Shown here one piece after another: positions 1-64,000 of a stretch of DNA of 64,000 nucleotides. Origin of the DNA: Flavobacterium sp. K5-23 (GTDB taxonomy: Bacteria; Bacteroidota; Bacteroidia; Flavobacteriales; Flavobacteriaceae). Under the pieces are notes generated by a model, which did no database searches, was not told the DNA's origin, and worked only from the letters and a program-made list of their open reading frames with translations. The stretch is taken from contig NZ_CP056783.1 in assembly GCF_023278045.1 (NCBI RefSeq), forward strand, positions 1,583,501 to 1,647,500. Reading direction: 5' to 3'. The translations under genes were made by a program, and so were the position numbers. Position 1 is the first letter of the stretch; each line of letters starts with the position of its first letter.

Positions 1-2
1 AC

Positions 3-398
3 TTGTTTGATAAAGTTGGTCTTTATGATGAGAGTTTGAGAATTGTATCCGATTGGAAGTTTTCTATATTGGCATTATTTAAGTACAACTGTACCTATTT
101 GAAAGTAGATGGTGTGCTTTCTGTTTTTTATTTAGATGGTATTAGTTTTTTAGAAGATAATTCTAAAGAGAGAAATAAAGTCTTAAATGATTATTTTAAG
201 CCGTTTGTTGATGATTATGAAGAGTTTGTCCGTAATAGAAATGAGTTAAATCATAATAAATCAATTTTGCAATCTAATAGATTTAAAATGCTATTTGAAA
301 TTGAAAAAACAAAAGGGGGGATGAAGATTGTTTCACTTTTTTTTAGAATCTATATTATTTTTTTCTCAAAGGAAAAAATAAAAGATGTTTTGAATTAA
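3..398 (+). CDS. Glycosyltransferase family 2, C-terminal part (cut by window edge)
   Basis: This is the last 131 codons of a gene that begins before the window; the first in-frame codon is an ordinary Leu, not a start. The visible part begins with FDKVGLYDE followed by a SDW segment, which resembles the acceptor-binding region after the catalytic core in GT2 (GT-A fold) enzymes. The nucleotide-binding half is missing. The tail is basic with a hydrophobic stretch (IVSLFFRIYIIFF) that may touch the membrane. It would transfer a sugar to a lipid-linked oligosaccharide at the inner face of the cytoplasmic membrane. The following genes are also glycosyltransferases, which supports the call. Donor and acceptor cannot be read from the sequence. 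Confidence 0.65.
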   Translation: MFDKVGLYDESLRIVSDWKFSILALFKYNCTYLKVDGVLSVFYLDGISFLEDNSKERNKVLNDYFKPFVDDYEEFVRNRNELNHNKSILQSNRFKMLFEIEKTKGGMKIVSLFFRIYIIFFSKEKIKDVLN

Positions 399-506
399 TA
401 AGATAGTATGATGTCATACTTATTCTTAATCTAATAAAGGAATTTTCGATTATAGTTTTATTCTTTACATATATCATTTGTAAAGTAAAAAAAATAAAAA
501 AGATTT

Positions 507-1559
507 ATGAAAGTGTTTATACCCCATCATAAGGTTTTAAATATTTATTTTGATGAAATAAATAAATATGCAACAATTGATTATATATATGGGAAGCTGG
601 AAGATTATAAACCTAATTATGAGATTGTAAATATTCAGTTTCCTGAAGCTATTTTTGCTTTTAAAGTACCTACAAAAGAACAATTAATTGATTTAGAAGA
701 ACTTTTTTTAATCTGGAAAATAAAATCAAAAATTGTTCTAACATTAAATGATATAGAGTCACACTATGATAAAGGTAATAAGTTTAGCACTTTGTTCAAA
801 TTATTGTATAAATATGCTGATGGAGTTATTCATTTAGGCAACTACTCATTAAATAAATATCAATCTATTTTTGCAGAAAAATGTAGGCATAAGTTAATTA
901 ATCATCCATTATATGATAGCCTTTTGAATACTAAGGAAGTCTTTGATTTTCAAGATAAGTTTAAAGTAGATTTTCAAGATAAATATGTTGTTTCTGCTAT
1001 TGGTAGTTTTAGGTCAATGGAAGAAGTTAGGCTATTATTGGCAATTTTCAATAAAATTCCTGTAAAAAATAAATTTTTAGTAGTGCCTAATATGCTGCAA
1101 TTTGTAAAACCTAAATATTTTAGACCCTATCGTTTTAGGAATATTTATAAATATATTTCTGAAAAAATAATTTGCTTCCCTTTAAAAAAGGAACAGTATT
1201 TTTTTGACAATCGATTTTTAGAATATGGATATATGACTGATTTAGTTCGGAATTCTTCACTTATTATTATTCCAAGGATTAAAAATTTAAATTCGGGGAA
1301 TTTATTTCTAGGCTTAACTTACGACAAGCCAATGGTAATACCTAAAATTGGGAATTTAACCGAAGTAGCGGAGTATTTTGATTTACCAACGCTTGATTTG
1401 AAAAAGAGAAATTACAATGAAGTTTTGTCGATCGTAACGGATGAAAAAATAAATAAAATTTTCAAAAGTAATGAATATCTAAATAAAAAAGAACAATTTC
1501 ACCCCAAGAAAATTTCAAAAGAATATGAAAGTTTTTTCAAGACCTTAGGAGGGATATAA
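507..1559 (+). CDS. Putative GT-B fold glycosyltransferase
   Basis: A 350-residue protein with no signal peptide or membrane segment. The N-terminal half has alternating hydrophobic strands like a Rossmann domain, including a KIVLTLNDIESH segment. The C-terminal half contains LVRNSSLIIIPR followed by NSGNLFLGLTYDKPMVIPKIG, which resembles the donor-binding region of GT4-like enzymes where a conserved Gly-rich/Glu loop holds the nucleotide sugar. The classic EX7E motif is not obvious, so the family is uncertain. It lies in a run of glycosyltransferases, 31 bases before the next gene. The start ATG at 507 follows an A-rich leader. Role in building the surface glycan repeat unit is inferred from context. 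Confidence 0.55.
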   Translation: MKVFIPHHKVLNIYFDEINKYATIDYIYGKLEDYKPNYEIVNIQFPEAIFAFKVPTKEQLIDLEELFLIWKIKSKIVLTLNDIESHYDKGNKFSTLFKLLYKYADGVIHLGNYSLNKYQSIFAEKCRHKLINHPLYDSLLNTKEVFDFQDKFKVDFQDKYVVSAIGSFRSMEEVRLLLAIFNKIPVKNKFLVVPNMLQFVKPKYFRPYRFRNIYKYISEKIICFPLKKEQYFFDNRFLEYGYMTDLVRNSSLIIIPRIKNLNSGNLFLGLTYDKPMVIPKIGNLTEVAEYFDLPTLDLKKRNYNEVLSIVTDEKINKIFKSNEYLNKKEQFHPKKISKEYESFFKTLGGI

Positions 1560-1590
1560 AGTGTATTTTTATATTTAAAAATAAATTAGA

Positions 1591-2493
1591 ATGTTAGTAT
1601 CTGTAATAATACCTTGTTACAATCAAGGAAATTTTTTAAACGAAACCTTAGAGTCTGTTTATAAACAAACATATTCAGACTGGGAATGCATTATAGTTGA
1701 TGATGGTAGTATAGATAATACTATGGAAATTGCTCAATCATGGGTGTCAAACGACAAAAGATTTAAATATTATAACAAAGAAAATGGAGGTGTAAGTAGT
1801 GCAAGAAATTATGGAATAGAATTAGCGCAGGGAGAATTTCTTCAGTTTTTAGATTCAGATGATATTTTGGACATGAAAAAAATCGAAATTTCAATAAATC
1901 TATTAAAATTGCCAAAAAATAGTGAAGTACAAATGGTGATTTCTAATTTTAAGATGATTTCATCAGATTCGAAGGAATTTTATCCGGCATTTTGTGAATT
2001 GACATACGAATCATTATCATTTGAAAATTTTTTATATAATTTTTTTTCAATTCAAATACAATGCGGTTTCTTTGATGTGAAATTGTTTGAGAGCATAAAA
2101 TTTCCTGAAAACTTATCAGCTCAAGAAGATTGGGTTGTGTGGGTTCATCTTTTTAAGAATAAGCCCAATTACATTTTTAAAAATTTACCTTTAGCATATT
2201 ATAGAATTAATCCTACTGGAAGAATGATGACAATGGGTGCAGATGATAATCAGATTAAGGTTTTAGATTCTTTGAAAGAAATACTAACATACCACCAATA
2301 TCACCAGTTTTCTGTTCATTTAATGAGTAAATACTATGATTCAACAAAACTATTTAGAAATAATTTGACATTAGTAAAAACATCTAACACTTATAAAGCT
2401 GGATTAATAATAAAAAAAGTTCTGAATAAAGTTGGGATGTTGAAACTTGCTAAAGAAATTTTCAAAAAAATTCTAAAATTTAAAACAAGATAG
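1591..2493 (+). CDS. Glycosyltransferase family 2 (GT-A)
   Basis: A 300-residue GT2 enzyme. It opens with VSVIIPCYNQGNFLNETLESV, interrupted here by nothing unusual, then the nucleotide-binding DDGS at residues 37-40, GGVSSARNYGI near 66-76, and the metal-binding DSDD at 88-91. A later EDW motif (residues near 179) fits the catalytic base region. No membrane segment is seen. GT2 enzymes of this type invert the anomeric centre while adding one sugar from a nucleotide donor to a polyprenyl-linked glycan in the cytoplasm. It stands between two other glycosyltransferases in the locus. Donor sugar is not deducible. Confidence 0.85.
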   Translation: MLVSVIIPCYNQGNFLNETLESVYKQTYSDWECIIVDDGSIDNTMEIAQSWVSNDKRFKYYNKENGGVSSARNYGIELAQGEFLQFLDSDDILDMKKIEISINLLKLPKNSEVQMVISNFKMISSDSKEFYPAFCELTYESLSFENFLYNFFSIQIQCGFFDVKLFESIKFPENLSAQEDWVVWVHLFKNKPNYIFKNLPLAYYRINPTGRMMTMGADDNQIKVLDSLKEILTYHQYHQFSVHLMSKYYDSTKLFRNNLTLVKTSNTYKAGLIIKKVLNKVGMLKLAKEIFKKILKFKTR

Positions 2494-2569
2494 CCTGAAA
2501 AAATGGTGTTTTTTTTATAAACTTAAGGCAAAATGATCAATGTTTTTAATTTTATAACAATACAAATTT

Positions 2570-3418
2570 ATGATTTCAATAATTATTTGTTCTAGAGATT
2601 TACACCTATATGATAAGGTCGAAAAAAGTATAAAAAAAACAATTGGTTCAATAACGTATGAGATTATAAAAATTGATAACTCAATTGACAATATATCTAT
2701 AACTAAGGCATATAATTTGGGTATTGATAAATCAAAATATGAACATTTATTGTTTGTTCATGAAGATATTTTATTCCATACAAATAATTGGGGTGATATT
2801 TTGATAAATATTTTTAAAAAGAATAGTAACATTGGATTGATTGGTATTGCTGGAGCTAAATATAAAAGTAAATATCCTAGTGCATTTTGGCATACAGAAA
2901 CAAGTATGATAAAATTAAATTTGATACAACATTATAATTGTAAAAAAAGTAGTTTACATACAATTGGTTTTGAAAATGATGATTTTGAAGATGTAGTTGT
3001 TTTGGATGGTGTATTTATGGCATTAAATAAAAAATTGAATGTACGATTTAACGAGGAAATTTTAGGATTTCATTGTTATGACTCAGCGATATGTATAGAT
3101 GTTTTAGAGATTAAACGTAAAATTATTGTCACGAATGAAATTTTAATTGAACATTTTTCTATTGGAAATACAGATTTAAAATTTGTAAATTCACTAATAA
3201 AATTTCATGAATTATATAAAAGAAAATTACCTAAATATTTAACCTCTAGTTCAAAAATTAATGATGTAATTGCTCTAAAAAAGTTTTTAGAAATTTGTTT
3301 GCAAAATAGATTTATTCCATATAATTTTTGGATAAAATATATGATTTTTAATTTATTTGATAAACTAAACTATAATTTATTAAAATTATTAATTCATAAA
3401 AAATTAAAAAAAAACTGA
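2570..3418 (+). CDS. Glycosyltransferase of the GT2 superfamily (Glyco_tranf_2_5-like)
   Basis: A 282-residue protein starting MISIIICSRD, then KIDNS where canonical GT2 proteins have DDGS, and FVHEDI at residues 62-67 in place of the usual DXD. This N-terminal pattern, with HED as the metal/nucleotide site, resembles the Glyco_tranf_2_5 (StrF-like) branch of the superfamily. A VLDGVFMAL segment follows, typical of the second substrate-binding region. The gene is extremely AT-rich even for this locus, with long Lys/Asn/Ile runs, which hints at a separate origin from the flanking genes. It lies 13 bases before the next glycosyltransferase, so the two are probably co-transcribed. Confidence 0.65.
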   Translation: MISIIICSRDLHLYDKVEKSIKKTIGSITYEIIKIDNSIDNISITKAYNLGIDKSKYEHLLFVHEDILFHTNNWGDILINIFKKNSNIGLIGIAGAKYKSKYPSAFWHTETSMIKLNLIQHYNCKKSSLHTIGFENDDFEDVVVLDGVFMALNKKLNVRFNEEILGFHCYDSAICIDVLEIKRKIIVTNEILIEHFSIGNTDLKFVNSLIKFHELYKRKLPKYLTSSSKINDVIALKKFLEICLQNRFIPYNFWIKYMIFNLFDKLNYNLLKLLIHKKLKKN

Positions 3419-3430
3419 CATAAAGATAAG

Positions 3431-4366
3431 ATGAGTTTAGTTTCTATAATATTACCAAGCTATAACCATGCAAAGTTTTTAAAAAAACGTTTGAAAAGCA
3501 TACAGGACCAAACTTTTAAAGATTGGGAACTAATAATTATTGATGATTGTTCTTCTGATGAAAGTGTATTCATTATAAATGAATTTATAAAAAGCCATCC
3601 TGCAATGAAAATCAAACATTTTATTGTTAACGAAACCAATTCGGGAAGTGGTTATAAATCCTGGCAAAAGGGGATTGTGCTTGCTGAAACTGATTACATC
3701 TGGTTAGCAGAAACCGATGATTATTCCGAACCTTTTTTTTTAGAAGAATCATTAGGTATCTTAGAAAAAAATAGCAATATTCCTTTGGTGTTTTGTACAA
3801 GTAATTATGTAGATGAGAATAATAAGTTTTTATATGATAGCAGAAAAAGAACATCTCCTCTAGGCATCTCTGAAGATACTTTCGGGGTAATAAAAAACGA
3901 AATCATTATAAACAGTTTTCCGTTTAATTCATTTATAACTAACGGCAGCAGTGTTGTGTTTAGAAAGCCGATTACTGCTATACCTGTTGAATTATTCCGA
4001 AACAGGCAGATGTCGGACTTATTTTTGTGGACTTGGCTCATTCAAAAACAGGATATTGCTTTTTTGAATAAAAAGTTGAACAATTTTAGACGACACGCTG
4101 ATTCAACAACAACTAAAATAGATTTATATCAACGAGAAACTTTGTATACAGAATTTGTAGACTATTTGAATTTTTATCCCAATACTAAAAAAAACGAATT
4201 ATTATTTGCAAAATTCGTTAAAGAGTATTGGATAATCCAATTAAAGAAAGGACATTTTTCCATACAATGGTTAAGAGGTTTAAAAAACTATAATTTTTTC
4301 ACATTACGAACAAAACTGATGGTACATTTGTTTAGGTTTGTACTTTCTAAACTATATTTTTTTTAA
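3431..4366 (+). CDS. Glycosyltransferase family 2 (GT-A)
   Basis: A 311-residue GT2 protein: VSIILPSYNHAKFL at residues 4-17, DDCS at 38-41 (the DDxS nucleotide site) and ETDD at 94-97 as the DXD-like metal site. The stretch IWLAETDDYSEP is characteristic of bacterial glycan-assembly GT2 enzymes. A C-terminal hydrophobic stretch (LFRFVLSKLYFF) may associate with the membrane. Its stop codon lies 7 bases before the ATG of the next GT2 gene, so the pair is almost certainly one transcriptional unit. Sugar specificity cannot be stated. Confidence 0.83.
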   Translation: MSLVSIILPSYNHAKFLKKRLKSIQDQTFKDWELIIIDDCSSDESVFIINEFIKSHPAMKIKHFIVNETNSGSGYKSWQKGIVLAETDYIWLAETDDYSEPFFLEESLGILEKNSNIPLVFCTSNYVDENNKFLYDSRKRTSPLGISEDTFGVIKNEIIINSFPFNSFITNGSSVVFRKPITAIPVELFRNRQMSDLFLWTWLIQKQDIAFLNKKLNNFRRHADSTTTKIDLYQRETLYTEFVDYLNFYPNTKKNELLFAKFVKEYWIIQLKKGHFSIQWLRGLKNYNFFTLRTKLMVHLFRFVLSKLYFF

Positions 4367-4373
4367 TCTATAT

Positions 4374-5237
4374 ATGCAACAACCATTAGTCAGTGTAATT
4401 ATTACTACCTATAATCGAGATAAATATCTCGAGGAGGCAATCTGTAGTGTCGTTAATCAAACATATTCCAATATTGAGGTTTTAGTAATTGACGATGGTT
4501 CAGTCAAAAACTATGCAGAGCAAATTTGCGCTAAATATTCAAATTGTACTTACCATTATAAAATAAACGGAGGTTTGTCTTCAGCTCGTAATTGCGGAAT
4601 TGAAAAAACCAATGGGGAATTTATTGCTTTTTTGGACGACGATGATTTTTGGCATCCTACAAAAATTGTAAAACAGGTTCTAGTTTTACTTGAAAACCCC
4701 AATATTGATTGTGTTCACTCTTCTGCGGCTGTGGTTGACGAAAAGTCAAACCCTACAGGAATTTATATTGGAGCAGCACAAAACAAAGTTCATAAACGTT
4801 CAGGATATGTTTTTTGGAATGCCTTGGGTTGTTGGGTAGTGAAATCCCCAACTCCCTTAATCCGAAAAAAAGTATTCAAATTCGACATGATGTTTGATGA
4901 AAACATTATGGTAGGTGAAGATATTGATTTTTACCAGCGCATATTCTATCGTCATAAAGTGCATTATGTCAATGAACCACTTGCTTTTTATAGGGAGTAT
5001 GATGACGCAAGACGACTTTCTTTACAGAGAGAAAAGTTCGTTGGAATAGAAAAGAAAATGTTTTTAAATTTTAAAAAGATGGGAATTAAAAATCCATTTA
5101 CTTTACACTTAATCGCAGTTAAACTTTTGAAAAAAGCAATCAAAGAGAATAATTCTTTATATTTTGAGGCAAAAAAAACAATCTCAAGTATAAATATTTA
5201 TTTTCGACCTCGTTATTTTTTGAATCGCTATTTTTGA
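4374..5237 (+). CDS. Glycosyltransferase family 2 (GT-A)
   Basis: I chose the ATG at 4374 (MQQPLVSVIITTYN) over an in-frame TTG at 4338 that lies inside the previous gene, because GT2 proteins begin a few residues before the VSVII strand. The 287-residue protein has DDGS at 40-43, GGLSSARN at 66-73 and a DDDD metal site at 88-91. A later GEDIDFYQRI motif fits the catalytic acid/base region. Its 3' end is partly repeated, in decayed form, at about 7177-7290 downstream of the GT32 gene, showing that this enzyme once had a paralogue or that the locus was rearranged around it. Confidence 0.85.
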   Translation: MQQPLVSVIITTYNRDKYLEEAICSVVNQTYSNIEVLVIDDGSVKNYAEQICAKYSNCTYHYKINGGLSSARNCGIEKTNGEFIAFLDDDDFWHPTKIVKQVLVLLENPNIDCVHSSAAVVDEKSNPTGIYIGAAQNKVHKRSGYVFWNALGCWVVKSPTPLIRKKVFKFDMMFDENIMVGEDIDFYQRIFYRHKVHYVNEPLAFYREYDDARRLSLQREKFVGIEKKMFLNFKKMGIKNPFTLHLIAVKLLKKAIKENNSLYFEAKKTISSINIYFRPRYFLNRYF

Positions 5238-5545
5238 TAATTACTAAGCTAATTAGATTGACAAGTAAATTTGTAATGATTGCGTTTTACTATAAAATTT
5301 ATTCTTAAATCAGGCTTACTTTACTCGAAATATAGATTGAAAAAAGTAATTAAAAATTCCCGATAATTTTCTAATACATACTAATAAAACCAGAGAAAAC
5401 ATTTTTTATATTAAAAATCAAAAGCAGCATTGTAGTATAATTAATCTGGAAATAATTATAAATTAGGATGCCTATCAAAATTGTTGCAGTAAATGTTTTT
5501 AATTTAGGAAAGTTATATTATTCGCAAAAAGTAAACTAATACCAT
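5238..5545. other. Non-coding gap inside glycan locus
   Basis: About 300 AT-rich bases with no convincing gene. The longest ATG-started frame near 5468 encodes only 23 codons and I do not support it. No terminator hairpin or canonical TAnnTTTG promoter is clear. Given the decayed gene fragment found downstream of the next two genes, this gap may be degraded coding sequence, but I could not recognise any family in it. Confidence 0.4.
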
Positions 5546-6277
5546 ATGATTTTTTTTAAAAATGTTTGCGTTTTCATTCTGTTGAATGTTATGCGCAAAT
5601 TAGGCAGAGGAAAGTATCTCACAAGTAAGGTATTTTCAAGTAAGAGAATATTAGAAAGAAATTTTCCGAAATCTACAAATTTTAATTTTGTTCAAGTTGG
5701 AGCTAATGACGGGGTCAGTTTTGATAGTTTATATGAAATAGTTGTTAATAGAAAATCGAGTGGTCTAGTGATTGAGCCTATAAAAGAATATTTCGACGTA
5801 TTAGTTCTTAATTATATAGAATTTGAAAATATTGTTAAAGAAAATAAGGCTGTTCATCCAACAGAAAAGGAGTTTCCCATCTATAAGGTTAAAAAGGAAG
5901 CATATGATAAATATCCTGATTGGGCAAAAGGGATAGCCTCTTTTAATCCGAGCCATCATGAAGCATTGAATATTGAAACTTCTGATATATTTGAAGTCTT
6001 AGTGGTGTGTGATCACTTAATGAATATAATTAATCAAAATGTTGAAAATAAAGAAATAGATTATTTTCAAGTGGATACTGAAGGGTTTGATTATGAAGTT
6101 ATAAAAATGATTAACTTTAAATTAATCAAGCCTAAAATTTTAAAATTTGAAAGTGTTAGTTTATCTGTAGAGGATATTAATTCGGTAAATAATCTGTTAA
6201 AAATGCAAGATTATTATATTTTTAAAGAAGGTAATGACGTTGTTGCAGTCGATTTGAAGAAAGTTAGATTACTATGA
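5546..6277 (+). CDS. FkbM-family SAM-dependent methyltransferase
   Basis: A 243-residue protein with the SAM-binding FVQVGANDGVSFD segment (residues 48-60), an acidic strand end IEP about 25 residues later, and FQVDTEGFDYEVI near residue 170, the DtEGfd signature of FkbM methyltransferases. Members O-methylate sugar hydroxyls; in glycan loci they cap or decorate a residue of the repeat unit. The first 20 residues are hydrophobic (FKNVCVFILLNVM) but lack a cleavage site, so membrane association rather than export is likely. Its stop overlaps the start of the GT32 gene by 4 bases (ATGA), a sign of translational coupling. Confidence 0.82.
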   Translation: MIFFKNVCVFILLNVMRKLGRGKYLTSKVFSSKRILERNFPKSTNFNFVQVGANDGVSFDSLYEIVVNRKSSGLVIEPIKEYFDVLVLNYIEFENIVKENKAVHPTEKEFPIYKVKKEAYDKYPDWAKGIASFNPSHHEALNIETSDIFEVLVVCDHLMNIINQNVENKEIDYFQVDTEGFDYEVIKMINFKLIKPKILKFESVSLSVEDINSVNNLLKMQDYYIFKEGNDVVAVDLKKVRLL

Positions 6278-7083
6278 TTGATAAAATTATTCATTATTGT
6301 TGGTTTGGAGGCAATAGAAAACCAGAGTTGGTTAGAGATTGTATTAAATCTTGGAAAAAGCATTTGCCGGATTATAAAATTATAGAGTGGAATGAAAAAA
6401 ATTCCGATTTGTCCCATCCATTCGTTCAACATGCATATAAAATGAAAAAATGGGCTTTTGTAGCCGATTATGTAAGACTTACAGTTTTATATGAAAAAGG
6501 AGGATTGTATTTAGATACCGATATGTTGGTTTTGAAGCCACTTGATTCTTTTTTAAAAAATGATTGTTTCTTTGGAGCAGAAGATAATAATTACATAAAT
6601 TGTGCGATAATTGGAGCAAAAAAAAACAATGAACTTATTGAGAAATGTCTTTTAAAATATGATTTAGTCGATGTTAATAAGGATATTAATTGGTTACAAT
6701 TTACAATACCAATAATTATCACTGATGTCTTTAGGTTTAAATACGGATATAAGAATGGTTTTGATAATGATATCGTTAAAATTAATAATGTTGTAATTTA
6801 TCCAACGATTTATTTTTATCCTTTTCCATATAGTTGTAAAAATGATATACTTAATTTAAAAAAATATATCCGCTTAGAAAGTTATACTGTTCATTTATGG
6901 GTTAGCTCATGGTTGCCACACAGTGAGTTTCATTACATAAGGGCTAGAGAATATTCAAAGGGGTTAAGACTTGTCTTTAATAATTTATTGCTAGGTAAAA
7001 TAAATCTTAAATACATAAGAAAATTAGCTTCGTCAGTAAAGCAATCATTTATGAAAAAATCCATTGACACAACTTTCTCATAA
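6274..7083 (+). CDS. Glycosyltransferase family 32 (Gly_transf_sug / DXD type)
   Basis: A 269-residue protein starting with MIDKIIHYCWFGG, the conserved strand of capsular-polysaccharide GT32 enzymes, then ADYVRLTVLYEKGGLYLDTDM with the DXD motif DTD at residues 81-83. W-SW-HSEFH near residue 210 matches the conserved C-terminal His region (HLWVSSWLPHSEF). These enzymes use a nucleotide sugar with a divalent metal in the cytoplasm. It starts within the FkbM gene (4-base overlap), so the methyltransferase and this enzyme probably act on the same residue. Confidence 0.85.
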   Translation: MIDKIIHYCWFGGNRKPELVRDCIKSWKKHLPDYKIIEWNEKNSDLSHPFVQHAYKMKKWAFVADYVRLTVLYEKGGLYLDTDMLVLKPLDSFLKNDCFFGAEDNNYINCAIIGAKKNNELIEKCLLKYDLVDVNKDINWLQFTIPIIITDVFRFKYGYKNGFDNDIVKINNVVIYPTIYFYPFPYSCKNDILNLKKYIRLESYTVHLWVSSWLPHSEFHYIRAREYSKGLRLVFNNLLLGKINLKYIRKLASSVKQSFMKKSIDTTFS

Positions 7084-7176
7084 ATAATTAAATCTCTTGA
7101 TAAGAAAAAAGTTTTGCCACAGACTTATTGTTTGTTGAAAATATTTGAGAGGGAGAAGATGCGTGTTTTTATGCAA

Positions 7177-7290
7177 GTGAAACTTTTGAAAAAAAGGCAC
7201 TTAAAAAAATAATTCTTTTTATCAATGAGGTAAAAAATTATCTCAGAATAAATACTTACTTTCACTGCTGATATTATTTGAATCGCTAAA
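7177..7290 (+). pseudogene. Decayed 3' end of a GT2 glycosyltransferase gene
   Basis: These bases align with the last ~115 bases of the GT2 gene at 4374-5237 (about 5118-5230). Shared blocks include the reading of AAACTTTTGAAAAAA, ATAATTCTTT and ATTTGAATCGCTA. Read in the same frame it gives VKLLKKRHLKK...INTYFH and then a stop, against VKLLKKAIKEN...INIYF in the intact gene. No start, nucleotide-binding or metal-binding region remains upstream. It is therefore a dead remnant of a second copy or of a gene replaced by the FkbM/GT32 pair. The rest of 7084-7336 holds nothing else I recognise. Confidence 0.65.
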
Positions 7291-7336
7291 ACTGTTGAAT
7301 AAATTGAATGAAATTAAAAATAGGTAAAGAATTTTT

Positions 7337-8278
7337 ATGCAAATCTGTTATATAATATTAGCTCATAGATATCCGAGTCAGTTAAAACGATTAGTTCAGA
7401 AATTAACTGCTCCTGAATCTTTTTTTTATATTCATATAGATAAAAATGTTTTAATAGATTCTTTTTTGAGTGAATTGGCTGATTCACCAAATGTATGTTT
7501 TATAGAAAACCGCAGAGAAGGAATTTGGGGAGATATCGGAACTGTTAAGGCTACAATCAGCGCTTTAAAGCAAGTATTAAAAGATAAGCGTAGAGGTTAT
7601 TGTATTCTTCTAAGTGGTCAAGATTATCCAATTAAATCAAACGATTGTATTAAATCGTATTTAACATCTAATTTTGGAAATGAATTTATTGACATTTTTC
7701 CATTGCCAACAAAATATTGGTCGATAGATAGAATGGTAAAATATAAGTTTAATTTATCTTCCAGAAAACAAGATTTTGTACTTGTTGGTTCGATACTGGA
7801 ACCAGAATTTTTTACAAAAAAAACATTTAAGAAAATCTATCAGTCAATTAAAGTTGGTCATTATGATTCTATATTAAAAATCTTTAAAAAAAGGAGATAT
7901 CCAGACTATATTAAGCCATTTGGAGGAAGTCAATGGTGGGCTTTGACAACACAAACGACTGAAAAAGTTATCGACTTTGTTGTGAAAAATCCTGATTATG
8001 TTGACTATCATGTATATTCATTAATTCCTGATGAAATGTTTTTTCAGTCAATTATTATGTATTTAGTGGAGAAGAAAAATGATATTAAAATCATGCCATT
8101 TCTTTCGTATGCTAACTGGGAAAAAAAGAATTGTGATTTGCCAGTTACATTTACTTCTGCAGATTTTGAAGAATTAAGTTCTCAACCTAATTCTAAATTG
8201 TTTGCAAGGAAATTTGATATTAGTATTGATGTGGAGATTTTAGATAAAATAGATACCTTTCATTCTCAAAGAAATTAA
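7337..8278 (+). CDS. GT14 beta-1,6-N-acetylglucosaminyltransferase-like (Branch family)
   Basis: A 313-residue protein beginning MQICYIILAHRYPSQLKRLV, then FYIHIDKN near residues 30-37 and ILLSGQDYPI near 95-104, the three hallmark segments of the Branch/core-2 (GT14) family. GGSQWWALT near residue 195 and PDEMFFQ near 233 match the conserved acceptor and catalytic-Glu region. In bacteria these enzymes add GlcNAc or xylose-type branches to surface glycans. No membrane segment is visible. The next gene starts 4 bases after its stop, so they are in one operon. Confidence 0.85.
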   Translation: MQICYIILAHRYPSQLKRLVQKLTAPESFFYIHIDKNVLIDSFLSELADSPNVCFIENRREGIWGDIGTVKATISALKQVLKDKRRGYCILLSGQDYPIKSNDCIKSYLTSNFGNEFIDIFPLPTKYWSIDRMVKYKFNLSSRKQDFVLVGSILEPEFFTKKTFKKIYQSIKVGHYDSILKIFKKRRYPDYIKPFGGSQWWALTTQTTEKVIDFVVKNPDYVDYHVYSLIPDEMFFQSIIMYLVEKKNDIKIMPFLSYANWEKKNCDLPVTFTSADFEELSSQPNSKLFARKFDISIDVEILDKIDTFHSQRN

Positions 8279-8282
8279 AAAA

Positions 8283-9299
8283 ATGCGAGTAGGATTCAAC
8301 CCCAATAAAGATAAGATCCAAGAGCCTAATGATTTTTTTCATCAGGTTATCATTCCTATTTATATACCCAACCAAGAGGGGTATTTTAAGGATAGTTTTC
8401 AAATTCTGCGATTTTGTTTGGAGTCGCTTTTTAAAACTTGTCATAGTCAAACTTATATTACTGTTGTAAATAATGGAAGTTGCGATGTTGTCGTGCAATT
8501 CCTGCAGCAACTTTTGAGTGAAAAAAAAATACATGAGCTTATCCATTCTACAAATATTGGTTATGTAAATGCGATGCTTAAAGGCATTGTCGGACATGAT
8601 TTTCAGATAGTTACTACAAGTGATGCTGATGTTTTGTTTTTAAATGATTGGCAAAAAGAATCTTATAAATTGTTTGATACTTTTCCAAAAGCTGGAGCCA
8701 TATGTCCAACACCATCTTCAAAAACTTTGAAGTTTTATTCTTATAACCAAATGTTTGATTGTATATTCTCAAAAAAAATGAAATTTACAATTGTAAAAAA
8801 CCCTAATGCTATGCGTAATTTTGCCTCAAGCATTGGGAATCCTAATTTTTATAATGAATTTCATCTGAATAAATTTTTAACAGTTACTAACAACAATATA
8901 AAAGCAGTTGTAGGTGCAGGCCATTATATAGTAACGTATAAGGGATGTATATTTATTAATCTTACAGAAAAATATTCTGGTTTTGTTTTAGGTGGAGGAA
9001 GTGATGATCTTTTGGATAAACCTGTCGTGAAACAAGGCTATTGGAGAATTGCTACAGAATATAATTACACCTACCATATGGGTAATATTATTGAACCATG
9101 GATGGCAGAAAAATTTAACATGATAGAAGATCAAAGTAATCTTTTATTAGAAAAACCAAGCTTAAAACAAATCAATCAAAATGAGATTGCTAATTTTATT
9201 AAAGAAAAGATTTTCATGAGATTTTTAATTATTAAGCCAGTTTGGAATTTGTTTTTAAAATATAAAGGATTATCAAACGAAGAAGCTAACCATTATTAA
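8283..9299 (+). CDS. Glycosyltransferase family 2-like
   Basis: A 338-residue GT-A protein with a longer N-terminus than its neighbours: the first strand VIIPIYIPN begins near residue 22, VVNNGS at 61-66 takes the place of DDGS, and TSDADVLFL at 112-120 carries the DXD site. Another conserved piece is NIGYVNAMLKGI (91-102). Such enzymes form glycosidic bonds during repeat-unit assembly. The gene is tightly packed between the GT14 gene (4-base gap) and the acyltransferase gene (1-base gap), so translational coupling is likely. The sugar is unknown. Confidence 0.75.
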   Translation: MRVGFNPNKDKIQEPNDFFHQVIIPIYIPNQEGYFKDSFQILRFCLESLFKTCHSQTYITVVNNGSCDVVVQFLQQLLSEKKIHELIHSTNIGYVNAMLKGIVGHDFQIVTTSDADVLFLNDWQKESYKLFDTFPKAGAICPTPSSKTLKFYSYNQMFDCIFSKKMKFTIVKNPNAMRNFASSIGNPNFYNEFHLNKFLTVTNNNIKAVVGAGHYIVTYKGCIFINLTEKYSGFVLGGGSDDLLDKPVVKQGYWRIATEYNYTYHMGNIIEPWMAEKFNMIEDQSNLLLEKPSLKQINQNEIANFIKEKIFMRFLIIKPVWNLFLKYKGLSNEEANHY

Positions 9300-9300
9300 T

Positions 9301-9933
9301 ATGCGCAAATTTATTAAAAAAGTACTGCTTTATTTTTTAAATACTGTTGAAAAACGAGAAAACGTTATTGTTTCTGGTTTTTCAAGTGGATTGCAAAATG
9401 TAATTTTTGAAGGAAAAAATGTTGTTCCCGAAGGTTGTAATTTTTCTGGAAAAATAAAGATAGGTTATGCCACTACATTAGGTTCTAATAATCTTCTAGG
9501 TGGCATAATCAGCATTGGTAAATATTGTCAATTAGGAGTTGATGTTGCTATTCATGCTACGAATCATCCCCTTTCCTATATGTCGACGTACATTAATCAA
9601 AATTTATTTCAGGGTGAGTTAAAACAATTAAAACAAGAGAATAAAATTAGCATAGGTCACGATGTTTGGATAGGACATGGGGTTATTATTGTAGGCAATG
9701 TAACCATAGGCAATGGAGCTATTTTAGCAGCAGGAAGTGTTGTAACGAAAGACATTTTACCTTATGCTATTGTGGCGGGTGTTCCCGCCAAAGAAATTAG
9801 AAAACGTTTTTCGGATAAAGTTATTAATGAAATTGAAACTTTAAAGTGGTGGGGTAAATCGGAAGCCGAATTAGAAGAGATTAAGCTACTTTTTTTCAAG
9901 GATTTTACAAACAAACATAGTATTTATGACTAA
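9301..9933 (+). CDS. Hexapeptide-repeat acetyltransferase (LbetaH, xenobiotic/NeuD-like)
   Basis: A 210-residue protein with left-handed beta-helix hexad repeats from about residue 35 to 165 (for example IGHDVWIGHGVIIVGNVTIG) and the closing segment VAGVPAKEIRKRF that is typical of CatB/NodL-like acetyltransferases. A His in HATNHPLS (near 82-88) is the likely catalytic base. It would transfer acetyl from acetyl-CoA to a sugar hydroxyl or amine in the cytoplasm. It overlaps the start of the CMP-sugar synthetase by 8 bases, so its substrate may be the nonulosonic acid made by the next three genes or a sugar of the same repeat unit. Confidence 0.82.
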   Translation: MRKFIKKVLLYFLNTVEKRENVIVSGFSSGLQNVIFEGKNVVPEGCNFSGKIKIGYATTLGSNNLLGGIISIGKYCQLGVDVAIHATNHPLSYMSTYINQNLFQGELKQLKQENKISIGHDVWIGHGVIIVGNVTIGNGAILAAGSVVTKDILPYAIVAGVPAKEIRKRFSDKVINEIETLKWWGKSEAELEEIKLLFFKDFTNKHSIYD

Positions 9934-10606
9934 AACAATAGCCATTATACCTGCTCGAGGCGGTTCAAAACGATTTCCGCAAAAGAATGTTCATTTATTT
10001 GGAGGCATTCCTTTATTGATGCATTCCATTAATTATGCGTTAGAAAACAGTGCTATAATTGATACTGTTTATGTATCTACGGATGATGCTATAATTAAAA
10101 AAATAGCATTAGATCATGGAGCAAAAGTTATTGATAGGCCTGAAACACTTTCTGGTGATCACGAACCTACAATCTCAGCATTGAAACATGTTTTAGAATC
10201 CATTGAAACAGCTGTTGAAAATGTTGTTTTATTACAAGCTACCAATCCATTGCGTCCTGCAAATTTGCTGAAAGAAGCTTTTGAAATCTACAAAAAAGAG
10301 AATTATGACAGCTTGTTTAGTGTTACTAGAAATCATCAAAAACTCGGAAAACTCGTCAATGCTAAATTCATTCCGTACAATTACACCATTGGACAACGCA
10401 GTCAGGATTTAGAACCGCTTTATTTTGAAAACGGTTTGTTGTATATCACAAATGCATCCTTAATTTTGAACAATGTTATTATTTCGGAAAATGCTTTTCC
10501 ACTTGAAGTAAATCATGTTTTTGCAAGCATAGATATCGATACTCCGGAAGATTTGGAGTATGCGGAGTATTTAATGAAAAAAGTGTCTCGACTGCACTCG
10601 ACATGA
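9926..10606 (+). CDS. neuA: CMP-nonulosonate cytidylyltransferase (acylneuraminate cytidylyltransferase)
   Basis: A 226-residue protein with IIPARGGSKRFPQKN near residues 7-21, the CTP-binding signature of CMP-sialate synthetases, and LLQATNPLR near 107-115. It activates a nonulosonic acid (neuraminic, legionaminic or relative) with CTP to give the CMP-sugar donor. It is followed by neuB and neuC, completing a three-enzyme route. It begins inside the acetyltransferase gene (8-base overlap). The last six or so codons (VSRLHST) lie inside a direct repeat copy found again 47 bases downstream, so the native C-terminus has probably been replaced or extended by repeat DNA. Which nonulosonic acid is made is not decided by sequence alone. 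Confidence 0.85.
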   Translation: MTKTIAIIPARGGSKRFPQKNVHLFGGIPLLMHSINYALENSAIIDTVYVSTDDAIIKKIALDHGAKVIDRPETLSGDHEPTISALKHVLESIETAVENVVLLQATNPLRPANLLKEAFEIYKKENYDSLFSVTRNHQKLGKLVNAKFIPYNYTIGQRSQDLEPLYFENGLLYITNASLILNNVIISENAFPLEVNHVFASIDIDTPEDLEYAEYLMKKVSRLHST

Positions 10607-10653
10607 CAAAACACAACCAGTATTAAAAAGTGTCTCGACTGCGCTCGACATGA
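10578..10653. repeat. Two direct copies of a ~29-bp repeat at the end of neuA
   Basis: Copies at 10578-10606 and 10625-10653 differ at one base (GACTGCACTCGA against GACTGCGCTCGA) and both read AAGTGTCTCGACTGCRCTCG followed by ACATGA. The core TCGACTGCRCTCGA is nearly palindromic. The first copy supplies the last codons and the TGA stop of neuA. The rest of 10607-10749 contains another Flavobacterium-style low-complexity stretch (CTCGAGTCTTTCGGGTATAG) and no gene. Confidence 0.8.
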
Positions 10654-10749
10654 TATAATATAATTGTCCTCTCGAGTCTTTCGGGTATAGTTCAGGACAA
10701 GCTAAGTCAGGAGGTAAAAGAGATAACCCATAATTCATAACAGAAAACC

Positions 10750-11790
10750 ATGAACCCATATATAGAAATCGCAGGAAGAAAAATCGGGCAAGATTTTTCG
10801 CCATTAGTCATTGCCGAAATTGGTATTAATCATGAAGGCTCTTTGGTCATAGCCAAAGAAATGGTAGATGCCGCTCACAGAGCAGGCGTTGAGGTAGTCA
10901 AACACCAAACCCATATTGTCGAAGACGAAATGTGTGGTGCTGCCAAAAAAGTAATTCCTGGAAATGCTGATGTTTCTATTTACGAAATTATGGATCGCTG
11001 TTCTTTGAACGAAACAGATGAACTGGAATTGAAGAATTATGTTGAAAGTAAAGGAATGCTATTTATTTCGACTCCTTTTTCCAGAGCGGCTGCGGATAGG
11101 CTTGAGAAATTTGAAGTCCCTGCTTATAAAATTGGTTCGGGGGAATGTAATAATTATCCGTTGCTAGAACACATTGCTTCTTTTGGGAAACCGGTTATTT
11201 TAAGTACTGGAATGAATACTATAGAAAGTATTACCAAAGCCGTTGCCATTTTCGATAAATACAATGTTCCTGTGGCACTCTTGCATACCACAAATTTATA
11301 TCCTACCCCTATTCATTTAGTTCGTTTTGGCGCTATGATGGAGATGCACAATGCATTTCCTGATGCTGTTTTTGGATTGTCAGATCATACCATAAATAAT
11401 AATGCTTGTTTGGGCGCTGTAGCTTTGGGTGCTTCTGTTTTAGAACGTCATTTTACCGATCACATGCAACGCACAGGTCCAGATATTGTGTGTAGTATGG
11501 ACGAGAAAACAACAAAGGATTTAATAATAAACTCTAAGGAGATTTGGCAAATGCGCGGTGGATTAAAGGAACCTGCCCATGAGGAACAGGTGACTATTGA
11601 TTTTGCTTTTGCAACCGTTTGTACCATTCAACCTATTGCAAAAGGAGAAATACTTACCAAAGAAAATATTTGGGTGAAACGTCCGGGAACTGGGAAGATT
11701 TTGGCGGCGCATTTTAACGATCTTATAGGGAAAGTTGCTACTAGAGATATTGAAAATGATGAACAATTAGATTTTTTAGATTTTGAGTAA
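10750..11790 (+). CDS. neuB: N-acetylneuraminate/legionaminate synthase family protein
   Basis: A 346-residue protein: [11 protein letters not shown] (residues ~21-31), KHQTH, FISTPFS, YKIGSGE, STGMNT, GLSDHT and ERHFTDH mark the TIM-barrel that condenses phosphoenolpyruvate with an N-acyl-hexosamine. The final ~60 residues form the antifreeze-like SAF domain ([23 protein letters not shown]) that contacts the substrate in the dimer. Length is normal for the family. The start ATG is clear and is 143 bases after neuA. It overlaps neuC by 8 bases. It makes the free nonulosonic acid for NeuA. Sequence alone does not separate sialic from legionaminic acid synthase, though pairing with a NeuC-type epimerase argues against the pseudaminic route. 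Confidence 0.9.
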
Positions 11791-12913
11791 AATAAAAAAA
11801 ATAGTATTTCTAACAGGTACTCGTGCTGATTTTGGTAAAATTAAATCTTTGATTTCAATTCTTGAAAAACAACCAGAATTTGAGGTTTTTGTATTTGTCA
11901 CTGGAATGCATTTACAAAAAGAATACGGATATACGCTGATTGAAATTGAAAGATGCAATTTCAAAAACCTGCATACTTTCGAAAATCATACCCACGAGAC
12001 TACCATGGATTTGACATTAGCCAAAACCATTGAAGGTTTATCCAGTTACTGTAAACAAGTAAATCCGGATTTAATCGTAATACATGGAGACCGAGTAGAA
12101 ACTTTGGCAGGAGCTATTGTGGGATCTCTAAATAATATTTTGGTAAGCCATATTGAGGGAGGTGAAATTTCAGGAACCGTAGATGAACTAATTCGGCATA
12201 GTGTTAGTAAATTGAGCCACCTTCATTTTGTTTCCAATGGGGAAGCAGCCAAACGATTGATACAAATGGGAGAGATGGAATCAGCGGTTTACACCATTGG
12301 GTCTCCTGATATTGACATCCTATTTTCGGATAAATTGCCTGATTTGGTTATTGTAAAGGATTATTACGAAATCGATTTTGACCAGTACGCCATTGTTATG
12401 TTTCATCCTGTTACTACGGAAATCGCAGCGATGGAAGAATATGCGCTCAATTTTGTGCAGGCTTTGCTCGCTGACAGTCATAATTATGTCGTTATTTTTC
12501 CTAATAATGATTTAGGAAGCACAACTATAATAAAGACGTACGAACTTTTGAAAAATAACAATCGTTTTCGAATTTTTCCCTCACTGCGTTTCGAATATTT
12601 TTTGACCTTATTGAAAAACAGCCAATTCATCATTGGTAATAGTAGCGCAGGAATACGCGAAGCACCTTATTACGGGATTCCAATTATTAATATAGGAACA
12701 AGACAACTCAATAGAGCAATTCATGCTGATATTATAAACGTGGATTACAGTCAAGAAAATATCACCAAAGCATTAAGGAGCATTGATTTGCATCAGACTC
12801 TAAAAATGGACGGCGATTTTGGGCAAGGCAATAGTGCTGCTTTATTCTTAGAATGTCTTATGAAGAAGGAGTTTTGGCAATTGAACCATCAAAAACAATT
12901 TAGAGATTTATAA
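11783..12913 (+). CDS. neuC: UDP-N-acetylglucosamine 2-epimerase (hydrolysing), NeuC/LegG type
   Basis: A 376-residue GT-B-like epimerase: [12 protein letters not shown] near residues 9-20, [14 protein letters not shown] near 93-106, [22 protein letters not shown] near 120-141 (shown in pieces [10 protein letters not shown] and [11 protein letters not shown]), and [16 protein letters not shown] near 285. It releases UDP and gives the 2-epimer used by NeuB. Translation probably begins at TTG 11783 inside neuB because no ATG exists before the conserved strand; the 8-base overlap fits coupling. Immediately after its stop the same frame stays open for 44 more codons (see next entry). Confidence 0.88.
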
Positions 12914-13048
12914 TTGGAAACACTGGATTTCAATCCTAAAGTAACCGCTATCAATACGGGTTTTGTTGCATATTCTTTTGAGGTAAAAAGGAAATTACAA
13001 AAGAATAATCCTTTTCTTTGCAGCTGTAAATTAGAAAATAATTTTTAA
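12914..13048 (+). other. Open frame continuing directly after the neuC stop
   Basis: Directly after the TAA of neuC, and in the same frame, 44 sense codons run to a TAA at 13046-13048, starting at a TTG (LETLDFNPKVTAIN...). The stretch could be read-through sequence, a small leaderless protein or a remnant of a lost domain. I recognise no family in it. It fills nearly all of the gap before the MBOAT gene. Confidence that it is translated is low. Confidence 0.2.
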
Positions 13049-13056
13049 GACAAACT

Positions 13057-14490
13057 ATGTTTTTCAACTCTTTGGCTTTTGCCATTTTTTTACCCATTGT
13101 TTTCCTTTTGTATTGGTTTGTTTTCAATAAAACAAAAAGCAGTCAGAACCTTTTATTGATTATTGCCAGTTATTATTTCTACTCCTGTTGGGATTGGCGT
13201 TTTTTATTTCTGTTGGTTTTCTCCACTTTTCTAGATTATTATACCGGCATTCAAATTGAAAAAAGCACTACTGAGAAAAGACGAAAGTTTTGGTTTTGGT
13301 TGAGCGTCAGCGTTAACTTAGGTTTCTTAGGAGTGTTTAAATACTATAATTTTTTTTCAGCCTCTTTTTCAGAAATGTTAAATGGTGTGGGGTTACAGAC
13401 GAGCCCCTTGTTGTTGAATGTGATTTTGCCAGTGGGAATTTCCTTTTATACTTTTCACGGCTTGTCGTATGTAATTGATATTTATTTGAAAAAAATAAAA
13501 GCAGAATATAATTTTGTTGATTATTCCTTGTTTGTTAGCTACTTCCCCTTGTTGGTCGCTGGGCCTATAGAAAGAGCAACCCATTTGTTACCACAAGTAA
13601 AAATAAAAAGAACATTTAATTTGGCGCAAGCCAAAGAAGGAATTTATCAAATCATTTGGGGTTTAGTCAAGAAAGTAGTTATTGCTGATACCTGCGCGAC
13701 CTATGCCAATGCTGTTTTTGATAATTACAGTTCAATGAATTCGTTGTCTCTGATTTTGGGTGCTGTTTATTTTGCATTTCAAATTTATGGTGACTTTTCG
13801 GGATATTCTGATATGGCGTTGGGGATATCAAAATTATTTGGTTTGGATTTATTACGCAATTTTAATTATCCTTATTTTTCAAGGGATATTGCTGAGTTTT
13901 GGCGCAGATGGCACATTTCGCTTTCCTCTTGGTTTCGGGATTACCTTTATATCCCGTTAGGAGGTAGTAAAGGTTCGAAAACAATGCAGGTCAGAAATGT
14001 GTTTATTATTTTTGTAGTTAGCGGCTTTTGGCATGGTGCGAATTGGACTTATTTAGCTTGGGGATTTATCAATGCTCTTTATTTTTTACCGCTTTTATTG
14101 TTGAATAGAAATCGTGCTAATATAGATGAAATTCAACTGAAATGGGATTGGGATTCCCTAAGAACAATTGGGAGTATGCTAATGACCTTTTTTTTAAGTA
14201 CTATTGCCTGGGTGTTTTTTAGAGCCAAAACTATAACGGATGCTTGTTTGTATTTGAAACGAATAATAGTAAATAGAGAGTTTTCCTCACAGTACCTTGA
14301 TAATGAGCGTTACAATTATGAATTGCTTCTCATGGTAGGGTTATTCGTTTTAGTAGAATGGAATAATAGAACCAAATTAGAACCTATTTCAGGAAAATAC
14401 ACTACCGTCAAACTGGCTTTGGCTTTACTGGCAATTATTGCATTTGGTACGTATTCAGATTATAAAGAATTTATATATTTTCAATTCTAA
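13057..14490 (+). CDS. MBOAT-family O-acyltransferase (AlgI/DltB/PatA-like)
   Basis: A 477-residue polytopic membrane protein with about ten hydrophobic segments. It has the family signature in FWRRWHISLSSWFRDYLYIP near residue 285 and the active-site His in GFWHGANWTYLAWG near residue 327. MBOAT proteins pass acetyl groups across the cytoplasmic membrane to an extracytoplasmic partner that modifies a polysaccharide. The next gene, an SGNH-like protein with an N-terminal anchor, starts on the last base of this stop codon and is the likely partner, as AlgJ/AlgX is for AlgI. Position after neuABC suggests that the nonulosonic-acid-containing glycan is the acceptor. Confidence 0.9.
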   Translation: MFFNSLAFAIFLPIVFLLYWFVFNKTKSSQNLLLIIASYYFYSCWDWRFLFLLVFSTFLDYYTGIQIEKSTTEKRRKFWFWLSVSVNLGFLGVFKYYNFFSASFSEMLNGVGLQTSPLLLNVILPVGISFYTFHGLSYVIDIYLKKIKAEYNFVDYSLFVSYFPLLVAGPIERATHLLPQVKIKRTFNLAQAKEGIYQIIWGLVKKVVIADTCATYANAVFDNYSSMNSLSLILGAVYFAFQIYGDFSGYSDMALGISKLFGLDLLRNFNYPYFSRDIAEFWRRWHISLSSWFRDYLYIPLGGSKGSKTMQVRNVFIIFVVSGFWHGANWTYLAWGFINALYFLPLLLLNRNRANIDEIQLKWDWDSLRTIGSMLMTFFLSTIAWVFFRAKTITDACLYLKRIIVNREFSSQYLDNERYNYELLLMVGLFVLVEWNNRTKLEPISGKYTTVKLALALLAIIAFGTYSDYKEFIYFQF

Positions 14491-15371
14491 TGAAAAATTT
14501 TTTACTATTCACTTTAAAAACAGTACTCTTAACACTAGCAATCGCAGTTGTTTTAGATTTTATGTATACGGCTGTTTATGCGCAGTCGAATCAAAGGGGT
14601 AAAATAGATTATATTTACAATTCACAAGGACGGAATTACGATGTGGTTGTTTTAGGTTCCTCTAGAGCCAATAATCATATTGTGCCTCAACTGTTTGAAG
14701 ACAAAGGACTCAAAACCTTTAATTACGGTATGAGCGGTGCTCATTTATTTGAAGCTGATTTGTTATTGAAGTTGATGGTAGAGCGAAAATATAAAATTAA
14801 AAATGTGATTGTTGAGGTCGATTTGAATTTATCTAATGATCAAAGAGCCGATGGAATTGCATCTCGATTTTTACCTTATATTCATCTGTCGAATACAATA
14901 AAAGAGCATTTCTCTAGAGAAAGCGATTTCAATTTTTTGTATTATATCCCTTTTTACCGGTATGTAGAATTTGATTCTCAAATTGGATTCCGGGAGCTGT
15001 TTAAAACAGCCCATAAAGAAAGGACTAATTATTTTGAAAATGATGGGTACCATCCTTTATTGAGCACTAAGAAAGGAAGAATGAAAAATGATTTGACGCA
15101 TTTAAAACCTTTGTTGCATAATAAGTATTATGAAGAAGTTAAGCAAATTTGTAAAATCAATAAAATTAATCTCATCGCTGTAATGACCCCGATGTGTTCG
15201 AATACAAAAGGTATGAACTATTTTGAAAAGGTGAACAAAATCTATCCTGAAATTCATAATTATGAGAATGTGGTGGTTGAGGATCGCTATTTTTCTTCCT
15301 GTGGGCATATGAACGATGCGGGTGCTAGATTGTTTACAGCAAGAATTATAAAAGATTTTTTCAACAAATAA
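14490..15371 (+). CDS. SGNH-hydrolase-like membrane-anchored protein, MBOAT partner
   Basis: A 293-residue protein with an N-terminal hydrophobic anchor (LLFTLKTVLLTLAIAVVLDF, residues ~4-23) and an extracytoplasmic domain. VVLGSSRANNHI near residues 53-64 fits SGNH block I with a Ser nucleophile in GSSR, and CGHMNDAGARLF near 271-282 fits block V with its catalytic His. The family is not certain because blocks II and III are divergent. ATG overlaps the MBOAT stop by one base, so the two are coupled. I infer that it receives acetyl groups from the MBOAT channel and O-acetylates the glycan in the periplasm. Confidence 0.68.
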   Translation: MKNFLLFTLKTVLLTLAIAVVLDFMYTAVYAQSNQRGKIDYIYNSQGRNYDVVVLGSSRANNHIVPQLFEDKGLKTFNYGMSGAHLFEADLLLKLMVERKYKIKNVIVEVDLNLSNDQRADGIASRFLPYIHLSNTIKEHFSRESDFNFLYYIPFYRYVEFDSQIGFRELFKTAHKERTNYFENDGYHPLLSTKKGRMKNDLTHLKPLLHNKYYEEVKQICKINKINLIAVMTPMCSNTKGMNYFEKVNKIYPEIHNYENVVVEDRYFSSCGHMNDAGARLFTARIIKDFFNK

Positions 15372-15500
15372 ATTAGGGGTATGGATTAAGTTAAAAAAGA
15401 CGAAACTGATTTTAGAAATGAAATAACGTAATATTGTCTTTAATCACCGAAAAAAGCGATATTTGGTAACTCAATCACAGAAATAATTTAGATATTTATA

Positions 15501-16415
15501 ATGTTAACAGTATGTAATTATCACTATATTAGAGAAAGTTATTTCTCAGAATACCCAAGTATTTTTGGAGTAACCCCGAATGGTTTTAAAAACCAATTAA
15601 AATTACTAAAAAAAACAGGTTGTTTTATTACTCCAAGTCAGTTGGTTGAAGATTATGATGCCGTAGTTTCTTCCAAATACAATTATTTCTGTATTACTTT
15701 TGATGATGGCTTAAAAGAACAATTTGAATTTGCATTGCCAATTCTACAAGAATTAGATATTCAAGCCTTTTTTTTTGCCAATTCTATTAATACAGAAATG
15801 CAAAAAGTTTGTACAGTTCATAAAATTCATCTTTTACGTTCAATACTTTCGCCAGAAAAATTGATGTATTTACTGAAAAAAAAAAGTACTTTTTCGTTAA
15901 ATGAAGTAGAAATAAAAAATGGGGAAGGTCATTATCGCTATGATACGCCAGAATCTGCTCAATTGAAATATTTGCTTAATTTTAAAATACCATTTGATAT
16001 TCAAGAGCAAATTATAGATATAGTATTTAATTCTTATTTCGATGAGGAAGTCGTCTTGAATAAGTTGTATATGTCTAAAGAAGAATTAATTTATTTAGGA
16101 AAAAACAATAATTTAGGAAGTCATACGCATACCCATTATCCATTGGGTTTATTAGAAATTGATAAGCTTCGTTATGAATTAGAGCATAGTAAAATGTACT
16201 TTGAAGCATTAGTTGGGAACGTAATTACTGCAGTGGCGTATCCTTATGGTACTGATGAAGCTTGTACGGGATTAGTTGCAGAAACTGCAAAGAAAGTTGG
16301 GTATTTGTATGGATTCACCACTAAAAGAGGAATAATTGACAGGTCAAACAACAAATTATTACTAAATAGATTTGATTGTAATGATTTAATTGGGGGTAAA
16401 AGCTATAGTAAATGA
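15501..16415 (+). CDS. Polysaccharide deacetylase family protein (NodB-like)
   Basis: A 304-residue protein with NodB-homology motifs: CITFDDGLKEQF (catalytic DD near residue 75) and LGSHTHTHYPLG near 204-215 (metal His pair), plus AYPYG near 248. There is no signal peptide, so it acts in the cytoplasm on a sugar intermediate or lipid-linked oligosaccharide rather than on peptidoglycan. It would remove an N-acetyl group. Its stop overlaps the start of a GNAT-like acyltransferase gene by 4 bases, and two glycosyltransferases follow with overlaps, making a compact four-gene module. Confidence 0.82.
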   Translation: MLTVCNYHYIRESYFSEYPSIFGVTPNGFKNQLKLLKKTGCFITPSQLVEDYDAVVSSKYNYFCITFDDGLKEQFEFALPILQELDIQAFFFANSINTEMQKVCTVHKIHLLRSILSPEKLMYLLKKKSTFSLNEVEIKNGEGHYRYDTPESAQLKYLLNFKIPFDIQEQIIDIVFNSYFDEEVVLNKLYMSKEELIYLGKNNNLGSHTHTHYPLGLLEIDKLRYELEHSKMYFEALVGNVITAVAYPYGTDEACTGLVAETAKKVGYLYGFTTKRGIIDRSNNKLLLNRFDCNDLIGGKSYSK

Positions 16416-17245
16416 TAACAAGGGAAGCTAATATAGAAGATTGGGAAAAATTATATGTTTTCTTTTCGAAGATTTATAGAGAAAATCACCCTTTGCAAAA
16501 CAAAGAATTTTGGTATTGGCAGTATGGTGATAAACAATATGGCCGATCATTTATATGTTTATCAGCGGATAATGAAATTGTAGGCCATGTAGGAGCAAAT
16601 TTCGGAGGGGGGTTGGCTTGGGTTATCAATGTTTTTCTAGAGGAATCTTGTAGAGGGAAAAGAGTTTTAACAGAATTATATGCTTTGGCGAGAGCTTATT
16701 ATCCATTAGCTGCAACGGCAGCCAATGAGGCAGGATTAGGCTTGTATAGAAATATGCGATGGCATAGACATTATGATTTAGTTAGGTATGTTAAGATTAA
16801 CCCTCGTTTTAAGAAGGCTTCTTTTAATGAAGTCTCTAAATATTGTAATGTTAATATAGATGATTATTTAAATGATGAATCACATTATTTTAAACAACCA
16901 GGGATAAAAGGATTATTGTTTGAAGACGGGTCAAGGGCAATAAGCCAAAATGAAGTGGGAGGTTTAAGAGTTATAGACATTTTAAATCTGAATGAATTAG
17001 AAAAAAAATCTTGGGAATTAGGATATAATTGGTTGGATTATATTTCATCTTGGAATGATTTAAAAATTAAAAATTTAGAAAAGAATGGTTGGGTTTTAGA
17101 CTATAAATCTATTGTTCCTTGGCGGTTAAATCCTCTTGAGGAAAATTATTTTTGCGATATTACTTTTCTTTCCGAAGAGCCATTAAACAAAGAATTTATA
17201 GTTCATCGTTCGTTTTCAGATCACGGAAGAATAGGAAGTATATGA
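16412..17245 (+). CDS. GNAT-like acyltransferase in the glycan locus
   Basis: A 277-residue protein whose first 140 residues look like a GNAT fold: ITREANIEDWEKLY at the start, SADNEIVGHVGANF (beta-4 region), then VFLEESCRGKRVLTELY, where RGKRV is a degenerate acetyl-CoA pyrophosphate loop, and AANEAGLGLYRNMRW, typical of a motif B. The C-terminal half may be a second, degenerate GNAT lobe. Coupling to the deacetylase (4-base overlap) suggests that it re-acylates the amine freed by that enzyme. Substrate and acyl donor are inferred only. Confidence 0.65.
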   Translation: MITREANIEDWEKLYVFFSKIYRENHPLQNKEFWYWQYGDKQYGRSFICLSADNEIVGHVGANFGGGLAWVINVFLEESCRGKRVLTELYALARAYYPLAATAANEAGLGLYRNMRWHRHYDLVRYVKINPRFKKASFNEVSKYCNVNIDDYLNDESHYFKQPGIKGLLFEDGSRAISQNEVGGLRVIDILNLNELEKKSWELGYNWLDYISSWNDLKIKNLEKNGWVLDYKSIVPWRLNPLEENYFCDITFLSEEPLNKEFIVHRSFSDHGRIGSI

Positions 17246-18651
17246 AATTATTATTAATAGTACCTGATGGTGTAGCAGTTAGAAATTATTTATATTCAAG
17301 TTTTATAAAGGAACTAAATAACAATGGTATCGAGGTGATGTTATATCATCAAATTACTGATGCAGCAATTCAAGAAGTAAAAAAAGTTCAGCCAAATATT
17401 TCTAAAATTCGAGCTATACCAATTTTTATAGAAAAGCCAAAAGCTAGATTGTTAAGGGAAAGTTTAGCTTATGCTAGATTATTGTATAATTCACGAAAAT
17501 TAAAAAATCCCACTATTATGGCTTTTTGGAACAGAAACCAGAAAAGTCTTAAACAAAAACTTCTGTATCGTTTAGCTGAGATCTTAGGTAGATTAATCTC
17601 ATTGGATTACAGTATAATTTTAAAATTAGACAAATCTTACGAGAGAGAAATTTTAAAAGATCCTGTTTTAAAAAAAATAAAAGAAGATTTAGATGTTTTA
17701 CAACCTGATTGTATTTTAAATTTGCACCAGAGAGCATCTATAAGTGCACCTATAATAGAAATTGCTAAGCAAAAAAAAATACCAACATCAACTGTTATTT
17801 TTTCGTGGGATAATGTGCCAAAAGCGAGATTGGTTTCGAGATATGATAACTATTTTGTTTGGTCTGAATTAATGGGAAATGAATTGGACTTATTGTACCC
17901 AGATATTAAAAAAGAGCAAATCAAAGTAGTTGGCACCCCTCAATTTGAATTTTATTTTCAAGATAAATATATTTTTTCAAAAGAAATTTTTTTCAAAAAA
18001 TATGGCTTAGATATTCGTAAAAAGACAATTTGTTTTTCTGGGAACGACATGAGCTCTCCTTATGAAGCTAACTATTTGGAAGATATTTGTGAAGAAATAG
18101 GTGAAATAGAAATTAGTCAACGGCCTCAAATTTTATTTAGAAGATGTCCAGTTGATAAGACAAAAAGATTTGACAAAATACTTGATAAATTTAAAGGTTT
18201 AGTCTTTTCAGTTGATCCAGATTGGAGAATTGAAAACAAAAACAATTCTTTTCATGCCGTATATCCATCTATTAATGATATTTCATTATTAGTAAACACA
18301 GTTAAACATTCTGATTTAGTAATTAATTTTGGAAGTACTATGGCACATGACTTCGCGGTATATGATAAGCCTTGTTTGTATTTAAATTATATTCCAGTTA
18401 TGCATTCTAAGTATAATGTAAATGAAGTTTATCAATTTCAGCACTTTAAATCAATGAAAGGATTGGATGCTGTAGGTTGGATAAACCAAAAAGAGGAAAT
18501 TACATCCAAAATACATCAAGCGATTGAATTTCCGGAAAAGGTAGGGCAAGACAGAAAAATTTGGATGCAAAAAATTGTGAATTATCCATTACAAGAGAGT
18601 AGTGTAAATATAGCTAAACAAATTAAAGAATTATGCACATCTGTTTCCTAA
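17242..18651 (+). CDS. Putative GT-B glycosyltransferase / surface-carbohydrate protein
   Basis: The ATG at 17242 (MKLLLIVPDGVAVRNYLYSS) overlaps the previous stop by 4 bases and begins a Rossmann strand, so I prefer it to the upstream start at 17152; this gives 469 residues. FSWDNVPKARLVSRYDNYFV, then VVGTPQFEFY and near the end NFGSTMAHDFAVYDKP resemble GT-B proteins that recognise nucleotide sugars, in the style of CDP-glycerol or capsule transferases. No membrane segment is evident. It overlaps the following GT4 gene by 19 bases. Confidence 0.6.
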   Translation: MKLLLIVPDGVAVRNYLYSSFIKELNNNGIEVMLYHQITDAAIQEVKKVQPNISKIRAIPIFIEKPKARLLRESLAYARLLYNSRKLKNPTIMAFWNRNQKSLKQKLLYRLAEILGRLISLDYSIILKLDKSYEREILKDPVLKKIKEDLDVLQPDCILNLHQRASISAPIIEIAKQKKIPTSTVIFSWDNVPKARLVSRYDNYFVWSELMGNELDLLYPDIKKEQIKVVGTPQFEFYFQDKYIFSKEIFFKKYGLDIRKKTICFSGNDMSSPYEANYLEDICEEIGEIEISQRPQILFRRCPVDKTKRFDKILDKFKGLVFSVDPDWRIENKNNSFHAVYPSINDISLLVNTVKHSDLVINFGSTMAHDFAVYDKPCLYLNYIPVMHSKYNVNEVYQFQHFKSMKGLDAVGWINQKEEITSKIHQAIEFPEKVGQDRKIWMQKIVNYPLQESSVNIAKQIKELCTSVS

Positions 18652-19784
18652 CAAACGAATATCCAAAAGTAGGTTTTTCCCATGGTGGAATCGGCAGTTT
18701 TGTAAAAACACTTGCAGTTGCATTAGTCAAACAAGGGATTAGAGTATCTGTTGTTGGGATGAATTATACTGCAAACGATGAAAATGAAACTAGTGATGGA
18801 GTAACTATTTATCGTCTCCAAAAGAGTAAAATAAAAGGATTGGCTTGGTTTTATAATTCAAAAGCGATTAATGAAAAGATAATAAGTATTCATAAGTTGG
18901 ATCCAATAGATATTGTAGAGACATCAGAACTTGGTCTTGCTTTTATAAAAAAAACAAAAAATATAAAATACATTATCCGTCTTCATGGTGGGCATCATTT
19001 TTTTGCTGAGGGCGAAAATAGAGGAATTAACAAATGGAAAGGATTTCAAGAGAAACGTTCTTTTAAAAAAGCAGACGCTTTTATAGCGGTTTCAAAATAT
19101 GTAAAGAATCATACGGAGAACTATTTGAGTTATAATAATAAACCTCTAGCCTATATTAGTTATCCTATAAATACGGAGTTTTTTAAACCGTTGAAAGACC
19201 AAGAAGTAGCAAGGAAAATTGTTTTTGCTGGAACTGTTTGTGAAAAAAAAGGAATAAGACAATTGATTCAAGCTTTTCCATTGGTAAAAAAACAATTCCC
19301 ACTTGCCACATTGGAGATCTATGGAAGGGATTGGTTTTATCCTGACGGAAGTTCCTATTTAGGAATGTTAAGAGAAAAAGAACTCCCGCAATTAGGAGAG
19401 ATGGTTCAAGACGTACATTTTCATGGTGCTATAGCTTATGATGATATTCCTTCAAAGTATGCACAAGCTGAGGTTTGTGTGTTTCCTTCTCATATGGAAA
19501 CCCAAGGATTAGTGGCTCCAGAAGCTATGGCAATGGAGAAAGCGGTAGTTTTTACCAAGCTAGGACCAGGGCCAGAGACTATAACGGATTATGAAACGGG
19601 ATTGCTTTGTGATCCGCATAATCCCAAAGATATCGCTGATAAAATCAGTTGGTTTTTCATAAACCAAGAAAAAAAGGAAGCAGTAGGAAAAAAAGCAAGT
19701 GCTTTTGTTATAAAAAAATACGGATTGAATAGTATTGTTAATCAAAATAGGATTTTTTTTGAGATAATGTTAAAAAAAACATAA
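18633..19784 (+). CDS. Glycosyltransferase family 4
   Basis: A 383-residue GT4 enzyme. The N-terminus MHICFLTNEYPKVGFSHGG has the first strand and the Gly-rich substrate loop. RLHGGHHFF near residue 112 and IVFAGTVCEKKGIRQLIQA near 195 mark the nucleotide-sugar domain. CVFPSHMETQGLVAPEAMAM near 283 contains the E-x7-E pair (ETQGLVAPE). Retaining transfer from a nucleotide sugar in the cytoplasm is expected. It starts 19 bases inside the previous gene, so the two enzymes are translated together. Confidence 0.88.
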   Translation: MHICFLTNEYPKVGFSHGGIGSFVKTLAVALVKQGIRVSVVGMNYTANDENETSDGVTIYRLQKSKIKGLAWFYNSKAINEKIISIHKLDPIDIVETSELGLAFIKKTKNIKYIIRLHGGHHFFAEGENRGINKWKGFQEKRSFKKADAFIAVSKYVKNHTENYLSYNNKPLAYISYPINTEFFKPLKDQEVARKIVFAGTVCEKKGIRQLIQAFPLVKKQFPLATLEIYGRDWFYPDGSSYLGMLREKELPQLGEMVQDVHFHGAIAYDDIPSKYAQAEVCVFPSHMETQGLVAPEAMAMEKAVVFTKLGPGPETITDYETGLLCDPHNPKDIADKISWFFINQEKKEAVGKKASAFVIKKYGLNSIVNQNRIFFEIMLKKT

Positions 19785-20149
19785 CTTTTATCCAGATACA
19801 GGTTTAAAAACAAGTTCTTATTAAAGCCCACAAAAAGTCCATAAAATGAGGGTGAATTGGCGTGGATAATGAATAGTCAAGGAATTCTTAAGTCTTTCTT
19901 TGATGTAAAATTATGAAGGTATTGCATTACCATTCTTTAGATAATGTTTGATTTAATAATATATTTACAACAATTAAACAAAAAGAGACCTGACCGGAGC
20001 ATTAGATTGGTCAGCAAGTATATGGCGTTTAATATTGAATAAACCCAAAAGCAATAAAAAAAGATTTTTATATATTCTAATTGTTATGAGTTTATAAAAA
20101 GGATTGATGTTTATAAAATGATTTGTATACGTAACACTATTTTTAAAGG
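19785..20149. other. Non-coding gap in glycan locus
   Basis: About 365 bases without a supported gene. A short stem (CTGACC/GGTCAG, around 19990-20014) is visible but lacks a T-tract. No TAnnTTTG promoter is plain. The gap separates the deacetylase/acyltransferase/GT module from a methyltransferase/GT4 module and may be a seam between separately acquired blocks. Confidence 0.4.
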
Positions 20150-20986
20150 ATGAATAAATACATAGTATGTAAAGTTTGTAAAAGCGAAGTTATCTTAATT
20201 AATGAAACCTATAATTTAGGACAATGTAAAAATTGCCAACTTATTTTTTGTTTAACAATTTATTCTCAAAAAGAGTTTGTAACTATTTATGATGAATTAT
20301 ATAATGATGAGGATGCCGTTTACAGTAATCATTCTGTTTTAGAGTATGAAATGCTTTTAAAAAACAAAAAAATTAAAGTTGGACACCATCGATCAAGGCT
20401 TTTAAAGAAACATGTTCTCAATGGCATATGTGAATCGGTTCTTGAAATAGGAAGCGGTATAGGTCTAATTGGTTCTTATATTCGTAATAAAAATAAAAAG
20501 ATTAAATATTTAGGTATTGAAATTGATAAAGAATCATATCAAAAATCTCAATTTTTAAAATTGAATACTATTAATGATGATTTTACTACTATTAAAACTA
20601 TAGAAGAATCTTTTGATGTAATTATGTTGTGGGAAGTGATAGAACACTTACAAGATTTGAAATTATTTATTGAATTAGCTTATGAGAAATTAAATAAAAA
20701 CGGAAAAATTATTCTTTCGACCCCTAATTACAATAAAATTTATAATTATCCAGAAAGAGAAAAGGATGCTTTATTTCAGGATAAACCACCTGTTCATTTG
20801 AACTTTTTTACAAAAGAAAATATCTGTACTATTTTTGAAATAAATCACTTTGTTAACTGTAAGGCTCGAGTAAAGAAATTTCCCTATTTCGATATAAAAA
20901 GCAAGAATTTCTATATTGATTTCATTAAATCTATATTCAATAAATATAATGGTTCTACCTTATATTTTGTAGGTACAAAAGCTTAA
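20150..20986 (+). CDS. Class I SAM methyltransferase with N-terminal zinc ribbon
   Basis: A 278-residue protein. The N-terminus has CKVC (residues 7-10) and CKNC (25-28), a four-Cys zinc ribbon seen in sugar C-methyltransferase-like proteins. SVLEIGSGIGLIGSYI near residue 97 is the SAM-binding motif I, followed by IEID, VIMLWEVIEHLQD (motif IV) and ILSTPNYN, the hallmarks of Methyltransf_11/23 proteins. It lacks signal and membrane segments. In this locus it probably methylates a nucleotide sugar or a glycan residue. Confidence 0.82.
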   Translation: MNKYIVCKVCKSEVILINETYNLGQCKNCQLIFCLTIYSQKEFVTIYDELYNDEDAVYSNHSVLEYEMLLKNKKIKVGHHRSRLLKKHVLNGICESVLEIGSGIGLIGSYIRNKNKKIKYLGIEIDKESYQKSQFLKLNTINDDFTTIKTIEESFDVIMLWEVIEHLQDLKLFIELAYEKLNKNGKIILSTPNYNKIYNYPEREKDALFQDKPPVHLNFFTKENICTIFEINHFVNCKARVKKFPYFDIKSKNFYIDFIKSIFNKYNGSTLYFVGTKA

Positions 20987-21005
20987 TTAGAAACTGAAAT
21001 TCGTA

Positions 21006-22109
21006 ATGAAAACAATTCTTATAGCACATAATTATAGTGTAGTCTCTTTTTCGGCAATGAGTTATCATTTGGCGCATCATTTAGCTGATTTAGGTCATCA
21101 AGTTATATTTATTTCGCATCAACCTTATTTTTTAAAAAAGGAATATAAAGTTATAGGCAAAGGTAGGATTGTTTTATGTTCATGGCCTTCCAATAAAAGG
21201 CCGACTTCCGCTGAAGCTTTTTTTTGGTATACTAGGTTGCATTTAAAATATAAACCAAATGTAATAATTGGACATTTTGTAGGGAGTAATATTAGTATAG
21301 TAGTGTCCAAATTATTGTCTTTAGGAAGAGTGAAAACTTTTGAATATTATCATACTTTACGAGAGCAGATACTGGCTGATTTAAAAAAGGTTTCGATAAA
21401 ACAAAAGCTCCTGTTTTTTCGAAAAAAAATGTTTTATAAATTTTTATGTGATGTAGTTGTATGTCCTTCTGAATTAGCCAAAACTAATTTGAAGGTGCAT
21501 AATAATTTAATAAAGGGAATTGTATTGTTGAACCCTATGGTTGATAGGTTTAATAATAATAAAGTCATAGAAAAGAACACTATTGTTATTTCATATTTAG
21601 GCAGGATTGATCCTTCAAAAGGAGTAGTAGATTTAATCAATGCTTTTATAGCCTATAAAGAAAAGTTTGCTAGTTCAAGAATTGTGTTAAAAATTGCTGG
21701 AACTGGAAATCAAGTTGTAAATATAATAGAGTTAATTAAAGATAAACCTGAGATACATTATTTAGGGGGTATTGAATATTTAGATGTTGATGATTATTTA
21801 AAAGCAAGTCATTATACAATAATTCCCTCTAAATTTGATAATTTGCCCACAGTAGGGCTGGAGTCAATGATGAATAAAACGCCAATATTAATTTCTAATT
21901 CTACAGGTTTGTCTAGTTATTTAACAGAAGGGAAAGATTGTTTTAAGTTTAACCCGACTTTTGAAGATATGATAGCTTTATTTGAAAAAGTAGAGGGCAA
22001 TTTTCATAAATATGAAAAAATGGCTCACTGTGCTAGGAAAACTTTTGAAGAGCAATTTAATATGGAAACCTATTGCAGAAATTTCAATACTCTAATATGC
22101 AATTTGTAA
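21006..22109 (+). CDS. Glycosyltransferase family 4
   Basis: A 367-residue GT4 protein: MKTILIAHNYSVVSFSAMSY opens the acceptor domain, ISYLGRIDPSKGVVDLINAF near residue 198 is the donor-domain signature, and YTIIPSKFDNLPTVGLESMM near 272 carries the nucleotide-sugar contact Glu (the first Glu of the EX7E motif appears replaced by Asp in KFDNLPTVGLE). No membrane segment. It overlaps the next GT4 by 13 bases. Confidence 0.87.
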   Translation: MKTILIAHNYSVVSFSAMSYHLAHHLADLGHQVIFISHQPYFLKKEYKVIGKGRIVLCSWPSNKRPTSAEAFFWYTRLHLKYKPNVIIGHFVGSNISIVVSKLLSLGRVKTFEYYHTLREQILADLKKVSIKQKLLFFRKKMFYKFLCDVVVCPSELAKTNLKVHNNLIKGIVLLNPMVDRFNNNKVIEKNTIVISYLGRIDPSKGVVDLINAFIAYKEKFASSRIVLKIAGTGNQVVNIIELIKDKPEIHYLGGIEYLDVDDYLKASHYTIIPSKFDNLPTVGLESMMNKTPILISNSTGLSSYLTEGKDCFKFNPTFEDMIALFEKVEGNFHKYEKMAHCARKTFEEQFNMETYCRNFNTLICNL

Positions 22110-23224
22110 TATTTACCCATGTACCACATATCAAACAAGCAAATTTATATTATGCTTACGCTCCCTATGTTCGTGAAATGAATATTTGGATTCAAAATGT
22201 GGATGATTTGGTGATTGTTGCTCCTTTGTCTTCCGATAAAAAAACGGAAATTGATGGTTTTTATATAAATCAAAATACTCGATTTAGAGAAGTTTCAAAT
22301 TTCGACATACTATCGTTAAAATCTATTGTGGCTACCATTGTAAAATTACCTAAAATGATATGGGTAATTTATAATGCTATGCAAACTGCTGATCATATTC
22401 ACTTGCGTTGTCCCGGTAACATTGGGTTAATAGCCTGTTTTGTTCAAATTCTTTTTCCAAACAAGCCTAAAACAGCTAAATACGCGGGGAATTGGGACCC
22501 AAATGCCCACCAACCTTGGACTTATAAACTGCAACAAAAACTTTTGAGTAACACTTTTTTTACTCGAAATATGCAGGTTTTAGTGTATGGGGAATGGGCA
22601 GGGATGACTAAGAATATCAAACCTTTTTTCACAGCTACCTATAATGAAGAGGATAAAAAAATAGTAACACCAAAAGTTTTAAAAGGGAAAATTGATTTTG
22701 TCTTTGTGGGGGCTTTAGTCAAAGGGAAGAATCCCTTTTATGCTATTCAATTAGTTAAATCGCTTTCCGAGAAAGGATGTAATGTCTCTTTACGTCTGTA
22801 TGGGGAAGGGGTATTACGTAAAGAATTAGAAGAATATATCATAGAAAACGTATTGGATTCAATGATCACTCTTGAAGGGAATCAGTCTAAAGGAACCGTT
22901 CAAAAAGCGTATCAAGAAAGTCATTTTGTGCTTTTACCCTCCGAAAGTGAAGGTTGGCCCAAAGCCATTGCTGAAGGAATGTTTTGGGGTTGTGTTCCCA
23001 TAGCAACTTCAGTTTCGTGTGTTCCGCTTATGTTGGATAACGGGAATAGAGGCGTTTTACTAGAAATGAATTTAAAAAAGGATACAAATCAACTACTCTT
23101 TTTAATTGCAAATCAAATGGATTATGACTTAAAACATATTAATGCAGTAAAATGGTCAAGTATCTATACTTTAGATTTTTTTAAGAATGAAATTGAGAAG
23201 TTACTATTACTAAATGCAAAATAG
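22097..23224 (+). CDS. Glycosyltransferase family 4
   Basis: I use ATG 22097 (MQFVIFTHVPHIKQANLYYA) rather than the in-frame TTG at 22073, because the Rossmann strand begins here; the protein has 375 residues. It contains FVGALVKGKNPFYAIQLV near residue 204 and LLPSESEGWPKAIAEGMFWG near 283, the latter with the EX7E motif ESEGWPKAIAE. It starts 13 bases inside the previous GT4 gene. Together the two probably add consecutive sugars to the same oligosaccharide. Confidence 0.87.
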   Translation: MQFVIFTHVPHIKQANLYYAYAPYVREMNIWIQNVDDLVIVAPLSSDKKTEIDGFYINQNTRFREVSNFDILSLKSIVATIVKLPKMIWVIYNAMQTADHIHLRCPGNIGLIACFVQILFPNKPKTAKYAGNWDPNAHQPWTYKLQQKLLSNTFFTRNMQVLVYGEWAGMTKNIKPFFTATYNEEDKKIVTPKVLKGKIDFVFVGALVKGKNPFYAIQLVKSLSEKGCNVSLRLYGEGVLRKELEEYIIENVLDSMITLEGNQSKGTVQKAYQESHFVLLPSESEGWPKAIAEGMFWGCVPIATSVSCVPLMLDNGNRGVLLEMNLKKDTNQLLFLIANQMDYDLKHINAVKWSSIYTLDFFKNEIEKLLLLNAK

Positions 23225-23372
23225 TACTTTTTTCATTTAATGATTAAGTTATAATTACCGAAATTGTCAAGGAAGGCAGGTGTTTATATGTTGCTTAATA
23301 AAACACGAGTGAAAATACTGATTATTGTATTTATAATAAAAAGAGATACATTTGGCAATAAAAAAAAATTGA

Positions 23373-24455
23373 ATGCGCGTACTACAAATCATAGATTCAC
23401 TGGAAGCTGGCGGAGCTGAGCGTATGGCAGTCAATTATGCGAATGCCTTGTCTAAAAGAGTAGCGTTTTCTGGAATTGTAGTGACAAGAGAGGAAGGACC
23501 GCTTATGCTGTTTCTTAATACTAATGTCACCTATTTTTTTTTGAATAAAAGAAGTAGTTTCGATTTAAATGCATTATTCCGATTAAAGGCCTTTGTTTTG
23601 AAAAATAATATTAATCTTGTTCATGCACATAGCACCTCTTTTTTCACGGCATTTCTTTTGAAATTTATTTGCCCCTCATTAAATATTATATGGCATGATC
23701 ATTATGGGGACAGTGAATTTCTACATAAGCGACCATCTTTAGTTTTAAAACTGACGCTTCCATTTTTTACAGGAATTATATCAGTAAATCAAAAATTAAA
23801 AGATTGGGCAAAGAATCAAATGCGTTTTAATAACAGTTTGTATTTGCCTAATTTTGTATCTGAAGAAAGTAGTATTCAAGAGACTACTATTTTGAAAGGA
23901 ATTGATGGCAAGCGAATCGTTTGTTTAGCTAATTTAAGAATTCAAAAAAATCATTTTTTATTGCTAGCTGTTGCTAAAAGAATCAAAATTGTATTTCCAG
24001 ATTGGACATTCCATTTGGTGGGAAAAGATAGCGATGATTTCTATTCGGAAAAATTAAAAAAAATAATTTGCGAATTGGAACTTAAAGAGACTGTTTTTAT
24101 ATACGGTACAAGATCAGATATAAGTAGTATTTTGAAACAATCCACAATAGGGATTTTAACTTCTCAATCCGAAGGCTTACCTGTTGCTTTATTAGAATAT
24201 GGTTTGCATAAAAAACCAGTGGTTGTGACGGATGTAGGGGAAGTCTCTTCTGTAATCGTAGACGGGAGTAATGGTTTTATTGTAAGTGTAGGTAATGAAA
24301 TTATATTTTATGATGCACTTCTTAAATTAATTAAGGATGAAATTCTTAGATTAGAATTTGGAAATTCACTTCGTAAAACAATTATTGACAGTTATTCAGA
24401 AAATGTTGTAATGAAGCAATACTTAAATTGGTTACAAAGCACTATCCAAAAATGA
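23373..24455 (+). CDS. Glycosyltransferase family 4
   Basis: A 360-residue GT4 protein: MRVLQIIDSLEAGGAERMA is the textbook N-terminal motif, with LVHAHSTSFFTAFLLK near residue 86 and VCLANLRIQKNHFLLLAVAK near 188. IGILTSQSEGLPVALLEYGL near 265 contains the EX7E pair (ESEG-type: SEGLPVALLE). It is cytoplasmic. A 148-base gap precedes it, and its stop overlaps the start of the polymerase-like membrane protein by 4 bases. Confidence 0.9.
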   Translation: MRVLQIIDSLEAGGAERMAVNYANALSKRVAFSGIVVTREEGPLMLFLNTNVTYFFLNKRSSFDLNALFRLKAFVLKNNINLVHAHSTSFFTAFLLKFICPSLNIIWHDHYGDSEFLHKRPSLVLKLTLPFFTGIISVNQKLKDWAKNQMRFNNSLYLPNFVSEESSIQETTILKGIDGKRIVCLANLRIQKNHFLLLAVAKRIKIVFPDWTFHLVGKDSDDFYSEKLKKIICELELKETVFIYGTRSDISSILKQSTIGILTSQSEGLPVALLEYGLHKKPVVVTDVGEVSSVIVDGSNGFIVSVGNEIIFYDALLKLIKDEILRLEFGNSLRKTIIDSYSENVVMKQYLNWLQSTIQK

Positions 24456-25789
24456 AAAAAGAAGAACAGTCTTATCTTTATCTTATCCTTTTCCATATTT
24501 TTATTGGCTTTTTTATATATATATTCCCTTTTACTTCAAAAATATATGGCTATTCCATTTTTATATTTGGAGCATATTACATTATAAAAACCCAAAATAA
24601 AAACAACGAGGCACTTGTAGTAGCTGCCTATGTAGTAGGAGCTGAGGTGTTATTGAGGATGACTGGTGGTAATATCACATATGAGTTTTCAAAATACGGG
24701 GTGATGCTTTTTTTATTTTTAGGTATGTACTACAGCGGGTTTTCTAAAGGAGCTGCTCCTTATTGGATTTTTTTATTATTGCTTGTGCCTAGTGTGGTAC
24801 TATCTACTTTTGTATTGAATTTTGATACCAATATAAGAAATGCAATTGCTTTTAATTTGTCAGGACCTGTTTGTTTAGGAATAGCTTCATTATATACCTA
24901 TCGAAGAAAAATCTCTCTTGAACAAATGAATGTTATTTTACTAAGTTTAGGATTACCCATCATTAGCTGTGTAGTTTATTTAATTTTTTATACCCCTAAT
25001 ATTCAGGATGTGGTTACAGGGACACAATCTAATTTTGAAACTTCGGGTGGTTTTGGCCCCAATCAGGTAGCCACTTTTTTAGGACTAGGGATGTTTATTT
25101 TTTTTTCGAGAATTATTTTAGAGTCAAAATCAAAAATTTTAGTAGTAATTAATTTGATTGTAGCGTTTAATATTAGTTATAGAGGGATGGTTACTTTTTC
25201 CCGCGGTGGTATGATAACGGGATTTTTGATGATTGTATTGTTACTTGGCTTTTTGTATTCAAAGTCTAATTACCGTGGAAAGGTAAAGCTAAATTATATT
25301 ATAGTATTGATTTCATTGGCGATGATGCTTGTTTGGGCCTATACTTCATTTCAAACGGGGGGGTTAATTGATAAACGGTATGCCAATCAAGATGCTGCAG
25401 GAAGAGCAAAAGAGAGTCAGCTTACTGGAAGAGAAGATATTGCCCAAAATGAAATCAATACTTTTTTTAATAATCCTGTTTTTGGAGTTGGTGTAGGGAA
25501 AGGGGTGGAGGTTCGTGAAGCTGAGACGGGGACTTTTGTGTTGTCCCATGATGAAATTACAAGAATGCTTGCAGAGCACGGTTCGTTAGGAGCTCTAGGT
25601 TTGTTGATCTTGTTTTTTACTCCTTTAGTATTGTATCTTGAAAATAAGTTCAATATGTTTTTGTTGTGTTTTGTAGCTTTTTGGTTTTTAACCATCAATC
25701 ATGCCGCTATGCGAACCGCTGTTCCCGCCTTTGTATACTCCTTGTCCTTATTGAATGTGCAATTAGGAACGCCTAATAAACGAGAGTAG
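24452..25789 (+). CDS. O-antigen ligase/polymerase-like membrane protein (Wzy_C type)
   Basis: Starting at ATG 24452 (4-base overlap with the GT4 gene; an upstream in-frame TTG at 24428 is less likely), the protein has 445 residues and about eleven hydrophobic segments. A large soluble loop between about residues 300 and 375 with NPVFGVGVGKG and SHDEITRMLAEHGSLG fits the WaaL/Wzy_C loop, where a conserved His is essential. FSRGGMITGFLMI matches the RGG region before the last cluster of helices. It would either polymerise repeat units or ligate them to the lipid acceptor in the periplasm. Confidence 0.85.
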   Translation: MKKEEQSYLYLILFHIFIGFFIYIFPFTSKIYGYSIFIFGAYYIIKTQNKNNEALVVAAYVVGAEVLLRMTGGNITYEFSKYGVMLFLFLGMYYSGFSKGAAPYWIFLLLLVPSVVLSTFVLNFDTNIRNAIAFNLSGPVCLGIASLYTYRRKISLEQMNVILLSLGLPIISCVVYLIFYTPNIQDVVTGTQSNFETSGGFGPNQVATFLGLGMFIFFSRIILESKSKILVVINLIVAFNISYRGMVTFSRGGMITGFLMIVLLLGFLYSKSNYRGKVKLNYIIVLISLAMMLVWAYTSFQTGGLIDKRYANQDAAGRAKESQLTGREDIAQNEINTFFNNPVFGVGVGKGVEVREAETGTFVLSHDEITRMLAEHGSLGALGLLILFFTPLVLYLENKFNMFLLCFVAFWFLTINHAAMRTAVPAFVYSLSLLNVQLGTPNKRE

Positions 25790-25956
25790 CGTTTTTAATA
25801 ATTACAAACGCGTTTGTATTCAATTTTTATTTATTTAAATTCAATGAGAATGTTCTTGTTTCAAATGTTTTCACGCCATTTTTGATAATAGTTTAGTTTT
25901 AATTAAAACGATATCTTGACAAAATTACTATATTGCGCTACCAATCAAACGTTACA

Positions 25957-27348
25957 ATGACTAAAAACAAAATGCATTTTGAAATATCAGAAAGGAAGAT
26001 GATTCTTCGTTTTTTTGATGTTTTTTTTGTTTTGTCTGTCTTGTATGTAATCGGGAGTGTTTTTGAATATTCATATCTTGAAAATACGGCATCCTCTGTG
26101 AAAAGAATACTTGTCTTTGCCTTGTATCTCAATGTCTTTGGGGCAATATTTGAAATGTATAACTTACAGGTAGCCAGTAATGAATTTCAAGTTTTACGAA
26201 GTTCTATTCTTACTGGGTCAATTACTGTTTTGGCCTATTTATTAACGCCAATATTAACTCCTGTACTCCCTGAAAGCCGAATCCAAATTTTCTTGTTTTA
26301 TATAATTGTAATAATTGTTTTGTACAGCTGGAGGTTGTTTTATGTCCGTTATTTAGCTTCAAACCGTTTTCGTCAAAATGCGGTTTTAATATGCGATAAA
26401 GATCAAGCCGAAGAATTGATTTTGGGATTAGAAAATATAGATCCACATTACAAAATTGTTGCGTATGTCAATTCGGATACTTTAGAAAATAAAAGTGAAG
26501 ACTATCATTATGTTGAGAATATCAAAAGAACTGATTTGGTTTCATTTGTTAATGAGAATAAAATTTCGGAAATTGTTATTGCTTCCAAAAAAACGGAATT
26601 TATAACTACTGAACTTTATCAACAGCTAATACGTTTGCTTGAAACAGGTAACATCATTCGGGAGTACACTCAAGTTTATGAAAGTAAAACCCAGCGTATT
26701 CCAATTCATTTTATGGAAAGGGATTTTTATAAATTTTTCCCGTTTAGCGGAAGTAATCAAAACAAACTCTATTTATCCTTAATACGAATTTTTGATATTG
26801 GACTTTCGGTTTTTGGGCTATTTGTTGGTATTACTCTGACACCTTTTATTGTATTGGGAAATAGGATAGGTAATAAAGGGGATTTGTTTTATACTCAGGA
26901 ACGAGTTGGGAAAGATGGCGAAATCTTTAATATTCTAAAATTTCGAACAATGGTAAAAAACGCCGAGTCAAACGGAGCAGTTTTCGCTGTTGCGAATGAC
27001 AATAGAATTACGGGTTTTGGTAAGTTTTTAAGAAAAACCAGAATCGATGAATTTCCTCAGTTTTTAAACATATTAAAAGGAGAGATGGCTATAGTGGGAC
27101 CACGTCCAGAGCGTCCCTTTTTTGTAAAAGCAATAGCAGCCAAAATGCCTTTTTACGAAACCAGACATGTGATAAAACCAGGATTGACGGGTTGGGCTCA
27201 AGTTAATTATGCTTATGGTGAAACTATAGAAGATAGTCTTATCAAACTGCAATACGATCTCTACTATATAAAACACAGGAGTGTATATCTGGATTTGAAT
27301 ATAGCTATTAAGACGATAACTACAGTATTGTTTTATAGAGGGCAGTAG
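25957..27348 (+). CDS. Polyprenyl-phosphate sugar phosphotransferase (WcaJ/WbaP-like initiating enzyme)
   Basis: I prefer ATG 25957 (MTKNKMHFEIS) over an in-frame TTG at 25933; 463 residues. Four hydrophobic segments fill residues ~20-140, then a soluble domain (AVLICDKDQAEELI), then a re-entrant hydrophobic segment near 275 and the catalytic C-terminus: KFRTMVKNAE, FGKFLRKTRIDEFPQFLNIL, KGEMAIVGPRPERPFF and KPGLTGWAQVNY. These are the bacterial sugar transferase motifs. It loads the first sugar-phosphate on undecaprenyl phosphate to begin each repeat unit. It closes the glycan locus. Confidence 0.92.
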   Translation: MTKNKMHFEISERKMILRFFDVFFVLSVLYVIGSVFEYSYLENTASSVKRILVFALYLNVFGAIFEMYNLQVASNEFQVLRSSILTGSITVLAYLLTPILTPVLPESRIQIFLFYIIVIIVLYSWRLFYVRYLASNRFRQNAVLICDKDQAEELILGLENIDPHYKIVAYVNSDTLENKSEDYHYVENIKRTDLVSFVNENKISEIVIASKKTEFITTELYQQLIRLLETGNIIREYTQVYESKTQRIPIHFMERDFYKFFPFSGSNQNKLYLSLIRIFDIGLSVFGLFVGITLTPFIVLGNRIGNKGDLFYTQERVGKDGEIFNILKFRTMVKNAESNGAVFAVANDNRITGFGKFLRKTRIDEFPQFLNILKGEMAIVGPRPERPFFVKAIAAKMPFYETRHVIKPGLTGWAQVNYAYGETIEDSLIKLQYDLYYIKHRSVYLDLNIAIKTITTVLFYRGQ

Positions 27349-27405
27349 GTAAATAAGAATATAACAAGTCGCGATGAGAAATAACAGCATCATTAGGCGA
27401 TATTA

Positions 27406-27438
27406 AAAGGGTTTGTACTTTTCTTTAAATAACCCTTT
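27406..27438 (+). terminator. Weak stem-loop after the glycan locus
   Basis: AAAGGGTT (27406-27413) and AACCCTTT (27431-27438) form a perfect 8-bp stem with a 17-base loop, 58 bases after the last gene of the locus. A strong T-tract is missing, so factor-independent termination here is possible but not certain. Confidence 0.4.
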
Positions 27439-27489
27439 GTTCATAATTAAATTATTTTAAAAATCAGACCTGTAATGATTATGCGGTCG

Positions 27490-27682
27490 TATTCCCCTCT
27501 TGAGAGGGGTAAGGGGTGTGTCCTTTTCTCAAAGCAAACAATACCTTATTGATAACATTCTGACTTCGTGTTTTTTGAAACCAAAAAACGTTAATAAAAA
27601 CACACTCCTAGCCCCTATAACTCCGGTTTATATTCGTTTTGGAGTCGTTGAATCTTCGATTTCAAGAGGGGACTTCCGCCCC
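27490..27682. repeat. Intergenic element with related inverted ends
   Basis: Left end TCCCCTCTTGAGAGGGGTAA followed by GGGGTGTG (27493-27520) and right end CACACTCCTAGCCCC (27601-27615) through TCAAGAGGGGAC (27662-27673) are inverted relatives. CCCCTCTTGAGAGGGG is itself a 16-base palindrome. The sequence has the look of a dispersed Flavobacterium intergenic repeat. A 64-codon open frame across it (27500-27694) has no recognisable features and I do not count it as a gene. The rest of 27349-27780 holds only the weak stem-loop described above. Confidence 0.6.
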
Positions 27683-27780
27683 GTTTACATTTAATGTTTA
27701 GGTACTTATTAATTATATTATCGAGAAATCAAATTAACCCAAAAAGGTGAAAACAACTCATCCTTTATTATTTTCTTTTC

Positions 27781-28920
27781 CTAAATTATTATAGGAATGC
27801 GTTTCTTGTTTTGAATGGCCAATTTAACTAACACAGTGAAACTCGTTAGTATCAATGGGAGTACTATAATTAAATGCACTTTGTTGATCAGGATTAGCAA
27901 GTACACCACTAAGGAAAGGATGTTAATTAAAGAAAATCTGTAAATCCATTTTTTATTTTTTGTGAAATAAAAATACAGTAGCGCTAATAAACTTGGGTTG
28001 AATAATAATACATTGTAATTCAAAGCTAATTCCTTGTGGAAGGAGTAAAACCCAACAAAGACAAAAAACACTCCTAACAATCCCATTATAAAGAGATAAG
28101 ATGCGTTTACTTTTTTATTGTTCAAAAGGACAATAACCACTAGAAAAATAAGGTAAGTATAGCAATTATTCCACCAAGATGCCGGTATGATTTTGTCAAA
28201 TTCAATAATGGTTTTACTTTCAGCAGCGAGTGGTAGATTGTTGTATTGAACTCTTTTCAGGCTTTCCAGTAATTCGAAAGGAAGAAATATCTCTGTTCCA
28301 TACCCATCTACTTTTTTTCCGAAAATGATACTAGTGCCCAGTTTCTCATAAAAATGGTTGTCAAAATAAGGACTCAAGATACTTCTATACGTCTTGTCAG
28401 TATCCACTTTTTTTACAATTACCTTAGATTGCAATGTTTTATTGATGATATCCACCACCATCGAGGTGCAGTTTTTATCTATAAATTTATAAGTGTAATG
28501 ACTTTCTCCTGATGCTAAAGAGATGTTCAAATTATCAAATAACGTTTGTTTTTGATCCTCTGAAATGTTTAATTCCTGTTCGTAAACCGACCTTTTCTCA
28601 TAAGTATATTCGCTGATGAAATTAGAATAGGAATGTACAACAGCATAATATTGTAAATCTCCTTTTGTGAATTTCAATACAAAATTAGGGGTGTTGAAAT
28701 CAAATGCGCCGTAATTGTAAACTGCATCGATATTGTTGTCACTGTCACTTATACGAATGGCGGTGTGCCCAAAAAGAGAATAGGATTCATTTCCTGTTCC
28801 ACATGTCAATACACTTACACGAGCGTTTTTTGATAAAGTAATGTTTTGACCATAACTTTGGGTTATGGTTAATAACAGGATTGTTAAAGAGAAAATATAT
28901 TTTAATATGGAAATTTTCAT
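27781..28920 (-). CDS. DUF4105 (Lnb-like N-terminal) membrane protein
   Basis: A 379-residue protein with an N-terminal signal peptide (ILKYIFSLTILLLTITQSYG), a periplasmic domain with the DUF4105 features LLTCGTGNESYSLFGHTAIR (in pieces: TCGTGNESYSLFGHTAIRI) and VYNYGAFDF, NKNCTSMVVDI with a conserved NC-S, and about five C-terminal membrane segments. The conserved His and Cys suggest a papain/NlpC-like hydrolase relation, but no function is established. It lies 19 bases downstream of the PorV-like gene on the same strand and is probably co-transcribed with it. Confidence 0.8.
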   Translation of the reverse strand: MKISILKYIFSLTILLLTITQSYGQNITLSKNARVSVLTCGTGNESYSLFGHTAIRISDSDNNIDAVYNYGAFDFNTPNFVLKFTKGDLQYYAVVHSYSNFISEYTYEKRSVYEQELNISEDQKQTLFDNLNISLASGESHYTYKFIDKNCTSMVVDIINKTLQSKVIVKKVDTDKTYRSILSPYFDNHFYEKLGTSIIFGKKVDGYGTEIFLPFELLESLKRVQYNNLPLAAESKTIIEFDKIIPASWWNNCYTYLIFLVVIVLLNNKKVNASYLFIMGLLGVFFVFVGFYSFHKELALNYNVLLFNPSLLALLYFYFTKNKKWIYRFSLINILSLVVYLLILINKVHLIIVLPLILTSFTVLVKLAIQNKKRIPIII

Positions 28921-28939
28921 TTGGAGTATGTTTACTAAA

Positions 28940-30055
28940 TTAATTTCTAAATAGGGCTAAATCGACTTTTATTGAAAAAATATTTGAATACAAAGCCGCG
29001 CTTTGATTCCCGAGATCAGTTAAGGCGTAGTCTACCTGTATCCCTTTGTATTTAAAACCCAGTCCGATATTGGGTTGGAATCCTACTTTTTCGGTACTGT
29101 CTAATTGTTGGATATTCTGAAAATTCCCAAAGCCTGCACGTACGAAAACCAAATCAGTATAGCCAAATTCTAATCCCAAAGCAGGATCGATACTTACGAA
29201 TTCAGTCGAAATGATATCATTAGTTTTTGCAAATCGCATATTGAGGTTGGCTGCTGCCAAAAGGCTATAATCATAGCGAATAATAAACTTTTTTGATAGG
29301 CCAAGTTGTGCTTTTGGAGCTGTGATTTCAGTGCTTTCAGGAAGTTCTTGATTTTGTCCCGGAATCGCATCAGCAATCTTTTTGTATTCCGTCTCATTGA
29401 TATTCCAAACATTATATGTAGTGGTGATATCGCGTAACATTAAACCAAAATGCCAGTTGTTCTTTTCGAATTGTACGCCTACATCAAACCCAAAACCCCA
29501 AGAATTTGCAAATTTCCCGATGATTCGGCGTATTACTTTGGCATTTACACCATATTGGAATCCCTGAACGGGTAATTTTCGAGCATAAGAAAAGGTGAAA
29601 CCATAATCAGCAGTGGAGAAAAGACTAATTCTATTGTAGTCAATATTACCTTGGCTGTCGATTAATTCGGTTGTATTCAGGATGTCATCAACACCAAAAC
29701 GAATTAGGGAAATTCCCCAGGCACTGTCGTCATCAATAGGACTCGCATAAGCCAAATAATCGTATTGTGCGATATTTGCAAAATAACTGGCGTGCATTAA
29801 TGAGAATTGATTGTCTTCTAACCCTATCAATCCTGCGGGATTCCAGTACCCAGAGTTCACATCAGCGGTAGATGCAGTAACTGCATTAGCCATACCTAAG
29901 GCGGCGGCATCTACACCAATATTCATAAACTCATTGGAGTATTTTCTAATGGCCTGACCGTAATTGCAGGAGCAAATCAATAGTATTAGAAATAATTGAA
30001 TTTTTTTCAATCGAATTTTTTTTACAAACCAAAATGGTCGTTTAATTTTTATCAA
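28940..30055 (-). CDS. PorV/PorQ-family outer-membrane protein (type IX secretion related)
   Basis: A 371-residue protein with a basic N-terminus and hydrophobic signal segment (IQLFLILLICSCNYGQ). MNIGVDAAALGMANAVTAST and GYWNPAGL near residues 44-76 are the FadL/PorV-style start of the barrel, and repeated amphipathic strands follow to a C-terminal FSIKVDLALFRN strand. PorV/PorQ proteins act as outer-membrane shuttles or partners in type IX secretion and gliding. The first Met is accepted because no later Met precedes the signal segment. The downstream gene is DUF4105. Confidence 0.8.
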   Translation of the reverse strand: MIKIKRPFWFVKKIRLKKIQLFLILLICSCNYGQAIRKYSNEFMNIGVDAAALGMANAVTASTADVNSGYWNPAGLIGLEDNQFSLMHASYFANIAQYDYLAYASPIDDDSAWGISLIRFGVDDILNTTELIDSQGNIDYNRISLFSTADYGFTFSYARKLPVQGFQYGVNAKVIRRIIGKFANSWGFGFDVGVQFEKNNWHFGLMLRDITTTYNVWNINETEYKKIADAIPGQNQELPESTEITAPKAQLGLSKKFIIRYDYSLLAAANLNMRFAKTNDIISTEFVSIDPALGLEFGYTDLVFVRAGFGNFQNIQQLDSTEKVGFQPNIGLGFKYKGIQVDYALTDLGNQSAALYSNIFSIKVDLALFRN

Positions 30056-30166
30056 AAATATAATTTTTTACTGAGCTTATTTCTTCCTTTCAGGATTAAA
30101 ATACTAAAGTGATGGAGGGAATGAAAATCTGTATTAAAAAACGTAGTACTCATTCACTTATTATGT

Positions 30167-30174
30167 TAAATTTG
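30167..30174 (+). promoter_or_regulatory. Candidate -7 element upstream of pssA
   Basis: TAAATTTG at 30167-30174 matches the TAnnTTTG -7 box of the Bacteroidota primary sigma factor, 30 bases before the pssA ATG. No TTTG is seen at the -33 distance, so this is a half-match. Confidence 0.4.
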
Positions 30175-30204
30175 TCATCTAAGACCCTTAAAACATAAAT
30201 CAAA

Positions 30205-30915
30205 ATGAATATAAAGAAACACATACCTAATTTAATTACCTTACTCAATCTTTTATCGGGTTGCATTGCGATTGTTTATGCGGCAAGACTTGAATTTGAA
30301 ATGGCTTTTTATTTTGTGTGCCTTGGAATATTTTTAGATTTTTTTGATGGCTTTTTTGCCCGATTATTCAAAGTGTCTAGTCCATTGGGCTTGCAATTGG
30401 ACTCTTTGGCTGATATGGTTACCAGCGGAGTTGTTCCGGGATTTGTGATGTTTTTTTTAATGTCCAAATGTCAAGTGGGAGAGTCGTTTCAGGCTATTTT
30501 CCCTTACCTGGGATTCATAATTACTATGGGTTCTTGTTATAGATTAGCCAATTTTAATATTGACACGCGCCAAACTGATTCCTTCATCGGTTTGCCTACG
30601 CCCGCTAATACACTTTTTATAATGAGTTTACCTTTAGTTTTAGATCATACGGGCTCTGAGCTTGTATTGGATGCATTGACGAATCCTGGGGTATTATTAG
30701 TAATTACACTGGCTAGTGCTTATATCTTGAATGCTGAGATTCCTTTATTTTCTTTAAAAATAAAAAAGTTTAATCTTAAAGACAATGCACTTCAAATTGT
30801 CTTTTTAATCTTCTCCTTTTTATTATTGGTTTTCTTTCATTACTTAGCCCTTCCTTTGATTATTATTGGTTATGTTTTATTATCTGTTGTCAATAACAAG
30901 CTATTGAAAAATTAG
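30205..30915 (+). CDS. pssA: CDP-diacylglycerol--serine O-phosphatidyltransferase
   Basis: A 236-residue membrane protein of the CDP-alcohol phosphatidyltransferase family. The signature D-G-x2-A-R-x8-G-x3-D-x3-D is present as DGFFARLFKVSSPLGLQLDS followed by LAD near residues 49-70. About seven membrane segments follow. It makes phosphatidylserine from CDP-diacylglycerol and serine, the precursor of phosphatidylethanolamine. The GH25 gene starts 10 bases after its stop, so they probably share a transcript. Confidence 0.9.
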   Translation: MNIKKHIPNLITLLNLLSGCIAIVYAARLEFEMAFYFVCLGIFLDFFDGFFARLFKVSSPLGLQLDSLADMVTSGVVPGFVMFFLMSKCQVGESFQAIFPYLGFIITMGSCYRLANFNIDTRQTDSFIGLPTPANTLFIMSLPLVLDHTGSELVLDALTNPGVLLVITLASAYILNAEIPLFSLKIKKFNLKDNALQIVFLIFSFLLLVFFHYLALPLIIIGYVLLSVVNNKLLKN

Positions 30916-30924
30916 TTTTTTCGA

Positions 30925-31788
30925 ATGGGTAAACAAAGAGTGATTAGGAAAAAAGTGGTTCGTAGAAAAAGCAATAAGAAAGTTTCTTTTTTCTCATTTC
31001 TTTTTACAAAATACAGCGTAATAGCTTTTTTGGTTCTCCTTTTTTTGGGTATGGGCTATCATTACCGAAATGGACTGGCTTATTATTTTAGTTTCAAAAC
31101 GAATAAAGTTCTAAGAGAAAGAGCAGCTGATAAACGACTTTCGGATGTTCGTAATATTCAGGTTTTACAAAATCACTCAGGGAAGTCTATTGGAATAGAT
31201 GTGTCCGAATATCAAGGCGAAATTCAGTGGTCTTATGTTGATACATTAGAAAATAAATATCCATTACACTTTGTGTTTATTAGAGCAACTGTTGGAAACG
31301 ACAGGCTAGATAAGAAATTCAATGAAAATTGGCTTGGCGCCAAAAGAAACAAACTCATTCGGGGAGCCTATCATTATTATCGTCCTAATGAAAACTCATT
31401 GGAACAAGCGGAATTGTTTATTCAAACAGTAAAGCTTAGTAAAGGCGATTTACCACCTGTGCTGGATATCGAACAAATGCCTAAAAATCAATCGATGGTT
31501 AAATTGAAGGTTGGTTTGAAAAGATGGTTGAAAAGGGTGGAAGAGCATTATAAAGTTAGACCGATTATTTATACCGGTGAGAAATATTATGATGATTTCT
31601 TAAAAGAGGAGTTTTCCGACTATCTTTTTTGGATCGCCAATTATAACTTTTATAGAGAAAAAATTAATGAAGACTGGCTGTTTTGGCAATTCTCAGAGAA
31701 AGCATCAGTTCCTGGGATAAAAGGCAATGTAGATGTCAATATTTATAATGGAGATTTACAGCAGTTGCAGTTTATTACAGTGGAGTAG
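30925..31788 (+). CDS. Glycoside hydrolase family 25 lysozyme
   Basis: A 287-residue protein with a basic N-terminal segment, one membrane anchor (YSVIAFLVLLFLGMGYHY, residues ~29-46) and a GH25 domain: IGIDVSEYQGEIQW (residues ~90-103), FVFIRATVG, GAYHYYRP, VLDIEQMP (catalytic Asp/Glu) and WIANYNF, WQFSE. GH25 enzymes cleave the beta-1,4 bond between N-acetylmuramic acid and GlcNAc in peptidoglycan. Anchored in the inner membrane with the domain in the periplasm, it is likely a cell-wall remodelling enzyme. Heptad repeats start 9 bases after its stop. Confidence 0.9.
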   Translation: MGKQRVIRKKVVRRKSNKKVSFFSFLFTKYSVIAFLVLLFLGMGYHYRNGLAYYFSFKTNKVLRERAADKRLSDVRNIQVLQNHSGKSIGIDVSEYQGEIQWSYVDTLENKYPLHFVFIRATVGNDRLDKKFNENWLGAKRNKLIRGAYHYYRPNENSLEQAELFIQTVKLSKGDLPPVLDIEQMPKNQSMVKLKVGLKRWLKRVEEHYKVRPIIYTGEKYYDDFLKEEFSDYLFWIANYNFYREKINEDWLFWQFSEKASVPGIKGNVDVNIYNGDLQQLQFITVE

Positions 31789-31796
31789 TTTTTTTA

Positions 31797-31872
31797 GTAA
31801 TCAGTGATCAGTGATCAGTGATCAGTGTTCGGTGTTCAGTGTTCAGTGTTCAGTGGTCAGTAATCAGTGTTC
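31797..31872. repeat. Phased 7-bp repeat array, left part
   Basis: From 31800 ten consecutive 7-base units can be read: ATCAGTG four times, TTCGGTG, TTCAGTG three times, GTCAGTA and ATCAGTG, ending in TTC where the IS begins. Consensus is WTCAGTR. The phase continues exactly on the far side of the IS (33186-33234), so this is one array split by an insertion. Confidence 0.9.
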
Positions 31873-31913
31873 TGTACTTCCCTGATATAGGTTGACCACA
31901 AAAGTCAAGTTAT

Positions 31914-32309
31914 ATGAATGCAAATTTAAAAGAAATTAGGAAACTCCGAGTTTATTCGGAAGAGTTTAAAAAAGGAATCGTAAGTTTTTACGAAAGCGGG
32001 AAGTATAGTGTTCTGCAATTAGAACGACTTTACGGAGTAAATAACGTTACAATCTACAATTGGATTTATAAATTTTCTACTTTTAATGAAAAAGGAATTA
32101 GAGTTGTAGAAATGAAAGATAGTAACATTGATAAGCTAAAACAGTTAGAACTCAAGATAAAAGAACTTGAACAAGCGGTTGGTCAGAAGCAAATAAAAAT
32201 TGATTATCTCGAAAAGATGATTGATATAGCTAAAGATGAATTTAATATCGACATAAAAAAAAACTCCAACACCCCACAATCAGCTGGTTCGTTGAGAACC
32301 AGAAAGTAA
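31914..32309 (+). CDS. IS3-family transposase OrfA (helix-turn-helix)
   Basis: A 131-residue protein: YSEEFKKGIVSFYESGKYSV, then LERLYGVNNVTIYNWIYKF form a helix-turn-helix of the transposase_8 type that binds the IS ends, followed by a Leu-rich coiled coil (IDKLKQLELKIKELEQAVGQ) used for multimerisation. The run of nine A at 32255-32263 lies where ribosomes would shift by -1 into orfB to make the OrfAB transposase. Confidence 0.88.
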   Translation: MNANLKEIRKLRVYSEEFKKGIVSFYESGKYSVLQLERLYGVNNVTIYNWIYKFSTFNEKGIRVVEMKDSNIDKLKQLELKIKELEQAVGQKQIKIDYLEKMIDIAKDEFNIDIKKNSNTPQSAGSLRTRK

Positions 32310-33172
32310 TAAGTTTTTCTTTAAATCAGCTTTACGAAACACTTGAAATAAGCAAGCAAGCAGTTAATCAGTATTCAAAAAGACAGGTTGCTTTTGAAAG
32401 AAAGATAGAATGTCTGATTTTAGAAGCAGAGGAACTAAGGAAAGAACACCCTGGTTGTGGGGTTGAGAAAATGTATTATGCTTTGCGTCCTAATTTCATA
32501 GGAAGAGATAGATTTATCGATACGTTTATGGATTTAGGGTTCAGGATAAAAAGGCATAAAAATTACAGGAGAACAACGTTTTCTGTGAAAGTTTATTTTC
32601 CGAATCTAATAAAGTCAATGTCTGTATATGCTCCGTCGACGATTTGGCAATCGGATATAACTTATATTTATGTTGGAGAAAGATTTTATTACGCAGTGTT
32701 TATAATAGATGTTTATACAAAGAAAATCGTTGGACATCAACTATCTAATCATATGAGAGCTACTGCTAATTTAAGCGCAATGCAAATGGCATTAGAAAAC
32801 AATCAAGCTCCAATGATACACCACTCTGATAGAGGTAGTCAGTATATTTACAATGAATATATAGCTCTTCTCAAAGTGAGTGGATGCGAAATCAGCATGG
32901 CATTGTCAGGACAAGACAATGCTTATGCAGAAAGGATTAACAGAACAATAAAAGAAGAGTATATAGACCATTGGAAACCTAAAACATTTGAACAATTAAA
33001 AAAGGATGTAGATAGAGCAGTTGAACATTATAATAATAAGAGACCTCATAACAACATAGGGAAATTAAGCCCTGTTGATTTTGAAAATAATTGGTTCAAT
33101 AATCCTCTTTTTTCTAAGCCTATTATTACTATTTTTGACAATGATAAATTAATAGAAATCGGTCAACTTTAA
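32255..33172 (+). CDS. IS3-family transposase OrfB (DDE integrase core), frameshift-expressed
   Basis: The frame is open from 32246 and is entered by -1 slippage on the A-tract at 32255-32263; an internal ATG exists at 32471. Upstream of that ATG the sequence still encodes conserved OrfB residues (SKQAVNQYSKRQ, EELRKEHPGCGVEKMYYAL), so the true protein begins at the shift site. DDE residues are in WQSDITYI, HHSDRGSQY and NAYAERINRTIKEEY. The integrase core is complete, ending WFNNPLF, so the element may be active. Confidence 0.87.
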   Translation, partial: KKKLQHPTISWFVENQKVISFSLNQLYETLEISKQAVNQYSKRQVAFERKIECLILEAEELRKEHPGCGVEKMYYALRPNFIGRDRFIDTFMDLGFRIKRHKNYRRTTFSVKVYFPNLIKSMSVYAPSTIWQSDITYIYVGERFYYAVFIIDVYTKKIVGHQLSNHMRATANLSAMQMALENNQAPMIHHSDRGSQYIYNEYIALLKVSGCEISMALSGQDNAYAERINRTIKEEYIDHWKPKTFEQLKKDVDRAVEHYNNKRPHNNIGKLSPVDFENNWFNNPLFSKPIITIFDNDKLIEIGQL

Positions 33173-33185
33173 TTAGGGACGTGCA

Positions 33186-33240
33186 TTCGGTAATCAGTGG
33201 TCAGTGTTCGGTATACGGTAATCAGTATTCAGTAAGTAAT
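33186..33240. repeat. Phased 7-bp repeat array, right part of the split array
   Basis: After the TTC target duplication the units read GGTA (completing TTCGGTA), ATCAGTG, GTCAGTG, TTCGGTA, TACGGTA, ATCAGTA and TTCAGTA up to 33234. With the left part this makes 17 contiguous heptads. Its segment ATCAGTATTCAGT (33221-33233) is perfectly complementary to ACTGAATACTGAT (33717-33729) beyond the following gene. Confidence 0.9.
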
Positions 33241-33264
33241 GATTAGCTTTATAAGATAATACAA

Positions 33265-33636
33265 ATGATGAAATTCCAAGATTTATTAGCATATAAGAAA
33301 TCATTTTCACTAGCGATGAAAATTTTTGAAATAACAAAACAATTTCCGAAGGAAGAAATGTATTCTTTAACGGATCAAATTAGGCGCTCTTCAAGAAGTG
33401 TTCCTGCTAATATTTCAGAATCCTACAGAAAAAGAGTTTATCCTAAAAATTACCACAGTAAATTAACTGATTCTGATGCTGAAAATTCAGAAACTCAAGT
33501 TTGGCTGGAGTTTTCATTTAAATGCAACTATATAAATGAAAGTGTTTATAATGAATTGTTAAATGAAAGTAATGAAGTTGGAAAACTAATTAATTATATG
33601 ATTTTAAATCCGCAAAAATTTGGTGTAGCTCTCTAG
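33265..33636 (+). CDS. Four-helix-bundle protein (S23 / TIGR02436 type)
   Basis: A 123-residue, wholly helical protein: KFQDLLAYKKSFSLAMKIFE, TKQFPKEEMYSLTDQIRRSS, RSVPANISES and QVWLEFSFKCNYINESVYNE match the family first found in intervening sequences of 23S rRNA genes and related to the accessory protein bAvd of diversity-generating retroelements. Two adjacent ATGs (33265, 33268) are possible. The gene is flanked by 7-bp repeat arrays in opposite orientation, which could pair in a transcript. The family binds nucleic acid in the cases studied; no function is known for free-standing copies. Confidence 0.88.
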   Translation: MMKFQDLLAYKKSFSLAMKIFEITKQFPKEEMYSLTDQIRRSSRSVPANISESYRKRVYPKNYHSKLTDSDAENSETQVWLEFSFKCNYINESVYNELLNESNEVGKLINYMILNPQKFGVAL

Positions 33637-33666
33637 GAAAGTTGTCACTGTGTACTTGTTGCTTTT

Positions 33667-33757
33667 TTTAACTGATCACTGAATATTGTCTACTTTTTTA
33701 AAACTGATTACTGACCACTGAATACTGATCACTTTTTTAAACTGAAAACTGATCACT
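33667..33757. repeat. Inverted counterpart of the 7-bp repeat array
   Basis: The units here are the reverse complement of those upstream: ACTGATC, ACTGAAT (33671-33684), ACTGATT, ACTGACC, ACTGAAT, ACTGATC (33703-33730), and ACTGAAA, ACTGATC (33741-33754), separated by T-rich spacers ACTTTTTTAA. Two stretches of 12-13 bases pair perfectly with the array before the four-helix-bundle gene (33194-33205 with 33710-33721; 33221-33233 with 33717-33729). The array ends 4 bases before lptB's stop. Confidence 0.88.
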
Positions 33758-33760
33758 TTC

Positions 33761-34501
33761 TTAAAACTCCAACTTCTTTTTTCTTAATTCGAAATTTTGT
33801 CCTAGATACACACGGCGTACCATTTCGTCTTCCACTAATTCTTCAGGAATTCCTGCTTTTAATATTCCACCTTCAAACATCAAGTAGGTTTTGTCAGTGA
33901 TTGCTAAAGTTTCCTGAACATTATGATCGGTAATAAGGATTCCGATGTTCTTGTTTTTTAATTGAGCAACAATTCTTTGAATGTCTTCTACCGCGACTGG
34001 ATCTACACCTGCAAATGGTTCGTCAAGTAGGATGAATTTTGGGTCGGTTGCTAGACAGCGTGCTATTTCGGTACGACGGCGCTCACCTCCAGAGAGTAAA
34101 TCTCCTCTGTTGGTACGAATGTGCTCCAGACTGAATTCAGCAATCAGGCTTTCCATTTTTGCTTCCTGTTCTTCTTTCGAAAGATTCGTAAGCTGAAGCA
34201 CACTAAGGATATTGTCTTCGATACTTAATTTTCTAAAAACCGATGCTTCCTGAGCCAAATAACCAATACCGTGTTGTGCTCTTTTGTACATCGGGTAATC
34301 AGTAATGTTTAAATCATCAAGGTAAATGTTTCCTGAATTTGGTTTAACCAATCCAACAATCATATAAAAAGAAGTTGTTTTTCCAGCACCATTTGGTCCA
34401 AGAAGACCAACGATTTCTCCTTGATTTACTTCCACCGAAATGCCTTTTACAACGCTTCTTCCTTTGTATGTTTTAACTAAATTATCGGCTCTTAAAATCA
34501 T
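33761..34501 (-). CDS. lptB: LPS export ABC transporter ATP-binding protein
   Basis: A 246-residue ABC ATPase: Walker A GPNGAGKTTS (residues ~35-44), Q-loop YLAQEASVFRKLSIEDNI, signature LLSGGERRRTEIARCLA near 138-154, Walker B FILLDEPFAGVDP and the switch His in ILITDHNVQE. The short length, RKLSIEDN and NFELRKKKLEF ending identify LptB. It powers LptFG to extract lipopolysaccharide from the inner membrane. It is the last gene of a minus-strand run with kdsD and tatC. Confidence 0.92.
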   Translation of the reverse strand: MILRADNLVKTYKGRSVVKGISVEVNQGEIVGLLGPNGAGKTTSFYMIVGLVKPNSGNIYLDDLNITDYPMYKRAQHGIGYLAQEASVFRKLSIEDNILSVLQLTNLSKEEQEAKMESLIAEFSLEHIRTNRGDLLSGGERRRTEIARCLATDPKFILLDEPFAGVDPVAVEDIQRIVAQLKNKNIGILITDHNVQETLAITDKTYLMFEGGILKAGIPEELVEDEMVRRVYLGQNFELRKKKLEF

Positions 34502-34659
34502 TTTGTTTTTTATAATCGTTTAAGCGTTGATTTGCTTAATCGTCACAAATAAACGAATAAACAAATCAACACATAAGCGTGTTAACAATTATTTAGTTTC
34601 TTCACTGTTTCAATTAAATGAATTAGCTTGGTCGAAACTGCTATTGAGAAAGAAATGAA

Positions 34660-35013
34660 TTATTTTGTAGCAGCTTCTTCTAATGCTTCCCAAAATTCAT
34701 AGGCTCTGCGTAAATGGGGAACAACTATTGTACCGCCTACTAGTGTGGCGATTCCCATTGCTTCCATCATTTCTTCTTTGGTAATTCCTTCTTTGTGACT
34801 GGTTTCCAGGTGGTATTTTACGCAGTCATCACAGCGCAATACTGCCGATGCCACTAATCCCAGTAGCTCTTTTGTTTTTACATCAAGCGCTCCTGGAGCA
34901 TATGCATTTGTGTCAAGGTTGAAAATACGCTTTACGATTTTATTGTTATCTGCCAGCAATTTTTCGTTCATTCTAGAACGGTATTCATTGAATTCTTCGA
35001 TTATATTAGCCAT
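34660..35013 (-). CDS. Carboxymuconolactone decarboxylase / AhpD-like family protein
   Basis: I use ATG 35013 (MANIIEEFNEYR), leaving 117 residues; an upstream start would run into tatC. The AhpD-like core has LRCDDCVKYHLETSHKEG near residues 60-77, with the redox Cys pair C61-x2-C64 and nearby His68. Such proteins act as alkylhydroperoxidases or decarboxylases; this short free-standing type has no proven reaction. It sits one base after tatC, so it is co-transcribed. Confidence 0.85.
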   Translation of the reverse strand: MANIIEEFNEYRSRMNEKLLADNNKIVKRIFNLDTNAYAPGALDVKTKELLGLVASAVLRCDDCVKYHLETSHKEGITKEEMMEAMGIATLVGGTIVVPHLRRAYEFWEALEEAATK

Positions 35014-35014
35014 T

Positions 35015-35821
35015 TTATTTTTTTTCTTTTTTAGATACAAATACCGAAATATAGATACTTGCTTCATATATTAATAACATTGGGATTGCGACAATAGTTT
35101 GACTCACGACATCTGGCGGCGTTACGATAGCTGCTATGATAAGAACGAGTACAATTGCATACTTTCTATAGGTTCTTAGAAATTCAGGGGTTACAAGTCC
35201 TAATTTTGTAAGAAAATAAATAATTATTGGTAACTCAAAAAATAATCCACTTGCCAGAACGGATGTTTTTACCATTCCAATATAAGAATCTAAGGTAAAC
35301 TGATTTATCACCAAATCACTTACCGTGAAAGTGGCAACGAAATTGACCGACATTGGAATGACCACAAAATAACCAAAAAGTACTCCCATAAAGAAAAGCA
35401 GGGAAGAGAAAAAGATAAATACTTTTGCGTTTTTCTTTTCGGTATCATATAGGGCTGGACTTATGAATTTCCATATCTCCCAAAGGATATAAGGGAAACT
35501 CAGAATGAATCCGGCTAAGATGCAAACCCAGATAAATACATTTACCTGCCCTTCCATCTCTGTGTTTTGGATTATAAAAGGCATTTCTGTAACGCAGATA
35601 CTTTCAGCGAAACCCAGCTGATGAGACAGATCACAAAAAAATTGATAGGTAAAAAAGGTAGGTCTTGTAGGTCCGAATATAATTGTGTCAAATAGATAAT
35701 CGCTTATGAAATACGTTACTATCGCCATTATGATAATGGCAATTGTACTTCTTACGAGCAGCCATCTTAATTCTTCAAGATGATCTAGAAAAGTCATCTC
35801 ACTTAGTGTTTTCTTTGTCAT
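35015..35821 (-). CDS. tatC: Sec-independent protein translocase TatC
   Basis: A 268-residue membrane protein with six hydrophobic segments. It begins MSFLDHLEELRWLL-like (TFLDHLEELRWLLVRS), the conserved cytoplasmic N-terminus that binds the twin-arginine signal. The periplasmic loop between segments 1 and 2 is long, as in other Bacteroidota. FELPIIIYFLTKLGLVTPEF and PPDVVSQTIVAIPMLLIYE are conserved late motifs. It is the receptor of the Tat export machinery; tatA/B are not in the window. Its ATG overlaps the kdsD stop by one base. Confidence 0.92.
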   Translation of the reverse strand: MTKKTLSEMTFLDHLEELRWLLVRSTIAIIIMAIVTYFISDYLFDTIIFGPTRPTFFTYQFFCDLSHQLGFAESICVTEMPFIIQNTEMEGQVNVFIWVCILAGFILSFPYILWEIWKFISPALYDTEKKNAKVFIFFSSLLFFMGVLFGYFVVIPMSVNFVATFTVSDLVINQFTLDSYIGMVKTSVLASGLFFELPIIIYFLTKLGLVTPEFLRTYRKYAIVLVLIIAAIVTPPDVVSQTIVAIPMLLIYEASIYISVFVSKKEKK

Positions 35822-36786
35822 TATACTATGCCTTCTTTTAATATATCGTGTAAATGTAAAACCCCCTTGTACTCTTCGTTTTCAACAACAACTAATTGGG
35901 TAATTGAGAAATTTTCAAGAATGTTTAATGCGTCAACAACCATATCTGATGCTTGTATCAGCTTTGGGTTCTTGGTCATAATGTCTTTGGCAGTTAAATC
36001 TGCAAAAGAGTCTCTTTCGTTTAGCATTCTTCTAATATCACCATCGGTAATGATTCCGATTACTTTGTTTTGATCCACAACTGCGGTAACACCTAGACGT
36101 TTTTCTGATATTTCGAAAATCACTTTTTTAATTGAAGCATCAGGACTTACTGCTGGTTTTAGAGAGTGCTCTAACATATCGTTTACCTTTAGCAACAACT
36201 TCTTGCCTAAAGCGCCTCCTGGATGAAATTTAGCGAAATCTTCCGCTTTAAAACCTCTCATTTCCATTAAACAAACGGCAAGAGCATCACCCATTACCAG
36301 TTGAGCAGTAGTACTATTTGTAGGGGCTAAGTTGATAGGACAAGATTCTGAATCTACTGTTGTGTTCAAAACGTAATCCGATCCTTTTGCAAGAAAGGAA
36401 GACATGTTTCCAGATATAGCAATCAAGGTATTTCCAAAACGCTTTAACAAAGGAACTAAAACTTTTATTTCAGGGCTGTTACCGCTTTTTGAAATGCAAA
36501 TAATCACGTCATCATTTTGAATCATTCCTAAATCCCCATGAATGGCCTCAGAAGCGTGTAGGAACAGTGATGGTGTGCCTGTTGAATTAAATGTGGCTAC
36601 CATTTTTTGTGCGATGATGGCGCTTTTTCCTATTCCAGTAACGACTAATCTTCCCTTGGATTTGAAAATAATTTCAGTTGCATTTGAAAAATTATCGTCA
36701 AGGAAGTCCGTGAGTTTTGTAATCGACTCACTTTCAGATAGAATGGTTTTTTTGGCTAATGCCAATATATTTTCTTTTGATATCAA
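35821..36786 (-). CDS. kdsD: KpsF/GutQ-type D-arabinose 5-phosphate isomerase
   Basis: The SIS domain (GRLVVTGIGKSAIIAQKMVA, HGDLGMI, ISKSGNSPEI) is followed by two CBS domains (LGVTAVVDQNKVIGIITDGD; ITQLVVVENEEYKGVLHLHD). It converts ribulose 5-phosphate to arabinose 5-phosphate, the first step of Kdo synthesis for LPS. The frame is open upstream to 36900 but overlaps recQ. I propose the TTG at 36786 (MISKENILALAKK), giving 321 residues, the usual length. A TAAATTTG -7 box on this strand lies at about 36841-36848, downstream of the alternative ATG at 36861, which argues for the shorter protein. Confidence 0.85.
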   Translation of the reverse strand: MISKENILALAKKTILSESESITKLTDFLDDNFSNATEIIFKSKGRLVVTGIGKSAIIAQKMVATFNSTGTPSLFLHASEAIHGDLGMIQNDDVIICISKSGNSPEIKVLVPLLKRFGNTLIAISGNMSSFLAKGSDYVLNTTVDSESCPINLAPTNSTTAQLVMGDALAVCLMEMRGFKAEDFAKFHPGGALGKKLLLKVNDMLEHSLKPAVSPDASIKKVIFEISEKRLGVTAVVDQNKVIGIITDGDIRRMLNERDSFADLTAKDIMTKNPKLIQASDMVVDALNILENFSITQLVVVENEEYKGVLHLHDILKEGIV

Positions 36787-36871
36787 AACAGAATGGTTAA
36801 AATTTGTAAGTGTAAAAGAAATGAGTATCTTTATATGGTGCAAATTTATACAAAATACCATATAATAAAGA

Positions 36872-39067
36872 ATGAATTCAAACGAAATTGATATCCACAA
36901 GGAATTAAAGAAATATTTTGGCTTCAGCCAATTTAAGGGATTACAGGAACAGGTTATTAAAAGTATACTCAGCCAGCAAAATACATTTGTAATTATGCCT
37001 ACCGGCGGAGGAAAATCATTGTGTTATCAACTTCCCGCTTTGACTCAGGAAGGGACTGCAATTGTTGTTTCGCCATTGATTGCATTGATGAAAAATCAGG
37101 TGGATGCTATTCGTAGTCTATCTTCTGATTATGGCATTGCCCATGTTTTAAACTCTTCACTTACAAAAACCGAAATTGCCCAAGTAAAAATGGACATCAC
37201 TTCTGGTATTACAAAATTATTATATGTAGCCCCGGAATCCCTGACTAAGGAGGAATATGTCAATTTTCTTAAGAATGTGCCCATTTCATTTGTTGCCATT
37301 GATGAAGCACATTGTATCTCAGAATGGGGACATGATTTCCGACCTGAATATCGAAATCTAAAACATATCATTAAACAATTGGGTGATGTGCCTATTATAG
37401 GTTTGACCGCTACGGCCACTCCAAAAGTTCAGGAAGATATCCTGAAAAACTTGGATATGACTGATGCGAAAACTTTTAAAGCGTCATTCAATAGGTCCAA
37501 TTTATATTACGAGGTACGTACAAAAACTAAAAATATAGAATCGGATATCATTCGATTTATAAATCAACATAAAGGAAAATCAGGAATCATCTATTGCTTG
37601 AGCCGTAAAAAGGTAGAGGCAATTGCTGAGGTTTTACAAGTAAACGGAATAAGTGCGGTTCCTTATCATGCAGGATTGGATGCTAAAACACGTGCTAAAC
37701 ATCAAGATATGTTCTTGATGGAAGATGTAGATGTTGTTGTGGCTACTATCGCTTTTGGTATGGGAATCGATAAACCAGATGTGCGTTTTGTGATTCACCA
37801 TGATATTCCAAAATCACTGGAAAGTTATTATCAAGAAACTGGTAGAGCTGGACGTGATGGAGGCGAGGGACATTGTCTTGCTTATTACTCCTATAAAGAT
37901 GTAGAGAAATTAGAAAAATTTATGTCTGGTAAACCCGTTGCCGAACAGGAGATTGGTTTTGCCTTGTTACAGGAAGTAGTGGCGTATGCGGAGACTTCCA
38001 TGTCCAGAAGGAAATTTCTATTGCATTATTTTGGGGAAGAATTCAACGGTGGTATCGAAGAAGGTTCGGATATGGATGACAACGTTAGGAATCCAAAAGC
38101 TAAAGTTGAAGCACAAGATCAGGTAGTGAAATTGCTCGAAGTGGTTAGGGACACTAAACACTTATACAAATCTAAAGAAATCGTTTTTACCTTAATAGGT
38201 CGTGTTAACGCTGTAATAAAAGCACATAGAACTGATTCTCAATCTTTTTTTGGATCTGGTTCTGCATTTGATGAAAAATATTGGATGGCCTTGCTTCGAC
38301 AAGTTCTTGTTGCGGGTTATTTATCCAAAGATATAGAGACTTACGGTATAGTGAAAATTACCAAAAAGGGTTTGGGTTTTATAGAAAAACCAGAATCTTT
38401 TATGATGTCTGAAGATCATGAATACAATGAAACATCAGATGAAGCAATAGTAACCGCTTCAAAAAACTCAGGTACTGCAGATCCTGTATTAATGGGGATG
38501 CTGAAAGATTTACGAAAAAAGGTCGCAAAGAAATTAGGGGTTCCTCCATTTGTGGTTTTCCAAGATCCATCACTCGAAGATATGGCTTTGAAATATCCAA
38601 TTTCATTATCAGAATTGGTGAATATCCACGGAATTGGGGAAGGAAAAGCTAAAAAATACGGAAGTGAATTTATAGCGTTAATCAATAGTTATGTTTCAGA
38701 AAATGATATTATCCGCCCTGATGATCTTGTAGTGAAGTCTACAGGAGTTAATTCGGCCAATAAATTATACATTATTCAAAATGTTGACAGAAAATTGTCT
38801 CTTGACGATATTGCTAAAGCAAAAGGGTTGTCAATGGAAAGTTTAATTAAGGAAATGGAGCAAATTGTATATTCTGGTACCAAGTTGAATATCAAATATT
38901 GGATTGACGATATGCTAGATGATGATCAACAAGAGGAAATTCACGATTATTTTATGGAATCCATATCCGATAAAATTGAAGATGCCTTAAAAGAGTTTGA
39001 AGGCGACTACGATATCAATGAATTACGCTTAATGCGAATTAAATTTATTAGCGAAGTAGCTAATTAG
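36872..39067 (+). CDS. recQ: ATP-dependent DNA helicase RecQ
   Basis: A 731-residue SF2 helicase: FGFSQFKGLQEQVI (motif 0), MPTGGGKSLCYQLPAL (Walker A, residues ~43-58), IDEAHCISEWGHDFRPEY (motif II), GLTATATPKV (III), then the second RecA lobe with IIYCLSRKKVEAIAE, VVVATIAFGMGIDKPDVRFV and ETGRAGRDG (VI). Unlike E. coli RecQ, the zinc-binding Cys residues are not evident after the helicase core. A winged-helix region and an HRDC-like domain (LPISLSELVNIHGIGEGK region near 575-600) follow. It unwinds DNA during recombination and fork repair. It is divergent from kdsD with about 85 bases between starts. Confidence 0.92.
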   Translation: MNSNEIDIHKELKKYFGFSQFKGLQEQVIKSILSQQNTFVIMPTGGGKSLCYQLPALTQEGTAIVVSPLIALMKNQVDAIRSLSSDYGIAHVLNSSLTKTEIAQVKMDITSGITKLLYVAPESLTKEEYVNFLKNVPISFVAIDEAHCISEWGHDFRPEYRNLKHIIKQLGDVPIIGLTATATPKVQEDILKNLDMTDAKTFKASFNRSNLYYEVRTKTKNIESDIIRFINQHKGKSGIIYCLSRKKVEAIAEVLQVNGISAVPYHAGLDAKTRAKHQDMFLMEDVDVVVATIAFGMGIDKPDVRFVIHHDIPKSLESYYQETGRAGRDGGEGHCLAYYSYKDVEKLEKFMSGKPVAEQEIGFALLQEVVAYAETSMSRRKFLLHYFGEEFNGGIEEGSDMDDNVRNPKAKVEAQDQVVKLLEVVRDTKHLYKSKEIVFTLIGRVNAVIKAHRTDSQSFFGSGSAFDEKYWMALLRQVLVAGYLSKDIETYGIVKITKKGLGFIEKPESFMMSEDHEYNETSDEAIVTASKNSGTADPVLMGMLKDLRKKVAKKLGVPPFVVFQDPSLEDMALKYPISLSELVNIHGIGEGKAKKYGSEFIALINSYVSENDIIRPDDLVVKSTGVNSANKLYIIQNVDRKLSLDDIAKAKGLSMESLIKEMEQIVYSGTKLNIKYWIDDMLDDDQQEEIHDYFMESISDKIEDALKEFEGDYDINELRLMRIKFISEVAN

Positions 39068-39071
39068 TTTG

Positions 39072-39116
39072 CAGTAATCAGTGTTCATTTATAATAAAAC
39101 TGAACACTGATTACTG
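39072..39116. repeat. Gene-less 7-bp repeat hairpin between convergent genes
   Basis: CAGTAATCAGTGTTCA (39072-39087) and TGAACACTGATTACTG (39101-39116) form a perfect 16-bp stem with a 13-base AT-rich loop. The arms are built from the same WTCAGTR units as the arrays at 31.8-33.8 kb. It lies 5 bases after the recQ stop and covers the stop codon of the convergent 80-residue gene. It could end transcription on both strands, although no T-tract follows. Confidence 0.85.
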
Positions 39117-39353
39117 ATCACTAAAGACCTCTCCTCGATGTGGTTTCAAAGCATCTCTAACTTGTATCATATTCTCATCAGTTACTACCATAAACGCAGT
39201 TGCGTGCATTTCATTATGAATATCAAAACCAGTGATATTCAGAGGTAGTTTTTCAATAACAATGAATTCCTTCAAATGAATTTCGTGGTGTTCCGCTATT
39301 TTTGCAGATACCGGCCCGCGAAAATCCCATATTAGTTTTATTTGTCTTGACAT
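39111..39353 (-). CDS. Conserved hypothetical small protein
   Basis: An 80-residue protein, MSRQIKLIWDFRGPVSAKIA at its start, then EHHEIHLKEF and HNEMHATAFMVV. The pattern of several His residues and alternating strands suggests a small alpha/beta fold, but I recognise no family function. The last codons (SDQ and stop) lie within the repeat hairpin, so the native end may have been altered. It is convergent with recQ and divergent from the FAD oxidoreductase gene, and has no operon partner. Confidence 0.65.
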   Translation of the reverse strand: MSRQIKLIWDFRGPVSAKIAEHHEIHLKEFIVIEKLPLNITGFDIHNEMHATAFMVVTDENMIQVRDALKPHRGEVFSDQ

Positions 39354-39447
39354 TTCTTCTATTGTTTAGCAAGGGCAAAGTTACAATGTTTGTCTGCATT
39401 TAAACGAATATCCAGTTCAACAAATTACCAATTCCACTTCAAATCAC

Positions 39448-39455
39448 TACTTTTG
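39448..39455 (+). promoter_or_regulatory. Candidate -7 promoter element upstream of the FAD oxidoreductase
   Basis: TACTTTTG at 39448-39455 fits TAnnTTTG and lies 60 bases before the ATG at 39516. A clear TTTG at -33 is absent. Confidence 0.4.
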
Positions 39456-39515
39456 TACCCTGAAAATGTTTTTATGGACGAATAAATATCCAGAAAAGCG
39501 AATAAACAAAATGTA

Positions 39516-41096
39516 ATGCCACAAGAACTTTTATTACAAGTATCTCCCGAAATAGCTGCTAACGAGCAGTTACTTAGATTTCATATTGCTCAATTGATAA
39601 AGCTTTCAGCTACGGATATTCAACATATATCGATTTTGAAACGTTCAGTTGATGCGAGACAAAAAGCAATAAAATTCAATTTGAAAGTGGTGATTTATAA
39701 GATAGGGGAGACCCTGCTTGAAGATAATATTGAACTCCCGGAATATAAAAATGTTTCAAACTCTCAGGAAGTTATTGTTGTGGGAGCGGGTCCTGCCGGA
39801 CTTTTTGCTGCTTTGCAATTAATAGAGTTAGGCTTAAAGCCAATTGTTGTTGAACGTGGTAAAGACGTTCGCGGTCGCCGTCGTGATCTAAAAGCGATCA
39901 ATGTTGATCATATTGTTGATGAGGATTCTAATTATTGTTTTGGAGAAGGTGGAGCAGGAACGTATTCAGATGGAAAATTATATACGCGTTCAAAAAAGCG
40001 AGGTGACGTAACCCGAATTTTGGAATTGTTAGTTGCTTTTGGTGCTACTCATGATATTTTAGTTGATGCTCATCCGCATATAGGAACCAATAAATTACCC
40101 CAAATTATTCAAGATATACGGGAGAAAATCATAGAGTGTGGAGGACAGGTTTTATTTGAAACCCGCTTAACGGATATTTTAATAAAAAATAAAGAAGTAC
40201 AAGGGATTGTAACTCAAAAAGGGGAAACGATTCTTGCGAATAATATAATTCTTGCCACTGGCCATTCGGCACGTGATATTTTTGAGTTATTGGACAGGAA
40301 AAAAGTTTTTATTGAAGCTAAACCTTTTGCTTTAGGAGTAAGAGCGGAACATCCACAATCGTTAATTGATAAAATTCAGTACAGCTGTGATTACCGTGGT
40401 GAATTTTTGCCGCCTGCACCTTATTCGATAGTAAAACAAGTAGGAGGAAGAGGAATGTATTCCTTTTGTATGTGTCCCGGTGGTGTCATTGCTCCTTGTG
40501 CTACAAGTCCAGGTGAAGTAGTCACTAATGGTTGGTCACCATCTAAAAGAGATCAAGCCACTGCTAATTCAGGAATAGTAATCGAATTGAAGTTGGAAGA
40601 TTTTAAGCCTTTTGCCAAGTTTGGTGCATTAGCTGGAATGGAGTTCCAAAAAAGTATCGAACAAAAAGCGTGGAGTTTGGCTGGTAAGACTCAAAAAGTC
40701 CCTGCCCAGCGTATGATTGACTTTACACAAAGCAAAGTCTCCGCTGATATTCCGAAAACATCCTATGTTCCCGGAACCACTTCGGTTGAAATGGGAGCTG
40801 TTTTTCCTAGTTTTTTAACTCAAATTCTAAGAGAAGGTTTTACTGAATTCGGGAAATCAATGAAAGGATATTTAACCAATGAAGCCATTCTACATGCGCC
40901 TGAATCGAGAACCTCATCACCTGTTCGTATTCCAAGGGATGCTATTTCTTTAGAGCATGTTGAAATAAAAGGATTGTATCCTTGTGGTGAGGGAGCAGGT
41001 TATGCTGGAGGAATTATTTCTGCAGCTATAGATGGTGAAAAATGCGCATTGAAAATAGGAGAAAGTTTAAATAAAAACCCTCGAATTATTACTTAA
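39516..41096 (+). CDS. NAD(P)/FAD-dependent oxidoreductase (COG2509-like)
   Basis: A 526-residue protein. After a ~85-residue N-terminal domain with SILKRSVDARQKAIKF, the dinucleotide fold VIVVGAGPAGLFAALQLIEL (GxGxxG) appears near residue 88, then VVERGKDVRGRRRD. GEGGAGTYSDGKLYTRSKKR and NIILATGHSARDIF are conserved landmarks, and LYPCGEGAGYAGGIISAAIDG near the C-terminus is the second FAD contact. The family consists of uncharacterised flavoproteins related to dehydrogenases; no substrate is established. It has no signal peptide and should be cytoplasmic. Confidence 0.85.
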   Translation: MPQELLLQVSPEIAANEQLLRFHIAQLIKLSATDIQHISILKRSVDARQKAIKFNLKVVIYKIGETLLEDNIELPEYKNVSNSQEVIVVGAGPAGLFAALQLIELGLKPIVVERGKDVRGRRRDLKAINVDHIVDEDSNYCFGEGGAGTYSDGKLYTRSKKRGDVTRILELLVAFGATHDILVDAHPHIGTNKLPQIIQDIREKIIECGGQVLFETRLTDILIKNKEVQGIVTQKGETILANNIILATGHSARDIFELLDRKKVFIEAKPFALGVRAEHPQSLIDKIQYSCDYRGEFLPPAPYSIVKQVGGRGMYSFCMCPGGVIAPCATSPGEVVTNGWSPSKRDQATANSGIVIELKLEDFKPFAKFGALAGMEFQKSIEQKAWSLAGKTQKVPAQRMIDFTQSKVSADIPKTSYVPGTTSVEMGAVFPSFLTQILREGFTEFGKSMKGYLTNEAILHAPESRTSSPVRIPRDAISLEHVEIKGLYPCGEGAGYAGGIISAAIDGEKCALKIGESLNKNPRIIT

Positions 41097-41107
41097 TTCG
41101 AGGGTTT
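41075..41107. terminator. Bidirectional terminator hairpin
   Basis: AAACCCTCGAATTA (41075-41088) and TAATTCGAGGGTTT (41094-41107) make a perfect 14-bp stem with a 5-base loop, flanked by A/T on both sides. It covers the end of the FAD oxidoreductase gene and lies just past the end of the convergent amidohydrolase gene, so it can terminate both. Confidence 0.88.
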
Positions 41108-41112
41108 GTGTA

Positions 41113-42549
41113 TTAGTCCGCTGGTATTGGTGGCGGGCCATCCGGAAGCATCGCTTTCCATACTTCTTTACCTTTTCGTTTTAAAAATTCTTCTTTGATT
41201 TGAGTGCGTAATTTTTCGTTTTCAAATAAATCAACCATTGTTGTTCCTAAAGATTTTGAAGCAAATAACATTCCTTTGTGTCCAATACTCATTCCACCAC
41301 TGGCTACTACAACCCATGAATGCCAAGGCGATTCATAAGGAGCAGTTGTGGCTAATAAAGTGATTTGTGGAACAATGTAACTGACATCCCCCACATCAGT
41401 AGAACCGTTATTTGGATCTGCAATAGTTGTTTCAAGGGGTTTGATTTTCCCATTGATCCCTTTAGTCTCCATTCCGTATTCCTTCATGATTTTGTCGGCA
41501 AAATCAATTTCTTCTTTAGAATAAGATATTGGACCAACAAAATTCATATTGTCCTGCATTACTTTAGCTCCCGTTTCGTTTATAAGTAATTCGTATAAAC
41601 CGCTTTGTAGTTTTACTTCGTAATCTACACCAGCCATTAAAGCTGCGCCTTTTGCAATATCTTTCATTCTTTCGGCAACTTCAGCAACTCCGTTTCTTTT
41701 AGAATCACGAATCCAGAGCCACACACTAGCTTCTTCAGGAATTACATTAGGAACCTTACCAGCATTACTATATACATAATGCATACGTACGCTTGGTTTA
41801 ACATGTTCTCTCATGAAATTAATTCCAATATTAAATAATTCAGCTGCATCAAGTGCGCTTCTTCCGTTCCATGGATCAGCTGCCGCATGAGCACTTTTTC
41901 CTTTAAAGCTGATTAAAAAATCACTCACTGCTTGAGAACTTTGCATATTTGCTTTGTTTTCAAAATCAGGATGCCAATCTAAACACACATCAAGATCATC
42001 AAACAAACCAGCTCTTCCCATATAAACTTTCCCTGCTAGATCTTCTTCAGCGGGTGTGCCGTAAAAACGGATAGTCCCTTTCAGTTTTCCTGCTGCAATT
42101 TGCTCTTTTATTGCTACGGCTGCTCCTAAACTCCCAGCCCCAAACATATTGTGACCACAGCCATGTCCGGCACCCTCTTTTACTAATGCTTCTTTAGAGG
42201 GAATTGCTTTTTGAGAAAGTCCCGGTAAGGCATCGTATTCTCCTAGAATACCAATTATAGGTTTTCCACTTCCATATTCAGCAATAAATGCTGTTGGAAT
42301 ATCTGCTACACCTCTTGTTACTTTGAACCCCTGTGACTCAGCATAATCAGCCAGAACTTTGGCTGATTTTGTTTCCTTCATTGCGGTTTCAGCAAATTCC
42401 CATACTTGATTGCTAAGCTTTATAAGCTCTTGCTCGTGTTTGTCTACAGATGCTATTATGGCTTTCTTTTTTATTATCGAACGGCTATCTTGTGCTTTTG
42501 AATGTGAAACAAAGAAAAGTAAGGCAAGGGTTAAGAACTTTATTTTCAT
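41113..42549 (-). CDS. Secreted M20-family amidohydrolase (AbgB-like)
   Basis: A 478-residue protein with a signal peptide (KIKFLTLALLFFVSHSKAQ). The metallopeptidase core shows GILGEYDALPGL, GHGCGHNMFGAGSLGA with the metal-binding CGHN, GTPAEEDLAGK with the catalytic Glu, and WHPDFE. GKSAHAAADPWNGRSALDA opens the dimerisation domain. The pattern with GHGCGH and GTPAEE is closest to p-aminobenzoyl-glutamate hydrolase-like amidohydrolases. It acts in the periplasm or outside. Its gene follows a second M20 gene by 23 bases; the two are likely co-expressed. Confidence 0.85.
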   Translation of the reverse strand: MKIKFLTLALLFFVSHSKAQDSRSIIKKKAIIASVDKHEQELIKLSNQVWEFAETAMKETKSAKVLADYAESQGFKVTRGVADIPTAFIAEYGSGKPIIGILGEYDALPGLSQKAIPSKEALVKEGAGHGCGHNMFGAGSLGAAVAIKEQIAAGKLKGTIRFYGTPAEEDLAGKVYMGRAGLFDDLDVCLDWHPDFENKANMQSSQAVSDFLISFKGKSAHAAADPWNGRSALDAAELFNIGINFMREHVKPSVRMHYVYSNAGKVPNVIPEEASVWLWIRDSKRNGVAEVAERMKDIAKGAALMAGVDYEVKLQSGLYELLINETGAKVMQDNMNFVGPISYSKEEIDFADKIMKEYGMETKGINGKIKPLETTIADPNNGSTDVGDVSYIVPQITLLATTAPYESPWHSWVVVASGGMSIGHKGMLFASKSLGTTMVDLFENEKLRTQIKEEFLKRKGKEVWKAMLPDGPPPIPAD

Positions 42550-42572
42550 TGGAATTATTTGTTTTTTTATTA

Positions 42573-43889
42573 TTATTTTGAAACTTTTTTTGCATTCATT
42601 TCCATATAATCTAAAGTAAGATTTGTCATTGCTTTTACTCCTAGGTTAAATCCGCTTTCGTCTATGTAAAAATCAGGTGTATGGTGTGAAGCAGTTTCAG
42701 TTGCTATTTTTCCTTTAGGCATCCCTCCTAAGAATATAAAAAGGCCGGGAACTTTATCTTGAAAATAAGAGAAGTCTTCAGCTCCAGTCATTGCATTTGC
42801 AAGGATTATATTGTTTTTTCCTGCTGTTGCTTCTAATGAAGGTAACATCATACTAGTTAAATCTGGATCGTTGTAAGTGATTAGTGTTTGCTCAGTGATG
42901 TTTATTTCTGCGGTAGCGCCAGCACTTTCTGCGATGTTGCTCACAATTTGATTTATTTTCTCGTGAATCATTATCTTTACTTTAGGATCTAATGTTCTAA
43001 TGGTACCTGCCATTTCAAGATCTTCAGGTATAATGTTGCTTCTTACTCCAGCAGTTACTTTCCCTACACTTACTACAGCCGCTGATTCAGTGATGTCTAC
43101 ATTTCTACTGACAATAGTTTGCAATCCCATAATTATTTGTGAAGCAGTAACTATTGGATCCACACTTTGCCAAGGACTTGCTCCATGGGCTTGTTTCCCT
43201 TTTATTTTTATTTTGAACCAGTCTGAAGATGCCATAGCTCCTTTAGGACGGTAATTGATTTTTCCTACTTCAGTTTGGGCGCTAATATGCAAACCAAAAA
43301 TAACATCTACCTTAGGGTTTTGTAGCACACCTTCTTTAACCATTAATGCCGCACCACCTTCTTCTCCTTCTGGCGGTCCTTCTTCAGCGGGTTGGAAAAT
43401 AAATTTCACAGTCCCTTTTATGTCGTTTTTTACAGATGCCAATACTTCAGCAGTTCCCATTAATATGGCCATATGAGAATCATGACCGCAGGCATGCATT
43501 ACACCTACAGCTTGTCCGTTATATTCTCCCATTACTTTTGATGCAAAAGGAATGCTGACCCTTTCTACAACCGGCAATGCATCCATATCAGCTCTAAGGG
43601 CTACAACTGGCCCTGGTTTCCCTCCTTTTAAGATACCTATAACCCCAGTTTTAGCAACTCCGGTTTGGACTTCTATTCCTAAAGAACGCAAGTGAGCTGC
43701 TATTTTATCAGCAGTTTTGAATTCTCTATTGCTTAATTCCGGATGTTCGTGAAAATCGCGGCGAATAGAGATTACCTTAGATTCTATTGCGTCAGCTTTT
43801 TTATTTGTTTTTGTTATTAGATCTGAATTTTGGGCTGCTGCAAAAAGGCTTATTGATGCAAGAGCCGTGGTAAGTATTGTTTTTTTCAT
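42573..43889 (-). CDS. Secreted M20-family amidohydrolase
   Basis: ATG 43889 (MKKTILTTALASISLFAAAQ) gives a clean signal peptide; the in-frame TTG 6 bases upstream is unlikely. The 438-residue protein has RRDFHEHPELSNREF, ALRADMDALPV, HACGHDSHMAILMG (metal ligands), FQPAEEGP (catalytic Glu) and ANAMTGAEDFSYF, the pattern of hippurate hydrolase/N-acyl-amino-acid amidohydrolases. It would release amino acids from N-acyl conjugates in the periplasm. It is the first gene of a two-gene unit with the other M20 enzyme. The upstream gap 43890-44156 holds no gene. Confidence 0.88.
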   Translation of the reverse strand: MKKTILTTALASISLFAAAQNSDLITKTNKKADAIESKVISIRRDFHEHPELSNREFKTADKIAAHLRSLGIEVQTGVAKTGVIGILKGGKPGPVVALRADMDALPVVERVSIPFASKVMGEYNGQAVGVMHACGHDSHMAILMGTAEVLASVKNDIKGTVKFIFQPAEEGPPEGEEGGAALMVKEGVLQNPKVDVIFGLHISAQTEVGKINYRPKGAMASSDWFKIKIKGKQAHGASPWQSVDPIVTASQIIMGLQTIVSRNVDITESAAVVSVGKVTAGVRSNIIPEDLEMAGTIRTLDPKVKIMIHEKINQIVSNIAESAGATAEINITEQTLITYNDPDLTSMMLPSLEATAGKNNIILANAMTGAEDFSYFQDKVPGLFIFLGGMPKGKIATETASHHTPDFYIDESGFNLGVKAMTNLTLDYMEMNAKKVSK

Positions 43890-44156
43890 AGTCAATTATA
43901 TGTGGTTTTTTTATGTCAAAAAACAGGTTGTTTCTGTAATAGGATTGTTTTTTAAGCGAATGCAATATAGCAATCTTTTGCTTCGGATTATTTGAAAAAG
44001 AAAAAGGAAATGAGGATTTGAATGTTCAAGCAAAAAGTTGCATTTGTAACTTGAATCCAGCGGTTTTTAAAATGTTTTTGAATTGTTGTTTTTTTATAGC
44101 GACACAATTGTGATTGTGTTGAAATGTATTGAAAATAAGCTTCTTATGGGTTTTTT

Positions 44157-44618
44157 TTATAAACCCATTCTCATATTAATTAGGTGTTTTTTGAATCCGA
44201 CTTTTTCATATGCCTTTATCGCTGAGGGATTGTCATTATATACGTCCAAACGTAGTTCGGTTACATTATGTGAAACACACCAATTTTTTAAGGTTTCAAT
44301 GATTTTAGCATTGACTCCTTTTCCCCTATGATGAGAAGCGGTAAACATAAAGCCTAGATAGGCATAAGTTTCGTGTATTAAATATGGTTTTGCACTTTCT
44401 ATTCTCGCGTAACCGGAGCCTATTATTTCCGAATTGATTACAGCAACTAAAACTTCGATATGTGATGCCTCAATCATTTGTTGAATATCGTAGTAATGGA
44501 TTGTGCCTTCTTTTAATGTTGGATCAAAAGGGCGTTCAGCGTTTATGATTCCTTGTTCAAATTCAAGGAGAACTGATAAGTCTTCTAATTTTGCTTTTCG
44601 AATGTGTATTTCGTCCAT
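44157..44618 (-). CDS. GNAT-family N-acetyltransferase
   Basis: A 153-residue single-domain GNAT: IHIRKAKLEDLSVLLEFEQG at the start, LVAVINSEIIGSGYARI (beta-4), YLGFMFTASHHRGKGVNAKI with the acetyl-CoA loop HHRGKG, and VYNDNPSAIKAYEKVGFKKH (motif B). It transfers an acetyl group from acetyl-CoA to an amine. Substrate unknown. It is transcribed alone and is divergent from idi. Confidence 0.88.
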   Translation of the reverse strand: MDEIHIRKAKLEDLSVLLEFEQGIINAERPFDPTLKEGTIHYYDIQQMIEASHIEVLVAVINSEIIGSGYARIESAKPYLIHETYAYLGFMFTASHHRGKGVNAKIIETLKNWCVSHNVTELRLDVYNDNPSAIKAYEKVGFKKHLINMRMGL

Positions 44619-44758
44619 TATGTTGAATTATTAGTGTCCCAAAAGTACAAAACATAGTTTTAAAAAAAGGCAGCGTGTTTTTTATTGATTTTTGCGGATA
44701 TTAAATTGGATATTTTGAAACAGAAGGAGAAAGCTGTTACCACTATTTTTCTTTTTTG

Positions 44759-44766
44759 TATTTTTG
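44759..44766 (+). promoter_or_regulatory. Candidate -7 element upstream of idi
   Basis: TATTTTTG at 44759-44766 fits TAnnTTTG, 17 bases before the ATG at 44784. This implies a very short leader and supports starting idi at 44778/44784 and not further upstream. Confidence 0.4.
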
Positions 44767-44783
44767 TAAGTCTAAAAATGAAT

Positions 44784-45311
44784 ATGACAGAAGAAAACGT
44801 AATATTAGTTAATCATAATGATGAGCAAATTGGGCTTATGCCAAAGCTGGAAGCACACGAAAAAGCCGTTTTACATCGTGCCTTTTCGGTATTTGTTATT
44901 AACAGTAATAATGAAATAATGTTGCAGCAGCGAGCGCATCAAAAGTATCATTCCCCATTGTTATGGACTAATACATGTTGTAGTCATCAACGGGAAGGGG
45001 AGTCTAACATTCAAGCGGGAACTAGAAGATTGTTTGAAGAAATGGGCTTTACTACTGAGTTAAAGGAGTTGTTTCATTTTATATACAAAGCACCTTTCGA
45101 TAACGGTTTGACAGAGCACGAACTCGACCATGTAATGATAGGGTATTATAATGGAGAACCGGAAATTAATAAAGAGGAGGTTGAAAGTTGGAAATGGATG
45201 GGTATTGATGACGTGAAAATGGATATGCTACAACATCCAGAAATTTACACCGTTTGGTTCAAAATAATTTTTGATGAATTTTATCATTTTTTAGAAGATC
45301 ACAAAATATAA
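44784..45311 (+). CDS. idi: Isopentenyl-diphosphate delta-isomerase type 1
   Basis: I use ATG 44784 (MTEENVILVNHNDEQIG); an ATG 6 bases upstream is equally usable, and the longer open frame from 44685 lies across the promoter. The 175-residue Nudix-fold protein has HRAFSVFVINSNNEIMLQQR, SPLLWTNTCCSHQREGES with the active-site Cys, RLFEEMGF in the Nudix box, and ELDHVMIGYYNGEPEINKEE with catalytic Glu residues. It interconverts isopentenyl and dimethylallyl diphosphate for isoprenoid synthesis. Confidence 0.92.
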   Translation: MTEENVILVNHNDEQIGLMPKLEAHEKAVLHRAFSVFVINSNNEIMLQQRAHQKYHSPLLWTNTCCSHQREGESNIQAGTRRLFEEMGFTTELKELFHFIYKAPFDNGLTEHELDHVMIGYYNGEPEINKEEVESWKWMGIDDVKMDMLQHPEIYTVWFKIIFDEFYHFLEDHKI

Positions 45312-45377
45312 GAAAATAGTTTGTAGGTTTCTTTGTTTCGAAATCTATAAGATGAAATCTAAAATCGTAATAGCACA

Positions 45378-45788
45378 ATGAAAGTAACTATAAGTAGAAA
45401 AGCCCATTTTAACGCAGCTCACCGTTTGTATCGAAAAGACTGGACTTTTGAGCAAAACGATGCGGTTTTTGGTAAGTGTAATAACCCTAATTTCCATGGA
45501 CACAATTATGATCTAACAGTTAGTGTCACTGGTAAAATTGACCAAGAGACGGGTTATGTAATGGATGTGAAATTTTTGGCTGATATTATCAGGGAGGAAG
45601 TGGAGTGTCAATTTGATCATAAAAACCTCAATTTGGATGTTCCTGAATTTGAAAATCTTAATCCTACTGCCGAGAATATTGTAGTGGTTATCTGGAATAA
45701 AATTAGAAAAAGAATAAAATCAGAATTTGATTTAGAAGTGGTTCTTTATGAAACACCTAGGAATTTTGTAACCTATAGAGGAGAGTAA
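45378..45788 (+). CDS. 6-pyruvoyltetrahydropterin/6-carboxytetrahydropterin synthase family protein
   Basis: A 136-residue T-fold protein with the zinc-binding residues in KAHFNAAHRLY and in NFHGHNYDLTV, the catalytic Cys in GKCNNPNF, and GYVMDVKFL. LNPTAENIVVVIWNKI is the conserved late helix. It belongs to the QueD/PTPS family: it either makes 6-carboxytetrahydropterin for queuosine or acts in pterin synthesis. Other queuosine genes are not in the window, so QueD is not certain. The stop overlaps the next ATG by one base. Confidence 0.86.
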   Translation: MKVTISRKAHFNAAHRLYRKDWTFEQNDAVFGKCNNPNFHGHNYDLTVSVTGKIDQETGYVMDVKFLADIIREEVECQFDHKNLNLDVPEFENLNPTAENIVVVIWNKIRKRIKSEFDLEVVLYETPRNFVTYRGE

Positions 45789-46252
45789 TGGCATTGCAAA
45801 TAGGAGATAAAATCCTCAATTTTAAAGCAAAGGATTCCTATGGGAATGATTTTGATAGTCATGATGTTGTTGGGATTAAGCCATTAGTGATTTATTTTTA
45901 TCCAAAAGACAATACGCCAGGTTGTACTGCTCAAGCTTGTAGTTTCAGGGGTCAATATGAGGATTTCACTGATCAGGGTGCTGAGGTTATCGGTATTAGT
46001 AGTGATAGTGTAGCTTCACATCAAAAATTTTCCAACCAATATAAACTGCCTTTTATTTTACTTTCGGATTTTGATAAAAAGATCCGAACACTCTTTGGGG
46101 TTCCTCCATCTTATTTTGGATTGATTCCTGGAAGAGTTACCTATGTAGTGGATAAAGGCGGTATAATACAGATGGTTTTCGATAGTAAAAAAGCAACAAA
46201 GCACATTGAAGCTGCTTTAGAGGTCGTTAAAAATTTGAAAACTAATAAATAA
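45788..46252 (+). CDS. bcp: Thioredoxin-dependent peroxiredoxin (Bcp/PrxQ type)
   Basis: A 154-residue peroxiredoxin: VIYFYPKDNTPGCTAQACSF carries peroxidatic Cys46 and resolving Cys51, the atypical two-Cys spacing of Bcp/PrxQ. GISSDSVASHQKFSNQYKLP and FGLIPGRVTYVVDKGG complete the family pattern. It reduces hydrogen and organic peroxides with thioredoxin in the cytoplasm. Its ATG shares a base with the previous stop, so it is translated with the pterin-synthase gene. A terminator follows 6 bases after its end. Confidence 0.93.
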   Translation: MALQIGDKILNFKAKDSYGNDFDSHDVVGIKPLVIYFYPKDNTPGCTAQACSFRGQYEDFTDQGAEVIGISSDSVASHQKFSNQYKLPFILLSDFDKKIRTLFGVPPSYFGLIPGRVTYVVDKGGIIQMVFDSKKATKHIEAALEVVKNLKTNK

Positions 46253-46257
46253 TAACA

Positions 46258-46292
46258 ACTTGATTTGCTTTTAAAATCAAGTGTATTTTTTT
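46258..46292 (+). terminator. Factor-independent terminator after bcp
   Basis: ACTTGATTT (46258-46266) pairs with AAATCAAGT (46274-46282) and is followed by GTATTTTTTT. The 9-bp stem and T-run end the idi/queD-like/bcp transcripts. Confidence 0.8.
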
Positions 46293-46308
46293 AAACATAT
46301 TCATAAAT

Positions 46309-47271
46309 ATGAAAATTTATCCTTTACAATTTGAACCCATTCTAAAAGAAAGAATTTGGGGTGGTGAAAAATTAAAAGCCGTATTAAATAAACCAATTTC
46401 TTCATCAATTACTGGTGAGTCATGGGAGCTTTCAGCAGTAGAGGGCGATATAAGTGTTGTGGCAAATGGAGATTTAATAGGTAAATCATTGTTATGGCTT
46501 ATTGATTCAGCACCAAATGAATTGTTAGGATCTAAGGTGTATGAAAGATTTGGCAAACAATTCCCATTGCTTTTTAAATATTTGGACGCTCGTGAGGATT
46601 TATCTATACAGGTGCATCCTAATGATGAATTAGCTAAGCAGCGTCATAATTCATTTGGAAAAACAGAGATGTGGTACGTTATGCAAGCTGACCCTGAGGC
46701 AAGTATAATTGTAGGTTTTAAAGAGCCTTCAAATGCTAAGGAATACGTTGAAAACTTGAATAATAATTCTTTATTGTCAATATTAGAAGAGATTAAAGTG
46801 GAAGCTGGCGATGTGTTTTTTTTAGAAACCGGAACGGTACATGCTATAGGATCGGGTAATCTTATAGCAGAAATTCAACAAACTTCGGATGTGACGTATC
46901 GATTATATGATTTTGATAGAGTAGACGCTCAAGGTAATTCAAGGGAGCTACATGTTGATTTAGCACTAGAAGCTATAAACTACTCTAAAATAGAGTCTAA
47001 TAAAAAATATGAAAGGAATCTCAATGAATCTAATGTCATTGTTGATTGTCCTTATTTTACCACTAATTTTATTCCTTTAGACGGGGAAGTGGTTGTTTCT
47101 AAATCAGGAGATACATTTACAGTGTATATGTGTGTTGAAGGCGAATTTGAAATTACTTTTGAAAAAGCAATATATAAATATTTGAAAGGGGATACGGTAT
47201 TGATTCCGGCTGCAATGAATGCTTATATTCTTAATGGAAATGCTTCAATTTTAGAAATATATATTTCATAG
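46309..47271 (+). CDS. manA: Mannose-6-phosphate isomerase, class I (short type)
   Basis: A 320-residue cupin protein: KERIWGGEKLKAVL, GESWELSAVEGD, LFKYLDAREDLSIQVHPNDE with zinc ligands in QVHPND, and ETGTVHAIGSGNLIAEIQQT with the next ligand His. The second cupin at the C-terminus is regular (GDTFTVYMCVEGEFEI). It interconverts fructose 6-phosphate and mannose 6-phosphate and so feeds GDP-mannose and fucose supply for surface glycans. The gene stands alone behind the bcp terminator. Confidence 0.92.
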   Translation: MKIYPLQFEPILKERIWGGEKLKAVLNKPISSSITGESWELSAVEGDISVVANGDLIGKSLLWLIDSAPNELLGSKVYERFGKQFPLLFKYLDAREDLSIQVHPNDELAKQRHNSFGKTEMWYVMQADPEASIIVGFKEPSNAKEYVENLNNNSLLSILEEIKVEAGDVFFLETGTVHAIGSGNLIAEIQQTSDVTYRLYDFDRVDAQGNSRELHVDLALEAINYSKIESNKKYERNLNESNVIVDCPYFTTNFIPLDGEVVVSKSGDTFTVYMCVEGEFEITFEKAIYKYLKGDTVLIPAAMNAYILNGNASILEIYIS

Positions 47272-47291
47272 TCGGTAATAGAAAGATAATG

Positions 47292-47299
47292 TGTACTTT
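47292..47299 (+). promoter_or_regulatory. Candidate -7 element for the 88-residue protein
   Basis: TACTTTTG at 47292-47299 fits TAnnTTTG and lies 41 bases before the ATG at 47340; no TTTG is at the -33 spacing. Confidence 0.42.
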
Positions 47300-47339
47300 T
47301 GCACACGCAAATTAAAGTTTTAAAATAAAAAAATAGAAA

Positions 47340-47606
47340 ATGGCAAACATTAAAAATTTAAAGAAAGACATCAACTACGTATTAGGAGATATTATTGAAG
47401 CAGTTTACTTATTTGAAATTTCTACTACAGGAAAGCCAACTGAGGAAACTAACGGTTTAATTGACGAAGCTATTGCTGCTTTTGACGTTTTGATCACAAA
47501 AGTGAACGCTAAGAATGTTGAAAACAAAAAAGCTCACTTCAAACAAATCAATGTTGAATTGGAACAAACTGCTAATCAATTGATTGCTAAAATCAACGAA
47601 TTGTAG
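47340..47606 (+). CDS. Conserved small hypothetical protein, helical
   Basis: An 88-residue acidic/amphipathic helical protein, MANIKNLKKDINYVLGDIIE, with EETNGLIDEAIAAFDVLITK and INVELEQTANQLIAKINEL. I know of no assigned function. Codon choice looks more regular (AAC, GAA, GCT, ATC) than in neighbouring genes, which would fit strong expression. It has its own promoter-like element and sits between manA and the tRNA-Thr pair. No signal peptide or membrane segment. Confidence 0.75.
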   Translation: MANIKNLKKDINYVLGDIIEAVYLFEISTTGKPTEETNGLIDEAIAAFDVLITKVNAKNVENKKAHFKQINVELEQTANQLIAKINEL

Positions 47607-47638
47607 TTAAAAAAAACTATAAAAAATTGCAGTTTTGT

Positions 47639-47669
47639 TTTGGATTATTCGAATTCAGCTGTATATTTG
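47639..47669 (+). promoter_or_regulatory. Promoter of the first tRNA-Thr
   Basis: TTTG (47639-47642), 19 bases, then TATATTTG (47662-47669): the full Bacteroidota -33/-7 consensus. Transcription should begin shortly before the tRNA at 47685. The same arrangement with identical spacing precedes the second copy. Confidence 0.82.
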
Positions 47670-47684
47670 CACTCGAAATGAGTC

Positions 47685-47758
47685 GCCAGCGTAGCTCAGT
47701 TGGCTAGAGCAGCTGATTTGTAATCAGCAGGTCGTGGGTTCGAGTCCCTCCGCCGGCT
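47685..47758 (+). tRNA. tRNA-Thr (anticodon TGT), copy 1
   Basis: A 74-base cloverleaf: acceptor GCCAGCG with CGCCGGC, D-arm GCTC...GAGC, anticodon arm GCTGA-TTTGTAA-TCAGC with anticodon TGT (reads ACA/ACN), and T-loop TTCGAGT. Position 4/69 is an A-C mismatch in the acceptor stem, and a T-T mismatch is seen in the T stem; both also occur in copy 2. CCA is not encoded. Confidence 0.95.
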
Positions 47759-47764
47759 CTTCGT

Positions 47765-47797
47765 AAAACCATCTAACTTTTGTTAGATGGTTTTTTT
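47765..47797 (+). terminator. Terminator of tRNA-Thr copy 1
   Basis: AAAACCATCTAAC (47765-47777), loop TTTT, GTTAGATGGTTTT (47782-47794), then more T. A 13-bp stem running into a T-tract. Confidence 0.88.
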
Positions 47798-47871
47798 ATT
47801 TACCATCATTTTTCATATAGTATTGGTTTTTAAACACTTTGAAAAATAATGAAATTTAATTGTTTTTATTG

Positions 47872-47902
47872 TTTGAAAATATAAAATACAGCTGTATATT
47901 TG
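47872..47902 (+). promoter_or_regulatory. Promoter of the second tRNA-Thr
   Basis: TTTG (47872-47875), 19 bases, TATATTTG (47895-47902). From CAGCTGTATATTTG to the tRNA the sequence equals copy 1, while the -33 region is unrelated outside TTTG. Confidence 0.82.
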
Positions 47903-47917
47903 CACTCGAAATGAGTC

Positions 47918-47991
47918 GCCAGCGTAGCTCAGTTGGCTAGAGCAGCTGATTTGTAATCAGCAGGTCGTGGGTTCGAGTCCCTCCGCCGGCT
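47918..47991 (+). tRNA. tRNA-Thr (anticodon TGT), copy 2
   Basis: The 74 bases are identical to copy 1, including the A4-C69 acceptor mismatch. The flanks from the promoter -7 box to the terminator are nearly identical as well, so the transcription unit was duplicated as a whole. Confidence 0.95.
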
Positions 47992-47997
47992 CTTTGT

Positions 47998-48032
47998 AAA
48001 ACCATCTAACTTTTGTTAGGTGGTTTTTTTTT
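47998..48032 (+). terminator. Terminator of tRNA-Thr copy 2
   Basis: AAACCATCTAAC (47999-48010), loop TTTT, GTTAGGTGGTTT with one G-T pair, then a T-run. It differs from copy 1 by a single A-to-G change in the stem. Downstream, 48033-48222 contains no supported gene. Confidence 0.87.
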
Positions 48033-48222
48033 GGATCCTATAAAAATGAATTTAATCGTTATTTTAGTGAGGAAGTTAATACCTTTTGGAGGTGTATCAA
48101 TCAGTCTTTAATTTCAGTTGGCCTGTTTAAAAATAAACGCTGTTTTTCAAGTGGTTTTAACGAGATCTAAAGAAGTATTCTTTAATATGAAGGTATTGCT
48201 TCGTTTTATAGTTTTAATCAAA

Positions 48223-48257
48223 AAAAGCCGTCTCGTGTATATTACGAGACGGCTTTT
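48223..48257. terminator. Strong terminator for the DUF4369 gene
   Basis: AAAAGCCGTCTCGT (48223-48236) and ACGAGACGGCTTTT (48244-48257) form a perfect 14-bp GC-rich stem with a 7-base loop. On the minus strand it is followed by a T-run (A-tract 48221-48226 on the plus strand). It ends transcription of the gene finishing at 48290. Confidence 0.88.
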
Positions 48258-48289
48258 AGATTTTATGGTAAAAAAGGATTTTAGTCCTT

Positions 48290-49000
48290 TTATTTTTGAG
48301 TTTTGATTTTAGCTACATACTCAGTTAATTTCTTCCCGTATAGCGATTTTGCAACCTTAGGAGTCATCGATTTTTGTATGGTGTCTAAATATTTAATGTT
48401 GATATCGTAAATATCAGACAAAGTAATATAAGGTGCTACTTCGTAGTCTTTATGATTTATTGCGAAATTAGTTGCGAATAAATATTTTCTTTTTGTGTTT
48501 GCATCTTGTTTAGCACTTATGCTATCAGTTGTTTTAGCATTATTGTTTTTTATAGAATTAAACTTAAGTTCTATTAAGTCAAGTTCTTCATCTCTAAATC
48601 GAGTGTTTATTTTTTTGTATTCTTCATAAAGTTCATGATTTTTTGACCCTGTAATTTTAGCATTCGACAAGAACTTGTCTAAGCTTGTGTCAACGGTAAT
48701 GTTACCAGGTTCAGCAAAAAAAGATAAATTATTGTCTAATGAATTGCTTACGCCTCTGTCCAAGAATAAATAAAGCATTTCAGGTGATTTTAATTCGATA
48801 TCACTTTCAAAAGCTGAATCCCCATCGATATTGATAGTGTCTAATGCTACAAGTTTAGAGTCAACAACTCTTTGGATATATAAAGTTCCCTTCTTTAATC
48901 CTTTTATATTTCCTTTAATATGTAAGTTAGCTTTTGAGTCACCCTTGTTACAAGAAATTAAAAGTATAAGTGTAACGAATGCAATAATAGTTTTTTTCAT
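48290..49000 (-). CDS. DUF4369 domain-containing lipoprotein
   Basis: A 236-residue protein with lipoprotein signal KTIIAFVTLILLISCNKGDS; Cys17 would be acylated. The following domain (HIKGNIKGLKKGTLYIQRVV, LVALDTINIDGDSAFESDIE) is the beta-rich DUF4369 module often found ahead of thioredoxin-like domains in Bacteroidota, but here no thioredoxin domain follows; instead a charged helical tail ends the protein. Role unknown; envelope location is expected. Confidence 0.8.
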   Translation of the reverse strand: MKKTIIAFVTLILLISCNKGDSKANLHIKGNIKGLKKGTLYIQRVVDSKLVALDTINIDGDSAFESDIELKSPEMLYLFLDRGVSNSLDNNLSFFAEPGNITVDTSLDKFLSNAKITGSKNHELYEEYKKINTRFRDEELDLIELKFNSIKNNNAKTTDSISAKQDANTKRKYLFATNFAINHKDYEVAPYITLSDIYDINIKYLDTIQKSMTPKVAKSLYGKKLTEYVAKIKTQK

Positions 49001-49068
49001 TGGTTTAATTTTTGGTGCAAAATAAAGAAAAATGTTGGTAAGTTACGGGTATGCTTCTGCTAATTTTT

Positions 49069-49103
49069 AAAAAAAATATCCCAACCTATTTCTAAGCTGG
49101 GAT
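49069..49103 (-). terminator. Probable terminator of the M61 peptidase gene
   Basis: ATCCCA (49078-49083) and TGGGAT (49098-49103) form a short stem, and the plus-strand A-tract at 49069-49076 gives a T-run on the minus strand just beyond it. The stem is short, so confidence is moderate. Confidence 0.55.
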
Positions 49104-49111
49104 TAGCTTTA

Positions 49112-50974
49112 TTATGATTTAAGCCAAGACTCTTTTAATGCTCTTTTGGAAAGATCAGTTGCTTTTAGACCTTCTTTTTCTTCATAAGTAAGTTTTACTT
49201 TTCCTTTAATAGTTTGTACAACCCCATTTCGTTTAATTTTTAAACTAATAACATCGTTTTCTTTCCAGTTTTGACTTTCGCTTATCATATCATAGATATT
49301 ATCCAGTGTATAAGCTTTATCATTTATGGCCATTATTATATCATCTCCTTTTAACTTAAGAGAAGTGTAAAAAGTATTTAATTCAATATTAGGAATCACA
49401 ATTATTTCCTTGGTCTCTTGGTTCACATCTATATAAGGGGTGTTTCCCTTAAGGAATACATTTTCCGCTACTTTTTCAGTGGTTTTAGTCACTCCAACTT
49501 TTGCAAAATAAGTGTCATAAGGAATTGGTGTGCTTCCAGAAACATAAGTAGTTAAAAATTCTCCCACTTCCGGATAGGTTAAAGATGTGATCTTAGCAAA
49601 AAGTTCGTTGTCATTAAAAGCTTTTGAAACGCCATATTCACTAGATAGTTTTTGCATTAAATCCAGTATTCCTCTTTCACCATTACTTTTTTCCCTGATT
49701 ATAATATCCAAGCACATTCCAATTAATGACCCTTTTTGATATACATTTATATATTGGTCTTTATAAGGTTGTTCTAGTACATTAGCACTCATAGTTGTAA
49801 AAGGCATCGTGTCATTCATCGCATTTGCCTGTTCTATCTGTCCTGAAAGGCGAGTGTAAAATTCTTCTTCGGTAATAAGTCCCTGATTAATTTGGAAAAG
49901 ATTAGCAAAGTATTCCGTCACTCCTTCGTACATCCATAAATGGGCTGACATTTTTGGGTCGTTGTAGTCGAAATCGTGAATTTCTTTAGAGTGAATGGTC
50001 AATGGAGTTACAATGTGAAAAAATTCGTGTGAAACCACATCCATCATTGATTTCACTAATTCATCTTTTGGCATCATTTCAGGTAATACAACTGTTGTTA
50101 CGGTAGGATGTTCTAATGCACCAAATCCCTTAGCGTCATCCTCTTTCATAGTTGATAAGTACAACAAAATACTGTATTTTTTAGTTGTATTTATTTTTCC
50201 TAAAAAATTCTTTTGTGCTATCATCATAGTTTTCATCTCAGGAGTAATGCTTTCGGCGGTGAATTTTCCTGTAGGAGAATAAACAGCGATTAAGATCTCC
50301 ATTCCGTCCACTGTAAAAGTGGTATAGTCGGGTTTAGAATACATAATAGGGTTTTCTACCAGTTCAGCGTAACGAGAACTGATAAAACTATCGTTTGTGT
50401 CGCTAGCGTCAAGGTCAACCATAGAAGTTGCTCCCCACAGCTCGGCTGGATGTGAAATAGTAATATGATACGGAATTGACATTTGATTGGTAAAATAACC
50501 CACAAAACAATGTGTGTTAAGCATTATGTTTTTTCCAGAATCAATATTTGAGCCTGCGGGAGAAAAGATTTCATCCTCTCCAAAATTCTTACCCGTTTCG
50601 GTATCAAAAGAGTCGTTAACCAAATAAGTGATTTTGTCTAGCATTTTTGCGTTTGAAATAGACCAAGAATTCACATCATTCTTTTTTACATTCAATACGT
50701 TACCTTTTGAATCATACGCTTTTAAATCCTCAATGTATCTACCATAATTATCTTCCGAATATGTTCCAGGAACCGTCTTTGGAATGTAATACGTAATTTC
50801 ATCAGTCAAAATTGAAGGCGCGGTTACAGTAACCATTACCTTGTCATTGTTTATTTCATTCAGATTGATTGCAACCTGGATTTGCTCTTTTTTAAGGGTA
50901 GGGGTTGTGGTACCAACGGTTTTACAACTCCAAAGAACAGATGCAAATGCAAATGCATAAAATATTTTTTTCAT
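49112..50974 (-). CDS. M61-family metallopeptidase with PDZ domain
   Basis: A 620-residue secreted protein. The signal region YAFAFASVLWSCKTVGTT contains a possible lipobox at VLWSC. The N-terminal beta domain (residues ~30-200) precedes the catalytic domain with HEFFHIVTP (HExxH near residue 313) and WMYEGVTEYFANLF (third zinc ligand Glu). The C-terminal 100 residues, with LKGDDIIMAINDKAYTLDNI, form a PDZ domain. M61 enzymes are glycyl aminopeptidases. Periplasmic or outer-membrane location is inferred. The next gene upstream on this strand is DUF2805, separated by a terminator. Confidence 0.88.
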   Translation of the reverse strand: MKKIFYAFAFASVLWSCKTVGTTTPTLKKEQIQVAINLNEINNDKVMVTVTAPSILTDEITYYIPKTVPGTYSEDNYGRYIEDLKAYDSKGNVLNVKKNDVNSWSISNAKMLDKITYLVNDSFDTETGKNFGEDEIFSPAGSNIDSGKNIMLNTHCFVGYFTNQMSIPYHITISHPAELWGATSMVDLDASDTNDSFISSRYAELVENPIMYSKPDYTTFTVDGMEILIAVYSPTGKFTAESITPEMKTMMIAQKNFLGKINTTKKYSILLYLSTMKEDDAKGFGALEHPTVTTVVLPEMMPKDELVKSMMDVVSHEFFHIVTPLTIHSKEIHDFDYNDPKMSAHLWMYEGVTEYFANLFQINQGLITEEEFYTRLSGQIEQANAMNDTMPFTTMSANVLEQPYKDQYINVYQKGSLIGMCLDIIIREKSNGERGILDLMQKLSSEYGVSKAFNDNELFAKITSLTYPEVGEFLTTYVSGSTPIPYDTYFAKVGVTKTTEKVAENVFLKGNTPYIDVNQETKEIIVIPNIELNTFYTSLKLKGDDIIMAINDKAYTLDNIYDMISESQNWKENDVISLKIKRNGVVQTIKGKVKLTYEEKEGLKATDLSKRALKESWLKS

Positions 50975-51053
50975 TTATTGTGTAATTTTACTTTTTTATT
51001 AGTCTTTCAAATTAGATTAATGTTACAGTCCATATTGGTTTTAAACCATAAAA

Positions 51054-51078
51054 AAAACACTCTGAATCAGAGTGTTTT
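51054..51078 (-). terminator. Terminator of the DUF2805 gene
   Basis: AAAACACTCTGA (51054-51065) and TCAGAGTGTTTT (51067-51078) form an 11- to 12-bp stem with a minimal loop, followed by a T-run on the minus strand. It begins 6 bases beyond the stop of the gene at 51085. Confidence 0.85.
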
Positions 51079-51084
51079 AATGGA

Positions 51085-51363
51085 TTAATCCAATTTATTT
51101 TTTATGTAATATTTACCGTCCAAATCTTCGTCAAAATCATCAATTTTAACAGGTTTTGGTTTTGGTTTATTTGCAGTAGCTTTCTTTTTCCACATTTCAA
51201 ATTTTTCTGCCGGCATCTTCTTTTTCATGATTTCAAGAACCTCTTTCTCGGATAAACCAAATTCTTTTTTAATGATTTCAAAAGGATTTTTTTCCTCTAA
51301 GGCCAATGTAACAAGTTTCTCTGTTTGTTCCCAGTTCAATTCTTTGCGGTTACTCTTTTTCAT
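51085..51363 (-). CDS. DUF2805 (TIGR03643) family small protein
   Basis: A 92-residue basic protein. LNWEQTEKLVTLALEEKNPF, EIIKKEFGLSEKEVLEIMKK and EKFEMWKKKAT match DUF2805, a helix-turn-helix-like family of unknown function widespread in marine and freshwater bacteria. A Lys/Pro-rich linker and an acidic tail follow. A nucleic-acid-binding role is plausible from the HTH-like pattern but not shown. Confidence 0.85.
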   Translation of the reverse strand: MKKSNRKELNWEQTEKLVTLALEEKNPFEIIKKEFGLSEKEVLEIMKKKMPAEKFEMWKKKATANKPKPKPVKIDDFDEDLDGKYYIKNKLD

Positions 51364-51480
51364 CAGGTGAAAATTAATTCAAATAGTTTTTAATGATTAA
51401 AATAATTGATTCTAAAATATATACCAATATTAATGAAAAAATATAAACTACTCAACATAAATTGATATTTTTTCTGATTA

Positions 51481-52308
51481 TCAGTAGTTTTCGTTCGATT
51501 GTTGTTTTTGAAACGGTATTTTCAATAGATTTTTCAATTGATTGTGTTCTTCAGTCTTCATATGTGTATCTACTCCATAAACGATATCTTCTTTGGGTAA
51601 AGTCATAAATGTGCCAAAAAGGCGATCCCAAACCGAGAAAATATTACCATAATTACTATCAGTATACGGTAATTTATAATGATGATGTACTTTATGCATG
51701 TCCGGAGACACAATAAAATAACTCAAGACAGTATCCCATTTTTTAGGCAATGAAATGTTAGCGTGATTAAATTGGGTCGCAATTAATGAAAGTGTTTGAT
51801 ATAAGAAAACCATCCACATAGGACTTCCTACAATTAAAACGCCCATTGTTGTAAAAGCAAAACGAATAACGCTTTCACCAGGATGATGTCTATTCGCCGT
51901 GGTGGTGTCTATCCAAGTATCTGTGTGATGAATTAGATGAAATCTCCATAAAAACTTGGTTCTGTGTTCGATATAATGAACAAGATAAGCTCCAATTAAA
52001 TCCAATAACAATAAACCGGTTAAAGCATAAAGCCACATAGGCATCGGTGGAAGCCATTGTAGTATTCCAAAATTATTTACAATAGTCCAATTGGCCGATT
52101 TTATTAGGATGAATGCCAATAAAAAATTAATGATAACTGTGGTTAAGGTTAGGAATACATTAATTCCTGCATGATGCCATTTTTTATAATTGAAATTAAA
52201 AAGTGGGTAAGCATTTTCAATTAGCCAAAAGATAGTGATACCACATATTAGAATTAAACTCCTATGAGAAGACGGTATTGTAGAAAAATAAGTAATAATT
52301 TCATTCAT
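51481..52308 (-). CDS. Sterol desaturase / fatty acid hydroxylase family membrane protein
   Basis: A 275-residue protein with about five membrane segments and the His clusters of the family: VHYIEHRTKFLWRFHLIHHT (HxxxH and HxxHH), ANRHHPGE and MHKVHHHYK, which bind a di-iron centre. It inserts oxygen or a double bond in a lipid; targets in Bacteroidota are not settled. It is transcribed in line with a DoxX-like gene 160 bases upstream. Confidence 0.88.
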   Translation of the reverse strand: MNEIITYFSTIPSSHRSLILICGITIFWLIENAYPLFNFNYKKWHHAGINVFLTLTTVIINFLLAFILIKSANWTIVNNFGILQWLPPMPMWLYALTGLLLLDLIGAYLVHYIEHRTKFLWRFHLIHHTDTWIDTTTANRHHPGESVIRFAFTTMGVLIVGSPMWMVFLYQTLSLIATQFNHANISLPKKWDTVLSYFIVSPDMHKVHHHYKLPYTDSNYGNIFSVWDRLFGTFMTLPKEDIVYGVDTHMKTEEHNQLKNLLKIPFQKQQSNENY

Positions 52309-52470
52309 TTTGTTCTGGTTTGATCCAAAAATAGTCTTTTTTGCTCTAACTATTTATTTGATAAAAAGATTTATAATCCCAACTTTATTTTTATCTGCGT
52401 AGGGAATTTTGATTAAATTCGATTCAAAAACAAATTGGCAAACAAGAAATAAAAAGTTATAACTATCTGT

Positions 52471-52824
52471 CTAGGTGTAAATATAGGCCCAATAGATTAA
52501 AACTAACTGAAAAGGCATACGTAAAAGCAAAACGTATTTTGGCAATCCCATCCCCGCTTTTTGGTTTTGGTACATGTATATATGTGAAGGGAAAACAGAA
52601 ATTAACAATGCTATAATTCCCCAAGCCGCAAAAGGGGAGAACATAGGAATCATAAGTGTAATTCCCAGTATTACTTCAGCTAGTCCACTTATTGTGTTTA
52701 ATAATTTAGGATTAGGAAAATAAGGAGGAATTATTTTTAGGTAAATTCTAGGGTTTCGGAAATGATTAAATCCTGCTACCATATAAATCAAAGCCATTAA
52801 GTAAAGGTGCCAAGGTAAACTCAT
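52471..52824 (-). CDS. DoxX-like small membrane protein
   Basis: A 117-residue protein with four hydrophobic segments: HLYLMALIYMVAGFNHF, then YFPNPKLLNTISGLAEVILG, FAAWGIIALLISVFPSHIYM and LLLRMPFQLVLIYWAY. GxxHF and SGLAEVxLG are typical of DoxX/MauE relatives. Function not established; a role in membrane redox balance is only a guess from the family. Confidence 0.8.
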   Translation of the reverse strand: MSLPWHLYLMALIYMVAGFNHFRNPRIYLKIIPPYFPNPKLLNTISGLAEVILGITLMIPMFSPFAAWGIIALLISVFPSHIYMYQNQKAGMGLPKYVLLLRMPFQLVLIYWAYIYT

Positions 52825-52879
52825 AATGAATTAAATTAAGTGACTAATATATGTATAATAATGGTTAGTAATCCAACAA

Positions 52880-53797
52880 TTAATTAGAAACGGCCGATTG
52901 TTTATTTCGATTTTTAAAATTCACATTCATAATTACAATAGCCATTATAATCAAAAAGATTCCGAACCACTGTGTCGCATTTACGCTTTCATTTAAAAGG
53001 ACAAAAGCCATCATTACAGATACAGGCAATTCAAGCGCCGAAACAATACTTCCCAAGCCAATTCCTGTAAGGGGAAAACCGGCGTTCATAAGCATAGGCG
53101 GGATGATAGTCCCAAAAAGGGCTAAAACGATTCCCCATTTCAGGAAAATGTCAAAATTAAAAGGGGTAACCTGAGTCGCTATAGAAAAGGAGAAAACAAT
53201 AACTGCACCACCTAAAAGCATGTATAAACTGCGTTGAGCAGAAGATATCCCAGTTGCAACACTATTAGCGGTAAACATCGTGGTTGTGAAAGAGGCTGCG
53301 GCCAGCATTCCCCACATGATTCCGTGCCAGTCCAGTTGTACGTCATTATTAATTAAATTAGTGGCTAAAATAGTTCCCACTAACACAATACCTACGGATA
53401 TAATTTTTTGGGTCGAAGGGATTCTTTTCTCTAGTATCATTTCGAGTAAAACGCCCATCCACACCGTTTGCATTAAAAGGACGATTCCTATTGAAACAGG
53501 AATGTATTTTACGGCTAAATAATAAAAAACACTGGTCATTCCTAGGGAAGTTCCAGCAAGCATAAGATGGAAAATGTTTCTTTTTGAGGCTTTTATGACT
53601 TCGTTTCCTTTTTTTGTTTTTTGAAATAAATTGATGATAAGTATTCCAATGATTCCTATAATAAATTGTGACGTTGTAACTTCTGCCGTGGTGTAATTTT
53701 CATCGTATGCCATTTTCACGAAAGTGGCAAGCATACCATAGCTTGTAGCTCCTAATCCTACTAAAAACACTCCCTTTAACACTCTATTTCCAAACAT
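52880..53797 (-). CDS. EamA-family (drug/metabolite) transporter
   Basis: A 305-residue protein with ten membrane segments arranged as two EamA repeats (residues ~5-135 and ~150-295). Landmarks are GATSYGMLATFVKMAY, MQTVWMGVLLEMILEKRIPS and LGSIVSALELPVSVMMAFVL. DMT exporters move amino acids, nucleotides or other small metabolites; the substrate cannot be inferred. Its start is about 240 bases from the divergent receptor gene. Confidence 0.88.
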   Translation of the reverse strand: MFGNRVLKGVFLVGLGATSYGMLATFVKMAYDENYTTAEVTTSQFIIGIIGILIINLFQKTKKGNEVIKASKRNIFHLMLAGTSLGMTSVFYYLAVKYIPVSIGIVLLMQTVWMGVLLEMILEKRIPSTQKIISVGIVLVGTILATNLINNDVQLDWHGIMWGMLAAASFTTTMFTANSVATGISSAQRSLYMLLGGAVIVFSFSIATQVTPFNFDIFLKWGIVLALFGTIIPPMLMNAGFPLTGIGLGSIVSALELPVSVMMAFVLLNESVNATQWFGIFLIIMAIVIMNVNFKNRNKQSAVSN

Positions 53798-54037
53798 TTT
53801 TTCAATTTTAAAAAGCGGGCAAAGATAGGCTTTAGTTGGGAATTACAATCAATGACTATTTTCTTTTTAAAATAAACCTTCTAAGGATTGGTTTTTTATC
53901 CCAATTCTAGTGAAATTAAGATTGATCTTCTCCTAAAGAATGTTGGGTTCCTATTGAGACTGATGTTTAATTTATTTTTATTAGAGTGTAACAATAAGCT
54001 TACAACGAGTACTAATTGTGAATCTGAAATAAAAGAC

Positions 54038-56143
54038 ATGAAAAAGATTTTACTGATTACCTTGGTCCTATTAGGAGGGGTTTTTACCATTTCGGCTCAA
54101 GAAAAGCCAAAAACGACAACGGAATTAAATGAAGTTGCCATTATTACAACCAAAAAAGCAATCGAGCAAAAAGCGGATAGAACCATATTTGATTTTGCCG
54201 GACAAGCGAGTTTGAATACAGGTTCCGTATTAGAGGGAATAAAAAAATTACCGGGATTAATTGCTTCAGACATTGCTGGGATGATGTATCAGGGAAAACA
54301 ATTGGATGTGTTTATGGATGGTAGACCGTTGAATATTTCTTCTAATGAATTGAATGCTTTTCTGGAAGGAATGCCGGCAAACGCAATCGAAAAAATCGAA
54401 ATTATTACACAGCCAGGAGCTGAGTTTCCTGCGACTTCAGGTGGAGCCATATTAAATATTATTACCAATAAAAACGCTAAAAATTATCTAAGTGCCACTT
54501 ATACTAACAGTACTAGTTTTACCAGTTATAAAGATGTAAGATGGAGAGTTAACAATAGTATTTTATTAAGTGCCAAAAACAAATACTTTGGATGGCAGTT
54601 GAATTTTGGCCAAAATTATAGAGAAAGTGCTGTTTGGACCCGTTTAGAAAAAATGGAAAACAATACTAATTCATTGCTTTCAGCAACTGATGCCGATAGA
54701 GTAGGGAGAAACAATTTTGTAAAATCGGCGGTGACTTTTGATATTGGTAAAGATAGATTGTTGTTGAATTATGATGTTAATTATAATAATAATGACAGTC
54801 ACACAAGAGGTAACGGAGTTGGGTTTAGCACTAATGATGCTTCTCATACTGATGGTTTAAGACAGGATGTTGTGGCTACCTACCAGAAAAAGTTCAAAGA
54901 CAATGCACGAAAACTAGAGTTTAAATTCAATTTAAATTCTAACACAAGTGATTTTGAATTAAATCCTGTTGGGAATCCGGTATCTGATTTAGATAATTCA
55001 TCGGATCAGAATTTGTACAATATAAAATTTGATTATTCGCAACCCATTAAATTTTCTGATGAAGGAAAGATAAGTGTTGGTAGTTTGTACGAGGAGCTTT
55101 TATTCGAAACAGAAAGCAAGGGCGTAAAAAATCTAGATTATAAACGCCGTACGGCAGCGAGTTATTTAGAATTACAGTCACGATTCAATAAGATGAATTT
55201 CATATTAGGAGGAAGAGCTGAGGATTATAATATAACTGGAAATACGGATACTGCAGAGTTGAATTCTTTCAAGCAATTTCGTTTTTTTCCTAACGCAAGC
55301 GCGCAGTATAATTTTAATAAATCGATGTATTTTAATGTAAATTACAATAAGAAAATAACCCTTCCTAGTACGTCAGCATTAAACCCGAATAACACGAATT
55401 ACCAAAACCCGAATGTCAATTATTCAGGGAATCCCAACTTACAACCTACTATTTTTGATAATTACGAAGTGAAATTAAGCGCTTATGATTATGCTTTTAT
55501 AGGTTATAATATGAGTTCGGCGAAAAATCAAGTGATCAATAGAGTTACTTTGGATAATGACAGGGTCATCAACAGTAATGAAAATGTACCCGAAATAAAA
55601 ATTCATAATTTCAATGTGGGAATGCCAATACCTTATATGCTATTAACAAAAGGGCTGAAAGAAACTATGAAAATGGATGTCAATCCAGACACAATGAATT
55701 TCTTGTATGTATATGCAGGGTATCAATTTCATCAAATACCTAATGTGGATACCAATGGTTTTTGGATGTTTAACTTGATGTCGCAAATCGTTTTGCCTAA
55801 AAAAGTGAAATTCGTGGCCAATTATAATTATACAATCCCTAAGGGTAATTATTTTTATTTCATAGCAACAAAACCTTTTAGACATTCTTTTGACGTTACT
55901 TTTTCAAAGAAAATGTTGAAAGAGCAATTAACGCTTTCAGTTTATGCTGATGATGTTTTTAATTCGAATAGAAACGAATTCAACTCATTCGGTACACCAT
56001 TGTTGATTAGTAATAAAAACGACACCAGAAAATTTGGATTTAGTGTGAATTATAAATTACCAACAAAAAATAAACTGGCTAAAGAAAATCCTAATTTATT
56101 GAACAAGGATAAAAAGGAAGAAAACAGTATATTGAATCAATAG
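54038..56143 (+). CDS. TonB-dependent-receptor-like outer-membrane beta-barrel protein
   Basis: ATG 54038 (MKKILLITLVLLGGVFTISA) provides a normal signal peptide; the open frame begins earlier at 53888 but would bury it. The 701-residue protein has a plug domain (GSVLEGIKKLPGLIASDIAG, VFMDGRPLNISSNELNAFLE, IEIITQPGAEFPATSGGAIL, NIITNK) and a ~22-strand barrel matching the OMP_b-brl_3 type. No carboxypeptidase-like N-terminal domain is present and no SusD partner is adjacent, so it resembles the non-SusC receptors of Flavobacterium. Ligand unknown. Confidence 0.87.
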   Translation: MKKILLITLVLLGGVFTISAQEKPKTTTELNEVAIITTKKAIEQKADRTIFDFAGQASLNTGSVLEGIKKLPGLIASDIAGMMYQGKQLDVFMDGRPLNISSNELNAFLEGMPANAIEKIEIITQPGAEFPATSGGAILNIITNKNAKNYLSATYTNSTSFTSYKDVRWRVNNSILLSAKNKYFGWQLNFGQNYRESAVWTRLEKMENNTNSLLSATDADRVGRNNFVKSAVTFDIGKDRLLLNYDVNYNNNDSHTRGNGVGFSTNDASHTDGLRQDVVATYQKKFKDNARKLEFKFNLNSNTSDFELNPVGNPVSDLDNSSDQNLYNIKFDYSQPIKFSDEGKISVGSLYEELLFETESKGVKNLDYKRRTAASYLELQSRFNKMNFILGGRAEDYNITGNTDTAELNSFKQFRFFPNASAQYNFNKSMYFNVNYNKKITLPSTSALNPNNTNYQNPNVNYSGNPNLQPTIFDNYEVKLSAYDYAFIGYNMSSAKNQVINRVTLDNDRVINSNENVPEIKIHNFNVGMPIPYMLLTKGLKETMKMDVNPDTMNFLYVYAGYQFHQIPNVDTNGFWMFNLMSQIVLPKKVKFVANYNYTIPKGNYFYFIATKPFRHSFDVTFSKKMLKEQLTLSVYADDVFNSNRNEFNSFGTPLLISNKNDTRKFGFSVNYKLPTKNKLAKENPNLLNKDKKEENSILNQ

Positions 56144-56208
56144 CTTTCTAATTTTGGCTTGCATTTTCATTAAGAATTCAGTGTAATTTTTTTCAATGCA
56201 TTGTATAG

Positions 56209-56240
56209 TTGCTAAATGATTATTTTTATAAGTAAATTTG
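56209..56240 (+). promoter_or_regulatory. Candidate promoter of the Sua5-type gene
   Basis: TTG (56209-56211), 21 bases, TAAATTTG (56233-56240), 40 bases before the ATG at 56281. The -7 element is perfect, the -33 partial. Confidence 0.5.
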
Positions 56241-56280
56241 CGTGCTTTAATAAAGCGATTAATATTATAATTATTTATAA

Positions 56281-57240
56281 ATGATAAAAGTTAGTGCAGA
56301 TGTTAGTTGTGCGGCCGACTTGTTGAAACAAGACGAGATTGTAGCTATACCTACAGAAACAGTTTATGGATTAGCCGGGAATGTTTTTAGTGAAAAAGCG
56401 ATTAAAAGCATTTTCGAAATAAAGAAACGTCCCTTTTTTAATCCCTTGATTGTGCATATAAAATCAATAGATTATTTAGATGAAATTACAGTTGATGTGC
56501 CTGAAAATGCACGTAAACTTGCCAGTAAATTTTGGCCAGGACCATTGACAATGGTGTTGAAAAAGAAAGATGTGATTCCGGATTTAGTTACTGCAGGAAA
56601 AGATACTGTAGGGGTAAGAATGCCGGATCATCCTGTTGCCTTGGCTTTATTAAAATCTTTGGATTTTCCATTAGCAGCTCCAAGCGCGAACCCTTTTGGT
56701 TGCATAAGCCCAACCAAAGCGCAACACGTTGCTGATTATTTTAAAGAAGACTTAAAAATGGTTCTTGACGGCGGTGTTTGTCAAAGAGGAATTGAATCTA
56801 CCATTGTTGGTTTTCAAGACGGAAAAACGATTATTTATAGATATGGTTCTATTTCAGTAGAAGATATTGAAGCAGTAGTGGGGGAAGTTTTTTTTATCAC
56901 CAAGAACGATACCGCGCCAGATGCACCTGGAATGTTATCAAAACACTATGCTCCTAAAACGAGTACGTATCTAACAGATAATGTTAAGGAGCTAATTGCA
57001 TCCTTTCCAGATAAAAAAATTGGTGTATTGTTATTGAAAGACGATACCGAAATTGACAAAACGACTGCAAGAATCCTGCTTTCAGAAAAAGGAGATCTAG
57101 TGGAAGCAGCCAAAAATTTATACGAGTCATTGCATCTATTAGACAAAATGGAGTTAGATGTCATAATAGCCCAAAAAATGCCTGACGTTGGATTAGGGAA
57201 GTCTATAAATGATAGATTAGAACGAGCCACAAAAAAATAA
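56281..57240 (+). CDS. L-threonylcarbamoyladenylate synthase (Sua5 type)
   Basis: A 319-residue protein. The YrdC domain fills residues 1-200: IPTETVYGLAGNVFSEKAIK, KKRPFFNPLIVHI, FWPGPLTMVLKK, VGVRMPDHPVA, LAAPSANPFGCISPT and GGVCQRGIESTIVGF. APGMLSKHYAPKTS joins the C-terminal Sua5 domain. It makes threonylcarbamoyl-AMP from threonine, bicarbonate and ATP for the t6A modification of ANN-decoding tRNAs. The two-domain form replaces the single-domain TsaC. A very strong terminator follows at once. Confidence 0.93.
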   Translation: MIKVSADVSCAADLLKQDEIVAIPTETVYGLAGNVFSEKAIKSIFEIKKRPFFNPLIVHIKSIDYLDEITVDVPENARKLASKFWPGPLTMVLKKKDVIPDLVTAGKDTVGVRMPDHPVALALLKSLDFPLAAPSANPFGCISPTKAQHVADYFKEDLKMVLDGGVCQRGIESTIVGFQDGKTIIYRYGSISVEDIEAVVGEVFFITKNDTAPDAPGMLSKHYAPKTSTYLTDNVKELIASFPDKKIGVLLLKDDTEIDKTTARILLSEKGDLVEAAKNLYESLHLLDKMELDVIIAQKMPDVGLGKSINDRLERATKK

Positions 57241-57243
57241 TAT

Positions 57244-57286
57244 AAAAAGCAAACCCTGAAAGAATCACTTTCAGGGTTTGCTTTTT
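57244..57286 (+). terminator. Very strong factor-independent terminator
   Basis: A perfect 19-bp stem, AAAAAGCAAACCCTGAAAG (57244-57262) with its complement at 57268-57286, and a 5-base loop AATCA. The right arm ends in TTTTT. It ends 4 bases after the Sua5-type gene and reads as a terminator on either strand. Confidence 0.93.
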
Positions 57287-57330
57287 ATTGTAGAATGTGT
57301 CGTGAAAAATAACAATTTATTATTTCTAAA

Positions 57331-57523
57331 GAACACTTCGAGCCGAACGGGTCATTGCGAGGAACGAAGCAATCTCATTCAGTATTTCCGTTCCAATACT
57401 CCACCCTTTTTTTATTTTCTTTGTCGATTTGTTTTAGTGCGATAGCTTTCGCCCCGGCGAACAGGTCGTTTCTCGCTATGACTTTTATTGAGGTAAAGTA
57501 ATGTTTGCTCAGCGTGTTTTGTG
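57331..57523. repeat. Dispersed ~193-bp repeat, copy 1
   Basis: This segment, from GAACACTTCGAGCCGAACGG to the reading CTCAGCGTGTTTTGTGA, aligns almost base for base with 62827-63020. Shared pieces include GTCATTGCGAGGAACGAAGC, TATTTCCGTTCCAATACTCC and CGCCCCGGCGAACAGGTCGT. The GTCATTGCGAGGAACGAAGC core is of a kind seen dispersed in many bacterial genomes. No gene lies in 57287-57557. Confidence 0.88.
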
Positions 57524-57557
57524 AATTAGTTAGACTTCACAATATACAAACTGTACT

Positions 57558-58187
57558 TTATTTAATACCAAATGGTTTCATTGGCAATTCTTTCAGCCAA
57601 TCCTCTCCATATTTACTATTTAAATAATCAGAAATCATTTGGTTGTTTTCCCTCGCTCTTTTAAATGATAAAGGATCGATTACACAATTCTCTTTGATTA
57701 GCCCAATTCCATATTTTTCTTTGAATTGCGCAAACTCTTTTGGTATTGAATTATCAATTCCGTGAATTATGAAGTTTAGGGCGCCTTTTGAAATTCGCTT
57801 TTCAATATCTTGATCGGTTAGATTTGTATCAAAATTTATCGGGAAAGAACGCGTTACTTTATTAAAAGGCAAATCCTTTTTTTCTACTAATCGAATTGTT
57901 ATAGTATTATTTTTGGCAGTAATTCTTGCAGGATAAAAAGTATAAGCAATAAAGTCTTTTGTAGAAAATTCAAATTGGTATTTCCCTTTCTCAGGCAATG
58001 TTACTTTGAAACTTTGTGTATTCTTAATTTCGATTCTTTCGTTAGTTTCAGTTACATAGAACTCGCCAGAATTTAGTGTTTTACCTGTTAAGTTTTCAAA
58101 AACCACTTCTGCAACTATCTCTTTTTCGGTTGCATTAGAAACTGTGAATGTTAATGCTAAAATGAGAGTCAATACTAAATTTTTCAT
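57558..58187 (-). CDS. Secreted hypothetical protein
   Basis: A 209-residue protein with a signal peptide (KNLVLTLILALTFTVSNATE). Residues ~25-100 look like a small beta domain (VVFENLTGKTLNSGEFYVTE), and the C-terminal part is charged and helical (FKRARENNQMISDYLNSKYG, DWLKELPMKPFGIK). I recognise no family. The gene is isolated between a dispersed repeat and a palindromic element in front of the group II intron. Export to the periplasm is likely. Confidence 0.65.
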   Translation of the reverse strand: MKNLVLTLILALTFTVSNATEKEIVAEVVFENLTGKTLNSGEFYVTETNERIEIKNTQSFKVTLPEKGKYQFEFSTKDFIAYTFYPARITAKNNTITIRLVEKKDLPFNKVTRSFPINFDTNLTDQDIEKRISKGALNFIIHGIDNSIPKEFAQFKEKYGIGLIKENCVIDPLSFKRARENNQMISDYLNSKYGEDWLKELPMKPFGIK

Positions 58188-58306
58188 CGTTACTGTTTTT
58201 TAATTTTTAAAATGTCTTATTGTTAAATGTAGTCCTTGAAATAGTAAATTGCTGGTTTTTGTTTGTGAAATGACTTTCGGTGGAGCTTGAAAGTATTAAC
58301 GGTTTT

Positions 58307-58416
58307 GGGCTTGGCGAAGGTGGCGATTTTCACCACAAATGGTGATACGGAGAACCAAACTTTGATTAACCACAAAACTGACTGCGGAGCACTGAACCGC
58401 CATTTTTGCCAAACCC
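58307..58416. repeat. Large imperfect palindrome upstream of the group II intron
   Basis: Arms GGGCTTGGCGAAGGTGGCG (58307-58325) and CGCCATTTTTGCCAAACCC (58398-58416) match at 14 of 19 pairs; the loop contains the smaller hairpin TCACCA-CAAA-TGGTGA. An 11-bp inverted pair CACACTGTAAG (58444-58454) and CTTACAGTGTG (58502-58512) follows, the second arm reaching into the intron start. The segment 58188-58507 has no supported gene. A 118-codon minus-strand frame across it looks spurious. Confidence 0.6.
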
Positions 58417-58507
58417 GTGTGTGTGCCCTGCATGAGCAGGACCCACACTGTAAGCTCGAATAAAAATTCGAAAATACAAATTTACGAATTCTAAAACAAA
58501 TCTTACA

Positions 58508-60327
58508 GTGTGTTATTTTTCCAGAGGGTGTAAGTCCCTTATGGGCGGATTGAAACCCCGAACCATTAGTACGTCGCAAGCTGGTTTATCGTGAGATATG
58601 CAGTGAAGGAAGCGAAACGGCAAAATCCGGTACTGACGAACAGAAACGGCATAAGAGGCTGTTATACGAGGATAAGCAAGCACAGCATTGCAACGTCCAA
58701 AGATTATCAAAATCGTATCTCAGTAGATGTCGCAGGGATTGGACGAAGGAAAAAGCTCTTACCAGGGGAGGTCTTTGCAACCACGAGTTGGTAAAGTAAA
58801 GAAGTCAGCAGAAGTCATAGTACTTGGGGCAACGAGTTGCGAATAGATACCGCACAAGTCTCACAAACAAGGAAGGACTGAACGCAAGTGGTTCTTAATT
58901 TCTAAAGGAATGACGCAAGTTATAGCCCTAGAAAAGCGGAACAGGAAGAATTTAATGTAAAACTTAAGAATGATTGCACAAGTAACACATCCTTACAATC
59001 TCCAAAAGGCGCTACGTCAAGTAGTAGTCAACAAAGGTAGTGCTGGCGTTGATGGTTTAAAAACCACTCAGCTGACGGATTATTTCCGTGAACATAAATC
59101 TGCATTACTGGAAGATATTAAGAATGACCGTTATCTACCGCAACCCATCCTTGGGGTGGAGATTCCCAAAGGAGGCGGAAAGTTCCGACTCTTGGGAATC
59201 CCAACAGTAGTCGACAGACTACTTCAACAAGCCGTATCACAAGCGATGATGCCAAGATTCGAAAAGGATTTTAGTGTGAATAGTTTCGGATTTCGACCCA
59301 ATAAAAATGCCCGCCAAGCGGTAGGCAAAGCCTTGGGAAACATTCACGAAGGCTACAATTATATTGTAGATATTGACCTAAAGAACTTCTTTGACGAAGT
59401 CGATCATTGCTTGTTGCTGAACCTAATTTACCAAAAGGTAAAATGCCCAACGACTTTACGGTTAATCCGCAAATGGTTGCGAGTGCCTATACTCATCAAA
59501 GGAAAACTAGTCAAACGTAGAAAAGGAGTTCCGCAAGGAGTCCAATTAGTCCGCTTTTGTCAAATATCCTACTCCACGAATTGGACAAGGAATTGACAAG
59601 AAAAGGAGTGAAGTTTGTTCGTTATGCCGATGATTTTAGCATTTACACCAAATCGAAAACCCAAGCCAAAACGGTTGGTAATGCTATCTTTCTGTTTTTG
59701 AGAGACAAGCTAAAACTGACTATTAATCAAGAAAAGAGTGGGATTAGAAAACCGATTCAGTTCACGATATTGGGCTTTTCGTTTGCATCGACCTATCAAA
59801 AAGGCGTAAAAGGCAGGTATCAATTAACGGTAGGAAAGAAAGCTTGGGCAAAACTCAAGCAAAGTTTAAAGGAAGCGACCCGCAAAACTGCACCTAGAAG
59901 TTTCGAGGAACGTATCCGAAAAATCAATGAAATTCAACGAGGATGGTTAAACTATTTTCGGGGAACGAGTATTCAAGGAAAGCTACGAGATATTGATGGT
60001 TGGTTGCGCAATCGTCTGCGCTATTGCATTTGGACGGATTGGAAGAAACCCGAACGCAAAAGGAAAAACCTGATGCGACTAGGAGTTGATAAAGACCACG
60101 CCTATGCTTGGAGCAGGACAAGAAAAGGAGGCTGGCGTATTGCTCAAAGTCCGATTCTAACTTCTACAATTACCCTACTACGGCTTAAGAAGAAAGGCTA
60201 TCGGTCTATGTTGGAAACACACATTGAACTCAACCCATCACTTTGCGAACCGCCGTATACGTGACCCGTACGTACGGTGGTGTGAGAGGCGCACTCCGTT
60301 AGTTTCTAGCGGAGCCGTCTACTCGAT
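58508..60327 (+). mobile_element. Group II intron with internal reverse transcriptase ORF
   Basis: The 5' end GTGTG (58508-58512) fits the intron consensus, followed by a structured leader with AAGTCCCTTATGGGCGGATT, GAAACCCCGAACCA and AGTCAGCAGAAGTCATAGTA, as in other bacterial group II introns. Domain V lies at about 60247-60282 (ACCGCCGTA pairing with TACGGTGGT), domain VI at about 60289-60316 (CTCCGTTAG with CTAGCGGAG). The 3' end is near CTCGAT (60322-60327). Boundaries are good to a few bases. It sits in intergenic DNA, opposite in direction to its neighbours. Confidence 0.8.
58970..60264 (+). pseudogene. ltrA: Group II intron reverse transcriptase/maturase, frameshifted
   Basis: Two overlapping frames (58970-59596 and 59557-60264) make up one LtrA-type protein of about 430 residues. 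The first has KNKGSAGVDG-like KGSAGVDGLKTTQLTDYF, GIPTVVDRLLQQAVSQAM, NSFGFRPNKNARQAV and YIVDIDLKNFFDEVDH. The second has FVRYADDFSIYTKSKTQA (catalytic YADD) and the maturase segment NEIQRGWLNYFRG. A one-base loss inside the conserved PQG..SPLLSN region (around 59533-59545) breaks the frame. No HNH endonuclease domain follows. It is either inactive or a sequencing error. Confidence 0.82.
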
Positions 60328-60359
60328 TAGCGGTTGTTGCATTCTCTACAGTCATTTAT

Positions 60360-61541
60360 TTAATGTCCACTTTTAAACTTAGTATGAAATGTAGACCCTT
60401 TGCCCAAACTGCTTTCGATGTCAATCTGTCCTCCGTTTTGTTTCATGAACTCGTAACTCAACATAAGACCCAACCCAGTACCCTTTTCTCCATCTGTCCC
60501 ATTGTTGCTTTGTATTTTACTAATAGAGAATAATTTTCTTTTAATTTCATCAGAAATCCCTACTCCGCTGTCTGAAACGGATATTTTAACTAGTCCGTCT
60601 GGTAATGATTTAGCCGTCAAACTTACAAAACCGTTTTTATGAGTGAACTTAATAGCATTGTTCACAAGATTTCTAATTACGAATTCTATTTGATTTTTGT
60701 CACCAATTATGGTAAGAGAGTCGTCAACCGAGAAACTTATATTTATTCCTTTTTCTAATGCTACCTTTTGATAAACGTCAAATATGTTTGAGGTAATGTC
60801 TTTAACTTTTATTGTCTCTTCATTGAATTGGGAGTCCCCCATTTGTACCATCGCCCAAGTGATTAGATTGTCGGCCATTTTAATTGTACTGTCAACTGAG
60901 TCGCTAAGTTGCTTGCTCATAGTCAAAATCTCGTCCTTGTTAAGATTGTCAAAATGGTCAATTAACAAAATTGAGAACGACTTCAAAGAAATAAGAGGGC
61001 TTTTTAAGTCATGAGCTACAATACTAAAAAATTTATCCTTTGTAGTATTTAGTTTTTCTAGTTGACGACTTTGTTCTGCAATTACTTGAATATTGCTTGT
61101 TAGCTCTTTATTTACTTTTGAGAGTTGCGTCAACAATTCCTCAGATTTTCTTTTAGCATTCATTAATTCTATCTCGTACTGCTTACGTTGTGTGATGTCT
61201 AGCACACTAAATTGAATATAATTGTGCTGCTTCTCATTGGTACTTTGCTTAATTGCATTGATAAGCACTGGAAAGCGAGTTTCATCCTTTCTAATAAAAT
61301 CAAAACTAATTTGACTGACCTCTCCATACATATGCAGTAAGGGAGCAAAATGCGTTTCGTAGTAAATTTTACCTCCTATGGAAAGAAAGTCTTCGAATCT
61401 TTTAGTTTCAATGATTTCTTCGCGAGAATAACCAGTGAATGCCAAGAAAGTATCATTCACATCTATTAGGGTGCCATCCTCCATGGTGTGTAAATAGCCA
61501 CAAGGTGCATGATGATATAAGGTTTTGAAATCTAATTCCAT
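60360..61541 (-). CDS. PAS-domain sensor histidine kinase (RsbP-type PAS)
   Basis: A 393-residue soluble protein. The PAS domain (residues ~1-115) reads HHAPCGYLHTMEDGTLIDVN, then IYYETHFAPLLHMYGEVSQI and FPVLINAIKQ, a pattern I recall from the PAS domain of the Bacillus phosphatase RsbP and similar SpoIIE proteins. A coiled coil follows, then HisKA with FFSIVAHDLKSPLISLKSFS (phospho-His near 182) and the ATPase with FVIRNLVNNAIKF, VSDSGVGIS and GTGLGLML. No membrane segment. The upstream RsbQ-like gene is 10 bases away, so the hydrolase probably feeds a signal to the PAS domain. No response regulator is nearby. Confidence 0.88.
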   Translation of the reverse strand: MELDFKTLYHHAPCGYLHTMEDGTLIDVNDTFLAFTGYSREEIIETKRFEDFLSIGGKIYYETHFAPLLHMYGEVSQISFDFIRKDETRFPVLINAIKQSTNEKQHNYIQFSVLDITQRKQYEIELMNAKRKSEELLTQLSKVNKELTSNIQVIAEQSRQLEKLNTTKDKFFSIVAHDLKSPLISLKSFSILLIDHFDNLNKDEILTMSKQLSDSVDSTIKMADNLITWAMVQMGDSQFNEETIKVKDITSNIFDVYQKVALEKGINISFSVDDSLTIIGDKNQIEFVIRNLVNNAIKFTHKNGFVSLTAKSLPDGLVKISVSDSGVGISDEIKRKLFSISKIQSNNGTDGEKGTGLGLMLSYEFMKQNGGQIDIESSLGKGSTFHTKFKSGH

Positions 61542-61551
61542 ACATTATTTG

Positions 61552-62352
61552 TTACCTAGCACTTAAGAATTTCTTCATGCTCTGAATGGTTTCTTCCGGT
61601 TCGCTCAAGTGTGGACAATGTCCTTTTGCTTTCAGTTGGGTTAATTGACTGTCTTTAATGTGTTGTTGTACATAGGTACCCACATGAAGAGGGGCTATCA
61701 TATCTGACGAACACTGAAGTATCAGGGTAGGTACTGTTACCTTTTCTAAATCCGCTCGATTATCTCCTAAAAAAGTTACGCGGGCGAAATGTTTAGCAAT
61801 TTCGGGGTTATTGCGGCAAAAACTATTTTTTAATTCTTGTGTTAATGCTGGCCGTTCAGTATTTCCCATAATCACAGGGGTAATGGCACTCGACCATCCA
61901 AGGTAATTAGAATCGAGGGCTTCCAATAATTCATCTATACTTTCCTTCGAAAAACCCCCATTATAAGAATGGTCGCTAATATACCGGGGAGAGGGGCCTA
62001 TCATGATGATGCAATCAAATACAGCAGGATTTTGTATGGAGGCTAGTGCACCAATTATGGCACTTACAGAATGTCCGACCAACACGACATCTTTTAAGCA
62101 TAGTTCCTCAATAAGATCAAGAAGATCGTCTGCGTGTGCTTGGAGGGTATTGTATTTGTCAAAATCATAGGCATTAAGATCAGATTGGCCTGAACCCACC
62201 AAATCAATAAGTACAATTTTGTAAGAAGTTTCAAATGCAGGGGTAATAAATCGCCACATGTTTTGGTCACAACCATAACCGTGAACGAATAGCATTGTCT
62301 TTTCTCCTTTCCCTAGAATCTTGGCATTATGTTTTTTCTGTGATTTTGTCAT
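61552..62352 (-). CDS. RsbQ-like alpha/beta hydrolase
   Basis: ATG 62352 (MTKSQKKHNAKILGKGEKTM) is preferred to a TTG 27 bases upstream; 266 residues. The fold shows LFVHGYGCDQNMWRF, LVGSGQSDLNAYDFDKYNTL, the nucleophile Ser in LVGHSVSAIIGALAS, the Asp in LILQCSSDMIAPLHVG and the His in KGHCPHLSEPEETI. These landmarks, including GCDQ.MW and VGSGxSDL.AYD, agree with Bacillus RsbQ and the plant KAI2/D14 receptors. RsbQ makes a signal for the PAS domain of RsbP. Here the partner downstream is a histidine kinase with that type of PAS domain. Confidence 0.87.
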   Translation of the reverse strand: MTKSQKKHNAKILGKGEKTMLFVHGYGCDQNMWRFITPAFETSYKIVLIDLVGSGQSDLNAYDFDKYNTLQAHADDLLDLIEELCLKDVVLVGHSVSAIIGALASIQNPAVFDCIIMIGPSPRYISDHSYNGGFSKESIDELLEALDSNYLGWSSAITPVIMGNTERPALTQELKNSFCRNNPEIAKHFARVTFLGDNRADLEKVTVPTLILQCSSDMIAPLHVGTYVQQHIKDSQLTQLKAKGHCPHLSEPEETIQSMKKFLSAR

Positions 62353-62386
62353 AAAGCAAGAGTTTAATATTGAAAACAAGTATTCT

Positions 62387-62464
62387 TTAGACTTCTGCTA
62401 TGTCTTGACCTATTGACTGGCTGAAGAGGATAAGTGTAAAAAATATAGTTTGGGTTATTTTCAT
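62387..62464 (-). pseudogene. Orphan signal-peptide fragment
   Basis: Read on the minus strand from ATG 62464, the frame gives MKITQTIFFTLILFSQSIGQ, then DIAEV and a stop. This is a complete secretion signal with a Q-D cleavage region but no mature protein. It is most likely the surviving 5' end of a gene whose body was deleted when the RsbQ/kinase pair arrived. It could alternatively be a short leader peptide for the downstream gene. Confidence 0.45.
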
Positions 62465-62495
62465 TTAGTCAAGTTCGATAGTTTTTAATCCGTCC

Positions 62496-62583
62496 TGCAA
62501 TAACCGCTAACTTGTATATAGGCGAAATAAAACTTCGCCAATTTACCCTTTTCAGGATGTATACACGAAGTTTTGTTTCGCTT
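62496..62583. repeat. Motif TTAGCGGTTRTTGCA (inverted copy) plus long imperfect hairpin
   Basis: TGCAATAACCGCTAA (62496-62510) is the reverse complement of TTAGCGGTTATTGCA. The nearly identical TTAGCGGTTGTTGCA lies at 60327-60341 on the plus strand, directly after the intron end. Next to it here, AGGCGAAATAAAACTTCG (62520-62537) pairs with CGAAGTTTTGTTTCGCTT (62566-62583) at 16 of 18 positions over a 28-base loop. The remainder of 62584-62826 contains a small hairpin CCACGC/GCGTGG (62771-62789) and no gene. Confidence 0.65.
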
Positions 62584-62826
62584 TATTTGATTTCAAATAT
62601 ATTAATTTATTTCCTATAAAACTTATGATTAATTTATTAATTATAAGTTTTATTAAAATACACAAGCTAATCATTATTATGAAAAACTGTATTTTCTAAT
62701 CAGCCCCGATTACTTCACTTTGCATCAATTTTTAATAGGAGTTCAGTGAACTTCGTTTGCAGTGGAAATCCCACGCTTTTTTCGCGTGGATTGCAGCGAA
62801 TAGCGGGAGGGATTTATTTTATCTAG

Positions 62827-63020
62827 GAACACTTCGAGCAGAACGGGTCATTGCGAGGAACGAAGCAATCTCATCCAGTATTTCCGTTCCAATACTCCAC
62901 CCTTTTTTTATTTTCTTTGTCGATCTGTTTTAGTGTGATAGCTTTCGCCCCGGCGAACAGGTCGTTCCTCCCTATGACTTTTATTAACGAATAGTTATGT
63001 ATGCTCAACGTGTTTTGCGA
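62827..63020. repeat. Dispersed ~193-bp repeat, copy 2
   Basis: Same orientation and nearly the same sequence as 57331-57523. A third partial copy of its first bases, AAGGAACACTTCGA, occurs at 63087-63100. A 61-codon minus-strand frame in it (62871-63056) is a by-product of the repeat and is not a gene. Confidence 0.88.
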
Positions 63021-63117
63021 AGCCAGGTTCCGATAGCTATCAGAATCACACAGCAATTCCGGTTTTTAATGAGGTTAATTTTATTAAGGAACACTTCGAA
63101 AAGCAGGGTTATTCAAA

Positions 63118-63835
63118 TCAATAATTAAAATTATATTCATTTACTTGATCTTCTTGAAATTGTATTTCAGGTGTAACACCACTTGATTCGATTGTATTTT
63201 TTAATTTTAACCAGTAAATTTTATAATTATCCGCATTTTCAGGAACATTGTAATATACAATTGAATTTACATTTATACCTCTCCAAGAAGATTCTTCAAA
63301 CGCTCCAGTAGTTCCGCCTCCAGGAAGATTTTCTGCTGGATAATGCTTGTTCTGTATCCCGAAATTTTCAATTTTTGTTCTAAAACTCTGTTTGTTTCCA
63401 GAGAAAAAATCAATATAAATGTAATCATTAGCATCAAAAGGATTGGTGTTGTTTACATAAATTTTAAATTTTAAAAATTTATTCACTTTAAGAACAATAT
63501 CTTTATTTGTATTAAAATTACTCAATTCAAAAGCAGTATAATTATCGTCTTGCGATTTAAAAACAGATACAAAAGTATTGGATTCATTTTTCATTGATGT
63601 ACTAAAATTTCCATTTGAATCTGTTGTAACTTCTTTTGAATCAATTCTTGTAGTGTATGACCAATAACCAGTGCCGTGAACTTGATTTATTTGTAATAAA
63701 ACTTGTTGGTTGGAAATTCCTTCACCATTCATTTCTCTTTCAACTCTACCTTATTACTGTAATGTAATTAGTTTCATCATTTGAACAACCAAACAAAATA
63801 AAAATCAATGCAGAGATTAATATTGAAATTTTCAT
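63118..63835 (-). pseudogene. Lipoprotein gene broken by a one-base frameshift
   Basis: From ATG 63835 the minus strand encodes a lipoprotein signal KISILISALIFILFGCSNDE (lipobox LFGC), then NYITVI, and then meets stops. One base out of frame, the coding continues as GRVEREMNGEGISNQQVLLQ and runs 200 residues to 63118. Removing one A from the ATAAGG run (plus-strand CCTTAT near 63749-63754) joins the two. The mature part begins with a carboxypeptidase-regulatory-like beta domain (TTDSNGNFSTSMKN). It would have been an outer-membrane lipoprotein of unknown role. Confidence 0.7.
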
Positions 63836-64000
63836 AATCTTTTTTTTTAAGTTACTTACTTTCGTTTAGCTCAATGGTTTTGCACAACGTGTATATGCTC
63901 GCTTCATAGTAGTGATTATACGCCTAAAATCAGATAGATAGTTGCTATTAAATAGTGAGTTATTATCAAATGTATAAATAATATTTTTATTTGTTACTAA

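Follow-up and report, generated by a model that had tools for sequence, protein, structure and literature searches.

The window, a stretch of 64,000 nucleotides from Flavobacterium sp. K5-23, carries a gene for a glycosyl hydrolase of family 25 (GH25; 30925..31788, + strand; PF01183, 148.7 bits) and a convergent gene on the minus strand (33761..34501) whose product, judging by its sequence, we take to be an LptB-type ABC ATPase. Between them lies a gene coding a four-helix-bundle (FHB) protein of 123 amino acids (33265..33636, + strand), bracketed by two arrays of short repeats in inverted orientation. The left arm begins 6 nt past the GH25 stop codon (31788) with 11 TCAGTNN heptads, nine of which have an exact TCAGT (31794..31870, + strand), and resumes with six heptads, four of them exact (33187..33235, + strand). 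Its two parts are split by an IS3-family insertion sequence (~31873..33187, approximate ends, + strand; NCBIfam transpos_IS3) with ORFs at 31914-32309 and 32471-33172. The right arm (33669..33752, minus strand) starts 9 nt past the lptB stop codon (33761) and consists of three blocks of ACTGA heptads (33669-33682, 33701-33728 and 33739-33752) with T-rich spacers. Each outer array starts at most 10 nt from the stop of its convergent neighbour, GH25 or lptB. This is the layout of phased heptads before the gene and reverse-complement units after it that the initial annotation had described, and its count of 17 upstream heptads once the insertion is removed was reproduced (11 + 6). The perfect complementarity of 12 and 13 bases that it reported between the two sides was also found, together with an exact 20-mer (31849-31868 versus 33703-33722). 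When the downstream side was mononucleotide-shuffled 200 times, complementarity of at least 12 nt arose once.

The FHB protein scores above the curated cut-offs of PF05635 (112.5 bits, cut-off 33.8) and TIGR02436 (107 bits, cut-off 24) in profile searches, which bears out its earlier assignment to the S23 (23S_rRNA_IVP) family. A phmmer search against PDB sequences gave 2RLD and 2GSC as its relatives, and the solved relative is a pentamer. Pfam and NCBIfam profile searches placed the protein in no nuclease or transposase family. Three ORFs of at least 60 amino acids lie between the arms, the FHB gene and the two of the later IS3 insertion; none is a transposase belonging to the FHB unit. The insertion sequence has nine full copies and one split copy genome-wide, and the left ends of 9 of these 10 lie, as judged by eye, inside CAGT arrays. 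The Rfam search at gathering threshold gave nothing at the FHB unit and no rRNA in the window, placing the unit outside rRNA.

An lptB orthologue with 90-98% identity is present in 24/24 congeneric genomes, and in 15 of these 24 loci tblastn located GH25 no more than 1.5 kb from lptB. At the GH25-lptB site of relatives the FHB gene occurs in both orientations, and two congeners (L052 and L057) have inverted CAGT-type arrays there without it. The arrays were at first read as mere 3' ends of the convergent neighbours, because each abuts a stop codon and because these two congeners have no FHB gene at the site; as the whole story this reading was dropped after the 80-locus and family surveys described below.

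That the arrays are peculiar to this locus is ruled out by CAGT arrays in 27 further regions of the genome. Genome-wide, TCAGTNNTCAGTNNTCAGT is present 65 times, against 0 for the reversed control. Six of the 27 regions share one spacer preceding a tRNA-like sequence, presumably the 16S-tRNA-Ile spacer. In a hand list of 30 arrays, which omits the rRNA-spacer copies and some short blocks, 19 start no more than 30 bp from a stop codon in the same sense. The initial annotation had staked its reading on an enrichment of arrays near four-helix-bundle genes, and this genome taken alone goes partly against it: besides the 27 regions, CAGT arrays flank only one of its nine FHB genes. A refutation on that ground was dropped once the flanks of the other eight genes were read. 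Only one is CAGT-flanked because FHB lineages have different motifs, and inverted flanks scoring >14 are present at 7 of the 9. Strict CAGT matches average 18.7 in the 34 genomes where FHB of the CAGT lineage is present as a gene or pseudogene, versus 5.0 in the 67 without (p 4e-5). Ten of these 67 congeners have at least five strict matches, the most being 86 in G049 (60% complete) and 76 in G054, so that arrays persist or arise without an FHB of that lineage.

Inverted arrays recur around FHB genes. A survey took in 80 loci whose FHB proteins are related to this one; there, arrays are ~75-95 times denser within 500 bp of the gene than beyond, with TCAGT upstream in 47/49 and ACTGA downstream in 55/63. 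The CAGT rule of this survey is failed by 25 loci, most of which have looser CAGT arrays in a judgement by eye rather than a count. The family survey covered this genome and 18 congeners, whose 97 PF05635 matches left 90 loci after seven without an ORF hit were dropped (L211, L233, L240-L243 and L245); these gave 92 ORFs, 91 of them with both flanks. Inverted flanks exceed the 99th percentile of controls at 61 of the 91 records, the other 30 staying within it, and at 60 of 89 without the gene pair duplicated in L172 and L198, which hold the same two genes. Swapped flanks pass the threshold in 3.3%, and 13 of 442 stricter controls with real gaps score >14, these controls and the 875 of the family survey having been drawn from the 80-locus set and not from the 19 genomes. 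Seven of the 13 resemble one other repeat-flanked family. The nuclease-fold family PF13366 has the same anatomy as the FHB unit, an observation that covers 30 of its 67 matches, with one protein of the seven controls scanned with Pfam.

The flank repeats have periods of 7 and 14 (z 17.9 and 24.2 at lag 7) in the 82 records of the 19-genome set covered by the period test. ORFs were called by a simple script, with neighbours and some start codons approximate, and a few long FHB ORFs were over-trimmed, which puts coding DNA in the upstream flank and lowers its score. The 80-locus and genus sets share genomes (L082 = L051 = L194; L105 = L202). Inverted arrays also flank 10 of 14 plasmid FHB genes, hand-picked from 48 records; 13 of the 14 loci belong to other phyla, where 9 score >14, and Bernardetia is of the same phylum. 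In a phylum-wide draw of the 29 best-scoring loci, 28 of which were used, the threshold was not exceeded by 18 of the 28. The flanking of FHB genes by inverted arrays beyond that of other genes, which the initial annotation proposed to look for, is thus seen in the 80-locus, genus and plasmid sets, and orthologues keep their arrays.

The motif differs between FHB lineages and follows the protein, not the site or the species. For pairs at different sites motif similarity is 8.3-8.6 below 50% FHB identity, 12.4 at 60-70% and 14.6 at 70-80%. In the non-CAGT lineages the motif is common to 9 of 13 pairs with at least 70% identity (8 of 11 without the duplicated locus), while it is shared by 0 of 177 same-genome pairs below 50% identity.

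One site, between ruvC and hemW, is found empty, with a hairpin and filled. Three congeners have the two genes overlapping or 1 nt apart, which leaves a target-site duplication unreadable; six have a hairpin of 51-73 nt, and two have FHB units of 466 and 566 nt. Empty sites, which the initial annotation had proposed to look for, therefore exist, along with hairpin-only ones. Five of nine bare ruvC-hemW hairpins match the motif of an FHB gene in the same genome at a score of at least 18 (G000, G004, G006, G008 and G015), and the other four have no such match (scores 9-14). The motif names given to these hairpins are a judgement by eye. Placed on the tree, the site labels require 16 changes where the least possible is 8; sites are mostly inherited together and movement is accordingly slow. 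The FHB protein is under purifying selection, with a median dN/dS of 0.125 over the 401 pairs, out of 3240, that have pS 0.05-0.6.

The closest described system is the intervening sequence (IVS) of 23S rRNA genes (S23p ORF; Coxiella burnetii, Leptospira), in which a PF05635 ORF likewise lies between inverted repeats. Excerpts of PMC4990558 describe the C. burnetii IVS as having terminal inverted repeats that form a 28-bp stem, tandem heptamers just upstream of the ATG of the S23 ORF, and cleavage by RNase III in vitro; 23S rRNA IVSs are there said to be sporadic and thought to be horizontally acquired. The FHB unit shares the S23p/PF05635 protein and inverted ends capable of a stem (20 nt), but it lies between protein genes and not in an rRNA gene, its arms are heptad arrays with lineage-specific motifs, and several loci per genome hold FHB units in addition to bare hairpins. 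The purifying selection on FHB also contrasts with the Coxiella ORF, described in the same excerpts as in reductive evolution.

The likeness in anatomy would suit an intervening sequence acting at the RNA level, in which the arms pair around the FHB ORF in an operon mRNA and RNase III cuts the stem. The FHB gene is sense to its operon at all 39 co-directional site clusters seen and antisense at 0, a count over 167 records that includes duplicates and whose largest clusters may merge different sites. At least 15 arm-arm pairs form in the minimum free energy folds of 73 of 80 units, a level that 15 of 80 reach once an arm is shuffled, and pairing is better between own arms than between swapped arms (a value as low in 3 of 5000 permutations). 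Yet the folds lose little when arms are swapped (69 of 80 units), and FHB genes also occupy convergent and divergent sites (12 and 5 records). In a wobble test over 158 units, 177 G-U stood against 226 A-C mismatches, a ratio of 0.78 (95% 0.63-0.97), with 0.75 for own and 0.80 for swapped arms in the 80-set; it gave no indication that selection favours pairing in the sense RNA. Pairing in RNA, as the initial annotation had it, found no backing in this test and only a modest advantage of own over swapped arms, and we regard this mode of action as rather unlikely. What stands of the free-standing IVS-like unit put forward there is the enrichment of arrays, their retention in orthologues, the empty sites and the IVS as nearest relative.

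Heptamers are also found in the intergenic STRR repeats of cyanobacteria. REP/BIME sequences with their RAYT transposases combine short repeats past stop codons with an associated gene, and IS1397 targets such repeats. The FHB arrays resemble them in standing past stop codons, in their associated gene and in the insertion sequence that enters them; they differ in that FHB has no transposase-family match and in that the units are heptad arrays whose motif varies by lineage. TAACTGA heptamers occur intergenically near start and stop codons in Beggiatoaceae, cyanobacteria and Bacteroidetes (MacGregor 2015, excerpts of PMC4679880), and are the same kind of unit, TCAGTTA being the reverse complement. 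The excerpts propose no FHB partner for the Beggiatoaceae repeats, and the terms 'four helix', 'S23' and 'intervening sequence' are absent from the main text of PMC4679880. Regulatory roles were proposed there for the heptamers, and the FHB arrays might similarly be operators, bound by an FHB regulator both next to the gene that encodes it and, as a regulon, at other places. The tracking of FHB lineage by the motif and the many arrays distant from FHB would agree with this. We nevertheless judge it improbable, since arrays of this genome mostly lie past stop codons, the content of the ruvC-hemW site varies between relatives, and neither a second arm nor an inverted arrangement is required for an operator. 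FHB-less CAGT arrays, in the 27 regions and in some genomes without the lineage, could be taken for independent intergenic satellites with FHB as a chance neighbour, a view made very improbable by the enrichment, the orientation and the coupling of motif to lineage. Slighter still is the prospect that FHB is the accessory protein (Avd) of a diversity-generating retroelement (DGR). PF05635 resembles Avd (excerpts of PMC10053308) and the protein matches bAvd and Avd weakly, but at 37.6 and 34.3 bits both matches fall under the curated cut-offs (40 and 80). An RVT_1 profile search of the genome found no DGR reverse transcriptase near the FHB gene: the nearest of seven matches is ~25 kb off, beside a group II intron, and the one reverse transcriptase typed is closest to group II enzymes (254.9 bits; model cut-off 300). 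A literature search on Avd binding returned nothing relevant.

The locus is probably one copy of a recurrent two-part element, made of an FHB gene and its cognate short repeats, mostly of 7 nt, arranged as inverted arrays on either side. It occupies gaps between protein genes, for the most part directly past a stop codon and, within operons, directly ahead of the following start codon. It would have moved between sites; it stands in both orientations at GH25-lptB in different species, and bare array hairpins are present where relatives have the FHB gene. The FHB protein may bind its own repeat, to which the coupling of motif to lineage points indirectly, in single-stranded or hairpin DNA more likely than demonstrably in RNA, and binding would let the element and the bare arrays be copied or kept with host enzymes assisting. 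Among the results viewed in searches that had subscription papers and most preprints outside their reach, no published link was found of PF13366 to short repeats, nor of FHB/S23/PF05635/TIGR02436 genes to short repeats other than in rRNA.

The chances appear evenly balanced that FHB genes with inverted arrays form a widespread, undescribed class of elements, each lineage with its own repeat of 7 nt (sometimes 8 nt), from which many unexplained bacterial heptamer repeats would stem; rRNA intervening sequences would then be a particular instance, an element that landed in rRNA, with PF13366 as a parallel class on the same plan. FHB/S23 proteins are common and their known function is limited to the DGR case; heptamer repeats, for their part, have been described with no partner. 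Should every FHB lineage prove to be coupled to a repeat of its own, the function of these proteins and the partnerless heptamers would become one testable question, namely whether the protein binds its cognate repeat and whether it spreads or keeps the arrays. Such a coupling would also set rRNA intervening sequences in a general framework and supply many natural pairs of protein and repeat for the study of specificity.

The four-helix-bundle (FHB) gene at 33265-33636 (+) matches PF05635/TIGR02436 far above both cut-offs and has the PDB entries 2RLD and 2GSC as sequence relatives. It lies between a GH25 gene, with its stop codon at 31788, and the convergent gene lptB, whose stop is at 33761. 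The left arm of the unit consists of forward-strand TCAGTNN heptads separated in two parts (31794-31870 and 33187-33235) by an IS3-family insertion (31873-33187), and the right arm of ACTGA heptads (33669-33752). Exact complementarity between the arms extends over stretches of up to 20 nt; 12 nt or more was reached in one of 200 shuffles. The IS3-family element is found in nine full copies and one split copy (the window insertion and loci L037-L047), and nine of the ten left ends fall, as judged by eye, within CAGT arrays (TCAGTNN heptads or their complement; exception L040). These arrays seem to be targets of the element, as REP sequences are of IS1397. Judged by eye, several congeners keep a small ORF in the GH25-lptB gap (L049, L050, L053, L059, L062, L063) which neither the window's genome nor L051 shows. 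At 58585-58878 and 59162-59781 the window also holds group II intron domains and, behind them, a reverse transcriptase match that is broken into two parts, one of which contains a stop.

Relatives were taken from one scan of genome contigs as the best 80 of 259 loci, with FHB 69-94% identical to that of the window, and arrays were accepted with at least three CAGT in step. They occur within 1 kb of the FHB gene in 55 of the 80 loci. The 500 bp upstream hold 49 arrays, 47 of them in TCAGT sense, and the 500 bp downstream hold 63, of which 55 are in ACTGA sense, against 22 arrays in about 1.32 Mb beyond these flanks. The WTCAGTR arrays noticed in the initial annotation are inverted around the FHB genes of many relatives as well. 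More than a dozen gene pairs host these loci, including, with gene names assigned from sequence, ruvC-hemW, ffh-folD, GH25-lptB and a site at a UbiA-type gene. The FHB gene of the GH25-lptB site points one way in L078, L080 and the window itself, and the opposite way in L082 (a duplicate of L051), L083 and L090.

The window's genome has eight further FHB genes, and a reading of their flanks showed that most are bounded by inverted arrays built from different short repeats. Inverted-flank matches were then scored for the PF05635 genes of this genome and 18 congeners, where 97 matches in all yielded 91 records with both flanks. The expectation that such flanks are commoner at FHB genes than elsewhere held: with 875 other genes as the reference, 61 records score beyond the 99th percentile (60 of 89 without two duplicate records) and 72 beyond the 95th, while flanks swapped between FHB genes stay at background level (3.3%). 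A score above 14 is found for seven of the nine FHB genes of the window's genome, and for 13 of 442 non-FHB genes in a stricter control that required a real gap at either side of the gene. It is also found in 10 of 28 best FHB matches drawn phylum-wide (swapped pairs 0.7%) and in 10 of 14 plasmid FHB genes (swapped pairs 7.1%). Thirteen plasmid loci come from cyanobacteria, Azospirillum or Chlorohelix (nine above 14) and the remaining one from Bernardetia; an Anabaena locus is placed between cas6 and cas4. In four of the 14, all on cyanobacterial plasmids (L308, L311, L312, L315), the gene adjoining FHB carries a tyrosine recombinase or integrase annotation. Periods of 7 and 14 nt show in the FHB flanks, with a weak extra rise at lag 8 in the genus set and at lag 15 among the 80 relatives; the remaining lags from 3 to 13 gave no rise.

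The repeat motif goes with the FHB protein. When the upstream flank of one gene was cross-matched with the downstream flank of another at a different site, proteins less than 50% identical gave only the background score of 8.3-8.6, and the score reached 9.5 at 50-60%, 12.4 at 60-70%, 14.6 at 70-80% and 15.2 at 80-90%; sites were told apart by neighbours in short loci, with some errors likely. Close pairs are mostly of the CAGT lineage. In the other lineages the motif is common to 9 of 13 pairs with at least 70% identity (8 of 11 once a duplicated locus is removed) and to 1 of about 107 at 50-70%. Same-genome FHB pairs below 50% identity share a motif in none of 177 cases. Among 101 genomes, strict CAGT matches have a mean of 18.7 (median 4.5) in the 34 congeners with a CAGT-lineage FHB gene or pseudogene and of 5.0 (median 0) in the 67 without (p 4e-5), ten of the latter having five or more.

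In the window's genome the strict CAGT pattern has 65 matches, compared to zero for the reversed control. It occurs in 27 further regions, whereas CAGT arrays flank just one of this genome's nine PF05635 genes. Genome-wide arrays without enrichment at FHB genes had been named in advance as evidence against the unit; this genome alone goes part of the way in that direction, and the relatives reverse it. A same-sense stop codon lies within 30 bp before the array start in 19 of 30 hand-listed arrays. One array is present in six copies with the same spacer, directly before a tRNA-like sequence (L016, L021, L027, L028, L033, L035), presumably in the 16S-tRNA spacer of rRNA operons. In L023 (2130-2190 and 3990-4110) other short-repeat runs, of ATAATTCATAACTC type and CAATGTCAATGGC type, adjoin CAGT arrays; the ATAATTCATAACTC-type run is similar to the repeats beside the L007 FHB gene.

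Each of the 19 genomes (G000-G018) yielded hemW, with ruvC adjacent in 16 and not found beside it in L287, L289 and L297. In the three congeners L286, L292 and L288 the gap, measured from the last matched ruvC codon to the hemW start with the stop codon included, amounts to no more than -1, 2 or 4 nt. The sites without the FHB unit that the initial annotation proposed to look for exist as empty sites and, in other genomes, as bare hairpins. A hairpin of 51-73 nt, CAGT-type by judgement, is present in six genomes (L275, the window's own, L276, L277, L281, L284, L290), whereas L280, L282 and L285 have a hairpin with a different motif; L291 and L278 carry an FHB unit, 466 or 566 nt long, and L279 and L283 were left unclassified. 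The hairpin matches an FHB motif of its own genome at 18 or more in five of nine cases (G000, G004, G006, G008, G015) and at only 9-14 in four (G005, G010, G011, G017). Such hairpins without the gene could be scars, gene-less copies or older insertions.

The median FHB dN/dS is 0.125 for the 80 relatives and the window (401 usable pairs, none above 0.5), and an internal stop interrupts 2 of the 81 sequences. Both neighbours are in FHB sense in 150 records, convergent in 12, divergent in 5 and both antisense in none (39, 3, 2 and 0 by site cluster), so that every element observed in an operon is in sense. According to the tree, which is based on few columns and leaves many forks open, FHB sites are mostly inherited together: it requires 16 site changes, compared with a minimum of 8 and a mean of 43.4 after shuffling.

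The best-supported reading is that the FHB protein would be tied to its own repeat and would act on hairpin or single-stranded nucleic acid. A serious rival is that the unit might work at the RNA level, as in the intervening sequences (IVS) of 23S rRNA, whose parallel gives it weight. The Coxiella IVS has 428-444 nt and an S23p ORF preceded by tandem GACAGAT heptamers, and its terminal inverted repeats form a 28-bp stem cut by RNase III in vitro; an S23p relative is reported there, from a 2006 structure, as a pentamer of four-helix bundles (PMC4990558). IVP genes are likewise described in rRNA insertions of CPR bacteria (PMC11270868) and inside cas loci (PMC3936711). The window unit resembles an IVS but lacks its defining feature, location in rRNA. 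The mean duplex energy is -53.35 for own arms and -49.79 for arms swapped between loci (3 of 5000 permutations; within sites 91 for ruvC-hemW, 116 for UbiA and 357 for ffh-folD), and at least 15 arm-arm pairs form in 73 of 80 folded units with own arms, 69 with swapped and 15 with shuffled ones. Selected pairing of sense-strand RNA should make G-U mismatches exceed A-C; 158 units have 177 G-U and 226 A-C, and among the 80 relatives own arms give a ratio of 0.75, swapped arms one of 0.80. RNA pairing of the arrays, one of the possibilities initially raised, is therefore not claimed, and the same counts weigh against the RNA-level rival. TAACTGA heptamer repeats were already described, an FHB partner being absent from the parts covered (PMC4679880), and a literature search of limited coverage gave no publication in which FHB genes are linked with repeats other than those in rRNA.

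Among the 13 genes of the strict control that have inverted flanks, seven begin alike, and the one of these that was scanned, behind hemW, codes for a PF13366 protein (PDDEXK_3, nuclease superfamily). In the same 19 genomes, 23 of the 30 PF13366 loci examined (L322-L351, out of 67 matches) score above 14 (swapped 5%). Their flanking motifs differ between loci and the period of 7 is absent from the flanks of these 30. Inverted short-repeat arrays also flank the PF13366 gene at 11787-12164 of L095. Two unrelated small protein families, FHB and PF13366, share one plan, and so the plan, rather than FHB, may be the more general thing.
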